NCBI GenBank assembly: GCA_013002305.1
Contig: JABDKG010000032.1
Span: forward strand, 1 to 64,000
DNA length: 64,000 nt
Reading direction: 5' to 3'
DNA from: Hellea sp.
Lineage (GTDB): Bacteria > Pseudomonadota > Alphaproteobacteria > Caulobacterales > Maricaulaceae
A program made the position numbers and the translations under genes. The notes beneath the pieces are model-generated. The model saw only the letters and a program-made list of their open reading frames with translations, searched no databases and was not told where the DNA came from. Shown piece after piece: positions 1 to 64,000 of this stretch; positions within the stretch are counted from its first letter, which is position 1; each line of letters begins with the position of its first letter.

Positions 1-18497: not shown

Positions 18498-19156
18498 TAT
18501 TCGCGCCTCAAGACTGTGTCTGTGACGAAACTGGCAACCTTGCCTGCCATAAACCGTGCCTTAACATCGGCCGGATCATAGACCGTTTCAACCCATTTGA
18601 TAAATTCAATCGGCTGTTTCGCACTATAACTAAGATATTCTTCAAAAAAGAAATCCAGCATGCCGGTTTTGCCGTGTTTCACATGCATATATCTAAACGA
18701 TAGTTGGTCGATCGCCTTTTCAATCGGTTCGCCCATTTTAAAATGTTTAAAAAGAACGCCCATTATCCCCGTCCGGTCTGCGCCAGATTTGCAATGCATG
18801 ACGGCAGGATATTCAATCATCTCAAACAAGCTCCTCGCCGCCTTAATTTTTGTGACTGTATGCGTATCGCGGCTATGCATACGAAAATTCCATAGAGCTA
18901 GCCCATTTGCGTCGCAAGCTTCACGTTCAAGGCGGTAAAACCCTTTTTCGCTTTCGCCGCGCAAATTTATGACGGTTTTTATGCCCTCTTCAGCCCAGCG
19001 CGATATCCGGGATGGATTGGGCTGATTTTCTCGAAACATGCCGCCGCCTATCTCATGTTTATTTCGAAAATGGGTCCGCAGAAATCCGTGATCGCCCCAA
19101 TAGGCATCGCGAAAAGCTTTTTTTCGATCCGCCTTTATGTTGAGGTTCAGAGTCAT
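18497..19156 (-). CDS. Cx5R protein/lipid phosphatase (dual-specificity type)
   Basis: The P-loop HCKSGADRTGIM is the Cx5R signature of tyrosine/dual-specificity phosphatases; INLRGES earlier provides the usual beta-strand before it. The start at MTLNLNIKADR (19156) is chosen because an extended frame to 19222 would run into the divergent acyltransferase gene, and AGG lies 4 nt upstream of this ATG. The length is then 219 residues. It is coupled to the methyltransferase that follows and divergent from the lipid A genes. The substrate could be phosphotyrosine, or a phospholipid head group as for PTPMT1-like enzymes. Context favours the latter weakly. Confidence 0.85.
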   Translation of the reverse strand: MTLNLNIKADRKKAFRDAYWGDHGFLRTHFRNKHEIGGGMFRENQPNPSRISRWAEEGIKTVINLRGESEKGFYRLEREACDANGLALWNFRMHSRDTHTVTKIKAARSLFEMIEYPAVMHCKSGADRTGIMGVLFKHFKMGEPIEKAIDQLSFRYMHVKHGKTGMLDFFFEEYLSYSAKQPIEFIKWVETVYDPADVKARFMAGKVASFVTDTVLRRE

Positions 19157-19205
19157 AGGGCCTAAGAGAGAATAACGCCGGCCAACACTATCAGGGAGAA
19201 GCAGC

Positions 19206-19916
19206 GTGTTCAAACGTTTCATGCGCTCCTCGGCGGTGCAGAAATTTCTCGGGTTTATTTTGGCGCTTTATATGGGATTCGTCAAAATTACGACCCGATG
19301 GACCCATGAGCGCGCCGAACTTGCCGATCCGGTATTTGAGAGCGGTAAAGGCTTTATCGGTCTGGTTTGGCACTCGCGTTTCCTGATGCTCAATTCCCTA
19401 TGGAAAAAGGATAAACAATTCCCGCATGTGTTAATCTCGCTATCGCGGGACGGTGCCCTTGTCGCCCATACGGCTCATTTCATCGGCGCGAAGACGATAC
19501 GCGGCTCGGCACGTAAGGCTGGCAGCACCAAAGATAAAGGCGGATCAGCCGCCATGAAAAAGATGATTGCCGCCATAGAGGAAAATGACTGCGTTGTGAT
19601 GACACCGGATGGCCCGAGGGGGCCACGTCAGAGAATGCGAACGGGGCCTATCCGTCTGGCTCGCGCTTCGAACGCGCCGATTATAACATGTGCCATGTCG
19701 ACGAGATTTCGCAAGCAATTTAATAGCTGGGACAGGTTTGTTCTGCCCTTGCCCTTTGGCCGCGGGGTGATCATATGGGGAACTCCGGTCTTAGTGCCGG
19801 CTGACACAAGCGATATGGATTTAGAAAAATACAGAATGCAGGTCGAAACCGAAATGAACGAATTGCTGGCCAAAGCCGATGAAGCAATGGGCCACATTGC
19901 GGTAGAGCCTGCGTGA
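19206..19916 (+). CDS. Lysophospholipid acyltransferase family protein (DUF374)
   Basis: This 236-residue protein begins with a hydrophobic helix. It then shows VWHSRFLM (acyltransferase His), SLSRDGALVA and TPDGPRGPRQ, the core of DUF374/LPLAT proteins. The start is GTG at 19206 with GGGAGAAG upstream. In alphaproteobacteria this gene regularly precedes waaA and lpxK, as here; waaA starts inside its last codons (GTGA overlap). A role in acylating lipid A or a phospholipid at the inner membrane is inferred from fold and cluster. The exact acceptor is not established by sequence. Confidence 0.9.
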   Translation: MFKRFMRSSAVQKFLGFILALYMGFVKITTRWTHERAELADPVFESGKGFIGLVWHSRFLMLNSLWKKDKQFPHVLISLSRDGALVAHTAHFIGAKTIRGSARKAGSTKDKGGSAAMKKMIAAIEENDCVVMTPDGPRGPRQRMRTGPIRLARASNAPIITCAMSTRFRKQFNSWDRFVLPLPFGRGVIIWGTPVLVPADTSDMDLEKYRMQVETEMNELLAKADEAMGHIAVEPA

Positions 19917-21199
19917 CCGATACGCCGCTCATAAAAGGCTATGGAGCCGCCACCCGCGCCCTCGGACCGCTCACGCCAATATTACTGAAACGCCGGCAGA
20001 AAAAAGGTAAGGAAGACCCTGCCCGGATTTCAGAGCGGCACGGCGAAACAAATATTGCGCGGCCCGTTGGCCCATTATATTGGCTACACGGCGCGAGCGT
20101 CGGCGAATGTCTGATGCTTCAGCCGGTCATAGAAAGGCTTTTACAAGCCCGCCCAAAGGCTAGCATATTAATTACCAGCGGTACTGTTACATCGGCCGAA
20201 ATTTTGGCCAAGAGGCTGCCAGAACGCTGCATTCACCAATATGTACCACTTGATTACCCAAAAGCTATCGACAAATTTCTGATCCATTGGCGACCGGATA
20301 TGGCGATTTGGGCCGAGTCAGAAATCTGGCCCAATATGATCCGCCAAACCAAGAGCCGCAACATCCCGACCGCTTTGCTCAATGCCCGTTTTTCTGAAAA
20401 GTCTCTTGAGAGATGGAGTAAACGCAAGAAAACGGCCAAGGCCTTGATCGGATCCTTTGATTTGATTTTGGCGGCTGATGAAACAACGGCAAAGGGCCTA
20501 AGCTGGCTTATTGACCGCCCGGTCGAAGCCGCTGGTAATTTGAAAGATGCCGCCGCTGAGCTCCCATATGATGCCGCAGAACTCAAGAGGCTGAGGACCC
20601 AGACAGGCAGACGTTTAGTTTGGTGCGCGGCCAGCACCCACGCGGGCGAGGATCAATTTATAATTGACGCGCATTCGGAAATTCTGGCAAAACATAAAAG
20701 CGGACTTCTCATCTTAGCTCCGCGTCACCCCGAACGTTCTTCAGATATTCAAAAACGCCTAAAGTCAGCAGGGCTTAAATATGCTGCACGCAGCAAGGGC
20801 GAGGCAATTGATCGAGACTTGCAAGTCTATTTATTTGATACGATTGGGGAGATGGGTCTTGCCTATCGCCTGTCAGCCCTCACTTTTGTCTGCGGATCAT
20901 TGCTAAAGAGCCTATCTGGACACAATCCGCTAGAGCCCGCGCGGCTCGACAATGCCGTTTTGACAGGCCCGCATATTGCCAGCTTTGCCGATAGTTATAT
21001 GAGCATGATCGCTTTTGATGCAGCTCAGCGGGTACTAAGCCCGAATATTATCGGGGCCACGATCGCTAAAATTTTTGCCGATAAAGATCGCTTAAAACAA
21101 ATGCAAAGAACAGCCAAAACTTTTGCAACCGGCCGGGACGCGGTACTGGTTTATGTTTGGGAACGGCTAGAGCCGCTATTGCCGGAGCCTGTCTCATGA
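19913..21199 (+). CDS. waaA: Kdo transferase (3-deoxy-D-manno-octulosonic acid transferase)
   Basis: WaaA adds Kdo from CMP-Kdo to lipid IVA on the inner face of the cytoplasmic membrane. The 428 residues show WLHGASVGECL near residue 60, ESEIWPN about 140-146, APRHPER, and FVCGSL-x-GHNPLEPA near the C-terminal sugar-nucleotide site, all typical. The start is GTG at 19913, overlapping the previous stop as GTGA. The stop overlaps the lpxK start as ATGA. The gene is the second of four overlapping or abutting lipid A genes, so they form one operon. Confidence 0.95.
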   Translation: MTDTPLIKGYGAATRALGPLTPILLKRRQKKGKEDPARISERHGETNIARPVGPLYWLHGASVGECLMLQPVIERLLQARPKASILITSGTVTSAEILAKRLPERCIHQYVPLDYPKAIDKFLIHWRPDMAIWAESEIWPNMIRQTKSRNIPTALLNARFSEKSLERWSKRKKTAKALIGSFDLILAADETTAKGLSWLIDRPVEAAGNLKDAAAELPYDAAELKRLRTQTGRRLVWCAASTHAGEDQFIIDAHSEILAKHKSGLLILAPRHPERSSDIQKRLKSAGLKYAARSKGEAIDRDLQVYLFDTIGEMGLAYRLSALTFVCGSLLKSLSGHNPLEPARLDNAVLTGPHIASFADSYMSMIAFDAAQRVLSPNIIGATIAKIFADKDRLKQMQRTAKTFATGRDAVLVYVWERLEPLLPEPVS

Positions 21200-22203
21200 G
21201 GCCGCCGGAATTTTGGAACCATAAATATGGACGCGATTCAGCGCCGATGATCCGGATTTTATTGTCACCTTTTGCGTGGATTTATGGCTGGGCGGCAGCC
21301 AGACGGATTAGTACTACCAAAAGTTATAATGCCGGAGTTCCGGTCATTTGCGTCGGCAATGCGACCCTCGGCGGAACTGGCAAAACCCCGGTTGCGATTT
21401 ATCTATTGCAGAGCTTTCGGCGCATGGGGCTTAACGCGGTTGGCCTGACACGCGGTTATGGTGGCCATGAAAAGGGCCCGATCCCGGTACAAAAATCCCA
21501 CACAGCAACTGATGTTGGCGACGAGCCTCTATTGCTGGCCCGTCATGCGCCAGTTTGGGTCGCGGCGGGTCGTGATGACGGGGCCCGCGCTGCCGTCTCG
21601 CACGGCGCGCAGATTATCATCATGGATGACGGTCATCAAAATCCGCTGCTTGAAAAAACATTGTCCATCCTCGTAGTCGACGCCGAGACAGGTTTTGGCA
21701 ATGGATCAGTATTTCCAGCCGGGCCCCTGCGCGAGAAACTCTCTCATTCTCTAGATCGCGCCGACGCGATTATATTAATGAAGCCGGCGCCCGATTTCGA
21801 AATAGACGATGATTTGGCGGCCCAGCTCAAAGGCAAAGTTGTAATACCTGCCTACCTCAAACCTGTTGGCGAAGCGCCCAAGGGCAAGCTTTATGCCTTT
21901 GCCGGCATTGGTCGCCCGAACAAGTTTTTTGATAGTTTGCGCAGACATGGCGGCGATATTGTCGGCGAAATTCCCTATAAGGATCATTACAAATATAAGG
22001 ACGGCGACATTGAAGAGCTGTTCATGCTTGCCGGCGAATTAAAAGCCGGACTAATTACGACCGAGAAAGACTTTGTGCGGCTGCCTAAAGGGTACCGCAA
22101 GGGCGTCGCGGTATGGCCGGTAAAAGTCCAATTTGAAGATGAGTTGACATTGCGGCGCCTGCTACACCCGATCATCGAGCACGCCCAAAAAGGTCACTCA
22201 TAA
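21196..22203 (+). CDS. lpxK: Tetraacyldisaccharide 4'-kinase
   Basis: LpxK phosphorylates the 4' position of the lipid A disaccharide. The Walker A region is GNATLGGTGKTP, followed by GLTRGYGG, VGDEPLLLA and MDDGHQNP, all signature blocks of the family; TTEKDFVRLP lies near the end. The ATG at 21196 begins the typical RPPEFW N-terminus and overlaps the waaA stop as ATGA; an in-frame start at 21157 would sit deep in waaA. The length is 335 residues, normal. lpxL follows without a gap. Confidence 0.96.
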   Translation: MRPPEFWNHKYGRDSAPMIRILLSPFAWIYGWAAARRISTTKSYNAGVPVICVGNATLGGTGKTPVAIYLLQSFRRMGLNAVGLTRGYGGHEKGPIPVQKSHTATDVGDEPLLLARHAPVWVAAGRDDGARAAVSHGAQIIIMDDGHQNPLLEKTLSILVVDAETGFGNGSVFPAGPLREKLSHSLDRADAIILMKPAPDFEIDDDLAAQLKGKVVIPAYLKPVGEAPKGKLYAFAGIGRPNKFFDSLRRHGGDIVGEIPYKDHYKYKDGDIEELFMLAGELKAGLITTEKDFVRLPKGYRKGVAVWPVKVQFEDELTLRRLLHPIIEHAQKGHS

Positions 22204-23115
22204 ATGACGCAGCCTTCATTTGGCAAACGGCTGGGATGGCGGATTGAGACTTTTTTCTACGATTTGGTCTGTCTGCTTTTAAAGCCATTTTCATTTAATC
22301 AAGTATCAGCCATTGGCGGCTGGATAATCGGATCGATTGGTCCACTCACCAGCAAACAAAAAATTGCCCGAACCGGGCTCAAAATTGCCTTTCCGGATGC
22401 AAGCAAGGATGAGATCAAATCTCTTTTGAAACAACAATGGAAGAATACGGGCCGCACGTTTGCCGAATTTCCTATACTCCATAGGCTCGATGTTCGAGAC
22501 GGGAATGATCGCGTGAAAGTCATTGGCGGAGACATTCTTCAAGACATAATCAAACACGGTAAACCAGTCGTTATTGTCACCGGCCATTTCGCCAATTGGG
22601 AAGTCATGGCCATGGTTCTCACACAATGGGGCCTGGACGTACAAATCACTTATCGTCCAATTAACAACCCCCATATTGACCGGCGAGTTCGGCGGCAGCG
22701 TGAGGCCTATGGTACTAAATTAATGGTTCCGAAATCCGGCCCCAAAGGCGCCAAGGAACTGGTTGACGCTCTAAAGCGAGGCGAGTCGATTGCTCTATTA
22801 AATGATCAGAAATTTAATCAGGGTATTGCTATACCGTTTTTTGGTGTCGACGCTATGACCGCTCCTGGCCCGACCCGCCTGTCTTTAGCCAGCGGTGCGC
22901 CGATTTTGCCCCTGTCTCTAGCGCGTGATAAAGCAAATTTTACCATGACCGTGCATGATTTGATTGAACTCAAAAATACAGGCAACCGCAATAAGGATGT
23001 CGAAGAAGGTGTTCGCCGGATAAATAAATTTATTGAAGACCGCGTTCGGAAAAATCCAACACAATGGTTTTGGGTACATCGGCGCTGGCCGAAAGAGCAT
23101 TATCGCGCAGACTAA
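22204..23115 (+). CDS. lpxL: Lipid A late acyltransferase (LpxL/HtrB-like)
   Basis: This 303-residue acyltransferase has GHFANWE (H-x4-E-type catalytic motif), followed by YRPINNPHIDRRV and LNDQKFNQGIAIPFFG. The C-terminal QWFWVHRRW is the usual end of LpxL/LpxM proteins. It transfers a secondary acyl chain to Kdo2-lipid IVA. It starts directly at the base after the lpxK stop. The stop codon overlaps the convergent chorismate mutase stop (CTAA), so there is no room for a normal terminator. The acyl chain length it prefers is not readable. Confidence 0.9.
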   Translation: MTQPSFGKRLGWRIETFFYDLVCLLLKPFSFNQVSAIGGWIIGSIGPLTSKQKIARTGLKIAFPDASKDEIKSLLKQQWKNTGRTFAEFPILHRLDVRDGNDRVKVIGGDILQDIIKHGKPVVIVTGHFANWEVMAMVLTQWGLDVQITYRPINNPHIDRRVRRQREAYGTKLMVPKSGPKGAKELVDALKRGESIALLNDQKFNQGIAIPFFGVDAMTAPGPTRLSLASGAPILPLSLARDKANFTMTVHDLIELKNTGNRNKDVEEGVRRINKFIEDRVRKNPTQWFWVHRRWPKEHYRAD

Positions 23116-23429
23116 CCCGCTTTTTTCTTGGCACGAATTGCGTCCCAGACATCAAATTCATGGGCAATACAGCGCTCGATCAGCTTACGCCAAACCGGCT
23201 CAGCGATATCAGGGCTGAGGCCCTGTTCCTGGGCAGAAACAAGCACGCGCGAGACCACTTCTTCAATCCGGGCATCATCGTGAACGGCGCTGCGATCTGA
23301 TTTAATTCGCGCCGCTGCGTCCATATAGCCTTGGCGGATAACCAATAGCCGAACAAGCTCGCGGTCAAGCCTATCCACACCTGCGCGAACGTCAGACATG
23401 GTTTGGCAATTTTCAGGTTTCGGGGTCAT
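23112..23429 (-). CDS. Chorismate mutase, AroQ type
   Basis: This 105-residue all-helical protein shows the AroQ layout: VRAGVDRLDRELVRLLVIRQGYMDAAARIK, then RIEEVVSRVLVSAQEQGL and a last helix with WRKLIERCIAHEF. The Arg, Lys and Glu positions expected to hold chorismate are present. It converts chorismate to prephenate for Phe and Tyr, though stand-alone AroQ proteins can also serve salicylate or pyochelin routes. It lies 2 bp after the M23-like lipoprotein gene on the same strand. A second chorismate mutase, fused to a C-terminal domain, lies at 59099-59887. Confidence 0.88.
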   Translation of the reverse strand: MTPKPENCQTMSDVRAGVDRLDRELVRLLVIRQGYMDAAARIKSDRSAVHDDARIEEVVSRVLVSAQEQGLSPDIAEPVWRKLIERCIAHEFDVWDAIRAKKKAG

Positions 23430-23431
23430 AC

Positions 23432-24388
23432 TTATTCAGTTGGCCATTTAGTTAAAAGCTCAGGGTCAAGGTTACGATTTCTCCATTTCAGACGCCAGCA
23501 TAAATGCGGTCCGGTAGAGCGGCCTTTTGACCCAATGGTCGCGATCTGTTCACCCTGTTTTACGGCCTGCCCCGGCTCGACCATGATCTCATTGACATGG
23601 AGATACAGCGAAATTAGACCTTGTCCGTGATCTAACATGACTAGGGCGCCCTCAAAATACATATCATCATCAGCTAGGCTGACCACGCCGTCAGCTGGCG
23701 CGTAAATCGGAGTCCCCAGCGGGGCTGCCATGTCAACGCCCATATGAGGTTTCTTAGGTTCTCCGTTTAGGATTCTCTGGGCACCAAAATTTGTGGTTTT
23801 GATGTAGTCCTTGACCGGAAAATCAAACCCCGATTGGAATCCCACAGTTTCGGCGCGGCTAGCAAAACCTTCAGCTTTTCGCGCCGACGATTCCCGAATA
23901 TGAGCTAGCTGCGCTTCCGTAAATGTCGAGACCTGTGACGGTGGCAGTCCGTCTATGCGAGAAATGTCGTAAGACCGCGATTCAAAACTATATTCGATCG
24001 GCTTGCCAATGCCCAAATCAATCAACGCGCGCTTCTCATCCCGATCGAAACCAATAATTATTTCACCGTTATTATCAGCATTTTCGTAATAGAAGTCATC
24101 TTCGGAACGTCCTATTTTGACCTTTTGATTGGGCGCTGTTTGGCAAATAACAGCACCGCCTTGCTTCGCTATGCCTACGCAACTGCCAACTCGCTGGGTT
24201 AAATGCATTTCGTCAACGACTGCCAATTGCCGAGAATATTCTTCTTTTTCTGCATCCGTTCTCTGAATGCTCTTTCCATCTTTCGCGGCTTCCATAGCCT
24301 CTTCGTTAGTAATTAGCCTAGATTGATCGTCTTGCCCGCATGCTGTCATGGGCAATGCCAAAAGCATAATTAGCCATAAAGCTCGCAC
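23432..24388 (-). CDS. M23-family lipoprotein with altered zinc site
   Basis: A lipobox (LPMTAC, Cys17) makes this a lipoprotein. The C-terminal half is an M23/LytM domain with HMGVDMAAP (His215, Asp219), YLHVN (His264) and GPHLCWRL. The last normally reads HLH; here His295 is kept but the zinc-binding second His is Cys297. The enzyme may still bind zinc through Cys, or may be an inactive regulator. M23 proteins cut or bind peptidoglycan cross-bridges. The start is GTG at 24388, sharing a base with the DUF2093 stop. Related alphaproteobacterial proteins appear to share the Cys variant. Confidence 0.85.
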   Translation of the reverse strand: MRALWLIMLLALPMTACGQDDQSRLITNEEAMEAAKDGKSIQRTDAEKEEYSRQLAVVDEMHLTQRVGSCVGIAKQGGAVICQTAPNQKVKIGRSEDDFYYENADNNGEIIIGFDRDEKRALIDLGIGKPIEYSFESRSYDISRIDGLPPSQVSTFTEAQLAHIRESSARKAEGFASRAETVGFQSGFDFPVKDYIKTTNFGAQRILNGEPKKPHMGVDMAAPLGTPIYAPADGVVSLADDDMYFEGALVMLDHGQGLISLYLHVNEIMVEPGQAVKQGEQIATIGSKGRSTGPHLCWRLKWRNRNLDPELLTKWPTE

Positions 24389-24591
24389 TATCCGGCAACC
24401 CTCTGAAATGCCTTCAATGACGCGGCAGCATCAATATAGGCTTCTTGGCGCTCATGGCTCCAATAGCGCAGTTGATCGAGCGGGATTTTAGCATTTGTCA
24501 CGGCACACTTTACATAATGCCCCGGTTCCATAATCGTAAAATCTGCCGGGCCAAAATGAATGGCCGCTTCGCCTGCAAAAATCTGGTTCAT
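24388..24591 (-). CDS. DUF2093-family small protein
   Basis: This 67-residue protein matches DUF2093, found mainly in alphaproteobacteria: PGHYVKCAVTNAKIPLDQL, then RYWSHERQEAYIDAAAS. The motif with Cys and several aromatics suggests a small folded domain, but no function is known. In relatives it often lies between xseA and lpxK; here it is upstream of the M23-like gene, and xseA is about 26 kb away. The stop TAG overlaps the GTG start of the M23-like gene. No signal peptide. Confidence 0.88.
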   Translation of the reverse strand: MNQIFAGEAAIHFGPADFTIMEPGHYVKCAVTNAKIPLDQLRYWSHERQEAYIDAAASLKAFQRVAG

Positions 24592-24687
24592 ATCAAAAAT
24601 CCAATTTGACTGTGAAATAGTCTATCATGGGGAATATTAAAAGGGTGTGATGCACAATATCACCCTTACTGGCTTCTCTGGAACTAT

Positions 24688-24716
24688 TTGAACATTTCCT
24701 AAAATCACGCTACAAT
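24688..24716 (+). promoter_or_regulatory. Sigma-70-type promoter of a leaderless lipoprotein gene
   Basis: TTGAAC (24688-24693) and TACAAT (24711-24716) are separated by exactly 17 bp. Transcription would start about 7 nt after the -10 box, at or within a base or two of the ATG at 24723. There is therefore no room for a ribosome site, and the mRNA should be leaderless. Confidence 0.6.
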
Positions 24717-24722
24717 GGGTGT

Positions 24723-24905
24723 ATGAGGAAAACAGCCTTATTTTTACCATCCCTTTTAACTATAACCGCCCTCTCAGCCTGTTCTACTATCTCGCTTGAT
24801 AGAGAAAAAGCGGCCGAGCACCGCAAACAGGAACTTTGCCAGGAAATCGAGACCAAAGACCTTCCTCATTGTTCGGGTTCGTTGGAAAGCAAGCCGCCTG
24901 AATAA
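24723..24905 (+). CDS. Small lipoprotein, unknown function
   Basis: This 60-residue protein has a signal peptide of about 18 residues ending in a lipobox (LSAC, Cys20). A mature part of only about 40 residues follows, with charged sequence and two further Cys (about residues 39 and 50) that could form a disulfide. No family is recognised. A strong promoter lies right at the ATG, so the mRNA is probably leaderless. It stands alone between the divergent DUF2093/M23 pair and the FabH-like gene. Confidence 0.65.
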   Translation: MRKTALFLPSLLTITALSACSTISLDREKAAEHRKQELCQEIETKDLPHCSGSLESKPPE

Positions 24906-24974
24906 ACGCTTATTGGGGGGTAGAAACTGGAAAATCCCTCGCTAGTATGCGCTTGACTAAAAAAAGGTATTGAA

Positions 24975-26120
24975 GTGAAAGCCGTTATCAGCGCCACCGG
25001 TCTATGGACACCAGAAGACTCTATTTCTAACGAAGAGCTTGTCGAAGGCTTCAACAAATATGTCGACAAATGGAATAGTGAAAACGCGTCTGATATCGAA
25101 GCCGGAACACTCGATGCGCTTGAATATTCCAATGCGCCCTTCATCGAAAAAGCCTCGGGTATTAAATCTAGGTTTGTGATCTCCAAAGACCCGATTTTGG
25201 ATCCGAATGTGATGGCGCCGCGCATTCCGGCCAGAGCTGATGACGAAATTTCAATGGTTGCTGAAATCGCAGTTAAGGCCGCGAAAGCCGCTTTGGAAAA
25301 AACTGGCCGAAAGCCCGAAGACATTGATGCCGTCATCGTCGCCTGCTCAAATCTCCAGCGTGGCTATCCGGCTATCGCGGTCGAAGTGCAAGAATATTTG
25401 GGGACTTCCGGATTTGGTTTTGATATGAACGTCGCCTGCTCAAGCGCGACATTTGGAATCGAAGCGGCGCGCGGTCTAATTTATGGTGGACAAGCCAAAT
25501 CGGTTTTGGTCTGCAATCCTGAAATTTGTACAGCCCACTTAAATTTTAAAGATCGCGATGCCCACTTTATTTTTGGAGATGTCGCAACAGCCATTCTTGT
25601 GGAACGCGAAGATGTTGCGCCCAAAGAACATTGGGAAATTATTCACTCCAAACTGGTCACGAAATTTTCCAATAATATTCGCAATAATTTCGGCTTCCTC
25701 AATCACTGTGCGCCCGAAGATGACGGTATGATTGATGAACGTGGGAAGAAAGGACTGACCGACAAATTATTCGTTCAGAACGGTCGCAGCGTATTTAAAG
25801 AAGTCGTCCCGATGGTGGCAAAATTGATTACAGCTGAAGCTGAGGCTGCTGGCATAAACCTCGCTGATCTCAAGCGGATGTGGCTCCATCAGGCCAACCT
25901 TAATATGAATGTCCTGATCGCCAAAAAAGTCCTCGGCAAGGATGTTGATATTAAATATGCACCCGTCGTGCTTGATGAGTATGCCAATACATCGAGCGCA
26001 GGTTCTATTATTGCCTTTGATAAATATTCAGATGATTTTAAAGGCGGCGATACCGGGCTGATCTGTTCCTTCGGCGCCGGATATTCTGCCGGAGCGGTAT
26101 TTGTCTGCAAAGTAGCCTAG
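24975..26120 (+). CDS. Beta-ketoacyl-ACP synthase III-like enzyme
   Basis: This 381-residue thiolase-fold protein has the active-site Cys in NVACSSATFG, His in WLHQAN and Asn in ANTSSAG, the Cys-His-Asn triad of FabH. The N-terminal region (residues about 15-70) is longer than in E. coli FabH, with an insert through FNKYVDKWNSENASD. That form matches FabH homologues thought to use medium-chain acyl-CoA primers. It starts with GTG after AAAGG. It probably begins or salvages fatty acid chains. The next gene starts immediately after its stop. Confidence 0.88.
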   Translation: MKAVISATGLWTPEDSISNEELVEGFNKYVDKWNSENASDIEAGTLDALEYSNAPFIEKASGIKSRFVISKDPILDPNVMAPRIPARADDEISMVAEIAVKAAKAALEKTGRKPEDIDAVIVACSNLQRGYPAIAVEVQEYLGTSGFGFDMNVACSSATFGIEAARGLIYGGQAKSVLVCNPEICTAHLNFKDRDAHFIFGDVATAILVEREDVAPKEHWEIIHSKLVTKFSNNIRNNFGFLNHCAPEDDGMIDERGKKGLTDKLFVQNGRSVFKEVVPMVAKLITAEAEAAGINLADLKRMWLHQANLNMNVLIAKKVLGKDVDIKYAPVVLDEYANTSSAGSIIAFDKYSDDFKGGDTGLICSFGAGYSAGAVFVCKVA

Positions 26121-26702
26121 GTGGCAAAACCATTAAGGGCATGGCAGCGTATGCTATCAGGCCGCCGGCTTGACCTCCTAGACCCGTCACCTTTTGATAT
26201 CGAGATCGAAGACATTGCGCGCGGACTGGCGAGGGTTGCAAGATGGAACGGCCAAACGTCCGGCGATCACGCCTTTAGTGTGGCCGAGCATAGCGTTATT
26301 GTCGAAGAATTGTTCGCAGCGACCAACGCAGAAGCAACCACAGCCGAACGCCTGACCGCCCTCCTCCATGACGCCGCTGAATATGTTATTGGCGACATGA
26401 TCAGCCCGTTTAAAAACGCCCTTGGTCTTGACTATCGGGCGTTTGAAGATCGTCTCGAAGAAGCCATTCATATTCGGTTCGGTTTGCCGGCCAAAACTCC
26501 AGCGAAACTTAAAAAGGCAATTAAAAAATGCGATATTTATTGCGCTTGGCTCGAAGCCACTCAAATTGCGGGCTTTAGCGTTGAAGAAGGCAATCAGCTT
26601 TTCAAAACGCCGCCGCTGAATATCCGGATAGTTCTTACGCCCAGATCGGTCGTCGAGGCAGAAGCCCTGTTTTTGAAACGGTTTACCGCGCTTTGCAATT
26701 GA
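26121..26702 (+). CDS. HD-domain phosphohydrolase (YfbR-like)
   Basis: This 193-residue protein is an HD-superfamily enzyme: the first His lies in SVAEHSV, the HD pair in LLHDAAEYVIGDM, and DIYCAW lies further on. The order H...HD...D is that of YfbR-type 5'-nucleotidases, which act on deoxynucleoside monophosphates. The start is GTG, directly after the stop of the FabH-like gene, which suggests co-transcription. MLSGRRLDLLDPSP near the start is common in alphaproteobacterial members. The substrate is inferred from family only. Confidence 0.82.
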   Translation: MAKPLRAWQRMLSGRRLDLLDPSPFDIEIEDIARGLARVARWNGQTSGDHAFSVAEHSVIVEELFAATNAEATTAERLTALLHDAAEYVIGDMISPFKNALGLDYRAFEDRLEEAIHIRFGLPAKTPAKLKKAIKKCDIYCAWLEATQIAGFSVEEGNQLFKTPPLNIRIVLTPRSVVEAEALFLKRFTALCN

Positions 26703-26757
26703 ACCAACGCCTATAATCCCTATATAAAGCAAGCAATAGTCTTTGGAGGAGCGCCTT

Positions 26758-27918
26758 ATGGGCAAGGAACTCATTAATTGGGAGAACGGCCGCTGGATCG
26801 GGCAAACCCTTGAAGTGGAAAACGGCGTCTGCGCGGTGCCCGATGTTCCCGAAGGCGAGCTTGCTTATACGGATGAAGTCAAAGCTGCGACCGACCATCT
26901 TTATGCGCTGGTTAGTGATTTTATTCCAGAGTTCGAATGGCCTGCCTACGCGCCGCTTGTCCATGCTATCAATACACTTAAGAAAAAGAAAAACGCTGTA
27001 ATCCTAGCCCACAATTATATGACGCCGGATATATTTGCACTTGTCGGGGATTATCGCGGCGACAGTCTGGGGCTCGCCATAGAAGCCACCAAAACAGATG
27101 CTGAGATTATCATTCAAGGCGGCGTGCACTTCATGGCCGAAACATCGAAGATCCTTTGCCCTGACAAGAAAGTTTTTATTCCTTCCATGCGGGCGGGATG
27201 TTCACTGGCCTCGTCGATCACTGGGGAAGACGTAAAACTGATCAAACAACGTTATCCTGGTATCCCGATTGTAACTTATGTGAATACGTCAGCAGATGTG
27301 AAAGCCGAGTCCGATATTTGCTGCACGTCCTCCAATGCTGTCGCCATTGTCGAGCACATCACTAAAGAGCGCGGCGTCAATAAGGTCATTATGATCCCGG
27401 ACGAATACCTCGCGAAAAACGTCGCAAAGCAAACGGATATTCAAGTGATCGCATGGCACGGACGTTGCGAAGTTCATGCGAGGTTTAGCGCTCAGGACGT
27501 CCGCGAAATGCGCGCTGCCAATCCGGGGGTGGTTGTTCTTGCGCACCCGGAATGTCCGCCTGAAGTTGTCCAAGAAAGCGATTTTACCGGCTCAACCAAA
27601 GCCATGAGCGATTATGTCGGCGATCATAAACCAGGGAAAGTGATCCTGCTGACAGAATGTTCCATGTCGGACAATGTGGCCATGGCAAATCCAGAAACGG
27701 ACTTCGTCCGGCCCTGTAATCTGTGCCCGTATATGAAACGCGTCACACTTGAAAAAATTTATGAGTGTCTCAAATATGAAACCAACGAAGTTCTCGTCGA
27801 CGAAGACGAACGCAGACGCGCCTATGATGCCGTAATGCGCATGATTAATGTCAAATTTGACCCTGCCAAAGGCTATTTTGATCCAAATGCAAAAGAGAAA
27901 TTTATCAAGGTGATTTGA
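26758..27918 (+). CDS. nadA: Quinolinate synthase A
   Basis: NadA condenses iminoaspartate with dihydroxyacetone phosphate to quinolinate, using a 4Fe-4S cluster. The 386 residues show [51 protein letters not shown] and CNLCPYMK. Conserved Cys lie in the blocks expected for the cluster. The ATG at 26758 has GGAGGAG just upstream; an in-frame TTG at 26743 overlaps that site and is not the start. nadB and nadC, the usual partners, are not in the window. The cupin gene starts in its stop codon. Confidence 0.96.
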
Positions 27919-28280
27919 TGCCGACAGGCAAAATAAACCTCGCGGAAAAGCTCGCGCTATTTGACACCCATTGGGATCCGAAAGTCGTTGCGACCTACAA
28001 TAATAATGATGTCATGGTCGTTAAGTTTCAGGGTGAATTTCCGTTTCACAAGCACGAAGACAGCGATGATTTTTTCCTGGTCATAGAGGGCGAAGTGACC
28101 ATGGATTATGAGGGGCATGACAGCGTCACATTCGGACCCGGAGAATTGGTGATTGTGCCCATAGGTGTTGTCCACCGTCCGCGCGCCGAAATTGAGGCTA
28201 AAGTCCTTTTAATTGAACCAACAGGCGCGCCCAATACAGGCGATCTGGACCTAGCAGCTGCGGCCAAAGATTTTCTTTGA
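27918..28280 (+). CDS. Cupin-domain protein
   Basis: This 120-residue protein is a single cupin barrel. Motif 1 is FPFHKHEDSDDFFLVIEGEV (His, His, Glu spacing of a metal site), and motif 2 is FGPGELVIVPIGVVHRP with the last His. Small stand-alone cupins may be sugar isomerases, dioxygenases or ligand sensors; nothing narrower can be said. The ATG overlaps the nadA stop as TGATG, so it is translationally coupled and may work in or near NAD synthesis. Confidence 0.82.
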   Translation: MPTGKINLAEKLALFDTHWDPKVVATYNNNDVMVVKFQGEFPFHKHEDSDDFFLVIEGEVTMDYEGHDSVTFGPGELVIVPIGVVHRPRAEIEAKVLLIEPTGAPNTGDLDLAAAAKDFL

Positions 28281-28333
28281 AAAGTGCAACTTAGGTCATT
28301 GACCGGTTCGCCCCTGCCTGTCACAGGGCAAGA

Positions 28334-29254
28334 GTGGAAACGGAATCTATATCCCGCGTGCAATCGAGCAATCCGCTGACAGGCTTAGGCCTCGGTTCGG
28401 CGGCTATCTTTCTTATAATTGTTTGGGGAACAGCCTTTAATATGGTGGATGTGGGTGTTCGGTATCTGACCCCGGCGTGGCTCGTGGCTCTAAGGCTTAT
28501 TTTTGCGGCAATATTGATGGTGACCTATGCCGTGTTTGCCGGTCACAAATTACCGCCAATTCGCGACAAAAGATGGATTTGGTACATCGTCCTTGGGTTT
28601 ATCGGAATGGCGCTTCCCTTTTACTTAATTAGCTGGGCGCAAGTGAATATAGAGAGCGGAACATCGGCAATATTGGTCGGCGTGATGCCGCTTATGACGA
28701 TTTTCTTGGCGCATTATTTGACCACTGAAAAATTATCTGTTCGCAAGGTCTCGGGGTTTTTAATCGGTCTAATAGGCACGACTGTGCTCTTCTTACCTGA
28801 GGATTTATCCTTTGGACTGATTGAGCGTTGGGAAGCTCAAATCATCGCATTGGTAGCGGCTTTTTGCTACGCTCTGACGACCGTTGGCGCCAAACGGGCG
28901 CCGGAAACTCATGCTGCGGTCGGCGCGGCCATTATGACGATTGGCGCGGCCGCTATAGCGACAATATTTGCAATTTCCGTTGACCCGATACCGGTCGATG
29001 TTCCAGCGATTGCCTGGTGGATGATCGCGGGACTTGCAATCGGATCGACCGGCGTCGCGACAATTGTTTATCTTCAAGTGATTGAACGTAATGGCCCCAC
29101 CACACTTGCCCGGATTAATTATTTTCCGCCCTTCGTCTCTGTACTCGTCGGAATTTGGTGGCTCAAAGAACCGTTCACACCGCGCATTGCTATCGCTTTT
29201 GCTCTGATAATGCTCGGCGTTTGGGTCGCCCGGAATAAACGTAACCCTGTTTGA
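28334..29254 (+). CDS. EamA/DMT-superfamily transporter
   Basis: This 306-residue protein has ten hydrophobic segments in two EamA repeats. ISWAQVNIESGTSAILVGVMP and the C-terminal WWLKEPFTPRIAIAFALIMLGVWVA are typical of the family. It starts with GTG at 28334 after AGGGCAAGA, which is a good ribosome site. It is 53 bp after the cupin gene on the same strand, so it may be read from the same transcript. EamA proteins export amino acids or small metabolites; the substrate is unknown. It converges with thiD, 5 bp apart. Confidence 0.88.
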   Translation: METESISRVQSSNPLTGLGLGSAAIFLIIVWGTAFNMVDVGVRYLTPAWLVALRLIFAAILMVTYAVFAGHKLPPIRDKRWIWYIVLGFIGMALPFYLISWAQVNIESGTSAILVGVMPLMTIFLAHYLTTEKLSVRKVSGFLIGLIGTTVLFLPEDLSFGLIERWEAQIIALVAAFCYALTTVGAKRAPETHAAVGAAIMTIGAAAIATIFAISVDPIPVDVPAIAWWMIAGLAIGSTGVATIVYLQVIERNGPTTLARINYFPPFVSVLVGIWWLKEPFTPRIAIAFALIMLGVWVARNKRNPV

Positions 29255-29259
29255 GCGAT

Positions 29260-30117
29260 CTATAGGTCTTTCAATATGGCAAATGGATTGCCCTCATCGG
29301 CGCTGGATTCGCCGCCTTCGTCCTTGAATACCAGTCCATGATTAAGCGGACCGTTGCCCTTTCCCAGTTTGGGCGCGGAACGGATCGCTTCAAAGACAAA
29401 TTCCCGTGCGGCATTAACCGCTTCATCAAGCGGCGCGCCGAGCGCCATATTGGCGGCGATTGCGCTGGCCAAAGTACAGCCGGTGCCGTGTGTGTGTCTT
29501 GAGCGAATATAAGGCGCGGTCATGACAGCGTTTTCTTCTTCGGAAATCAGCACATCAACTATTGTTTTCCCTTTAAGGTGCCCGCCTTTCATGACGGCCG
29601 CATAAGCTCCCATATCGACCAAAGCCTGACCCGCCTTACTTAAATCTTCAACTCCTTCAATTTCGATCCCGGTTAGGTTAGCCGCTTCGGGGACATTGGG
29701 TGTGATCACATCGCAAATTGGGATTAACTTTTCTTTCAGGGCGCCAATCGCGCCGTCGTCCAGCAGCTTATCACCGCTTGTCGCAATCATGACCGGATCG
29801 AGCACGACATAGGCGTTATGATCCTCAATCTCTTCGGCGACTACTTCGATAATGGCTTGATTGGCTAACATTCCGATTTTGATAACATCAGCACCAATAT
29901 CATCGAGTACAGAACGGATCTGGGAACGCACAATTTCCGGCGACATAATCTCGACCGATTGAACGCCGAGCGTGTTCTGAGCTGTTATCGCTGTTATGGC
30001 TGTGGCTGCGTAAACGCCGAACGCCGCGCAAGTTTTAATGTCGGCCTGAATACCCGCGCCGCCGCCGGAATCCGAACCTGCGATTATAAGAACTCTTCCG
30101 ACGTTAATTTCGCTCAT
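29260..30117 (-). CDS. thiD: Hydroxymethylpyrimidine/phosphomethylpyrimidine kinase
   Basis: ThiD phosphorylates HMP and HMP-P in thiamine pyrophosphate synthesis. AGSDSGGGAGIQADIKTC at the start, LDPVMIATSGDKL, TPNVPEA and HGTGCTLASAIAA are its diagnostic blocks. The ATG at 30117 overlaps the TM2 gene stop as TGATG; the GTG one codon upstream is less likely. The C-terminus has an unconserved acidic tail of about 25 residues. No TPP riboswitch is visible, and the gene is downstream of folP and the TM2 gene in one overlapping run. Confidence 0.95.
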   Translation of the reverse strand: MSEINVGRVLIIAGSDSGGGAGIQADIKTCAAFGVYAATAITAITAQNTLGVQSVEIMSPEIVRSQIRSVLDDIGADVIKIGMLANQAIIEVVAEEIEDHNAYVVLDPVMIATSGDKLLDDGAIGALKEKLIPICDVITPNVPEAANLTGIEIEGVEDLSKAGQALVDMGAYAAVMKGGHLKGKTIVDVLISEEENAVMTAPYIRSRHTHGTGCTLASAIAANMALGAPLDEAVNAAREFVFEAIRSAPKLGKGNGPLNHGLVFKDEGGESSADEGNPFAILKDL

Positions 30118-30659
30118 CACCCGACTTCAATCTCAATTTCTTTACGTATCTGTTCATTTTTCCGATCCGTTAGCGTCATAGTTCGGAAAAGTTCGACCAC
30201 AACAAATAGACCGAATGAAAGTCTCAGAACGTCGACGATAATATGTTTGGTCGGCCAGTAGAGTTTAATTGTCTCTGACATCTCGCTGCCGAATTTTTGA
30301 AGCCCGCCTATTCCGACTCCAACTTCTTCTAAAATCGCAAACGTATCCAAATACCCCCACGATAAGAGCAAGACAAAATTTCGGATCAGATCAGCTGTCA
30401 TTAGGCCGTTATAAAAAAATCCGCGTTGCCCAGGATGCGGAAACCCTGAAATAAGTGTCAAAACAATCAGGACCAGCCAGATAACCGCCATTGATATCGC
30501 AAATTTTTTCTGCCCCAAATAATATCGATGCGCGCCCCAGAATCCGCCGATCAGGCAGAGGAAAAATGTTATTAGAAGATTTTTCCGGCGACCCTCTAAT
30601 ATTTGCAAAACCTGATGCTTCTTAATGCGAGGATCGACGGTATCTTTGACTTCACTCAT
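30117..30659 (-). CDS. TM2-domain membrane protein
   Basis: This 180-residue protein has the TM2 pattern: a hydrophobic helix with FFLCLIGGFWGAHRYYLGQ, then a second helix. G-x-HR-x-YLG is the hallmark. Two or three further hydrophobic segments follow (about residues 90-110 and 145-165). The ATG at 30659 overlaps the end of folP by 8 bp, and its stop overlaps the thiD start. Bacterial TM2 proteins have no agreed function. The overlaps force co-expression with the two cofactor-synthesis genes but do not show a shared task. Confidence 0.8.
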   Translation of the reverse strand: MSEVKDTVDPRIKKHQVLQILEGRRKNLLITFFLCLIGGFWGAHRYYLGQKKFAISMAVIWLVLIVLTLISGFPHPGQRGFFYNGLMTADLIRNFVLLLSWGYLDTFAILEEVGVGIGGLQKFGSEMSETIKLYWPTKHIIVDVLRLSFGLFVVVELFRTMTLTDRKNEQIRKEIEIEVG

Positions 30660-31467
30660 TCTCAATGGTTTCCCATACTTTTAGCGCCTGCACGGTCTCT
30701 TGGACATCATGAACCCGAAGGATATCAGCGCCGTGTTTCGCGCCCCATATTGCGGTCGCCAAGGAGCCGCCAAGGCGCTTGTCTACCGGTGAATCATCTA
30801 TTTTTGCAATATAGGATTTTCGCGACGCCCCAAGGAGAAGCTCACAGCCGATTTCCTTAAAACGTCCTAATTCACGCAATAGGGTCAGATTATCTTCGAG
30901 GCGTTTCCCAAATCCAATACCCGGATCTACTATTATATTTTCCAGCTTTACGCCGGCGGCGATGGAGACAGCGACGCGCGTTGAAAGCCATAATTTTATC
31001 TCGCTAATGACATCTTCATAACCGGGATCATCCTGCATGCCTTCGGGCGTACCTTGCGCGTGCATAAGGATAACCGGACAGTTTAGTTTCACAGCTAAAT
31101 CCAGAGACGCATCATCATAAGTGAGGGCTGACACATCGTTCCAAATATGCGCGCCGGCTTCAAAAGCTTCTTTCGCCACTTTTGCTTTTCGAGTGTCGAT
31201 CGATATCTGAGCGCTGAGCTTTTTCTTTTTAATCTCGCTGGCTAGTTTTTTTATAACGGGAATTATGCGTTCAATCTCGTCTTTGATTTTGACAGCTCTC
31301 GCGCCGGGACGCGTGCTTTCACCGCCAACGTCAATTATGTCAGCTCCGGCCTCAATCATACCCAGCGCAATCTGGGCCGCAGCCGCAGGCGTTTTCGCTT
31401 TTCCGCCATCGGAAAAACTATCAGGCGTCACATTCAGGATACCCATTATCTTTGGGCGCTTTACCAT
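30652..31467 (-). CDS. folP: Dihydropteroate synthase
   Basis: FolP joins p-aminobenzoate to dihydropterin pyrophosphate, the sulfonamide target. The TIM barrel shows GILNVTPDSFSDGG, DVGGESTRPGA, SIDTRKA, NDVSAL, LMHAQGTP, DPGIGFGK and ASRKS, all classical. The ATG at 31467 (MVKRPKIMG) has GGGGAAG close upstream; an in-frame TTG at 31485 is unlikely. The gene follows ftsH on the same strand, as in other alphaproteobacteria. The usual next gene glmM is replaced here by a TM2 gene and thiD. Confidence 0.96.
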   Translation of the reverse strand: MVKRPKIMGILNVTPDSFSDGGKAKTPAAAAQIALGMIEAGADIIDVGGESTRPGARAVKIKDEIERIIPVIKKLASEIKKKKLSAQISIDTRKAKVAKEAFEAGAHIWNDVSALTYDDASLDLAVKLNCPVILMHAQGTPEGMQDDPGYEDVISEIKLWLSTRVAVSIAAGVKLENIIVDPGIGFGKRLEDNLTLLRELGRFKEIGCELLLGASRKSYIAKIDDSPVDKRLGGSLATAIWGAKHGADILRVHDVQETVQALKVWETIENE

Positions 31468-31554
31468 ATCTTCCCCATCCCACAATTTGCCGCTCTCTAT
31501 CGTGCAATTGTGAATTGAGCAAGTGGTTGACCTGTGAAATCTTGAGGTAGAAAT

Positions 31555-33459
31555 CTAGTTTTCAGGTTGTGGTTTGCCTATGATCGGGCCGCGAGTGGTC
31601 GGAACGGCGGAAAGAGTCGGTTTTGCGCTGAAGTCCGGACGCTTGGGTTTAATATCATCTTCGAGCAGATTTTTGATTTCATCACCCGATAAAGTTTCAT
31701 ACTCTAAGAGCGCTTCCGACAATTTAACCCAGTCTTTTTTCTTCTTTTTCAGAATTTTGACAGCTGTTTCATGGGCTTCAGTGACAAAGCGTTTGATCTC
31801 GCTTTCGATCATGGACGCTGTTTCCGGAGAAATCGCGGATCCTCGGCCAATGCCGGGATGGAAGCTATTACTGTCCGTGTTTTTATAGGCAATCGGTCCG
31901 ACCTCGTCGGAGAGACCCCATTCTGTTACCATTGCAGTGGCAATACGGGTGACCTGTTCAATATCAGATGAAGCGCCAGACGTGACTTTGTCATATCCGA
32001 ACTTGATCTCTTCGGCGGCCCGGCCGCCCATAGCCATCGCCATCCGCGCAATCATTTCTTGGCGGCTTTGCGAGATTTGGTCGCGCTCCGGCATATATTG
32101 AACCATGCCTAGCGCACGGCCGCGCGGGATAATCGTCGCCTTATGGATCGGTAGCGAGCCAGCCATATTGAGCCCGACAATAGCGTGACCCGCCTCGTGA
32201 TAAGCGGTCATTTGCTTTTCTTCCTCGCTCATGGCCAAGGTTCGGCGCTCGGCGCCCATCATAACTTTATCGCGCGCATCCTCGAATTCGCGCATAGAAA
32301 TTTTTCGTTTGTTGCGGCGTGCCGCCAAAAGTGCAGCCTCATTGACCAGATTGGCTAAGTCAGCGCCGGAAAATCCAGGCGTACCACGAGCTACATATTT
32401 AACATCAACATCAGCTGCAAAGGGCTTGCCGCGCATATGGACCAAAAGGATTTTTTCCCGTCCTTGAATATCCGGATATGGCACTTCGATTTGGCGATCG
32501 AAACGACCCGGACGCAGCAAAGCTTTGTCGAGCACGTCCGGACGGTTCGTCGCAGCAATAATAATTACACCTTCTTTGCCGTCAAAGCCGTCCATCTCGA
32601 CCAAAAGTTGGTTAAGCGTCTGCTCGCGTTCTTCATGACCGCCAGATGTGCCGACACCGCGATGACGGCCGACAGCGTCGATCTCATCGATAAAGATGAT
32701 ACAAGGCGCGTTTTTGCGGGCATCGGCAAACATGTCACGCACCCTAGAGGCCCCGACACCGACAAACATTTCTACAAAGTCAGAGCCCGAGATTGTAAAG
32801 AATGGAACCCCGGCTTCGCCTGCTACAGCGCGCGCCAGTAATGTTTTACCGGTCCCCGGAGGGCCCACCAATAAGGCGCCAGTTGGAATACGAGCGCCAA
32901 GCCGCGTGAACTTGGTTGGATCGCGCAGGAATTCGACAACTTCTTTGAGGTCTTCCTTGGCGCTTTGAACACCGGCAACATCGTCGAAAGTGACCTTTCC
33001 GCCGGGTTCATTTAAAAGTTTAGCGCGGGATTTGCCAAAGCTCATGGCTCCGCCTCTGCCGCCGCCCTGCATGGAGCGCATAAACATCAAGGTCACACCG
33101 ATGATTAAAAGCAGCGGCAAAACACCGATGAGAATTTCGACCATCCGGTTGGATTGTTTAACTTTAGCATAATCATACTCAACACCTGCGGCCTCGAACA
33201 TTTCTCCAGCTCGATCCGCAATTCGGGACGTATTGGTCGTAAACTTCTCACCTGAACTTGTTTCGCCAATTATGAGACCAGATGACTCATTAATTTCGGC
33301 GGATTTAATATTGCCCGTTTTTACCTGTGCTTCTAACTCAGAAAACGAATATTCGTTTTCCGCAGGTCCTTGAATCGAATTTTGCGACACGGAAATCATC
33401 ATGATAAACATAGTGATAACCAAAGCCCACATTGCCAGATTGCGCATATTATTGTTCAT
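31555..33459 (-). CDS. ftsH: ATP-dependent zinc metalloprotease FtsH
   Basis: FtsH degrades membrane and regulatory proteins. The 634 residues hold an N-terminal membrane helix, a periplasmic segment (about 30-105) and a second helix. Then come an AAA+ domain ([21 protein letters not shown] and the NRPDVLD region) and the zinc protease domain with [11 protein letters not shown]. The ATG follows AGGACCTGAA. The 5' flank contains two overlapping inverted repeats (33522-33555) that may control it. It is downstream of tilS, as usual in this class, and homologues often cleave LpxC, linking it to lipid A control. Confidence 0.97.
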
Positions 33460-33521
33460 TTCAGGTCCTGTTATTTAGGCTTTCCGCCGAAAACGAAATA
33501 GCTTCATATCATATAGTTACT

Positions 33522-33555
33522 GTCTTAAGAAAGTTAAGACCTTGTCGCAGGTCTT
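33522..33555 (-). promoter_or_regulatory. Two mutually exclusive hairpins between tilS and ftsH
   Basis: GTCTTAA (33522-33528) pairs with TTAAGAC (33534-33540), loop 5 nt. AAGACCT (33536-33542) pairs with AGGTCTT (33549-33555), loop 6 nt. The arms share 33536-33540, so only one hairpin can form at a time. Such competition is the usual plan of an attenuator, here in the ftsH leader or the tilS-ftsH spacer. No T-run follows in the minus direction; the plus strand has five Ts, though no plus-strand gene ends here. Confidence 0.45.
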
Positions 33556-33575
33556 TTTCATCTTCAGGGTCAGTA

Positions 33576-34802
33576 TTATCCTAACATATGATGCAATCGC
33601 TGGGCCACGAGGCTTTGCGCCTGCACAGTTTTCTTATGGCCCCAACCAATATTCAGGATTTTACCTTTCGGGGACAAAAATGCTGGAAGCGAATCGGCAA
33701 ATATTTTTGGAATTAATTTTGGTCGCCTGTCGTCGATTTGGTTGAGCACATCGAAAACCGGTTTAATGACAATATCCTGAGAGGCCGTCACGAAAAAGCG
33801 TCCATTCCAAATCGTCTCTTCCCCCGCCGCCAATGTGATAGGCTGAATGCTTGGCTTATTGTGGCGGCCCTTATGAAGGCTTGGGTCAGGACCAAATATC
33901 CATTCATCCTGCACTTTTAGGCACAGCGCGCTGGCATAAGTCGCTGACTTAAACCCGGGCTCGCCCAATTTTTGTACGAAATCGGCAAGTTTTTTTCGAT
34001 TGACGGCTTGTCCGGTACCGGAAGCAGCCATCAACATCAACTCTGCCAATCGTTTTAACGGAAGGGTTTTCGCGTGGATCAAGCCCGCAGCGTCTACCCA
34101 AGTCGGACAGGTTCGAATATGTTTATTTTCCAATTTTATGCCCAGTCGTAAGTCAGCGGCGGTGCTGACTAAGTGCTCCGTCAGCTCTGGCCGGTCTTTG
34201 AGGTAGTCCCGCGCTCGAATGCGGTCAAAATTCCGGTTTTCATTACTGGGGTCCTCGATCCAGTGAAGCCCGTGCTTGGCGTTATAGGCGCGCAGTTCTT
34301 CCCGGCTTGCCTCAAGGAGCGGCCTGAGGAGCGAAATCTTTGCAAGCTGCGGCCAAACGGCGCCATAGGAGCTCTTTGCCATGCCAGCGGCGCCGCGCCA
34401 GCCTGTGCCCCTATCATAGCGCATTAAAAGCGTTTCTGCTTGATCGTCTCTCGTATGGGCTGTTAGGAGAAATTTGATCCCGGCTTTGCGGCAAGCTCTG
34501 CCCAATAGATCGTAACGGGCATTGCGGGCTTTTTCCTGAATTCCGGTTTTAACGGGCCCGTGGTCCCAGCGTAAAACCTTTGTTTCCAATCCATGGCCGC
34601 GGGCAAAATCTCTTGCCCTTAATGATTCTTTGTCAGATTCCGCGCGTAAAGCATGATCAACAATGAGCACCAAAGGTTTGGGCGATCGGTTTCGGCACAG
34701 ATGGACGAGTGCCGTACTGTCTCCGCCGCCGGAAAACGCGATTGCGAGCCTTTGAGACGGCAGATTTTCTAAAATTTGGCGCGATTTTTGGGCGCTTAAC
34801 AT
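33576..34802 (-). CDS. tilS: tRNA(Ile)-lysidine synthetase
   Basis: TilS converts C34 of the CAU tRNA(Ile) to lysidine, so that AUA codons are read correctly. The PP-loop is SGGGDSTALVHL (about residues 24-35), followed by the HTRDDQAETLLMR block. The 408-residue length includes the C-terminal binding domains. Its ATG lies inside the last codons of the cpoB gene (7-bp overlap). Order tolQRAB-pal-cpoB-tilS-ftsH is conserved in alphaproteobacteria. The gene is probably essential. Confidence 0.94.
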   Translation of the reverse strand: MLSAQKSRQILENLPSQRLAIAFSGGGDSTALVHLCRNRSPKPLVLIVDHALRAESDKESLRARDFARGHGLETKVLRWDHGPVKTGIQEKARNARYDLLGRACRKAGIKFLLTAHTRDDQAETLLMRYDRGTGWRGAAGMAKSSYGAVWPQLAKISLLRPLLEASREELRAYNAKHGLHWIEDPSNENRNFDRIRARDYLKDRPELTEHLVSTAADLRLGIKLENKHIRTCPTWVDAAGLIHAKTLPLKRLAELMLMAASGTGQAVNRKKLADFVQKLGEPGFKSATYASALCLKVQDEWIFGPDPSLHKGRHNKPSIQPITLAAGEETIWNGRFFVTASQDIVIKPVFDVLNQIDDRRPKLIPKIFADSLPAFLSPKGKILNIGWGHKKTVQAQSLVAQRLHHMLG

Positions 34803-35677
34803 CCTGTCCGGGCGAGTTCTATTCGGGCCTTTTCGCGGATTTCAGCGTCCGCTCTAGGGAACTGAACCGGGAAACTATCCAAAGCTTCACAGGCTTTACC
34901 CGTTTGTCCAAGTTCCCGCAGTGAAGCGGCGAGCCGGATCAAGGCTTCGGGGGCTTTATCGCCCTGAGGGTCTTTACGTATAGATTCGATATAAGCGTCG
35001 GCCGCGTCCGCGAACCCGCTTTTCACATAATAGGTTTCTCCGAGCCAAAAACTGACTTCCCCAGCATTCGGCGCGTCTGGAACAGCTGCCAGATAGACTA
35101 AAAAATCTGATTGAGCGCCTGAAAAATTGCCTTCATAGAGCTTTTGTTTTCCGGTTTCAGGCAAATCATCAAGACTGGAAGGCGGTGGAACAGAGCCCAT
35201 AGGCAAATTCACTTCGCGCGATGAGGGTGCTGATGGAACCATAGACGGCTGACTTGATCCGCTTATTTCCGGTCCATTTGAGATGATCGTACCCGAAGAT
35301 GGCATACTTGGCGTTGATGTAACCGGACGCTGACTGGCAACCATATCAACCGCGTCCAGATGGGTGCTCATGCGATCGCTCAGGGCCTCTATCATTTCAA
35401 GGTCTTGACTGAGTGCTGAAATTTCCGCTTTGAGGTTGTCGCGCTCAAACCGGAGCTGTTCAATTTCACCCGTTAGGCTCCTTTGCTCGGTTTCTAGGGC
35501 GTCCATCCGTTGCATGAGCTGTTCCGCCGCTGGATCGCCGGTTAGCATTCGGGCTTCGAGCCGGGCGATCCGCTCAGCCAATACCAAATCCTGGGCAGCC
35601 AGCTCTTTTTTGCTCTGAGCAAAAGTAGGCGCCGAGATTAGCAAGGCAAGGGTCGTTGATAGAATAAGTTTACGCAT
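34796..35677 (-). CDS. cpoB: Tol-Pal system protein CpoB (YbgF)
   Basis: This periplasmic protein links Tol-Pal to peptidoglycan synthesis during constriction. A signal peptide (about residues 1-20, ending FAQ) is followed by a coiled coil (about 25-110), a Pro/Ser-rich linker, and a C-terminal TPR part with YEGNFSGAQSDFLVYLAA, AGEVSFWLGETYYVKSGFADA and RLAASLRELGQ. The ATG at 35677 is chosen because it begins the signal peptide and AAGG precedes it; the frame extends to 35713 without signal-like sequence. It is downstream of pal. Confidence 0.93.
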   Translation of the reverse strand: MRKLILSTTLALLISAPTFAQSKKELAAQDLVLAERIARLEARMLTGDPAAEQLMQRMDALETEQRSLTGEIEQLRFERDNLKAEISALSQDLEMIEALSDRMSTHLDAVDMVASQRPVTSTPSMPSSGTIISNGPEISGSSQPSMVPSAPSSREVNLPMGSVPPPSSLDDLPETGKQKLYEGNFSGAQSDFLVYLAAVPDAPNAGEVSFWLGETYYVKSGFADAADAYIESIRKDPQGDKAPEALIRLAASLRELGQTGKACEALDSFPVQFPRADAEIREKARIELARTGC

Positions 35678-35737
35678 AGTGGCCTTATTAGCGCCCAATG
35701 TCTTACCGGTCACCTAACAGATGCAGAGATAATTCAG

Positions 35738-36307
35738 TTAGCCAATGCTGCCCGACATAAGATTAGTGTGGGCATTGCGGTTCCGAGCCCAACCTTCTTC
35801 GTTCGAGCGTGGGTCAATCGGGCGCTCTTTCCCGTATGAAACGGTCGTCAGGCGGCTAGGCGATACGCCCAGGCTGACGAGAAACGACTTAACGCTTTCA
35901 GCGCGCCGTGCTGCGAGGGCTAAGTTATATTCACGGGTTCCGCGCTCATCGGCATTGCCCTCAATAACGGCGGTGACACCTTGGTAAGTCTGAAGCCACT
36001 GGGCTTGCCGCTTAAGAGATTCGCGGGCCCCTGATGACAAATCATGCTTATCGAGCGCAAAAAACACTCGGCCTTGACCGCCGGAAACAAAATGAAAATC
36101 ATCCAATGATCCTGGAAGCGGGCCTTGAATAATCGGACCTGTCACCGGGCTCGTATTTTGAACCGGCGCAGGTGTAGGCGCCGTTTGAACTGGTGCCGGA
36201 ATTGGCGCTGTCTGCACCGGGGCCTGAACAGGTTCTGGTTCCGGTGTTGAACTACATGCCGCAAAAAACAATGCCGCGCCCGCAAGAATAATGGTCTTAG
36301 TCTTCAT
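35738..36307 (-). CDS. pal: Peptidoglycan-associated lipoprotein Pal
   Basis: Pal anchors the outer membrane to peptidoglycan. The lipobox is FFAAC (Cys18). A linker carries a repeated Pro/Val/Gln/Ala unit, APVQTAP, three times. The OmpA-like domain has FALDKHDLS, IEGNADERGTREYNLALAARRA and the conserved ISYGKERP-type strand (here VSYGKERP), which binds the peptidoglycan stem. The length is 189 residues. It is read after tolB and before cpoB. The spacer to tolB is 157 bp, so a separate promoter is possible. Confidence 0.95.
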   Translation of the reverse strand: MKTKTIILAGAALFFAACSSTPEPEPVQAPVQTAPIPAPVQTAPTPAPVQNTSPVTGPIIQGPLPGSLDDFHFVSGGQGRVFFALDKHDLSSGARESLKRQAQWLQTYQGVTAVIEGNADERGTREYNLALAARRAESVKSFLVSLGVSPSRLTTVSYGKERPIDPRSNEEGWARNRNAHTNLMSGSIG

Positions 36308-36464
36308 TGTGTCTCTCCGACTTTTAATTTTATGGTTCCCCTTAGCAGGCCTTAGTACAACAAACTCAGCCTAATGAATCAAGGCAAAGGTCATTATTTT
36401 TTATTCATGTAAGTTGCAGCTCTTGTCTCCATAAATTGGGACATAAATAGGGCGGCTTCGAATG

Positions 36465-37778
36465 TTATGGCAAAAGTGGCGACCAAGCCGGGTCAGAAGC
36501 CCCGAGCGGCGTCGAAACTTTCCGTAAATTTCGGCCAGTCAAATCGACCGACCAGAGCGACGACGTGCCGTATTCACCTCGTGTTTCCTGATAAAACATG
36601 ATGACTCGGCCATTGGGCGACCAGGTCGGTACATCGTACATATAGCTTTCCGCTAAAATTCGTTCGCCGCTACCATCAATATTCATCACACCGATGGAGA
36701 ATTTTCCGTCGCGACTTTTAACAAAAGCAATTTTATCGCCGCGCGGCGACCAAACCGGCGAATTATACCGCCCTTTTCCAAAACTTATGCGTTTGGCGCT
36801 GCTACCATCTGCATTCATCACATAGAGCTGAGGCGTACCGCCGCGATCCGAGTTAAAGACAATCTTCTCCCCGTCCGGCGAATAGCTCCCGGACACGTCA
36901 ATTGCCGGGGATGTCGTAAGCCTTTTGGTAGATCGCGAGGATAAATCCATCGCATAAAGATCGCTATTGCCCTTTCTCATCAGGCTCAAGATCATGGATT
37001 GCCCGTCAGGAGAAAAACGCGGCGCAAATGTCATGTCGGGAAAGTTTCCAAGCAGTTCCCGGCGCCCTGTTTCAATATCATAAACATAAATATGACCCTT
37101 ACCGCTTTCATAAGACAGATAAGTGATCCGCTGGGAACTTGGCGAAAATCTCGGGGTCAATACCATGCCGCGCCCCGTATCAAGATACATCATATTGGCG
37201 CCGTCCTGATCCATTATCGCCAGTCTCTTTTCACGTTCGATTTTAGATCCGCTTTCGGATACAAAGACGATGCGGCTATCGAAATAACCGGTTTCGCCCG
37301 TCAGCTTTTCATAAATTGCATCGGAAATTTTATGGGCAACACGGCGCTCTTGATTGGGCGTCGTACCAAATACAATACCAGCAAGCTCCTCTCCGGACGA
37401 GATATCCCACAGCCGGGCTTCAACTCGAATACGCGTTGGGCTTTCAATGACAACTCTACCGAGAAGTAGAGCTTCGGCTTTTATTACCCGCCAATCCGCA
37501 AAGGTCGGCTTATAATTTAAATCTGTTTGGGTAGTTTGAAACTTATCCGGCGAAATTGACACAAATAATCCTGAACGTTCCAGGTCAGCCCGGATGATTT
37601 CCGAAATTTCGACGCCAAGTGCCTGCCCGTCTTGTCGATCGGAACTAAAATCAACAACTGCAATCGGAACCGGGTCTAAATTACCTTCGGTAATATCAAT
37701 GCGCAGCTGCGCATGGGCAAAATTAAACGTCCCCATCGCCAAAACAAATGTCAAAAATATGAGCCTGATTAAATTCAT
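36465..37778 (-). CDS. tolB: Tol-Pal translocation protein TolB
   Basis: TolB is the periplasmic partner of TolA and Pal. The 437 residues have a signal peptide (about 1-23, ending AHA), an N-terminal alpha/beta domain (about 25-165), and a six-bladed beta-propeller with repeats such as PRFSPDGQSMI, YSPDGEKIVFNSDRGG and PVWSPRGDKIAFV. The last strand ends with SDPAWSPLLP. It stands between tolA and pal, as in nearly all Gram-negative bacteria. Confidence 0.96.
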   Translation of the reverse strand: MNLIRLIFLTFVLAMGTFNFAHAQLRIDITEGNLDPVPIAVVDFSSDRQDGQALGVEISEIIRADLERSGLFVSISPDKFQTTQTDLNYKPTFADWRVIKAEALLLGRVVIESPTRIRVEARLWDISSGEELAGIVFGTTPNQERRVAHKISDAIYEKLTGETGYFDSRIVFVSESGSKIEREKRLAIMDQDGANMMYLDTGRGMVLTPRFSPSSQRITYLSYESGKGHIYVYDIETGRRELLGNFPDMTFAPRFSPDGQSMILSLMRKGNSDLYAMDLSSRSTKRLTTSPAIDVSGSYSPDGEKIVFNSDRGGTPQLYVMNADGSSAKRISFGKGRYNSPVWSPRGDKIAFVKSRDGKFSIGVMNIDGSGERILAESYMYDVPTWSPNGRVIMFYQETRGEYGTSSLWSVDLTGRNLRKVSTPLGASDPAWSPLLP

Positions 37779-37790
37779 AATTATTCCTGA

Positions 37791-38579
37791 TCAAACAGTT
37801 GGAATGAAACTTAACACCATGTCCTGCCAACTCGAATATTTCTCAATAGGCAGAAAATCATAGGGGCCGCAATCCTTTACCGCATTAACGGCGCGGCGAG
37901 CTGCAACTTCCATATGGGGGTTTTGGCTGCGAGCCACTTTGCGCGGTTCGTTAAGGCTGACGCTTTGGACATGTCCATCGCTACGCATTTTCACCCGAAC
38001 CTGGACCGCCAGTTCTTCGGGGTTTTTTGCATCTACGGGTTCACGCCAACATTCATACATTTTGGATTTTAACGCATCAATTTCGTTGAGCGAAAGAGAT
38101 GTTCCGGCGCCGACAGCGGCTTGCGAAACTGAAGAATAGAAAATGAAATTTTGTTCCGACGCAAGGGTTCGCTGCTGTCCGGCTTTGGGTTGGGTTTTCC
38201 GGGTATTATCGACGACAGCAGAAAAACTATCCAAATCAAACGGCTTTTCTTCGGTTTTACTAGTGGAATCCGGCTGATCCATATTTTCTGGAGTTAGGTT
38301 TGGACTGGTCTCAGGAGATGTACGCTCCGGTGTTTCGGGGTCGCCCTCTTCCGGCGCATTCTCCATCGGATTTTCAACCGTCATCGGCTGTTCTGGCTCT
38401 ATCGGTATCGGATCCGGTTTCTTGATACTGGCTCTGATGTTGGTCAATTCATCGATCGACGCGAGTTCGACATAAATAGCTTGCGACATTTCTACGTCGG
38501 TCTTCTTGGACAAGCTGATCCAAACCGATATGAGGATCAGGCTATGAAAAATGAGCGATATGGGCCACCCGAATTTCAT
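37791..38579 (-). CDS. tolA: Cell envelope protein TolA
   Basis: TolA spans the inner membrane and reaches Pal and TolB in the periplasm. One N-terminal membrane helix (about residues 4-22) carries the expected SxxxH-type element (SLIFHSLIL), which contacts TolQR. A Pro/Glu-rich region (about 55-115) replaces the long Ala/Lys helix of E. coli. The C-terminal domain has MYECWREPVDAKN, VQVRVKMRSDGHV and ARRAV, the TonB/TolA-like fold. The ATG overlaps the tolR stop as TAATG. Confidence 0.9.
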   Translation of the reverse strand: MKFGWPISLIFHSLILISVWISLSKKTDVEMSQAIYVELASIDELTNIRASIKKPDPIPIEPEQPMTVENPMENAPEEGDPETPERTSPETSPNLTPENMDQPDSTSKTEEKPFDLDSFSAVVDNTRKTQPKAGQQRTLASEQNFIFYSSVSQAAVGAGTSLSLNEIDALKSKMYECWREPVDAKNPEELAVQVRVKMRSDGHVQSVSLNEPRKVARSQNPHMEVAARRAVNAVKDCGPYDFLPIEKYSSWQDMVLSFIPTV

Positions 38580-39022
38580 TACTCATCACTTTTCATGTCC
38601 GTTACCAGATTAATATTGGAATATCCGGCGTCGCGGATATTGGACAATACATCGACAACCAATTCATAGTCAGCGGTGGCGTCACCTTGAAGATAAATCT
38701 TCTCCTCAAATCCTTTTGTTGCAAGTGCGCTGAGCCGGTCGACAAGCGTATCGGCGAAAATCTGCTCGTCCTGCAGGTAAAGCGATCCGTCCTGACGGAT
38801 ACTGACGATTACGGGATCTTGTTCGATGGATGTTGCTTGGCTGTCAGTCTTGGGAAGCTCCAGATCAACAACCGGCAATAGGGTCGCAGCTGTCATCATA
38901 AACACAAGCAGCAAGACCAGCATAACGTCAACTAGTGGCGTGACGTTTATATCTCGCTCGATCTTACGCCGGCGCGTTCGCCGACCCGAGCTGCTGCTCG
39001 ATCTATCGACATTCATGCCCAT
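38579..39022 (-). CDS. tolR: Biopolymer transport protein TolR
   Basis: TolR is the proton-channel partner of TolQ. This 147-residue protein has a basic N-terminus (RRTRRRKIERDINVTPLVDVMLVLLLVF); the membrane Asp of PLVDVMLV is the proton-conducting residue. The periplasmic domain ends with the short VATDMKSDE-like strand (here LVTDMKSDE). tolQ ends one base before its start; tolA starts in its stop codon. ExbD-like in general plan, but the tol gene order identifies it. Confidence 0.94.
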   Translation of the reverse strand: MGMNVDRSSSSSGRRTRRRKIERDINVTPLVDVMLVLLLVFMMTAATLLPVVDLELPKTDSQATSIEQDPVIVSIRQDGSLYLQDEQIFADTLVDRLSALATKGFEEKIYLQGDATADYELVVDVLSNIRDAGYSNINLVTDMKSDE

Positions 39023-39736
39023 TTAGGCGCCCTTGCTCAGCTTGCGGGACAAAATTGCCGATAACTCATCCGCATAGCCTTCTAATCTGCCAGCATATTT
39101 GTCCTGGGCATTGGCGAAAATATTGTAAAATATCACCGCGGGAATAGCGCATATTAGCCCAACCGCCGTCAAAAAGAGCGCCTCAGCAACGCCCGGCGCG
39201 ACAACTTCGAAATTGGCATTGCCGCTTTCGCTAATGGCACGAAATGAGGTGATAATACCCCAAACTGTCCCTAACAGACCCGCAAACAGCGACGTCGATC
39301 CGATCGTCCCTAGAATTGTCATGCCGCGGTCTGATTTGGCAAGTTCGCGATTCAGAACCAAGTTCATGACGCCATCGATACGGCGCATAGCGGTAGCTGC
39401 TGCGCCGTCACTGCGGCTAGCAAAGCCTTTGCTATCTTCCCATTCTTTCATGGCCGCTGAAAAAATACGCGCCATTGGATCACGAACATCATTTGCGAGC
39501 CCGGAAGACAGCTCTTCAAGAGTGCGGCCTGACCAAAAGGTCTCTTCAAACTTATCGGCTCGATTTTTCAGCAATCGAAATGTAATCAACTTATCAATTG
39601 CGATTGCCCAAGACCAAATCGACGCGATTATCAAAAGAATCAGAACCAGTTGAACGACGAGATCGGCTCTGCTGAAAAGCGCGAGTGGCGAAAAATCTAA
39701 ATTGGTAGCCAGCCATATATTGAGGGCAGAAATCAT
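39023..39736 (-). CDS. tolQ: Tol-Pal motor protein TolQ
   Basis: TolQ forms the pentameric proton channel that drives TolA. The 237 residues show three membrane helices: the first near residues 28-48 and the other two around GTIGSTSLFAGLLGTVWGII and AEALFLTAVGLICAIPAVIFYN. GLLGTVWGI and the T/A-rich last helix are the conserved channel parts. It is the first gene of the minus-strand tol run. The usual upstream acyl-CoA thioesterase ybgC is missing; a divergent lipoprotein gene lies there instead. Confidence 0.95.
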   Translation of the reverse strand: MISALNIWLATNLDFSPLALFSRADLVVQLVLILLIIASIWSWAIAIDKLITFRLLKNRADKFEETFWSGRTLEELSSGLANDVRDPMARIFSAAMKEWEDSKGFASRSDGAAATAMRRIDGVMNLVLNRELAKSDRGMTILGTIGSTSLFAGLLGTVWGIITSFRAISESGNANFEVVAPGVAEALFLTAVGLICAIPAVIFYNIFANAQDKYAGRLEGYADELSAILSRKLSKGA

Positions 39737-39800
39737 ATGTTTATGTACCTGTTTTTGGATATCTTGGCATGTTAAGCTTTAGGACGCTAATTAACACTAT

Positions 39801-39830
39801 TTAAGACAAATTTCTGCAATAAAGTCTTAA
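39801..39830. repeat. TTAAGAC inverted repeat upstream of tolQ
   Basis: TTAAGAC (39801-39807) and GTCTTAA (39824-39830) form a perfect inverted repeat with a 16-bp spacer, in the divergent region between tolQ and a lipoprotein gene. The same seven bases make the inverted repeat upstream of ftsH. TTAA also occurs at 39772, 39791, 39801 and 39827; two of these give TTAA-N6-TTAA (39791-39804), near the CtrA box TTAA-N7-TTAA. A regulator site is possible. Confidence 0.35.
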
Positions 39831-39928
39831 CTATAAACGTAGCATTGCCCATAATCATGCCGCAATTATGGTTCTATTCGACACAATAGTGGCGCAATCG
39901 GATGCCATAAGGCACAAAGGACAAAGAA

Positions 39929-40291
39929 ATGACTTATAAGAAATTTTTGATTCTCGGACTCGCTGGAACATTGGCGGCTTGCCGAACAACACCTGAACCC
40001 GAAGCGCCCTCAGTCGAGGTCGAAACGCAGCCAGTTCAGACATGCACACCGATCTCAGCGCTTGAGAAAGTCGAAGTTCCAGCGGAAACCGAAACATTCA
40101 CGACGATCGTGTTGATCGATAATCCGCCCTATGATCCGATCGAAAGACGTGAGCAGCAAGTCCGTGTCGTAAAAGAAGCTTATTTTATCTATATTGATTC
40201 GGAAGGCAAAGAAGTTATTGATATTTGCGGCGAAGCCGCGGCTGACGAGACCATGATAGAAGAAACAGCGAACGAAACACCCGCTGAATAA
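39929..40291 (+). CDS. Small acidic lipoprotein
   Basis: This 120-residue protein has a signal peptide with lipobox LAAC (Cys18). The mature part is acidic, rich in Glu, Pro and Thr at both ends, with a central segment containing VVKEAYFIYIDSEGKEVIDIC. Two further Cys, in QTCTP and DICGE, could form a disulfide. No family is recognised. AAAGGACAAAG precedes the ATG. It is divergent from tolQ, which suggests an envelope role, but no function can be assigned. Confidence 0.65.
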   Translation: MTYKKFLILGLAGTLAACRTTPEPEAPSVEVETQPVQTCTPISALEKVEVPAETETFTTIVLIDNPPYDPIERREQQVRVVKEAYFIYIDSEGKEVIDICGEAAADETMIEETANETPAE

Positions 40292-40303
40292 GCGAGCGCG
40301 TTG

Positions 40304-40660
40304 CTAATTTTGGATAATGGCCAGCCCTGAGATGATTAATAAGGCACCCGCGAAATAGCGTAGGGTGAACTGTTCCTGTAAAAAAAAGAAAGCCAAAATC
40401 GGCACAAATACAAATGACAGAGCCATAAACGAATAGGCATAGACAAGAGGGACGGATTTGAGCACATAAATCCAGAGCAAGGTCGCGGACCCATAAATAG
40501 CAAGCGCTAAAATGAAAACCGGATTAAACAAGACCGTGTAAAAATTAGCCCCGGTCGTGACCAATTTCTCACTCGACATTTTAAATAAAAGCTGCCCGAC
40601 TGCGATACAAAATGGTGTGAGCAGTAAAAGCCCGACAACCGGCAAGGTCACAGCATTCAT
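40304..40660 (-). CDS. EmrE/ArnE-like four-helix DMT half transporter
   Basis: This 118-residue protein has four membrane helices and the small DMT plan, ending with QEQFTLRYFAGALLIISGLAIIQ. YAYSFMALSFVFVPILAFFFL is like the second half of an EamA unit. Proteins of this size work as dimers; ArnE/ArnF flip undecaprenyl-linked aminoarabinose. The ATG at 40660 overlaps the methyltransferase stop as ATGA; the longer frame to 40705 lies within that gene. It is the last of three minus-strand genes (family 2 glycosyltransferase, methyltransferase, this), consistent with a lipid-linked sugar flippase. Confidence 0.75.
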   Translation of the reverse strand: MNAVTLPVVGLLLLTPFCIAVGQLLFKMSSEKLVTTGANFYTVLFNPVFILALAIYGSATLLWIYVLKSVPLVYAYSFMALSFVFVPILAFFFLQEQFTLRYFAGALLIISGLAIIQN

Positions 40661-41382
40661 TGTGCTGCTGCCAACATTTCCACATATTCCGGCATTGTTT
40701 CGCAATAATAGATATCGCGTTTTAAATCATCGCAATCATGATTATGCGGCACGGGCTGCATCGCCCGTAAGAATGAATGTCTATAAGGGAAGAAATTGAA
40801 ATGCGGATTGAAGGTATATTTATACTCGCGCTCGCGCGGAACAACGATTATTAATCGGTGCTTGGTAATTCTACGGAGCTCGGCAATCGCCGCCCGATAA
40901 TCTAATACATGCTCAATAACATGGGTACATATCACCGTATCAAAGGCGTTATCCGCAAAAGGTAAGTCCTCTATTTTAGCGGCCACATATTCAATATTTG
41001 GCAGGGCTTCAGCATCATCTATCGCGAAATCCACACCGGTTAATTGGGTCAAATCGGGTCGCCGATTATTGATTTCCTGCAAAAGAAATCCAGTTCCGCA
41101 ACCGACATCACAAATTGAAGGACCTATCGCGTCTTTCGCAATTCGTTCGATACAAATCTCTGAATTATCCGTGCCTTCGTGAACGCGCGGGTGATTTTTA
41201 TAGAGGTCTTCATATTCCTCATCAGTCAGAAAAGCCGCCCGTTCGCGAAATTTTGCCAAATCTGTAATGTGTCGGCCCCAAACCAAACTCGCCAGGCCCC
41301 GGAATAAAAATGAATCCCGCAAAAAAGGCGGGACAATATCTTCCAGCACAAACCGGATTTTATTGGTGGTTTCGCGGCGCAT
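40657..41382 (-). CDS. Class I SAM-dependent methyltransferase
   Basis: This 241-residue enzyme has motif I DVGCGTGFLLQEI, an Asp after the next strand (GVDFA), the FDTVICTHVIEHV motif and RLIIVVPRE. This is the methyltransferase 11/UbiE-like fold, with an N-terminal helical region (about residues 1-80). It lies between a family 2 glycosyltransferase and a half-size DMT transporter on the same strand, overlapping the latter. Methylation of a sugar or lipid-linked intermediate is a reasonable inference; sequence alone does not identify the substrate. Confidence 0.85.
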   Translation of the reverse strand: MRRETTNKIRFVLEDIVPPFLRDSFLFRGLASLVWGRHITDLAKFRERAAFLTDEEYEDLYKNHPRVHEGTDNSEICIERIAKDAIGPSICDVGCGTGFLLQEINNRRPDLTQLTGVDFAIDDAEALPNIEYVAAKIEDLPFADNAFDTVICTHVIEHVLDYRAAIAELRRITKHRLIIVVPREREYKYTFNPHFNFFPYRHSFLRAMQPVPHNHDCDDLKRDIYYCETMPEYVEMLAAAQ

Positions 41383-41383
41383 A

Positions 41384-42409
41384 TTACTTGCCTTTGGATT
41401 TCCGAGATTTGATTCCCTGCGTCTCTATCTCATCATCGCGTCGCTCCAAAACATTGCGGAGGCCGTGCGTATATCCCTCGCCGCGGGACGGCGCGATAGA
41501 GAGGTAGAAAATCCGTTTTTGCTCAGCTCTGGATCGGGCAAGCGAGTCTAGGATCATACCTGCGGTAAATGTCATCATTCCGGCAAGCACCAATGTCATC
41601 CCTAAAACCCATGACGGCGCGCGTTCAACCAAGCCCGTTTGGAAATATTCGATTAAAACCGGTACAATAAAAATTAAGCTGGTTGCGAAAATCACAGCGC
41701 TAATCGCGCCAAAGAAAATAAATGGTCGGGTTTCTTTTAATAGGGTGCCAATCATCCGCAGAATTTTGAACCCGTCTCTAAACGTTGACAATTTGCTTTC
41801 TGAACCCTCACCGCGGCGACCATAGTCACATTCGATTTCGGCAACTGGCAAGCGCAGAACAGAGGCGTGGACTGACATTTCTGTTTCGATTTCAAATCCG
41901 GGACTCTCTGCCGGAAAGCTTTTGGCAAACCGGCGATTAAATGCCCGGAAGCCTGAAAAAATATCCGAAAAATCATTTCCAAATGCAAAACGATATATGC
42001 GGTTAAATATAGCATTGCCAAAGGCGTGGCCTTTGCGTCCCGCATCTTGTTTGACGTCTTTTCGGGTACCCACCACCATATCAAGGCGATCTGTCAGCAA
42101 TTTTTCGATCAATACCGGCGCTTTTGCGGCGTCATAAGTCCCGTCGCCATCGGCCATGAGATAGATATCGGCCTCAATGTCGGAGAACATTTGTCGGACC
42201 ACATTACCTTTACCCTGACGCGGACTTGGGACAACGATCGCGCCGGCGAGAATGGCTTGCTGAGCCGTTTCGTCAGTAGAATTATTGTCATAAACATAGA
42301 TCTGAGCGCTTGGGAGCGCCTTGCGAAATTCGAGGACGACTCCCGCAATTGAATTGGCTTCATTATAGCATGGCAACAGGACAGCAATTGATAAGTTCGA
42401 AAAATCCAC
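41384..42409 (-). CDS. Family 2 glycosyltransferase with C-terminal membrane helices
   Basis: This 341-residue protein starts with the GT-A fold: VLLPCYNEANSIA, YDNNSTDETA, then ADGDGTYDAA with the metal-binding DGD, and FSDIFSGFRAFNRRF. Two membrane helices follow (about 240-262 and 277-300). This plan fits polyprenyl-phosphate sugar transferases (dolichol-phosphate-mannose synthase or ArnC type). The start is GTG at 42409, preceded directly by GGATTTTCC. It is divergent from the GT-C-like gene and upstream of the methyltransferase and half-flippase genes. Confidence 0.88.
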   Translation of the reverse strand: MDFSNLSIAVLLPCYNEANSIAGVVLEFRKALPSAQIYVYDNNSTDETAQQAILAGAIVVPSPRQGKGNVVRQMFSDIEADIYLMADGDGTYDAAKAPVLIEKLLTDRLDMVVGTRKDVKQDAGRKGHAFGNAIFNRIYRFAFGNDFSDIFSGFRAFNRRFAKSFPAESPGFEIETEMSVHASVLRLPVAEIECDYGRRGEGSESKLSTFRDGFKILRMIGTLLKETRPFIFFGAISAVIFATSLIFIVPVLIEYFQTGLVERAPSWVLGMTLVLAGMMTFTAGMILDSLARSRAEQKRIFYLSIAPSRGEGYTHGLRNVLERRDDEIETQGIKSRKSKGK

Positions 42410-42489
42410 GGAAAATCCCCATCATAAAATTTTTACGAAATATTACACAATATCGTTAAGTTTCAGTTGCCAACATTAGCGGATTTTCC
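42410..42489. promoter_or_regulatory. Divergent promoter region framed by a 9-bp inverted repeat
   Basis: The region between the family 2 glycosyltransferase and the GT-C gene begins with GGAAAATCC (42410-42418) and ends with GGATTTTCC (42481-42489). Read from each gene, GGATTTTCC sits directly before the start codon. The GGA may act as a weak ribosome site at normal spacing. On the minus strand TATGAT (42426-42421) could be a -10 for the glycosyltransferase. The middle is AT-rich. Confidence 0.5.
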
Positions 42490-44259
42490 ATGATTAGTGA
42501 TCGCCAAAAGCTATTCCTACCTGGGTTAGCTATCATCATATTTTTCGGAATTATCATGCAAAGCATTTCCGCTGGTGAGTTTGGCGTGATTGGTGGTGAT
42601 AGTGATGATCAACTCAGATTAATCCAAATTCGCGACTATTATCTCCACGGTCAGAACTGGTTTGACACCCAGCAATATCGACTTGGGATAGCTGGCGGCA
42701 CCGACATTCACTGGTCACGTCTGGTTGATATACCATTTATCTTTCTAATAGCATTTTTTGATTTATTCTTAAGCTACGAACTAGCTGAAGCGATAGCAAT
42801 ATCCGTCTGGCCTCCCCTTAGCGCTATTGTAGTGATGCTGGGTATTTATATAGCCGCGCGAAATCTGGCCGGGCGCAAAGCGGGATTCATTGCAGCAATT
42901 ATCAGCGCGCTTTTTATCACATTTCACTATCGTTTCAGCGTCGGCGCAATAGATCACCATAATGTGCAAATCGGGCTTTTGTGTTTGTCGATGGGTTTTG
43001 CCTTAGATCCCGAATATGATTCGCGCGCTTTTTTGCTAAGCGGAATTTTTGTCGGATTGTCAGCAGCAATCGGTAATGAGGTCTACCTGTTTGTGGGTAT
43101 CATATGCGGGTTCATCGCGTTGCTTTGGTTATTTAAGAGCCGCAAATGCCGCGCCGCTGTTCAAGCTTTTGGTATCGGATTTGCGCTGACTATCGCCTTT
43201 ACATTCTTCGCCGCAATTTCGCCGAGAGAATATAGCCTGATTTATTGTGACGCATTGTCTTTAATTACGGTAAGCGCCGCAGGTTTAGGGGGACTCGGGC
43301 TGGCTTTGTTGGCCAATCGGTTTTCGGCCAGTTCAATAAAATTTCGTTTTGGCCTCCTCATATTGCTGGGCCTTGGGACCCTGCTGCTTCTGAAATTACA
43401 AGCGCCGGAATGTCTGCAAAATCCACTGGATGTCTTGCCAGAGAAAGTCCGCACATATTGGCTGGCCAATATCACCGAGGCCAAGCCTTTATTGCAGGAA
43501 CCGAAAAGCTATTATTTGGAGGCCCCGTTTTTTCTGGGCGGTTCTCTCGTTGCGCTTACTGTCTGCATATTTCAGATCTTAAAGCGAAATGCATATAAAT
43601 TTGCATTGCCAGCCGCGCTCATTCTAGTCGCTATTCTGATGGCGCTTTATCAGGTTCGATTTGCGATATTTGCGCAATTTTTTGCCTTTTCAATTTTGGG
43701 CATATGGATTTATCTGCTGTATAATAACCGGGAAAAATCCGGAAAGACGAATATTGCATATATTGGCGCGCTGGCCCTCTCGATCCCTATATTTTGGACA
43801 ATACCGGGCATCATGTTCGCTCCGGCTCAAGACAAGAACGATCTCAAATCTGTCGGCAAAATTTGCTACTCCGACGAAGTGCTCCAAGCCGTCAAATCTA
43901 TGCCAAAAGGCAAGATTTTGGCTGGCTATAACGCGGCTCCGCACATCCTCCTAAAAACAGATCATTCTGTGCTATCGGGTAATTATCACAGAAATGCGAA
44001 GGGCCTTCTCTCAGCGATTGAAATTTTTAGCGCCAACGAACCACAGGCCAGTAATAGGCTAGCAACTCAGAATATCAGATACATTATGACTTGCGACGCT
44101 GAAGCCAATGATAAGTTTTCAGATGGCAATCCGGAGGGTCTATTAGCTAAATTACTAAAAGGTGACATTCCACCTTATCTGTCCCAAGATCTCAGCCTTA
44201 AAGCGGGCGCAGTCAAAATTTACCGCATTATCCCTGAGAAAATTGATCCCTCAGAATAA
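42490..44259 (+). CDS. GT-C-fold membrane glycosyltransferase (STT3/oligosaccharyltransferase-like)
   Basis: This 589-residue protein has about eleven hydrophobic helices and a soluble C-terminal domain (from about residue 450). Early in the sequence is GGDSDDQLRLIQIRDYY, an acidic first-loop motif, and further on FSVGAIDHHNVQ, comparable with the DHH-type loop of STT3/PglB enzymes. The family resembles alphaproteobacterial STT3-like proteins with HWSRLVDIP. It would take a sugar from a polyprenyl carrier to a periplasmic acceptor. The hallmark WWDYG of oligosaccharyltransferases is not seen, so the acceptor is open. Confidence 0.65.
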   Translation: MISDRQKLFLPGLAIIIFFGIIMQSISAGEFGVIGGDSDDQLRLIQIRDYYLHGQNWFDTQQYRLGIAGGTDIHWSRLVDIPFIFLIAFFDLFLSYELAEAIAISVWPPLSAIVVMLGIYIAARNLAGRKAGFIAAIISALFITFHYRFSVGAIDHHNVQIGLLCLSMGFALDPEYDSRAFLLSGIFVGLSAAIGNEVYLFVGIICGFIALLWLFKSRKCRAAVQAFGIGFALTIAFTFFAAISPREYSLIYCDALSLITVSAAGLGGLGLALLANRFSASSIKFRFGLLILLGLGTLLLLKLQAPECLQNPLDVLPEKVRTYWLANITEAKPLLQEPKSYYLEAPFFLGGSLVALTVCIFQILKRNAYKFALPAALILVAILMALYQVRFAIFAQFFAFSILGIWIYLLYNNREKSGKTNIAYIGALALSIPIFWTIPGIMFAPAQDKNDLKSVGKICYSDEVLQAVKSMPKGKILAGYNAAPHILLKTDHSVLSGNYHRNAKGLLSAIEIFSANEPQASNRLATQNIRYIMTCDAEANDKFSDGNPEGLLAKLLKGDIPPYLSQDLSLKAGAVKIYRIIPEKIDPSE

Positions 44260-45754
44260 ATTTTTGGACCTTTCCAGAAGCCGTACGGGGAAGCGCTTTG
44301 ACAATCCGCAAATGACTCGGGTGTTTGAACTTCGCGAGCTGAGCTGTCACATGCGACTGAACCTCGGATAATTCTAATACGGCATCAGCTTTCACGGCGG
44401 CGTAAACACAGCCGGTTTCTCCAAATTTCTCGCAAGGTACGCCAATAACGGCCACTTCCACGATTTGCGGCATTTGGTAGAGCACGTTTTCAACCTCGGC
44501 CGGGTAGACATTTTCGCCGCCGGAAATGTACATGTCTTTGACCCGATCTTCGATGTAAAGGAAACCCTCTTCGTCCATACGGCCGATATCCCCGGATCGA
44601 AACCAGCCGTCAACGAAGCTCTCGGCGTTCGCGTCCGGGCGGCGCCAATAGCCGGGCGTAATCGCCGCGCCTTTAAACCATATCTCACCGGGGACATTTG
44701 GGGCGCAATCCTTTCCGCCCTCATCCACAATTCGGATCCGGGAATGCATACCGCTTTTCCCGGCCGAGCCGACGCGGTGCGGAATATGTTCTTTGGTAAG
44801 AAGGCTGCCAACCGCTGCAGTCTCAGTCATGCCGTAACCTTCCTGTATGATAACATTTTTACCCATCCACCATTCACAGAGTGCGACTGGGACAGCTTCT
44901 GCGCCGCACAAGGCTATTTTGAGCCGCGAGAAATCAATCTCTTCAACATTGGGCATAGCTTTGAGCGCATTATAGGCCGCCGGCACCATAAACAGTGTGG
45001 TAACGCCAAGGTCCGAGTCATCGATCGCATCAAGCGTCATTTTCGGGTCAAACATCCGCATTATTACCGTCGTCGAGCCATACCAAATCGCCGGAATAGC
45101 GGTTACATTAAGCCCGCCAATATGAAAGAGCGGCATGTTAGATAAGGAAACATTGTCGGATGTCGTACCCGTGGCGCTTACGCCCGACGCTATGGAAAAA
45201 TACATCATGCCGTGGGTGATAATAACGCCTTTGGGCGTGCCGGTCGTACCGGAAGAATACATCAAAAGGCACTGATCTTCGAGCTTTTGTTCGACCATCT
45301 CATAGACAGTGTCGGCTGCCGCGAGGCCAGTTTCATATTCGCTCTCGCCGCCCATCCCGCCTGTCAGGACCCAATGTTTGACGCAGCAATTGCCAGCAAG
45401 CGCATCTTTAATGGCGGTAAACGGACTATCCACAAGGCAGAGAGACGTTTCAGAGTTTTCGAGAATGAACTTCAACTCTGGCGGAGTTAGCCTGAAATTT
45501 AGCGCTACCGCGATTGCGCCAATACGCCAACAAGCAAAAATCAGCTCCATCGTATCAGTGGAATTAAGCGTCAAATAAGCGACGCGGTCGCCCCGCTCAA
45601 TTCCTTTTGCCCGAAGCATGCCCGCGCAGCGCGCCACGCGTTCATGCATCTGCGCATATGTAAAATTACGCCCGCTCGGAATTTCGCGCATGGCGATTTT
45701 GTCCGGCGCGCCCGCCGCATAATACTCAATCCAATCCGAAACAGGATAGCTCAT
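44228..45754 (-). CDS. Acyl-CoA synthetase (AMP-forming)
   Basis: This 508-residue ANL-superfamily enzyme shows LMYSSGTTGTPKG (A3 motif, about residues 164-176), GYGMTETA (A5), WFRSGDIGRMDEEGFLYIEDRVKDM and ISGGENVYPAEVE, then the PRTASGKVQK Lys near the end. It activates a carboxylic acid through an acyl-adenylate to acyl-CoA; a fatty acid substrate is likely. The 3' end overlaps the convergent GT-C gene by 32 bp. It could feed the WS/DGAT and lipid A acyltransferases elsewhere in this window, but it is not linked to them. Confidence 0.92.
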   Translation of the reverse strand: MSYPVSDWIEYYAAGAPDKIAMREIPSGRNFTYAQMHERVARCAGMLRAKGIERGDRVAYLTLNSTDTMELIFACWRIGAIAVALNFRLTPPELKFILENSETSLCLVDSPFTAIKDALAGNCCVKHWVLTGGMGGESEYETGLAAADTVYEMVEQKLEDQCLLMYSSGTTGTPKGVIITHGMMYFSIASGVSATGTTSDNVSLSNMPLFHIGGLNVTAIPAIWYGSTTVIMRMFDPKMTLDAIDDSDLGVTTLFMVPAAYNALKAMPNVEEIDFSRLKIALCGAEAVPVALCEWWMGKNVIIQEGYGMTETAAVGSLLTKEHIPHRVGSAGKSGMHSRIRIVDEGGKDCAPNVPGEIWFKGAAITPGYWRRPDANAESFVDGWFRSGDIGRMDEEGFLYIEDRVKDMYISGGENVYPAEVENVLYQMPQIVEVAVIGVPCEKFGETGCVYAAVKADAVLELSEVQSHVTAQLAKFKHPSHLRIVKALPRTASGKVQKFILRDQFSQG

Positions 45755-45820
45755 TGATATTCCCCATATGCAATTTGTTTCGTATGCTTTAGCAGGGTAA
45801 TCAGAACTTGAGGAGTCTAT

Positions 45821-47392
45821 TTAAGCTGATTTTGCAGATAATAATTCGATTAGCGCTGCGGTCGACTTGTCGTGCTCACCTTTGGCTCCATCCATTTCTG
45901 CCAAAATGGATTTAGCCAAAACCTTTCCAAGTTCCACGCCCCATTGGTCGAAACTGTTCACGCCCCAAATCACGCCCTGGACAAAGACTTTGTGCTCATA
46001 AAGCGCGATCAAATGGCCGAGCGCGAAGGGTGATAATTCGTCCAGCGTGATTATCGTCGAGGGTCGGTTGCCGGGGAATGTTTTTTGCGGGGCGAGTTTG
46101 TCCATATCGGATTGGCTATATCCAGCGGCGATCATCTCGTCGCGAACCACATATTCGGGCTTACCGATCATCAGCGCTTCGGATTGGGCGAAGCAATTAG
46201 CGAGTAGTGCATTGTGATGGGCCGGACGCTCTTCGTGATCTTTGAGAACGGCAACAAAATCGACCGGCGCACCGGGCGTGCCTTGATGGAGCCATTGAAA
46301 AAAAGCGTGCTGTCCGTTTGTGCCCTCATCGCCCCAAATGATTGGGCAGGTCAGGCCTGTGTCTTGGCCGTCTCGGGTTTTCGATTTCCCATTACTTTCC
46401 ATTTCGAGCTGCTGCAAAAACGCAGATAGTTTTCTTAATCGCCGCGCATAGGGAATGACTGCAACAGATGTATAGCCCAGAACATTGCGGTTCCAAATCC
46501 CAGTCAGCGCCATCATCACCGGCAGGTTTTCCCCCAAAGAAGCATCTCGGAAATGCTGGTCCATCGCCGCTGCGCCGCTTAAGAACTGATCAAATGCATC
46601 GGGGCCAAAGGCAATTTGCAGAGAAAGCCCAACCGCCGACCAAACCGAATAACGTCCGCCGACCCAGTCCCAAAAATCGAAAATCTGGTCACCGGCAACG
46701 CCAAAACTTTCCGCGCCGCGCCTATTGGCCGTAACGGCTATGAAATTCGCGCCGGCTTTTTTGCCAAGTGCCTTTTCGAGCCAGTCCCGCGCCGCTTCGG
46801 CGTTCATCCGCGTTTCTTGAGTTGTGAAAGATTTCGAGACGACGATGACGAGGGTCGATTTGGGATTAAGCCCGGCGAGTGCGTCATTGATTGATGCGCC
46901 GTCGACATTTTCGGCAAACCGAAGCTCAAACGGACTTTTTGTGCTCGCCGCAAGCCCGTCTGCAATCAGGCGCGGTCCCAAATCCGATCCGCCGATCCCG
47001 ACATGGACAATGGCTTTGAATTTGCCGTCATCACGAATTTTCTCCGCGAAGGCGCGCAGTTTTTGTCGCATCTCTTTGACTTGCTTTCGCACCGCTTCGT
47101 CGCCGCCGACCCCGCGCAGCGCCATATGCAGTACGGCCCGATCTTCGGTCGTATTGATTTTTTCGCCGTCAAAAAAGCGCTGCCGCCAATGTTCAACTTG
47201 GCAGTCCGCCGCGAGATAGAGCAGTTGATCTTTGGCATGTTCGGACATGGCCTGTTTGGAAAAATCGGCCCGCAGCGGCCCTTCGCGCAGGACAAAATTA
47301 TCCATCCGGTTGGATTCTAATTTAAATAGCTCGGAGATACTCACCGCTTCTGCGGCAATGGCTTTCAGTTTTTCAAATCGATCGGCGGACAT
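45821..47392 (-). CDS. pgi: Glucose-6-phosphate isomerase
   Basis: Pgi interconverts glucose-6-phosphate and fructose-6-phosphate. The 523 residues show VHVGIGGSDLGPRL, ENVDG, VVVSKSFTTQET, the long GQHAFFQWLHQG block and NSFDQWGVELGK, the classic end motif. The ATG at 47392 (MSADRFEK) has AGGAGC just upstream; the frame extends to 47464 but that part is not conserved. It is followed on the same strand by the acyl-CoA synthetase. The nearby UDP-sugar epimerase may draw on the same hexose-phosphate pool. Confidence 0.96.
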   Translation of the reverse strand: MSADRFEKLKAIAAEAVSISELFKLESNRMDNFVLREGPLRADFSKQAMSEHAKDQLLYLAADCQVEHWRQRFFDGEKINTTEDRAVLHMALRGVGGDEAVRKQVKEMRQKLRAFAEKIRDDGKFKAIVHVGIGGSDLGPRLIADGLAASTKSPFELRFAENVDGASINDALAGLNPKSTLVIVVSKSFTTQETRMNAEAARDWLEKALGKKAGANFIAVTANRRGAESFGVAGDQIFDFWDWVGGRYSVWSAVGLSLQIAFGPDAFDQFLSGAAAMDQHFRDASLGENLPVMMALTGIWNRNVLGYTSVAVIPYARRLRKLSAFLQQLEMESNGKSKTRDGQDTGLTCPIIWGDEGTNGQHAFFQWLHQGTPGAPVDFVAVLKDHEERPAHHNALLANCFAQSEALMIGKPEYVVRDEMIAAGYSQSDMDKLAPQKTFPGNRPSTIITLDELSPFALGHLIALYEHKVFVQGVIWGVNSFDQWGVELGKVLAKSILAEMDGAKGEHDKSTAALIELLSAKSA

Positions 47393-47489
47393 AATAGCTC
47401 CTGAATGTAAGTGCTTTTTGGCAGATTCCGGCGGCGGTTCAAGATGAAAAACCTCTAGCCCCACGCCGCAATCCTGTTAAACCGCTTTT

Positions 47490-48497
47490 ATGACCTACCT
47501 TGTCACAGGCACAGCCGGATTTATAGGCAATTTTGTGGCGCTTGCTTTGCTCGAACGCGGCGAGGCCGTTATTGGCGTCGACAATCTAACGCCCTATTAT
47601 GATGTGACTCTCAAGGAAGCACGATTGAAACGCCTGTCCGGTTTAAAAAAATTCACAGAAGCCCGGATCGACATTGCCGATATGCGGGCGCTCAAACAGG
47701 TCTTTGCGACGCATAAGCCCGACATCGTCATCAATTTGGCAGCCCAGGCGGGGGTCCGCTATTCTATCGACCAGCCGCATGATTATCTGCATTCCAATTT
47801 GGAGGGATTTCTCAATGTGCTTGAATGTTGCCGCCACGGAAAAGTCGAACATCTGCTCTATGCCTCGACCAGTTCAGCTTACGGTGCCAACGCCCAACCG
47901 CCTTTTAAAGAAACCGACAGCGCCGATCACCCGGTAAGCTTCTATGCCGCTACGAAACGCGCCAATGAGCTAATGGCCCATAGTTATAGCTATCTCTACG
48001 GCATCCCGACATCGGGCCTGCGATTTTTCACCGTTTACGGTCCTTGGGGCCGCCCCGATATGGCCTATTTCAAGTTTACGAAAGCCATAACAGATGGCAC
48101 GCCGATTGACATCTACAATGCCGGCGAGATGTTTCGCGACTTCACCTATATCGACGACATCGTTGATGGCATTATTAAGCTTTGCGGCGTAATCCCGTCT
48201 CCCTATGCATCGCTTAGCACACGAGCTCCGATCCTCGGCAGTAGCCCGGTCGCGCCATTTGAAATTTACAATATCGGCAATCGTAAGGTGGTGAACCTGA
48301 TGGATTTTATCGAGATCCTTGAAGATAAAATCGGCAAGAAGGCAATCAAAAACATGATGCCGATGCAGCCCGGAGATGTTCACCTAACTCACGCCAATAC
48401 AGACAAGCTATCCAGCGTAACCGGGTTCTCACCGGATACAAAAATTGAAGACGGCATTGAGAAATTTGTAAAATGGTACAAAGGTTTTTATGGGTAG
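47490..48497 (+). CDS. NAD-dependent epimerase, UDP-glucuronate 4-epimerase type
   Basis: This 335-residue SDR enzyme has the NAD-binding GTAGFIGNF (residues 7-15), LAAQAGVRYS, the catalytic ASTSSAYG Ser region and FYAATKRANE with the Tyr-x3-Lys pair. RFFTVYGPWGRPDMA and FRDFTYIDDIVDGI are typical of UDP-glucuronate-4-epimerases (LspL/CapI). It would supply UDP-galacturonate for surface glycans or lipid A. It is divergent from pgi and its end overlaps the gluQRS gene by 8 bp. Several envelope-glycan genes lie within 6 kb. Confidence 0.88.
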   Translation: MTYLVTGTAGFIGNFVALALLERGEAVIGVDNLTPYYDVTLKEARLKRLSGLKKFTEARIDIADMRALKQVFATHKPDIVINLAAQAGVRYSIDQPHDYLHSNLEGFLNVLECCRHGKVEHLLYASTSSAYGANAQPPFKETDSADHPVSFYAATKRANELMAHSYSYLYGIPTSGLRFFTVYGPWGRPDMAYFKFTKAITDGTPIDIYNAGEMFRDFTYIDDIVDGIIKLCGVIPSPYASLSTRAPILGSSPVAPFEIYNIGNRKVVNLMDFIEILEDKIGKKAIKNMMPMQPGDVHLTHANTDKLSSVTGFSPDTKIEDGIEKFVKWYKGFYG

Positions 48498-49239
48498 GGT
48501 CATCACCCGCTTTGCCCCGTCGCCAACAGGCTATCTCCATTTAGGCCATGCCTATGCGGCGCAGCAAGCATTCGGATATGCCAATGAACATGGCGGCATC
48601 TGTCTTCTTCGCATTGAAGACATCGATCACACCCGCTGCAAACCCGAATATACAAGCGCAATATATGAAGACCTCGACTGGCTCGGATTTGATTGGCCAA
48701 TTCCAGTTCGGGTTCAAAGCCAGCACCGAGCCGATTATGCGTGCGTGATCGATAGGCTGAATGCAATGGACCTGCTTTATCGATGTTTCAAAACCCGTAA
48801 GGAACTGCCGGATGGCGTTTATCGAGGCGGGCCCGACCCTGATGAAGCCGCGCGGCTTAAAGCCAATGAAAAATTCGCCTGGCGTCTATCAATAGATCGG
48901 GCGCAGGCACATTTAGGTGAATCCGATCTTCCCTTTTCAGATGAAGTGCTCGCGCGCAAGGATATCGGCACATCATATCACGTTGCTTGTTGTCATGATG
49001 ATGCGCTCCAAGCTGTAACCCATGTGGTGCGCGGCAAAGACATAGAGCCCCTCACCGCGTTCCAGAATCTGTTGCAACGATTAATGGGATGGTCTGTGCC
49101 AGAATATATCCATCACAAACTGCGTCTTAACCCTGACGGCGAGAAACTTTCCAAGCGCAATCACGACACGTCGATCCGCTCCCTGCGAGCGGAAGGCTAT
49201 ACAGCCGCCGAGGTTTTGGATATGGCCCAACCATGGTAG
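48490..49239 (+). CDS. gluQ: Glutamyl-Q tRNA(Asp) synthetase
   Basis: GluQRS attaches glutamate to queuosine at position 34 of tRNA(Asp). The HIGH-type motif is HLGH (residues 17-20), preceded by RFAPSPTGYLHLG; the KMSKS-type motif is KLSKR (219-223). No anticodon-binding domain follows, giving the short length of 249 residues. The zinc knuckle of relatives is not complete: only one Cys of the usual CxC pair (YRCFKTR, Cys99) is present and the later Cys is replaced. It overlaps the epimerase gene by 8 bp. The queuosine genes are not in this window. Confidence 0.92.
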   Translation: MGRVITRFAPSPTGYLHLGHAYAAQQAFGYANEHGGICLLRIEDIDHTRCKPEYTSAIYEDLDWLGFDWPIPVRVQSQHRADYACVIDRLNAMDLLYRCFKTRKELPDGVYRGGPDPDEAARLKANEKFAWRLSIDRAQAHLGESDLPFSDEVLARKDIGTSYHVACCHDDALQAVTHVVRGKDIEPLTAFQNLLQRLMGWSVPEYIHHKLRLNPDGEKLSKRNHDTSIRSLRAEGYTAAEVLDMAQPW

Positions 49240-49247
49240 GGAGAGAC

Positions 49248-50282
49248 ATGAGCGATTTTGTCATGGATATTTGGTATTTTGCGGGCATATCGAAAGATGT
49301 GAAGCCCGGCGAAATGCACCGCATTGAAATCGCCGGTGAACCGATCAATCTCGGCCGTTCAAAGTCTGGTGAGGTTTTTGCAATGCGGGATATTTGTCCC
49401 CATTGGTCGGCGCCGTTATCCAAAGGCCGGATAGTCGATGGTACAGTAGAGTGCCCTTATCATGGCTGGCGGTTTGGGACGTCTGACGGGACCTGCAAAG
49501 CCATTCCGGCCCTTTGTTCTGAAGACAAAACTGACACTCAAAAAATCAGAGTTCGAACATATCCAATTCGGGAAGTTGGGGCGCTTATTTGGGTGTTTCT
49601 TTCAAAAGATAAAAAAGGTGAAGATCCGAAAGTCGATCCCCCTTCTATTCCATTTGCCAAAAACAAGCCCATCATAGACGATATCTTTATGCTGGATTGC
49701 CCGATGGATCAGGCTGTCATCGGCCTGATGGACCCGGCGCATGGACCATTTGTGCATCAAAATAAATGGTGGCGCACACAAGGGAGCATGCATGACAAGG
49801 CTAAAAAATTTGAGCCCCGACCTTTGGGGTTTGCGATGGCAGCTCATAGCCCGTCGTCCAATAGTTTCGCCTATAAACTACTTGGCGGCAAACCCACTAC
49901 AGAAATCACATTTTATCTTCCAGGTGCACGTACTGAAGAAATAAAGGTTGGAAAACGCACGATATTGTCACTTACCATCGTGTCGCCAGTTGACGATGAA
50001 CGAACAACAATCCGCCAATTGTTTTTTACTGATATGCTGAAATTTAAGATGATCTTACCGCTGGCTCGGAGCGGAGCGCGAAAGTTTTTACGTCAGGATC
50101 GAGACATAATGGCGCTGCAAAAAATGGGCCTGAAATATAATCCCAAACAAATGTATGTCGGCGACGCCGACGCCCAAGCACGCTGGTATTTTGTGATAAA
50201 AAAGGAATGGGCAAAATCGCGTGCTGAAGGCCGCGAGTTCGTCAACCCGGTCAAGCCGCAAACATTGCGGTATCGCAGCTAG
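49248..50282 (+). CDS. Rieske non-heme iron oxygenase, alpha-subunit type
   Basis: This 344-residue protein has the Rieske cluster motif: CPH (residues about 47-49), then CPYHGWRF about 17 residues on. The catalytic iron site fits GLMDPAHGPFVHQNKWW (D-x2-H-x4-H). VanA/pheophorbide-a-oxygenase-type enzymes of this length work alone with a ferredoxin reductase. The ATG at 49248 is chosen because GGGAGAG lies just upstream; the frame opens at 49233. The substrate (aromatic, sterol or carotenoid-type) is unknown. It starts 8 bp after gluQ, and its stop is shared with the convergent xseA stop. Confidence 0.9.
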   Translation: MSDFVMDIWYFAGISKDVKPGEMHRIEIAGEPINLGRSKSGEVFAMRDICPHWSAPLSKGRIVDGTVECPYHGWRFGTSDGTCKAIPALCSEDKTDTQKIRVRTYPIREVGALIWVFLSKDKKGEDPKVDPPSIPFAKNKPIIDDIFMLDCPMDQAVIGLMDPAHGPFVHQNKWWRTQGSMHDKAKKFEPRPLGFAMAAHSPSSNSFAYKLLGGKPTTEITFYLPGARTEEIKVGKRTILSLTIVSPVDDERTTIRQLFFTDMLKFKMILPLARSGARKFLRQDRDIMALQKMGLKYNPKQMYVGDADAQARWYFVIKKEWAKSRAEGREFVNPVKPQTLRYRS

Positions 50283-51691
50283 AATAAATCGCCTTGATTT
50301 GATTTTTTTTCAAAAATTTTAGGCTTTTTCTTGGATATCGGCTTTGTCGCGGCGAAACTATCGATCACAGCCCCGCGATCGCCATCCGCAAAGGTGAGCG
50401 TGACGGCATCTCCGGATGCTGGCATATCCTTGGACCGAATTACTTTTCCAGTATCATCTGTCACGAGCGCATATCCGCGCTGCAAAACACCCTGATAAGA
50501 ATAGGCTTCAAGCAGCCCCGACGCGCGGCTGAGCCGGTCGGAAGAACGGGCGAGACTTGTCTTAAAAGCATGGCTGGCGCGCTGTGTTAGGTTATCGACG
50601 CGATCTTTGTTGAGCGATATTTGCCTTTGAATATCGGCAGGGCGTATTCGCGCGGCGGCTAGTCGTTGCTGTAAACGCTCAAGCAAACGGTTTGGAGTTC
50701 CGAGCTTGGCGGTCGCGACATCCAATCTTTGGCGCGGCACCGATAAAAGGCTCTCTAAACGTGGCAAACGCGAGGCTATCAGCTTGGTTTTCTTTTCATT
50801 GACGGACCGTGTCAGGCCGCGCGTGAGGCGAAGACTATAATCTTCTAATGTTGTTAGCCATTCACTGCGCACGGGCACGGCAACTTCCGCTGCGCCAGTG
50901 GGTGTTGGCGCGCGATAATCGACAACATAGTCCATTAAAGTCCAATCGGTTTCATGGCCAACCGCAGATATGATTGGAATGTCGGAAGTGGCGGCGGCGC
51001 GCACAACAATCTCTTCGTTAAAACACCATAAATCTTCAAGAGAACCGCCGCCCCGCCCGACAATCAATATATCCGGTCTCGGAAATCCGCCGGCGTGATT
51101 AAAGCCTGTGATAGCGGCGGCGATTTGCTCAGCAGCCTTGTCGCCCTGCACCAGAACGGGCCAAAGAATGACATGGGATGGAAACCGGTCTTCAATCCGG
51201 TGAATTATGTCTCGTATGACGGCACCTGTTGGAGAAGTTACAACGCCAATGACCGACGGCATAAATGGAAGCTCCCGCTTTCGGGCCGCGTCAAACAGGC
51301 CTTCTGCGGCGAACATTTTTTTGCGCTTCTCAAACAGAGCCATAAGCGCGCCTGCGCCGGCGAGCTCCATTTTTTCGACAATGAGCTGATAATTAGAGCG
51401 CCCGGGATAGGTCGATAGTCGGCCCTCCACGATTACTTCCATCCCCTCTTCCGGGCGCATGGATAGGCGGTTCATTGTGCCTTTCCAAATAATGGAATTT
51501 ATCACGGCCTTGTCGTCTTTAATGTCAAGATAGCAATGTCCGGATTTGGCAATCGTTACACGTCCAAGCTCACCGCGCACACGCACATGGCCGAATGTTT
51601 CTTCGATGGTCCGCTTCAAGCTTTGCGCGAGCTCAGAGACTGAGAACTCATATGCATTGCTGGAATATTCTGTTTCAGCAGGTTCGGTCAC
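50279..51691 (-). CDS. xseA: Exodeoxyribonuclease VII large subunit
   Basis: XseA with XseB degrades single-stranded DNA. The N-terminal OB-fold shows VRGELGRVTIAKSGHCYLDIKD (about residues 37-58). The nuclease domain has GVVTSPTGAVIRDI, RPDILIVGRGGGSLEDLW and VGHETDWTLMDYV. A coiled coil (about 290-400) binds the small subunit, and a basic tail follows. It is 470 residues long. xseB is not nearby. The stop is shared with the convergent Rieske gene. purD is divergent upstream. Confidence 0.95.
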   Translation of the reverse strand: MTEPAETEYSSNAYEFSVSELAQSLKRTIEETFGHVRVRGELGRVTIAKSGHCYLDIKDDKAVINSIIWKGTMNRLSMRPEEGMEVIVEGRLSTYPGRSNYQLIVEKMELAGAGALMALFEKRKKMFAAEGLFDAARKRELPFMPSVIGVVTSPTGAVIRDIIHRIEDRFPSHVILWPVLVQGDKAAEQIAAAITGFNHAGGFPRPDILIVGRGGGSLEDLWCFNEEIVVRAAATSDIPIISAVGHETDWTLMDYVVDYRAPTPTGAAEVAVPVRSEWLTTLEDYSLRLTRGLTRSVNEKKTKLIASRLPRLESLLSVPRQRLDVATAKLGTPNRLLERLQQRLAAARIRPADIQRQISLNKDRVDNLTQRASHAFKTSLARSSDRLSRASGLLEAYSYQGVLQRGYALVTDDTGKVIRSKDMPASGDAVTLTFADGDRGAVIDSFAATKPISKKKPKIFEKKSNQGDLF

Positions 51692-51763
51692 GAAATTGTT
51701 TATTGTCCCTTGGAATCACTGGCACTTATAGACTAAGTAAGCCGCGAAAAAAGAGGTTTAGCG

Positions 51764-53035
51764 ATGAAAGTTCTTCTAATTGGCAGCGGCGGACGCGAAC
51801 ACGCTTTGGCGTGGAAATTGGCTAAGAGCGATCAAGTCTCCGAGCTATTTTGCGCGCCCGGCAATGCGGGAATTGCAGAGCTCGCCGCCATCGTCAATAT
51901 CGCGTCAGATGATGTGATCGGCTTGATCGGCGTTGTACAAAGCCTAGAAATTGATTTTGTCATTGTTGGCCCGGAAGCGCCGCTGGCGCTTGGACTCGTC
52001 GATCTATTGCAGGATTTAGGCGTCAAAGTCTTTGGCCCGACACAAGCCGCCGCCCAGCTTGAATCTTCCAAGGCATTCACCAAAGAGTTGTGCGATCGCT
52101 ATGACATTCCGACAGCTGGCTATGCGGTTTTTACAGAAGCGGATGAAGCGATAGCTTATGTCCATGAAAACACCCCGCCTTTTGTCATCAAGGCCGATGG
52201 CCTTGCCGCCGGCAAGGGTGTTGTGATCGCGCAGTCTAAATTTGAAGCTGAAGATGAGCTCACTGAGTTTTTCTCTGGAAAATTTGGCGAAGCGAGCAAG
52301 AAGGTCGTCGTCGAAGAATTTATGACCGGACAGGAAGCAAGCTTCTTTGCCATTTCCGACGGCAAGACAGCAATCCCGCTCATTGCTGCGCAGGATCACA
52401 AGCGGGCCTATGACGGCGATAAGGGTCCGAATACAGGCGGCATGGGCGCCTATTCACCGGCTCCGGTGTTTGGCCAAGCAGAGATGGAATTGGTCATGGA
52501 AAAGATTATCCAACCTACTGTTTACGGGATGAAAAAAGACGGCAACCCCTTTGTGGGCGTCTTGTTTGCAGGGCTGATGATGACCGATGACGGCCCGAAA
52601 TTGATTGAATATAATGCCCGTTTTGGCGATCCGGAATGTCAGGTTTTGATGCGGCGTCTTTCAACAGATGTGATGGATATATTTATCGCTGCAGAAGCCG
52701 GGAAGCTTTCCAAACTTGAAGCTCCGGCTTGGTTTGAAGAAACCGTCGTCAATGTTGTTTTGGCGGCGCAAGGCTATCCCGGAGAATATGAAAAAGGATC
52801 AGAAATCCAAGGTATTGAGACCGCCAATGAAATGGAAGGTGTAAAGATTTTTCATGCTGGCACGAAGAGTGACGATGGAAAAGTTCTTAGCAATGGCGGT
52901 AGGGTTCTTAACGTCACGGCGTCTGGTGATAGCGTAAAAGAAGCCATCGACCGAGCCTATGAAGCTATCGACGAAGCGATTGATTGGCCGGAAGGGTTTT
53001 GCCGCCGCGACATCGCCCATCACGCGCTCAGTTGA
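51764..53035 (+). CDS. purD: Phosphoribosylamine-glycine ligase
   Basis: PurD makes glycinamide ribonucleotide in purine synthesis. The ATP-grasp enzyme starts with KVLLIGSGGREHALAWKL and shows FVIVGPEAPLALGLVD, FVIKADGLAAGKGV, EEFMTGQEAS, QDHKRAYDGDKGPNTGGMGAY and ARFGDPECQ, all diagnostic. The length is 423 residues. It is divergent from xseA, a pairing common in alphaproteobacteria. Its end overlaps the convergent sortase gene by 8 bp. Confidence 0.97.
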   Translation: MKVLLIGSGGREHALAWKLAKSDQVSELFCAPGNAGIAELAAIVNIASDDVIGLIGVVQSLEIDFVIVGPEAPLALGLVDLLQDLGVKVFGPTQAAAQLESSKAFTKELCDRYDIPTAGYAVFTEADEAIAYVHENTPPFVIKADGLAAGKGVVIAQSKFEAEDELTEFFSGKFGEASKKVVVEEFMTGQEASFFAISDGKTAIPLIAAQDHKRAYDGDKGPNTGGMGAYSPAPVFGQAEMELVMEKIIQPTVYGMKKDGNPFVGVLFAGLMMTDDGPKLIEYNARFGDPECQVLMRRLSTDVMDIFIAAEAGKLSKLEAPAWFEETVVNVVLAAQGYPGEYEKGSEIQGIETANEMEGVKIFHAGTKSDDGKVLSNGGRVLNVTASGDSVKEAIDRAYEAIDEAIDWPEGFCRRDIAHHALS

Positions 53036-53591
53036 TTGTTTCAGCGCGAACGATATAGCGCATGGGACCGTTGAAACTGAGACTATCAAATGGGTAACAT
53101 GTGATTAGAAGAAGTCCGTCTTTATTGCCAGAGATGGATAAATCCTGCACCCGTGTGTCCAGGACAAAACCTTGTTCCACCTTATAAGTGTAAATGTCCC
53201 CGGCGACGTTTTGAAGCTCAATGACATCGCCGGGAACGGCGTGTTCAAGAAATGCAAAATGTGTATTTTTGTGGGCAGCGATCGCAGTCATTCCTTGCCC
53301 CGGAAGGTAACTATCTTCTAAAAACGCCGGTGCAAAGGCCAGCGCTTGCCCGGTGGCGCGATCAAGGACAACTTCTTTGACGTTTAATCGGTCAAGTGAG
53401 AGTTCGGCAAATGTCCGCGCATCCATAGTCGACCAAAGCTCTTGCGGCGCGCTCTGATTAAGACTTTGCTCCCAGGCGCGGTCCAGCCAAACACCGGCCA
53501 CGATCGATTTCATTTGGATCCAATTGCCCCAGACAAATAAACTGATGCCCAATAGGCCGACAAAGGCAACAATTAGGCGTCTTAATATCAT
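53028..53591 (-). CDS. Class GN (Gram-negative) sortase
   Basis: This 187-residue transpeptidase has an N-terminal membrane helix (about 5-22). The catalytic residues fit His107 (AIAAHKNTHF), Cys165 (LLLITCYPFD) and Arg178 or Arg182 (MRYIVRAE). Sortases of this marine/Gram-negative group process a single dedicated target, and that gene lies directly upstream, overlapping by ATGA. It would join the target's C-terminal sorting signal to an unknown nucleophile at the cell surface. The convergent purD gene overlaps by 8 bp. Confidence 0.92.
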   Translation of the reverse strand: MILRRLIVAFVGLLGISLFVWGNWIQMKSIVAGVWLDRAWEQSLNQSAPQELWSTMDARTFAELSLDRLNVKEVVLDRATGQALAFAPAFLEDSYLPGQGMTAIAAHKNTHFAFLEHAVPGDVIELQNVAGDIYTYKVEQGFVLDTRVQDLSISGNKDGLLLITCYPFDSLSFNGPMRYIVRAETIN

Positions 53592-55726
53592 GCCGCCCAG
53601 CCAAATCGGCGCCGTAATAATAGCGCCATTGACATAAAACCCGCTCCCAAAAGCATAAGGAAATTATGCGGACTGGCCGTTCCGGGAACGGGCAAAATCT
53701 TTTGCCGAGCGGCGTGCGGAGACATGACAGGCTGGGGTTTAGCATCAGCGATATTTGTTCCGGCTACCAGGGCAAAGTCCCACCCATTCGGCAGCATAGT
53801 CGGTACATTTTGCGCGCTCAGATTTTCGGAAATAGGCCGGCTCGGCGTGACGTCGACAGCGACCATGGACGTCAGGCGCGAAACAAGATGATATTTAAGC
53901 GCCGTATCAAGAATTTGCTGATCAATCTGTGACGCTGTACTGCGGCTGAACCGGTTCTCTTCAAGATCGGCGATCTTCCGCCGAGCCCACAGCACATCCA
54001 GTCCGCTTCCTGCTTTTAGGTCAGACCTAGTGACAGGCATTTGCCAATTTCGATCAGCGAGCCGTCCACTGAGCGTTAGCTGTACGGGTAGTTCCGCGAC
54101 CCTGGAAACCGTGACGACAGGCTGCCCATCATAAAGATCCGGAATACGTGATGGATATTGTTCAGAATCTTCGAGCCCATTCAAAGATAGGTTCGTTAAA
54201 ATAGCGCTATCAATATCGTCAAATAGCTCATCCATACGATCATAAACCTCGGAAGTGTCTCCGACGTTGACGAACTTGCCCCGGCCAAATTTAGCAGATC
54301 GCGACATGAAAAAATTATTCGGCGCGCTTCCGATTGCGACCGGAAATAGGCGGGCATCGCCGAGCTGGTCTTTGATAATCGCGAATAGCTGGGTCTCATT
54401 GCCAATATTGCCATCTGTGATGAAGATGATTTGGCCCAAATGACTATTTGGACGCCGCATCGTGCTGAGCGCAGTCTCCAATGCCGGGCCCATCATCGTG
54501 CCGCCGCCCGCAGATAGTTTACTGACAAAACTTTTACCAGAGGCGATATTGTCTGGAGTCGCCTTTCGCGGCGCAGAATAAAGGCTTGAATGAGAATTGT
54601 TAAATTCAATTATGTTGAACAAATCATCGGGCCCGAGCCGGTCTAGTCCCAGGATTAATGCGTCCCTTGCCTGCGAAATTGATGTACCTCCCATGGACCC
54701 GGATGTATCAATGATAAAGACTGTTTCGCGCGGATGAGTTTTGGTGTCCCCAAGGCCCTGCGACGCGGCGGGGGTTACCATAGTCATCACGAAATCTTCG
54801 CCGTTTTTTGTTTGGTGGTAAATTGCGGTATAAGGTTTGTCAGATGGCTGCGCTGTCCATTCGAGCAGAAAATCCCGGTTGGCCGGAACTTCGCCTTCAC
54901 TAAGCGAGATTTTTTGAAAATTGCCATCAAGGCCAACTGTGTGAATATCGTGATAAGGACTTACGATCGACATAATCGGAAAGCCCGGATCAAGATCAAT
55001 TTCGATAGAAACCGGCAACCGTGTATATTCGACGGGCTCAAACGATGGCGGCATGACGCGAGGCCGAATGCGATCTCGGTCAAGAACCGGATCAAGAACG
55101 GCCATGACATTGCCGTCGCGGCTCGCGACCTGTATGGTTTCAGCGGGCGGCGAGAAACGCGGGCCTACCGTCATTGGAAAACGCATTGAAAATACGCCGT
55201 CTTCCATTAGCGCCATATCTTGATATTCGATCTGGATCGCGACAGACTCGCCCGGGCCGATATTGGCGACACTGTTGGTGAAAATATTGGGCCGTTCCTG
55301 TGTCAGAAGGCTAGCTTTCTTGCCCTCGGACTTGGCTTTTTCATAGATTGCTTTGGCTTTCTTTTTTTCCTCGATTTGACCTTCGATCAATCGCCCGCCG
55401 ACCACCATTTTTAAATGATCAACAGCTGCCATATTGGGCAGTGGAAATATATAGACCCCCTCGACCCACACATCCGTATGATTGGTGAAAACCTGCGAAA
55501 CCGTCGCTCGGATTATCGGCCCGGAAATTTCCACATCAAGATCGGTTTTAACGAGTGGCGCCATCAAATACTCACCCGGCGTGTCGGTTTTCAGCATAAG
55601 GCTCCCGCTGTCAGCATCCGACATTCGGTAGCGCTCCGTATCGGATTGCGCGTGGGCGGCATTAAAAGAAGCGGCGAATAGGGTTGCGCCCATCAGGGCA
55701 TGAGCGAGCGGTTTGCGGACTGTCAT
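53588..55726 (-). CDS. Sortase target protein with VIT and VWA domains
   Basis: This 712-residue protein has a signal peptide (about 1-27, ending AHAQ). A VIT domain (about 45-180) follows with TNHTDVWVEGVYIFPLPN, then a VWA domain (about 335-510) with the metal site DTSGSMGG. A C-terminal sorting signal closes the protein: LPVPGTASP (678-686), a membrane helix, and RRRFG. This is the architecture of the marine sortase target family. The following gene is the matching class GN sortase. VIT-VWA proteins in animals are inter-alpha-trypsin inhibitor heavy chains; here a surface adhesion or matrix role is inferred. Confidence 0.92.
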   Translation of the reverse strand: MTVRKPLAHALMGATLFAASFNAAHAQSDTERYRMSDADSGSLMLKTDTPGEYLMAPLVKTDLDVEISGPIIRATVSQVFTNHTDVWVEGVYIFPLPNMAAVDHLKMVVGGRLIEGQIEEKKKAKAIYEKAKSEGKKASLLTQERPNIFTNSVANIGPGESVAIQIEYQDMALMEDGVFSMRFPMTVGPRFSPPAETIQVASRDGNVMAVLDPVLDRDRIRPRVMPPSFEPVEYTRLPVSIEIDLDPGFPIMSIVSPYHDIHTVGLDGNFQKISLSEGEVPANRDFLLEWTAQPSDKPYTAIYHQTKNGEDFVMTMVTPAASQGLGDTKTHPRETVFIIDTSGSMGGTSISQARDALILGLDRLGPDDLFNIIEFNNSHSSLYSAPRKATPDNIASGKSFVSKLSAGGGTMMGPALETALSTMRRPNSHLGQIIFITDGNIGNETQLFAIIKDQLGDARLFPVAIGSAPNNFFMSRSAKFGRGKFVNVGDTSEVYDRMDELFDDIDSAILTNLSLNGLEDSEQYPSRIPDLYDGQPVVTVSRVAELPVQLTLSGRLADRNWQMPVTRSDLKAGSGLDVLWARRKIADLEENRFSRSTASQIDQQILDTALKYHLVSRLTSMVAVDVTPSRPISENLSAQNVPTMLPNGWDFALVAGTNIADAKPQPVMSPHAARQKILPVPGTASPHNFLMLLGAGFMSMALLLRRRFGWAA

Positions 55727-55912
55727 AAATTCCTCCTATTGTCCGATAGAACCAATTGAATTTGTCGGCTTCGCGACGGGCTTGAGGCCGATTTGTGATT
55801 TGTCATGTCCAAATTGTGGCGGCGCACGAAATTCGTGCCAAATGCGAATCCTCTGGACATTTTCGGCGCGGGCAAAGAAGTTGGCGCAAATAAATCCTTC
55901 GGGGAGAGACAA

Positions 55913-57196
55913 ATGAAAAAATTACTTTGCGTCAGCGTTCTGGCTTTATCAGCGGTGCCGGCTCTGGCCCATGACGGCGCCCATACGCTAATCCACGCCG
56001 GCGACGTTTTGGCCGTGCCAGGATCGCCCGCTCAATCTAACCAAACCATAATTGTCGTTGACGGTATGATCGAAGATATTCAAGACGGGTTTTTAGAGGG
56101 CAGCGCAGAGGACACGATCATTGACCTGTCCGATCAATTTGTGATGCCGGGCATGATTGACAGCCATGTGCACCTTCGCGCGGAATGGAATCCCAATGGT
56201 CGCCTCGAGGGCGCAACGCTAGAGTCGGGTGACATCGCCTACAACGCAGCGGTCAATGCACGCAAAACACTCGAAGCCGGATTCACCGCCGTTCAAGACG
56301 TAGGCGGCCCTCCTGAAATTTTCGCTCTTCGCCGCGCGATCAATGCCGGTAAAATTCCGGGACCTCACATAAAAGCTTCCGGGAGTGCTGTATCTGTCAC
56401 GGGCGGCCACGGAGATGCTCACGGATATCGTAATGACATTTTAGAATTGTTCCATTCACCAACTATTTGTGACGGCGTAGCTGATTGCAGACGTGCGGTT
56501 CGCAAGGCTGTCAAAAACGGTGCTGACGTGATCAAGATCACCGCGACCGGCGGCGTTCTTTCCAACACTAATGCCGGAACCGGGCAGCAATTTTTCGATG
56601 ATGAGCTAAGAGCCATCGTTAAAACTGCTGATAAAATGGGCCGCAGGGTTACAGCCCACGCACACGGAAAAGACGGGATTGAAGCCGCGCTAAACGCGGG
56701 TGTCCAGTCGATCGAACATGGCACCTATTTAGACGCCGGAACCGCGCAGCTTTTTAAGCGCAAAGATGCCGTGCTCGTACCGACCGTACTCGCGGGTATG
56801 ACGGTCGTCGATTGGGCCGAAAATTACGATTTTCTACCACCAAACTCCGCCAAGAAAGCGCTCGAAGTTGGCCCGCAAATGCAAGACATGCTCAGCATCG
56901 CATGGTCAAATGGCGTAACTGTCGCTTTTGGGACTGACACTGGCGTTTCCCCGCACGGGGAAAATGCCCGCGAATTTGAATATATGCTCGCAGCAGGCAT
57001 GACCGAAATGGAAGCTATTCACGCGGCCACCGTCGTCGCCTCCAAACATATCGGAATGGGCGATCTGATCGGAACGTTAGAGTCCGGGAAGCACGCCGAT
57101 ATTATCGCCGTCGATGGCGACCCTCTGGAAGATATTTCTGAATTGTTAGACGTTGATTTCGTCATGAAAGGCGGCGTGGTTTACAAACAAGATTAG
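55913..57196 (+). CDS. Secreted imidazolonepropionase-like amidohydrolase
   Basis: This 427-residue metal-dependent hydrolase has a signal peptide (about 1-18, ending ALA). Metal ligands fit MIDSHVHLR (HxH), HAHGKDG, SIEHGTYLD and FGTDTGVSPHGEN (Asp). The C-terminal SGKHADIIAVDGDPLEDI is typical of imidazolonepropionase-like enzymes and secreted prolidase-like amidohydrolases, which cut dipeptides or xenobiotic amides. The ATG at 55913 has GGGGAGA upstream; the frame opens at 55805. It is divergent from the sortase target gene and followed by a lipoprotein PPIase gene. Confidence 0.9.
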   Translation: MKKLLCVSVLALSAVPALAHDGAHTLIHAGDVLAVPGSPAQSNQTIIVVDGMIEDIQDGFLEGSAEDTIIDLSDQFVMPGMIDSHVHLRAEWNPNGRLEGATLESGDIAYNAAVNARKTLEAGFTAVQDVGGPPEIFALRRAINAGKIPGPHIKASGSAVSVTGGHGDAHGYRNDILELFHSPTICDGVADCRRAVRKAVKNGADVIKITATGGVLSNTNAGTGQQFFDDELRAIVKTADKMGRRVTAHAHGKDGIEAALNAGVQSIEHGTYLDAGTAQLFKRKDAVLVPTVLAGMTVVDWAENYDFLPPNSAKKALEVGPQMQDMLSIAWSNGVTVAFGTDTGVSPHGENAREFEYMLAAGMTEMEAIHAATVVASKHIGMGDLIGTLESGKHADIIAVDGDPLEDISELLDVDFVMKGGVVYKQD

Positions 57197-57214
57197 GCGG
57201 GTCAAACTGCGATC

Positions 57215-58186
57215 ATGACCAAATTGACGAACAAACTTCTATCCAATATTTTTTTTGGCAGCGCGGTCCTCTTATCGGGTTGTCAAGCAAGTACGGACAC
57301 GGAAAATCAGGATACGCCAACGATTACTGAAGTTGCGGAATTTGATCCATCGACCATCCTAACCACAGGCGAGGCACTGAAAGCCGCCACTGATGAATAT
57401 TGGCGCGATTTGGATCCGGCTAATACGATCTATATGGAGCTGGAGAGCGGAACCGTCGTCATAGAGCTCGCCCCGCAATTTGCGCCAAATCATGTGACTA
57501 ATATCAAGACGCTGGTTCGCGAGAATTATTTTGACGATCTTTTCGTCATTCGCTCACACGATAATTATGTCGCGCAGTGGGGCGATGCTGATGAAGATAA
57601 TCCAAAATCATTTGGCTCGGCAAAGGCAACGCTCGATCCGGAATGGGTGCGGGATTGGCCGGATAATTTGCCGTTCAACGAGCTAAAAGACGGCGACATT
57701 TATCAAAAGCAGGCCGGCCTGTCCTACGGCTTTCCTGTCGCCGGTGATAAAAACACGAACAAAATCGGCATGGCTCATTGTTATGGTATGGTAGGCGTAG
57801 GCCGGGGCGGCGAAGCCAATAGCGGAAATGGTTCCAGCCTCTATGTTGTAACAGGTCATGCGCCGCGCCATCTGGATCGCAACGTTACCTTGGTCGGGAA
57901 AGTCCTGCTGGGCGTCGAACATTTATCATCGCTCCCGCGCGGAACAGGTCCGCTTGGATTCTATGAGACGCCGGAAGAATATGCGCCGGTTAAGTCAATA
58001 AGACTCGCTTCCGAGGTTGCGCCCGAAGATAGAATTAATCTGCAAGTGATGCGCACGGATACGACTGTTTATGAAGATTATCTCGACGCGCGGCGGTACC
58101 GCAAAGAAGAGTGGTTTCTTGATCCAGCCGGAAGGCTCGAGCTTTGCAATGCGCCCGTTCCGGTCCGGAAAAAGTCTACAGAGTAA
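57215..58186 (+). CDS. Cyclophilin-type peptidylprolyl isomerase lipoprotein
   Basis: This 323-residue protein has a lipobox (LLSGC, Cys23). The cyclophilin fold follows an N-terminal helical part: MELESGTVVIELAPQFAPNHVTNI, VIRSHDNYVAQWGD and MVGVGRGGEANSGNGSSLYVVTGHAPRHLDRNVTLVGKV. GVGRGGEANSG replaces the more common block before the active site. The first 70 residues and the last 80 extend beyond a normal cyclophilin domain. It probably assists folding of outer-membrane or periplasmic proteins. It lies 18 bp after the secreted amidohydrolase gene, so the two are likely co-expressed. Confidence 0.88.
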   Translation: MTKLTNKLLSNIFFGSAVLLSGCQASTDTENQDTPTITEVAEFDPSTILTTGEALKAATDEYWRDLDPANTIYMELESGTVVIELAPQFAPNHVTNIKTLVRENYFDDLFVIRSHDNYVAQWGDADEDNPKSFGSAKATLDPEWVRDWPDNLPFNELKDGDIYQKQAGLSYGFPVAGDKNTNKIGMAHCYGMVGVGRGGEANSGNGSSLYVVTGHAPRHLDRNVTLVGKVLLGVEHLSSLPRGTGPLGFYETPEEYAPVKSIRLASEVAPEDRINLQVMRTDTTVYEDYLDARRYRKEEWFLDPAGRLELCNAPVPVRKKSTE

Positions 58187-59095
58187 CTACCCTTCACGAC
58201 CAAAGTCGGGCTTTTCTGTGTCTTGACCCGCATCAATAATACGGCGTCTGATATCGCGAGTTTTGGAAAAATGCTCGAGTAAAGTATCGCCGTCTCCCCA
58301 GCGTATCGCGCGCTTAAGCGCTGACAAATCTTCGATGAAACGATCAACTACCTCAAGCACGCCATCTTTATTGTGAAGAAACACATCACGCCACATTTCC
58401 GGATCCGAGGCGGCGATCCTCGTAAAATCGCGAAACCCGCCAGCTGAATATTTGACAACGTCGTTTCGTGTCACGGTCTCCATGTCCATTGCCGTTCCAA
58501 CGAGCGTGTAAGCGATTAAATGTGGAACGTGAGAAGTCGTGGCTAACACCATATCATGTCGTTCCGGGTCCATGGTTGCGATTTGCGATCCCATTGCTTC
58601 CCAAAGCGATGAAAGCCGGGTCACCTCTTCTTCATCTGTGCCTTCAACAGGCGTAAGAATACACCAACGCTCCTCAAACAAATCAGCGAAACCAGCGGCG
58701 GGCCCACTATTTTCAGTGCCCGCAATCGGGTGGCCCGGAATAAAATGAATATCTGAACGCATGTTTGGCGCCAGCAATTTAACAAGACCAAGTTTGGTCG
58801 ATCCCACATCGGTCAGCACGGCTCCGGTTTTCATGGCTTTAACCACGTCTGGGGCGATCTCGTCCATTACACCCGGCGGCGTCGCAAGGACGACTAAATC
58901 TGCCGTGCCTATTTTGTTGTTGAAATCAGTTGAAACTGAATTGGCAACTCCAAGGTCTTCGAGCACTTTACAGGCATCCGCCGAAGCGTCAGCAATATGA
59001 ATTCGCTCCGCCAAATTCCGGGATTTAATAGCGCGCGCCATGGATGAACCAATCAGACCGCCGCCTATAATTAAAACACTATAATAGACAGTCAT
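58187..59095 (-). CDS. Prephenate/arogenate dehydrogenase
   Basis: This 302-residue NAD(P)-dependent enzyme has the Rossmann motif IIGGGLIGSSMARAIK (about residues 9-24), VVLATPPGVMDEI, VLTDVGSTKLGLV, HFIPGHPIAGTENSGP and RDFTRIAASDPEMW, all typical of TyrA/TyrC enzymes. It oxidatively decarboxylates prephenate or arogenate toward tyrosine. Whether it prefers prephenate or arogenate cannot be read safely. It follows the fused chorismate mutase gene by 3 bp, giving a two-step tyrosine branch. The convergent PPIase gene ends on the adjacent base. Confidence 0.93.
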   Translation of the reverse strand: MTVYYSVLIIGGGLIGSSMARAIKSRNLAERIHIADASADACKVLEDLGVANSVSTDFNNKIGTADLVVLATPPGVMDEIAPDVVKAMKTGAVLTDVGSTKLGLVKLLAPNMRSDIHFIPGHPIAGTENSGPAAGFADLFEERWCILTPVEGTDEEEVTRLSSLWEAMGSQIATMDPERHDMVLATTSHVPHLIAYTLVGTAMDMETVTRNDVVKYSAGGFRDFTRIAASDPEMWRDVFLHNKDGVLEVVDRFIEDLSALKRAIRWGDGDTLLEHFSKTRDIRRRIIDAGQDTEKPDFGREG

Positions 59096-59098
59096 AAT

Positions 59099-59887
59099 CT
59101 ATCCGATTTCAGGAAGAGCGCGGGCGATAGCGCCGATTATCTTGGCGCTTGGGTCGAGCACTTGAAGCGCCTCTATTTCTGCGCCGCCAGGTGATAGAAA
59201 TTCATCGACGCTAAGAAGCGCAAACTCTCCACTTTCGGCGCGAAGCTTTACGTTCAGGCCCGCATCTAACGCCGCCTTGGGCTGTTTAAGGGCAATTAAT
59301 GTCATGTCATCTCCGGATGGCAAAATGTCGGCTGTCGCTACAGCAACGGCAACCGGCCAATCGCTTTCCTCAACTCTGGGAAGGCCGGTCAAGATATGCA
59401 TATCTTCCATCGCGCCGCCTTTGCACAGGGAGGTCCACCATCTTTGCATACCGCCGGGCGCCGGAATGACTGCAACGCCTTCTTCTTCGGCATAAGCGGC
59501 GGCCAATGCGGCGCTCGTCGTTGGATATGATTTTGTCGGAAGTGCCGCGCCAAATCGGTCACGGACTAAAGACCAGTTCTTTAGCGCGTCACCTTCCAGC
59601 GACACGTGAAGCTTCATCGTACCTTGCAGCGCGCAGGATGCGCTCATCAATTCCGCCCAAATTCGAGCGACAAGATTTGCCGGCGTCCCGTCGGAGGCTT
59701 CGGCTAAATCTTTGACAAGGGAATGTTCACGAGAGGGACGCCAAAGCCGGACTCCGCTTTTGACTTTGCGAACTTGCCCCGCCAGTTCCATGCGTTTTGC
59801 AATTAACTCGAGCAATAAATTATCCACCCGATCAATTTCAACTCGGATATCTTCAATATTAGATAATTTTTGATCTTTACTCGACAT
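59099..59887 (-). CDS. Chorismate mutase with C-terminal PDT-like domain
   Basis: Residues about 8-95 form an AroQ chorismate mutase: IRVEIDRVDNLLLELIAKRMELAGQVRKVKSG, then RPSREHSLVKDLAE and RIWAELMSASCALQG. From about 100 to the end is a second domain with VSLEGDALKNWSLVRDRFG and AALAAAYAEEEGVAVIPA. It resembles a degenerate prephenate-dehydratase or periplasmic-binding-like fold, without a clear active-site motif. It makes prephenate for the dehydrogenase next door. The ATG at 59887 lies in the end of the methyltransferase gene (11-bp overlap). The C-terminal domain may sense amino acids. Confidence 0.82.
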   Translation of the reverse strand: MSSKDQKLSNIEDIRVEIDRVDNLLLELIAKRMELAGQVRKVKSGVRLWRPSREHSLVKDLAEASDGTPANLVARIWAELMSASCALQGTMKLHVSLEGDALKNWSLVRDRFGAALPTKSYPTTSAALAAAYAEEEGVAVIPAPGGMQRWWTSLCKGGAMEDMHILTGLPRVEESDWPVAVAVATADILPSGDDMTLIALKQPKAALDAGLNVKLRAESGEFALLSVDEFLSPGGAEIEALQVLDPSAKIIGAIARALPEIG

Positions 59888-60611
59888 GGGATTGATTGAC
59901 AGGTTTAGGCGCAAATATAGGCCGTTTTATCTCTTCTTTAGCGTTTCCGGACGGTTCCGCATAAAGCCGCTTGATAGCTTCGACAAGTACCAATCCGGAA
60001 AATCCCGGCCAAACGGTTTCACCGCAAGTTTCGGTGACATTTAAAACCGTACTTCCTGTCAGAAATTTGACCGGAGGAATATAAAGCGCGCCTGACCATA
60101 AAGTCGGTATGAACCGCGCGTCAGACAAGGCTGATTTTAGTTGGCTGCGACTAAACGGGCGGCCAGCCCCAAAGGGACTGCGATCTGTCCGCGCCCAAAG
60201 ACCGCTGCGATTGGCTGCTATGACGATGATGCGGCCTTCGGGCCGGGTGACCCGCCACAATTCTTGCAACAATTCAGGAAGCATGTTGGCTTCTTCGACG
60301 CCGTGCGCGACCAAAACATTGTCAAACTGCGCATCTTCAAATGGCAGCGAAATCGATTCCGTAAGACAAGTCATTACGCCTCGGCTAGATCTCTGCGCCA
60401 TCGCGCCCATAGCGCCGGGCATAGCTAAAACTACACGCTTGGCGCTATCCAGATAAGGCGTCACATAGGGGTAACAATAGCCATAGCCCAAAACATCACG
60501 GCCAGTCAGGTCAGGCCAGACTGTCGAGAGACGGCGTAGAACCATATTATTGGCGGCCCGTCCAAGGCGAGACGCGTAAAAACTCTCCAAATGTCTTACG
60601 TTTTGGCGCAT
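59877..60611 (-). CDS. Methyltransferase-11-like protein
   Basis: This 244-residue protein has the class I methyltransferase strand order: DVLGYGYCYPYVTPYL takes the motif I place with a weak glycine pattern, followed by SLPFEDAQFDNVLVAHGVEEANMLPELLQELWRVTRPEGRIIVIAANR. This resembles a group of alphaproteobacterial proteins lying next to gloB. The modified motif I leaves SAM binding uncertain. It overlaps the chorismate mutase fusion gene and is divergent from gloB, 51 bp away. The target is unknown. Confidence 0.75.
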   Translation of the reverse strand: MRQNVRHLESFYASRLGRAANNMVLRRLSTVWPDLTGRDVLGYGYCYPYVTPYLDSAKRVVLAMPGAMGAMAQRSSRGVMTCLTESISLPFEDAQFDNVLVAHGVEEANMLPELLQELWRVTRPEGRIIVIAANRSGLWARTDRSPFGAGRPFSRSQLKSALSDARFIPTLWSGALYIPPVKFLTGSTVLNVTETCGETVWPGFSGLVLVEAIKRLYAEPSGNAKEEIKRPIFAPKPVNQSHVE

Positions 60612-60662
60612 TGTGAATTAGCATAGCGGGGAAATCTTAAATGATAAGAGGAATTCGCGCAC

Positions 60663-61394
60663 ATGCTCGCCCCATTAGAAATCCATATGTTCCCGTGTTT
60701 GTGGGACAATTACGGCTTTTTGATCCATAGCCCTGAAACAGGTGAGACCGCTTGTATTGATACTCCGGAAGTCGACAAAATCATTCTTGCGCTTGAGGAA
60801 AAAAGCTGGAATTTGACCCATATCTGGAACACGCATCATCACCCGGATCATGCGGGCGGCAATCTTAAACTCAAAGAAATTTACGGGGCCAAAATTATCG
60901 GCTGCGAGGCTGATCGAAAACGCATTCCGGGTATAGATATCGGGATATCCGATGGCGATAGGTTTAATTTTGCCGGTCATGAAGTACAAATTATGGAAAC
61001 GCCGGGTCATACGATTGGCCACATCATTTATTATGTTCCGAGCGCCAAATCAGCATTTGTAGGGGACACGATTTTCGCACTTGGGTGCGGGCGTTTATTT
61101 GAAGGCACGCCAGTGCAAATGTATCACAGTTTAAGCCGGATTGCCGGGCTACCTGACGATACAGCGCTCTATTGTGCCCATGAATATACGCTCTCAAACG
61201 GAAAATTCGCGCTAACGGTTGAGCCCAACAATCAAGCTTTGATTGATTATGTGAAAGACGCGACGTCGAAACGTGAAGAAAATATTCCAACCGTACCTAC
61301 GACTGTCCTGGCGGAAAAATCAGCCAACCCATTCGTTCGTGCAGGCAGTGCAAAACGGCTCGGCGAAATAAGGAAAGCCAAAGATAATTTTTAG
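60663..61394 (+). CDS. gloB: Hydroxyacylglutathione hydrolase (glyoxalase II)
   Basis: GloB hydrolyses S-lactoylglutathione to lactate and glutathione. The zinc motif is THHHPDHAGGN (about residues 57-67), followed by TPGHTIGHI, FVGDTIFALGCGRLFEGT and CAHEYTLSN; PFVRAG lies near the C-terminus. The length is 243 residues. It is divergent from a methyltransferase-like gene. Its stop overlaps the convergent EAL gene stop as TTAG. Glutathione-linked genes near 9 kb (FrnE-like, MAPEG) are not linked to it. Confidence 0.95.
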   Translation: MLAPLEIHMFPCLWDNYGFLIHSPETGETACIDTPEVDKIILALEEKSWNLTHIWNTHHHPDHAGGNLKLKEIYGAKIIGCEADRKRIPGIDIGISDGDRFNFAGHEVQIMETPGHTIGHIIYYVPSAKSAFVGDTIFALGCGRLFEGTPVQMYHSLSRIAGLPDDTALYCAHEYTLSNGKFALTVEPNNQALIDYVKDATSKREENIPTVPTTVLAEKSANPFVRAGSAKRLGEIRKAKDNF

Positions 61395-63019
61395 AGCGTT
61401 TCGGGACGTCCCAGATAAAAGCCCTGGAGATAATCAACGCCGAGCCGCTCAGTCATTCGAGCATCGGCTTCACTGTCTACCATTTCCGCGACCGTTTTTA
61501 GGCCAAAAACCTGCGCCATTTCTGCCAGTAATCTGACGAATCTCTGCTTTTCAGGCGAAACTGCAATATCACGTACAAATGCACCATCTATTTTTATGAT
61601 TTCGGCTTCAAGTCCCATCATATTTTGAAAGCTGGTATAGCCGGCTCCAAAATCATCAATCGCTAATCGTGCGCCCATATTTTTCAAATCTGTCGCAAAT
61701 CCGTTCGCCAAATCAAGGTTAGATATCGCCATGGTTTCAGTGAGTTCAACAATGACTTCTTTAGCGCGCCTGCCGAGTTCAGCAAATGCAGTTAAATATT
61801 TATCGCGAGCTCTAGCACTCAAAATAGACCCAACAGAAATATTGATTGAAATTTTCAAGCCAGGATTATTGGCCAAAGCTGCTTTGGCGAGCGACAAGGT
61901 TCGCATGTCAATTTGATCGATAAGTGCAAACTGCTCTGCTGCCTGTATGAAAGGAAAAGCGGAATGAAGGGCTCCGTCATCATCTCGATAACGCAATAGC
62001 GCCTCATAGTAGGCAGTGACGCGTTTATGAGCTGTTTTGATAGGTTGATAGACGAGGCAGAACCGATTTCGCTCTAGTGCGATCAAAATATCAACCTCTT
62101 TTATGTTTTTCGGAGCGCGAAAGGTCGAAACCGTGCCCTTAGCGGACCCGGGAATCTGTTCAAGATGGGCGGGCTTAAGAATGTTTGGCTTTTCTATAGA
62201 GACCCGACAATTTGGCATAATCTGTCCAAACGGGCTTTCTACCGGTAGGTCGCTGAGCAAAAATTTGAGCTTCTTGCTGAGCGTTAAAATTGCTGTCGCA
62301 TCTTTATTGATCGGATAAATCCGAAATAGGCCTTCAGAAACATAAGCAGCGTAATCATTCGGGTCCAGTTCGCCCTTTATTCTCAAGGCAAGGGCCTCGA
62401 GCATATAGTCGAATGCCGCAGGTCCGAAATTTTCAAGGATAGCTCTAGAATTCGAAATCTCGAGTGTGATGAGCGACCCTATGGGGCCGACCTGAGACAT
62501 GTGAAAGAGAATTTCGTCGAAATAGGCGGCGTTATATAGCCCTGTGCGGCTCTCATAACGCATCCGAGTTTCAGACGATTCCTGATTTATGATTTGTTCG
62601 GTGATATCGCGCAATAGGCAAGAAATATTATCGGGCGCGTCGCCGTCACCGGTCAAACGCTCACCCCGTTCTTCAATCCAAATCGTTTGATTGTCAGGGC
62701 GCAAAATTTCGTAGGTAACCCGATATTGATCGCCGTCTGATTTTAACAGCTCAATTGCAGATCGCCGGAGGCGAGCCGCGTGCCCGTTCAAAATATCCGT
62801 AAACTCTCCTTCTGTTGCCGGTAGCTCTGACGAAGGATTTTGTAGAAGCCGCGATGCCAGCGTCTCATCGCCCCATTTTAGAATTCGAGACTTTAATGGG
62901 CCTCTGAGCGTGAAAGGAACGGCGCGTAACAAGGAATAGCCCGTTAATGTTGAATTATCTGGTACAGACCGCGAAAAAGGTGAGAGGATTCGTCCTGAAG
63001 GCTTTTGGCGTGAGGCCAT
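61391..63019 (-). CDS. PAS - degenerate GGDEF - EAL phosphodiesterase candidate
   Basis: A PAS-like sensor fold covers about residues 45-145. A GGDEF-like domain follows (about 155-285), with VSEGLF (about 227-232) where the active-site GGDEF would be, so it cannot make c-di-GMP. The EAL domain (about 310-540) keeps the catalytic set: Glu339 in YYEALLR, Asn393, Glu425, Asp455-Asp456, Lys476, Glu512 and Gln532. An active c-di-GMP phosphodiesterase regulated by PAS and the GGDEF-like domain is likely. No membrane helix is visible. A 3-bp gap separates it from the membrane protein gene upstream. Confidence 0.88.
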   Translation of the reverse strand: MASRQKPSGRILSPFSRSVPDNSTLTGYSLLRAVPFTLRGPLKSRILKWGDETLASRLLQNPSSELPATEGEFTDILNGHAARLRRSAIELLKSDGDQYRVTYEILRPDNQTIWIEERGERLTGDGDAPDNISCLLRDITEQIINQESSETRMRYESRTGLYNAAYFDEILFHMSQVGPIGSLITLEISNSRAILENFGPAAFDYMLEALALRIKGELDPNDYAAYVSEGLFRIYPINKDATAILTLSKKLKFLLSDLPVESPFGQIMPNCRVSIEKPNILKPAHLEQIPGSAKGTVSTFRAPKNIKEVDILIALERNRFCLVYQPIKTAHKRVTAYYEALLRYRDDDGALHSAFPFIQAAEQFALIDQIDMRTLSLAKAALANNPGLKISINISVGSILSARARDKYLTAFAELGRRAKEVIVELTETMAISNLDLANGFATDLKNMGARLAIDDFGAGYTSFQNMMGLEAEIIKIDGAFVRDIAVSPEKQRFVRLLAEMAQVFGLKTVAEMVDSEADARMTERLGVDYLQGFYLGRPETL

Positions 63020-63022
63020 ATG

Positions 63023-63460
63023 CTAGTCGCTATAACCTTCTGAGATGGCAAAATCGCGGCGGGCACTTGCAATTGTGACAATAAACCCGGCCATAACATC
63101 CAGCAAAGTCATCATCATAATTAGGAAGAAGACCGAAGTGGCGAACGCTGGAAACATTAAAAATTCGACCAAGCAAACGATGAACAACACCATGGAAAAG
63201 GCATGATTCATAATAGCAGCACGGCCAAACCCGGTGGATTTTAACAGTTCAAAAAACAATAGGACAATTGTCAGGCCAATAAGCGCATGACCGGGCGTAA
63301 TATGCCAAAGCGTATCCGATGCCATAGGAACGGCACGAAAATCCTCATCCAGACGGGATCTGACATAATCAACAGTTGCGAAATTACTGCCTGAAACCGC
63401 CATGATATTGTATATGGCAACCGGTATTAGCAATAATGGAAACACCGTAAAAATACGCAT
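63023..63460 (-). CDS. Small integral membrane protein, unknown function
   Basis: This 145-residue protein has four hydrophobic segments (about residues 4-22, 53-72, 84-100 and 107-130) and a soluble part between the first two containing VDYVRSRLDEDFRAVPMAS. The C-terminal tail is charged. I do not recognise the family. It is followed by the PAS-EAL gene 3 bp later on the same strand, so the two are co-transcribed and could act together, for example as a membrane input for c-di-GMP signalling. That is inference from position only. Confidence 0.7.
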   Translation of the reverse strand: MRIFTVFPLLLIPVAIYNIMAVSGSNFATVDYVRSRLDEDFRAVPMASDTLWHITPGHALIGLTIVLLFFELLKSTGFGRAAIMNHAFSMVLFIVCLVEFLMFPAFATSVFFLIMMMTLLDVMAGFIVTIASARRDFAISEGYSD

Positions 63461-63544
63461 GCTTTTTCCCTCAGTGTCGTAGTTCTTAAGAGAGTCTAAG
63501 GAAATAAGGCTTGTAAAGGGTTAACAAAATCACGGATTAATCGC

Positions 63545-64000
63545 TTAAACTTCGTCCCAGCCTTCCGGGTTTCGGGCTCTACGATTCAGCCACATGACCC
63601 CGCGCAAGTCCGAAATCGAGACTATGAGCCGGCCAAAATTTGTATATTTGGACACGCCAAATTCCCGGTGCCGATGATTGACGTCACAAAATTCTGTCAC
63701 ATAGCCCTCACGTAGCATCAAAGCCGGGATATACCGGTGCACATGGTCAAAAAACGGTAGCCGCAAAAAGGCTTCCCTCGAAAAAACTTTTAGCCCGCAT
63801 CCCGTATCATCAGCATTATCCTTTAACAATTTCTTGCGGATACCGTTCCCAAAACGCGAGCCAAATCTCTTGGCCCAGCTATCTTTGCGTTTTGCCCGTC
63901 TTCCGCCGACTAGTCCTAGATTTTCCGGGGCATCTTCGCGAGAAAATTGAGCATAAAGCGCGGGGATATCAGCTGGGTCATTCTGTCCATCGCCGTCGAG
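63545..64000 (-). CDS. Family 2 glycosyltransferase (DPM1-like), N-terminus beyond the window
   Basis: The frame stays open to the right edge, so the N-terminus lies outside. The first visible residues are LDGDGQNDP, the metal-binding DGD of GT-A enzymes, then GGRR, DTGCGLKVF and RYIPALM. HREFGVSKYTNFGR is typical of dolichol-phosphate-mannose-synthase-like proteins. The fragment has 151 residues. A C-terminal stretch (LRGVMWLNRRARNPEGW) resembles the end of a bacterial subgroup found near lipid A biosynthesis N-terminal domain genes. Which lipid-linked sugar it makes is unknown. It is 84 bp upstream of the membrane protein gene. Confidence 0.88.
   Translation of the reverse strand, partial: LDGDGQNDPADIPALYAQFSREDAPENLGLVGGRRAKRKDSWAKRFGSRFGNGIRKKLLKDNADDTGCGLKVFSREAFLRLPFFDHVHRYIPALMLREGYVTEFCDVNHRHREFGVSKYTNFGRLIVSISDLRGVMWLNRRARNPEGWDEV

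Follow-up and report, generated by a model that had tools for sequence, protein, structure and literature searches.

A probable three-component glycosylation locus with an STT3-like GT-C glycosyltransferase in Hellea and other alphaproteobacteria

A 64,000-nucleotide stretch of DNA from Hellea sp. (the window) carries a four-gene locus that probably encodes a three-component transmembrane glycosylation system with a final transferase of the STT3 type, to which a methyltransferase is added as an optional module tied to the small multidrug resistance-type (SMR) flippase. Open reading frame calls on the window confirmed the four genes at 40304-44259, three on the minus strand and one on the plus strand (Table 1). 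The locus lies between the Tol-Pal cluster (36465-39736) and genes for an acyl-CoA ligase and glucose-6-phosphate isomerase, and its GC content is 45.7% compared with 50.2% for the window. The arrangement is conserved in relatives far beyond chance.

Table 1. Features of the locus, in window positions
Feature	Position	Strand	Basis
SMR/ArnE-ArnF-like small membrane protein, 118 aa, candidate polyprenyl-P-sugar flippase	40304..40660	-	family models, start position
Class I SAM-dependent methyltransferase, 241 aa, candidate sugar methyltransferase	40657..41382	-	family models, fold
GT2, AglJ/DPMS-like, 341 aa, GTG start, candidate polyprenyl-phosphate sugar synthase	41384..42409	-	family models
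80-bp intergenic spacer of the diverging GT2/GT-C pair	42410..42489		sequence only
STT3/AglB-like GT-C glycosyltransferase, 589 aa	42490..44259	+	profile, model, structure matches
Codon of D39 (AglB D47, PglB D56)	42604..42606	+	37/37 and 79/79 rows
Codons of D155-H156-H157, matched to AglB D161/H163	42952..42960	+	profile alignment, row counts
Codon of E330 (AglB E360, PglB E319)	43477..43479	+	37/37 and 79/79 rows
C-terminal domain, about residues 454-583, AglB C-terminal fold, presumed extracytoplasmic	43849..44238	+	3vu0 match

The tight packing of the minus-strand genes described in the first-pass annotation is borne out, with a gap of 1 bp between the methyltransferase and GT2 genes and an ATGA overlap between those of the flippase and the methyltransferase. 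The flippase open reading frame could be extended to a TTG start (40304-40705, minus strand), but the ATG at 40660 is the more likely start and would place the gene in the four-base overlap with the methyltransferase stop. The promoters of the GT2 and GT-C genes are presumed to lie in the spacer between them.

The best family-model match of the GT-C protein is the archaeal STT3 model TIGR04154 (1.5e-13, 50 bits, cut-off 450), which also matched 18 of 37 diverse relatives at 0.001. The Pfam STT3 family PF02516 was matched neither by the protein in its own genome nor by any of the 37 diverse members at 0.001, and 36 of the 37 matched no Pfam family at all. In the annotated records that we examined, members of the family are labelled hypothetical or 'AcrB/AcrD/AcrF family protein'. 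Searched as a single sequence, the protein matched no PDB sequence. A profile of 37 of 43 full-length-looking proteins (A1; loci L002-L049, some near-duplicates dropped) matched the C-terminal domain of AglB (3vgp, 2e-4; 3vu0, 7e-4) and STT3A (0.003), and its alignment on STT3A places DHH over DNE and EA, from the E330 stretch, over SVSE. The less diverse profile A3, composed of 79 closer rows (L163 and L171 were dropped because of undetermined bases), matched no PDB sequence at E<=1.

The predicted structure is of high confidence (pLDDT 93.2, pTM 0.93) and places the protein with AglB and STT3. The top Foldseek matches were AglB (7e9s, 3.4e-13) and yeast STT3 (5.1e-13), followed at lower significance by DPY19 (6e-9), PglB (1.9e-8) and ArnT (2.6e-4). 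VIA-align gave Z scores of 27.2 for yeast STT3 and 27.1 for AglB (3waj, 504 residues, 3.3 A), compared with 20.6 for PglB, 20.5 for DPY19, 19.6 for ArnT and 17.1 for PMT. The AglB/STT3 fold was matched over the whole length of the protein including the C-terminal domain, which taken separately gave a Z score of 13.5 against 3vu0 (residues 454-581). These values support the earlier reading of the GT-C protein as STT3-like rather than ArnT-like and disfavour its assignment as an ArnT orthologue.

The first-pass annotation had proposed looking for the acidic residues of a GT-C active site, and D39, D155 and E330 are present. According to PMC7226087, residues D56, E319, D154, D156 and R147 of PglB are equivalent to D47, E360, D161, H163 and R154 of AglB, and we matched the GT-C residues to these by profile alignment, position and spacing. 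On this basis D39, D155, H157 and E330 appear to correspond to metal-binding and catalytic residues of AglB and PglB. D155 is present in 36 of the 37 diverse rows and in all 79 close rows, and H157 in 36 of 37 and 72 of 79, the other seven close rows having an aspartate as in PglB (D156). An arginine at the AglB spacing, R148, occurs in 73 of the 79 close rows and in 8 of the 37 diverse rows, which often have arginine at position 153 in its place (21 of 37). The sequon motif WWD is absent from all 37 and all 79 rows. Y499-H500, by comparison, is invariant in both sets and is a possible replacement recognition feature. Because WWD is absent and the Pfam STT3 family is unmatched, we do not call the protein an oligosaccharyltransferase, and its assignment as a canonical member of that class was rejected. 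With its STT3-type site and C-terminal domain but no sequon motif, it is best placed as the last enzyme of a three-component system and would work like an oligosaccharyltransferase.

A protein glycosylation system like haloarchaeal AglJ-AglB, in which the GT-C protein would move a sugar, methylated or not, to periplasmic or surface proteins at a recognition site other than N-X-S/T, would fit the nearest folds, since AglB/STT3 and then DPY19 and PglB are all protein glycosyltransferases, as well as the retention of the C-terminal domain and the proximity of the GT2 to the AglJ model. The missing WWD and PF02516 matches argue against it, as does the lack of a conserved acceptor gene or glycoprotein candidate adjoining the locus in the neighbourhoods read, and we regard it as unlikely. 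A system of the Arn or Rgt type, which would decorate lipid A or the LPS core with a sugar and was among the options of the first-pass annotation, has the same logic and the ArnE/ArnF-like SMR protein in its favour and is perhaps a shade less unlikely. It is opposed by the nearness of the GT-C fold to STT3, by a separate pair of GT2 and ArnT-like (PMT_2) genes in the same genome, at the end of the window, and by the failure to recognize a lipid A gene alongside in the neighbourhoods read. Taken together, we place the likelihood of an envelope glycan acceptor, LPS included, somewhat above one half and that of a protein acceptor at little more than a quarter, with the remainder for other acceptors. 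The wider proposition, that an unrecognized protein glycosylation system of the AglJ/AglB type without an N-X-S/T motif is widespread in alphaproteobacteria, with flippase and sugar methyltransferase exchanged jointly and flippase specificity thereby evolving in one module with the methyl mark, is in our view doubtful.

The other three proteins were assigned from family models. The GT2 matches Pfam Glycos_transf_2 (6.3e-16), the AglJ model TIGR04182 (3.5e-61, 207 bits, below the curated cut-off of 325) and, among solved structures searched by sequence, a DPM synthase (5mlz, 6.7e-8), and by this family resemblance it is a putative lipid-P-sugar synthase. The small membrane protein matches EamA (2e-7), ArnE (4.7e-12, 46.1 bits, below the NCBI cut-off of 92) and ArnF (9.5e-10, 39 bits, below the NCBI cut-off of 99). 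The methyltransferase matches Methyltransf_11 (3.3e-17), and its structure model (pLDDT 75.7) matched many class I methyltransferases with no substrate singled out. A profile search with this protein gave no match to PDB sequences at 1e-8. Its relatives in Hyphomonas-type and Rhizobiaceae loci are 66-76% identical to the window copy.

That the synthase, flippase and GT-C protein form one system, as first proposed, is supported by their co-conservation. A scan of named genomes gave 497 GT-C relatives, and the loci of the best 80 of these were tallied. Among these 80 loci the GT2 adjoins the GT-C gene in 74 and a candidate flippase is present in 63, which is SMR/ArnE-like in 28 and GtrA alone in 35. 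A methyltransferase is found in 26 loci, 22 of them with SMR, and in none of the 35 with GtrA only. By make-up, the 80 loci comprise GtrA and GT2 (35), SMR, methyltransferase and GT2 (13), the same three with a borderline GtrA-like gene (9), GT2 alone (7), none of these genes (6), SMR and GT2 (5), methyltransferase and GT2 (4, two of them contig-cut) and GT2 with a plus-strand SMR gene (1). Pfam bore out the GtrA assignment for one representative (6.6e-19). Of the borderline GtrA-like genes in the nine SMR and methyltransferase loci, two were tested against Pfam (25.6 bits against a cut-off of 26.1; E 0.0076), and for the trees all nine loci were counted as SMR. The association of SMR with the methyltransferase gave a p value of 5e-11 in a 2x2 test that ignores kinship and covers 72 of the 80 loci (22, 6, 2 and 42). 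Six loci lacking GT2 and two contig-cut ones were excluded; the contig-cut locus L116 was kept. On the flippase side a phosphogluco/phosphomannomutase gene occurs in six of the 80 loci, and a UDP-glucose/GDP-mannose dehydrogenase gene adjoins the GT-C gene in seven; all of these belong to one Hyphomonas-like group and are too narrowly distributed to infer the donor sugar.

GT2 and GT-C also tend to go together in the order sample. Of the 27 genomes that carry GT-C, 21 have a strong GT2 match (E<1e-80), compared with 3 of the 53 that lack GT-C (p 4e-11, kinship ignored), the exceptions being G144, G150, G154, G181, G185 and G217 together with G201, G206 and G214. The GT2 gene adjoins that of GT-C in 11 of the 27 genomes, five of which have GtrA there as well. 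A methyltransferase at E<=1e-20 was found in 3 of the 80 order genomes, all of which carry GT-C, and the full four-gene set also in 3 of 80. Many distant members of the GT-C family have no GT2 alongside and may therefore draw on other donors. Hence the expectation that the four genes co-occur held for the GT2/GT-C core but not for the set as a whole, given the methyltransferase in only 26 of the best 80 loci. An obligate four-gene system is rejected in favour of a core of GT2 and GT-C, a flippase that is either SMR or GtrA, and an optional methyltransferase.

The two kinds of flippase have replaced each other repeatedly. In a tree of 79 GT-C proteins, of which 62 have an assigned flippase state and 17 fall in neither flippase group, SMR and GtrA switch eight times, at least six of them on supported branches, and the methyltransferase accompanies SMR in all six independent pairs (two-sided sign test, p 0.031). 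The GT2 tree likewise has eight switches, at least four of them supported, with the methyltransferase on the SMR side in four of four pairs (p 0.125). Both trees are quick searches, and in the GT-C tree the window and Hellea rows form long branches of odd composition. The exchange is also seen in two Shinella loci, S. granuli (L128) and Shinella sp. SUS2 (L130), whose GT-C proteins are 90.6% and GT2 proteins 96.7% identical: the former carries GtrA and the latter SMR and the methyltransferase. In Gtr systems the flippase is proposed to be GtrA (PMC11127046 and PMC8035078). That an ArnE/F-like SMR protein stands in for it at the same site of the locus supports a role in flipping for both proteins. 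The linkage of the methyltransferase to SMR suggests that the choice of flippase depends on the methyl group or on the sugar carrying it, and methylation may set flippase specificity. Alternatively, the methyltransferase could be an unrelated passenger beside a system of GT2, flippase and GT-C only, consistent with its absence from 54 of the best 80 loci. We consider this improbable, as the gene is found at the same position, flanked by SMR and GT2, in Hyphomonas-type loci and in those of Rhizobiaceae alike, and accompanies SMR in every one of the independent contrasts above.

In the three-component reading that we prefer, the GT2 would take a single sugar from a nucleotide donor and attach it to polyprenyl phosphate at the cytoplasmic face of the membrane. 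The methyltransferase would then methylate the sugar, most likely in its lipid-linked form ahead of flipping, although a nucleotide sugar or another substrate could be methylated instead. The SMR protein would flip the polyprenyl-P-sugar across the membrane, and the STT3-like GT-C would hand the sugar to an extracytoplasmic acceptor. There is precedent for modifying a sugar at the lipid-linked stage, as ArnD deformylates the lipid-linked sugar before it is flipped.

The GT-C family is common in alphaproteobacteria and is missed by standard annotation. A query with the single protein found relatives in 17 of 144 genomes of the class and in 27 of 80 of the order, counting the window's own genome. 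The 37-row profile found the family in 49 of 299 sampled Pseudomonadota genomes, 44 of them inside the class and five outside, one of the five at E 9e-4 only. Among the best 80 of the 497 relatives, the nearest are from Hellea metagenome-assembled genomes (42-47% identity), followed by Hyphomonas, Rhizobium, Shinella, Neorhizobium, Hoeflea and others. Among publications judged by title and the beginning of the abstract, we found no treatment of an STT3-like GT-C of alphaproteobacteria. Once the family is named as such, together with its set of partners, its function can be tested in Rhizobium, Shinella and Hyphomonas. Should proteins prove to be the acceptors, this symbiont-rich class would have a pathway like that of the oligosaccharyltransferases, and we know of no description of such a pathway in these bacteria. 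The recurrent replacement of GtrA by SMR and methyltransferase is also evidence from nature that each of the two small proteins flips lipid-P-sugars. For the transporters that it discusses, PMC11127046 states that flippase activity has not been demonstrated directly.

The locus resembles four known systems to different extents. The Arn pathway (ArnC, ArnE/F and ArnT), on which the first reading was modelled, shares its synthase-flippase-GT-C logic and has the nearest relatives of the SMR protein. However, the window GT-C is nearer to STT3 than to ArnT in fold, and the Arn pathway has ArnA, ArnB and ArnD where the window has a methyltransferase; the closest parallels are instead the AglJ/AglB and Gtr systems. 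The DPY19 C-mannosyltransferase, which acts on tryptophan, has an STT3-like fold and uses a lipid-P-monosaccharide (its structure is titled with Dol25-P-Man), but is eukaryotic and about 9% identical to the window GT-C over the structural alignment. In haloarchaea, AglJ and AglB correspond to the best NCBIfam matches of the GT2 and GT-C and, for the latter, to the best structure. Unlike them, the window proteins score below both curated cut-offs, WWD is missing, and no set of elongating glycosyltransferases was seen alongside. Systems of the Gtr type (GtrA-GtrB-Gtr*, CsbB-GtcA-YfhO and GT136) likewise combine a GT2 synthase, a small flippase and a GT-C transferase, as described in PMC11127046 and PMC8035078, and true GtrA is present in the related Rhizobium loci too. 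The window differs from these in having a GT-C of the STT3-like family, SMR in place of GtrA, and an additional methyltransferase.

The genes of the four-gene cluster are unequally conserved. Among related loci (from the best 80 of 497 GT-C relatives kept), identity to the window copy is 62–83% for the GT2 and 66–76% for the methyltransferase, and at these same loci the STT3-like GT-C is far less conserved, with an identity of only 31–46%.

The STT3-like GT-C gene overlaps a convergent acyl-CoA ligase gene by 32 bp. A small lipoprotein-like ORF next to the cluster has a Cys close to its N-terminus and gave no match in a Pfam search; it is retained at this place in three loci from Hellea (L098, L099 and L117) and in L100. 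A sensor histidine kinase-like gene (cluster c28) adjoins the GT-C or the GT2 in nine Hyphomonas-type loci (L101–L107, L110 and L113), six of which do not contain the GT2. A UDP-glucose/GDP-mannose dehydrogenase is found soon downstream of the GT-C in L118, L119, L123, L140, L141, L143 and L151, and six loci of the same group have a phosphogluco/phosphomannomutase on the opposite side of the cluster; these two neighbours hint that the donor may be hexuronic or a hexose.

Features in and next to the window
Feature	Position	Length
Lipoprotein-like ORF	39929-40291	120 aa
Methyltransferase and GT2 genes	40657-42409	
STT3-like GT-C gene	42490-44259	
Overlap with acyl-CoA ligase gene	44228-44259	32 bp
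Second GT2	63545-64000 in window; gene ends at contig position 64282	245 aa
PMT_2/ArnT-like GT-C, partner of second GT2	64273-66120 of contig	615 aa

The annotation of one GT-C relative on a Sphingomonas plasmid (H3, NZ_CP155751.1 199492-200451) as an 'AcrB/AcrD/AcrF family protein' appears to be erroneous. Loci L119, L124 and L141, titled Sulfopaludibacter or Acidobacteria, group closely with Hyphomonas MAG loci in the tree of 79 GT-C proteins, and their record titles or bins are probably wrong.

The second GT2 and its PMT_2/ArnT-like partner are a candidate lipid-sugar system separate from the four-gene cluster. In two genomes sampled from the order (G160 and G214), the AglJ-like GT2 adjoins a homologue of this PMT_2/ArnT-like gene instead of an STT3-like GT-C.
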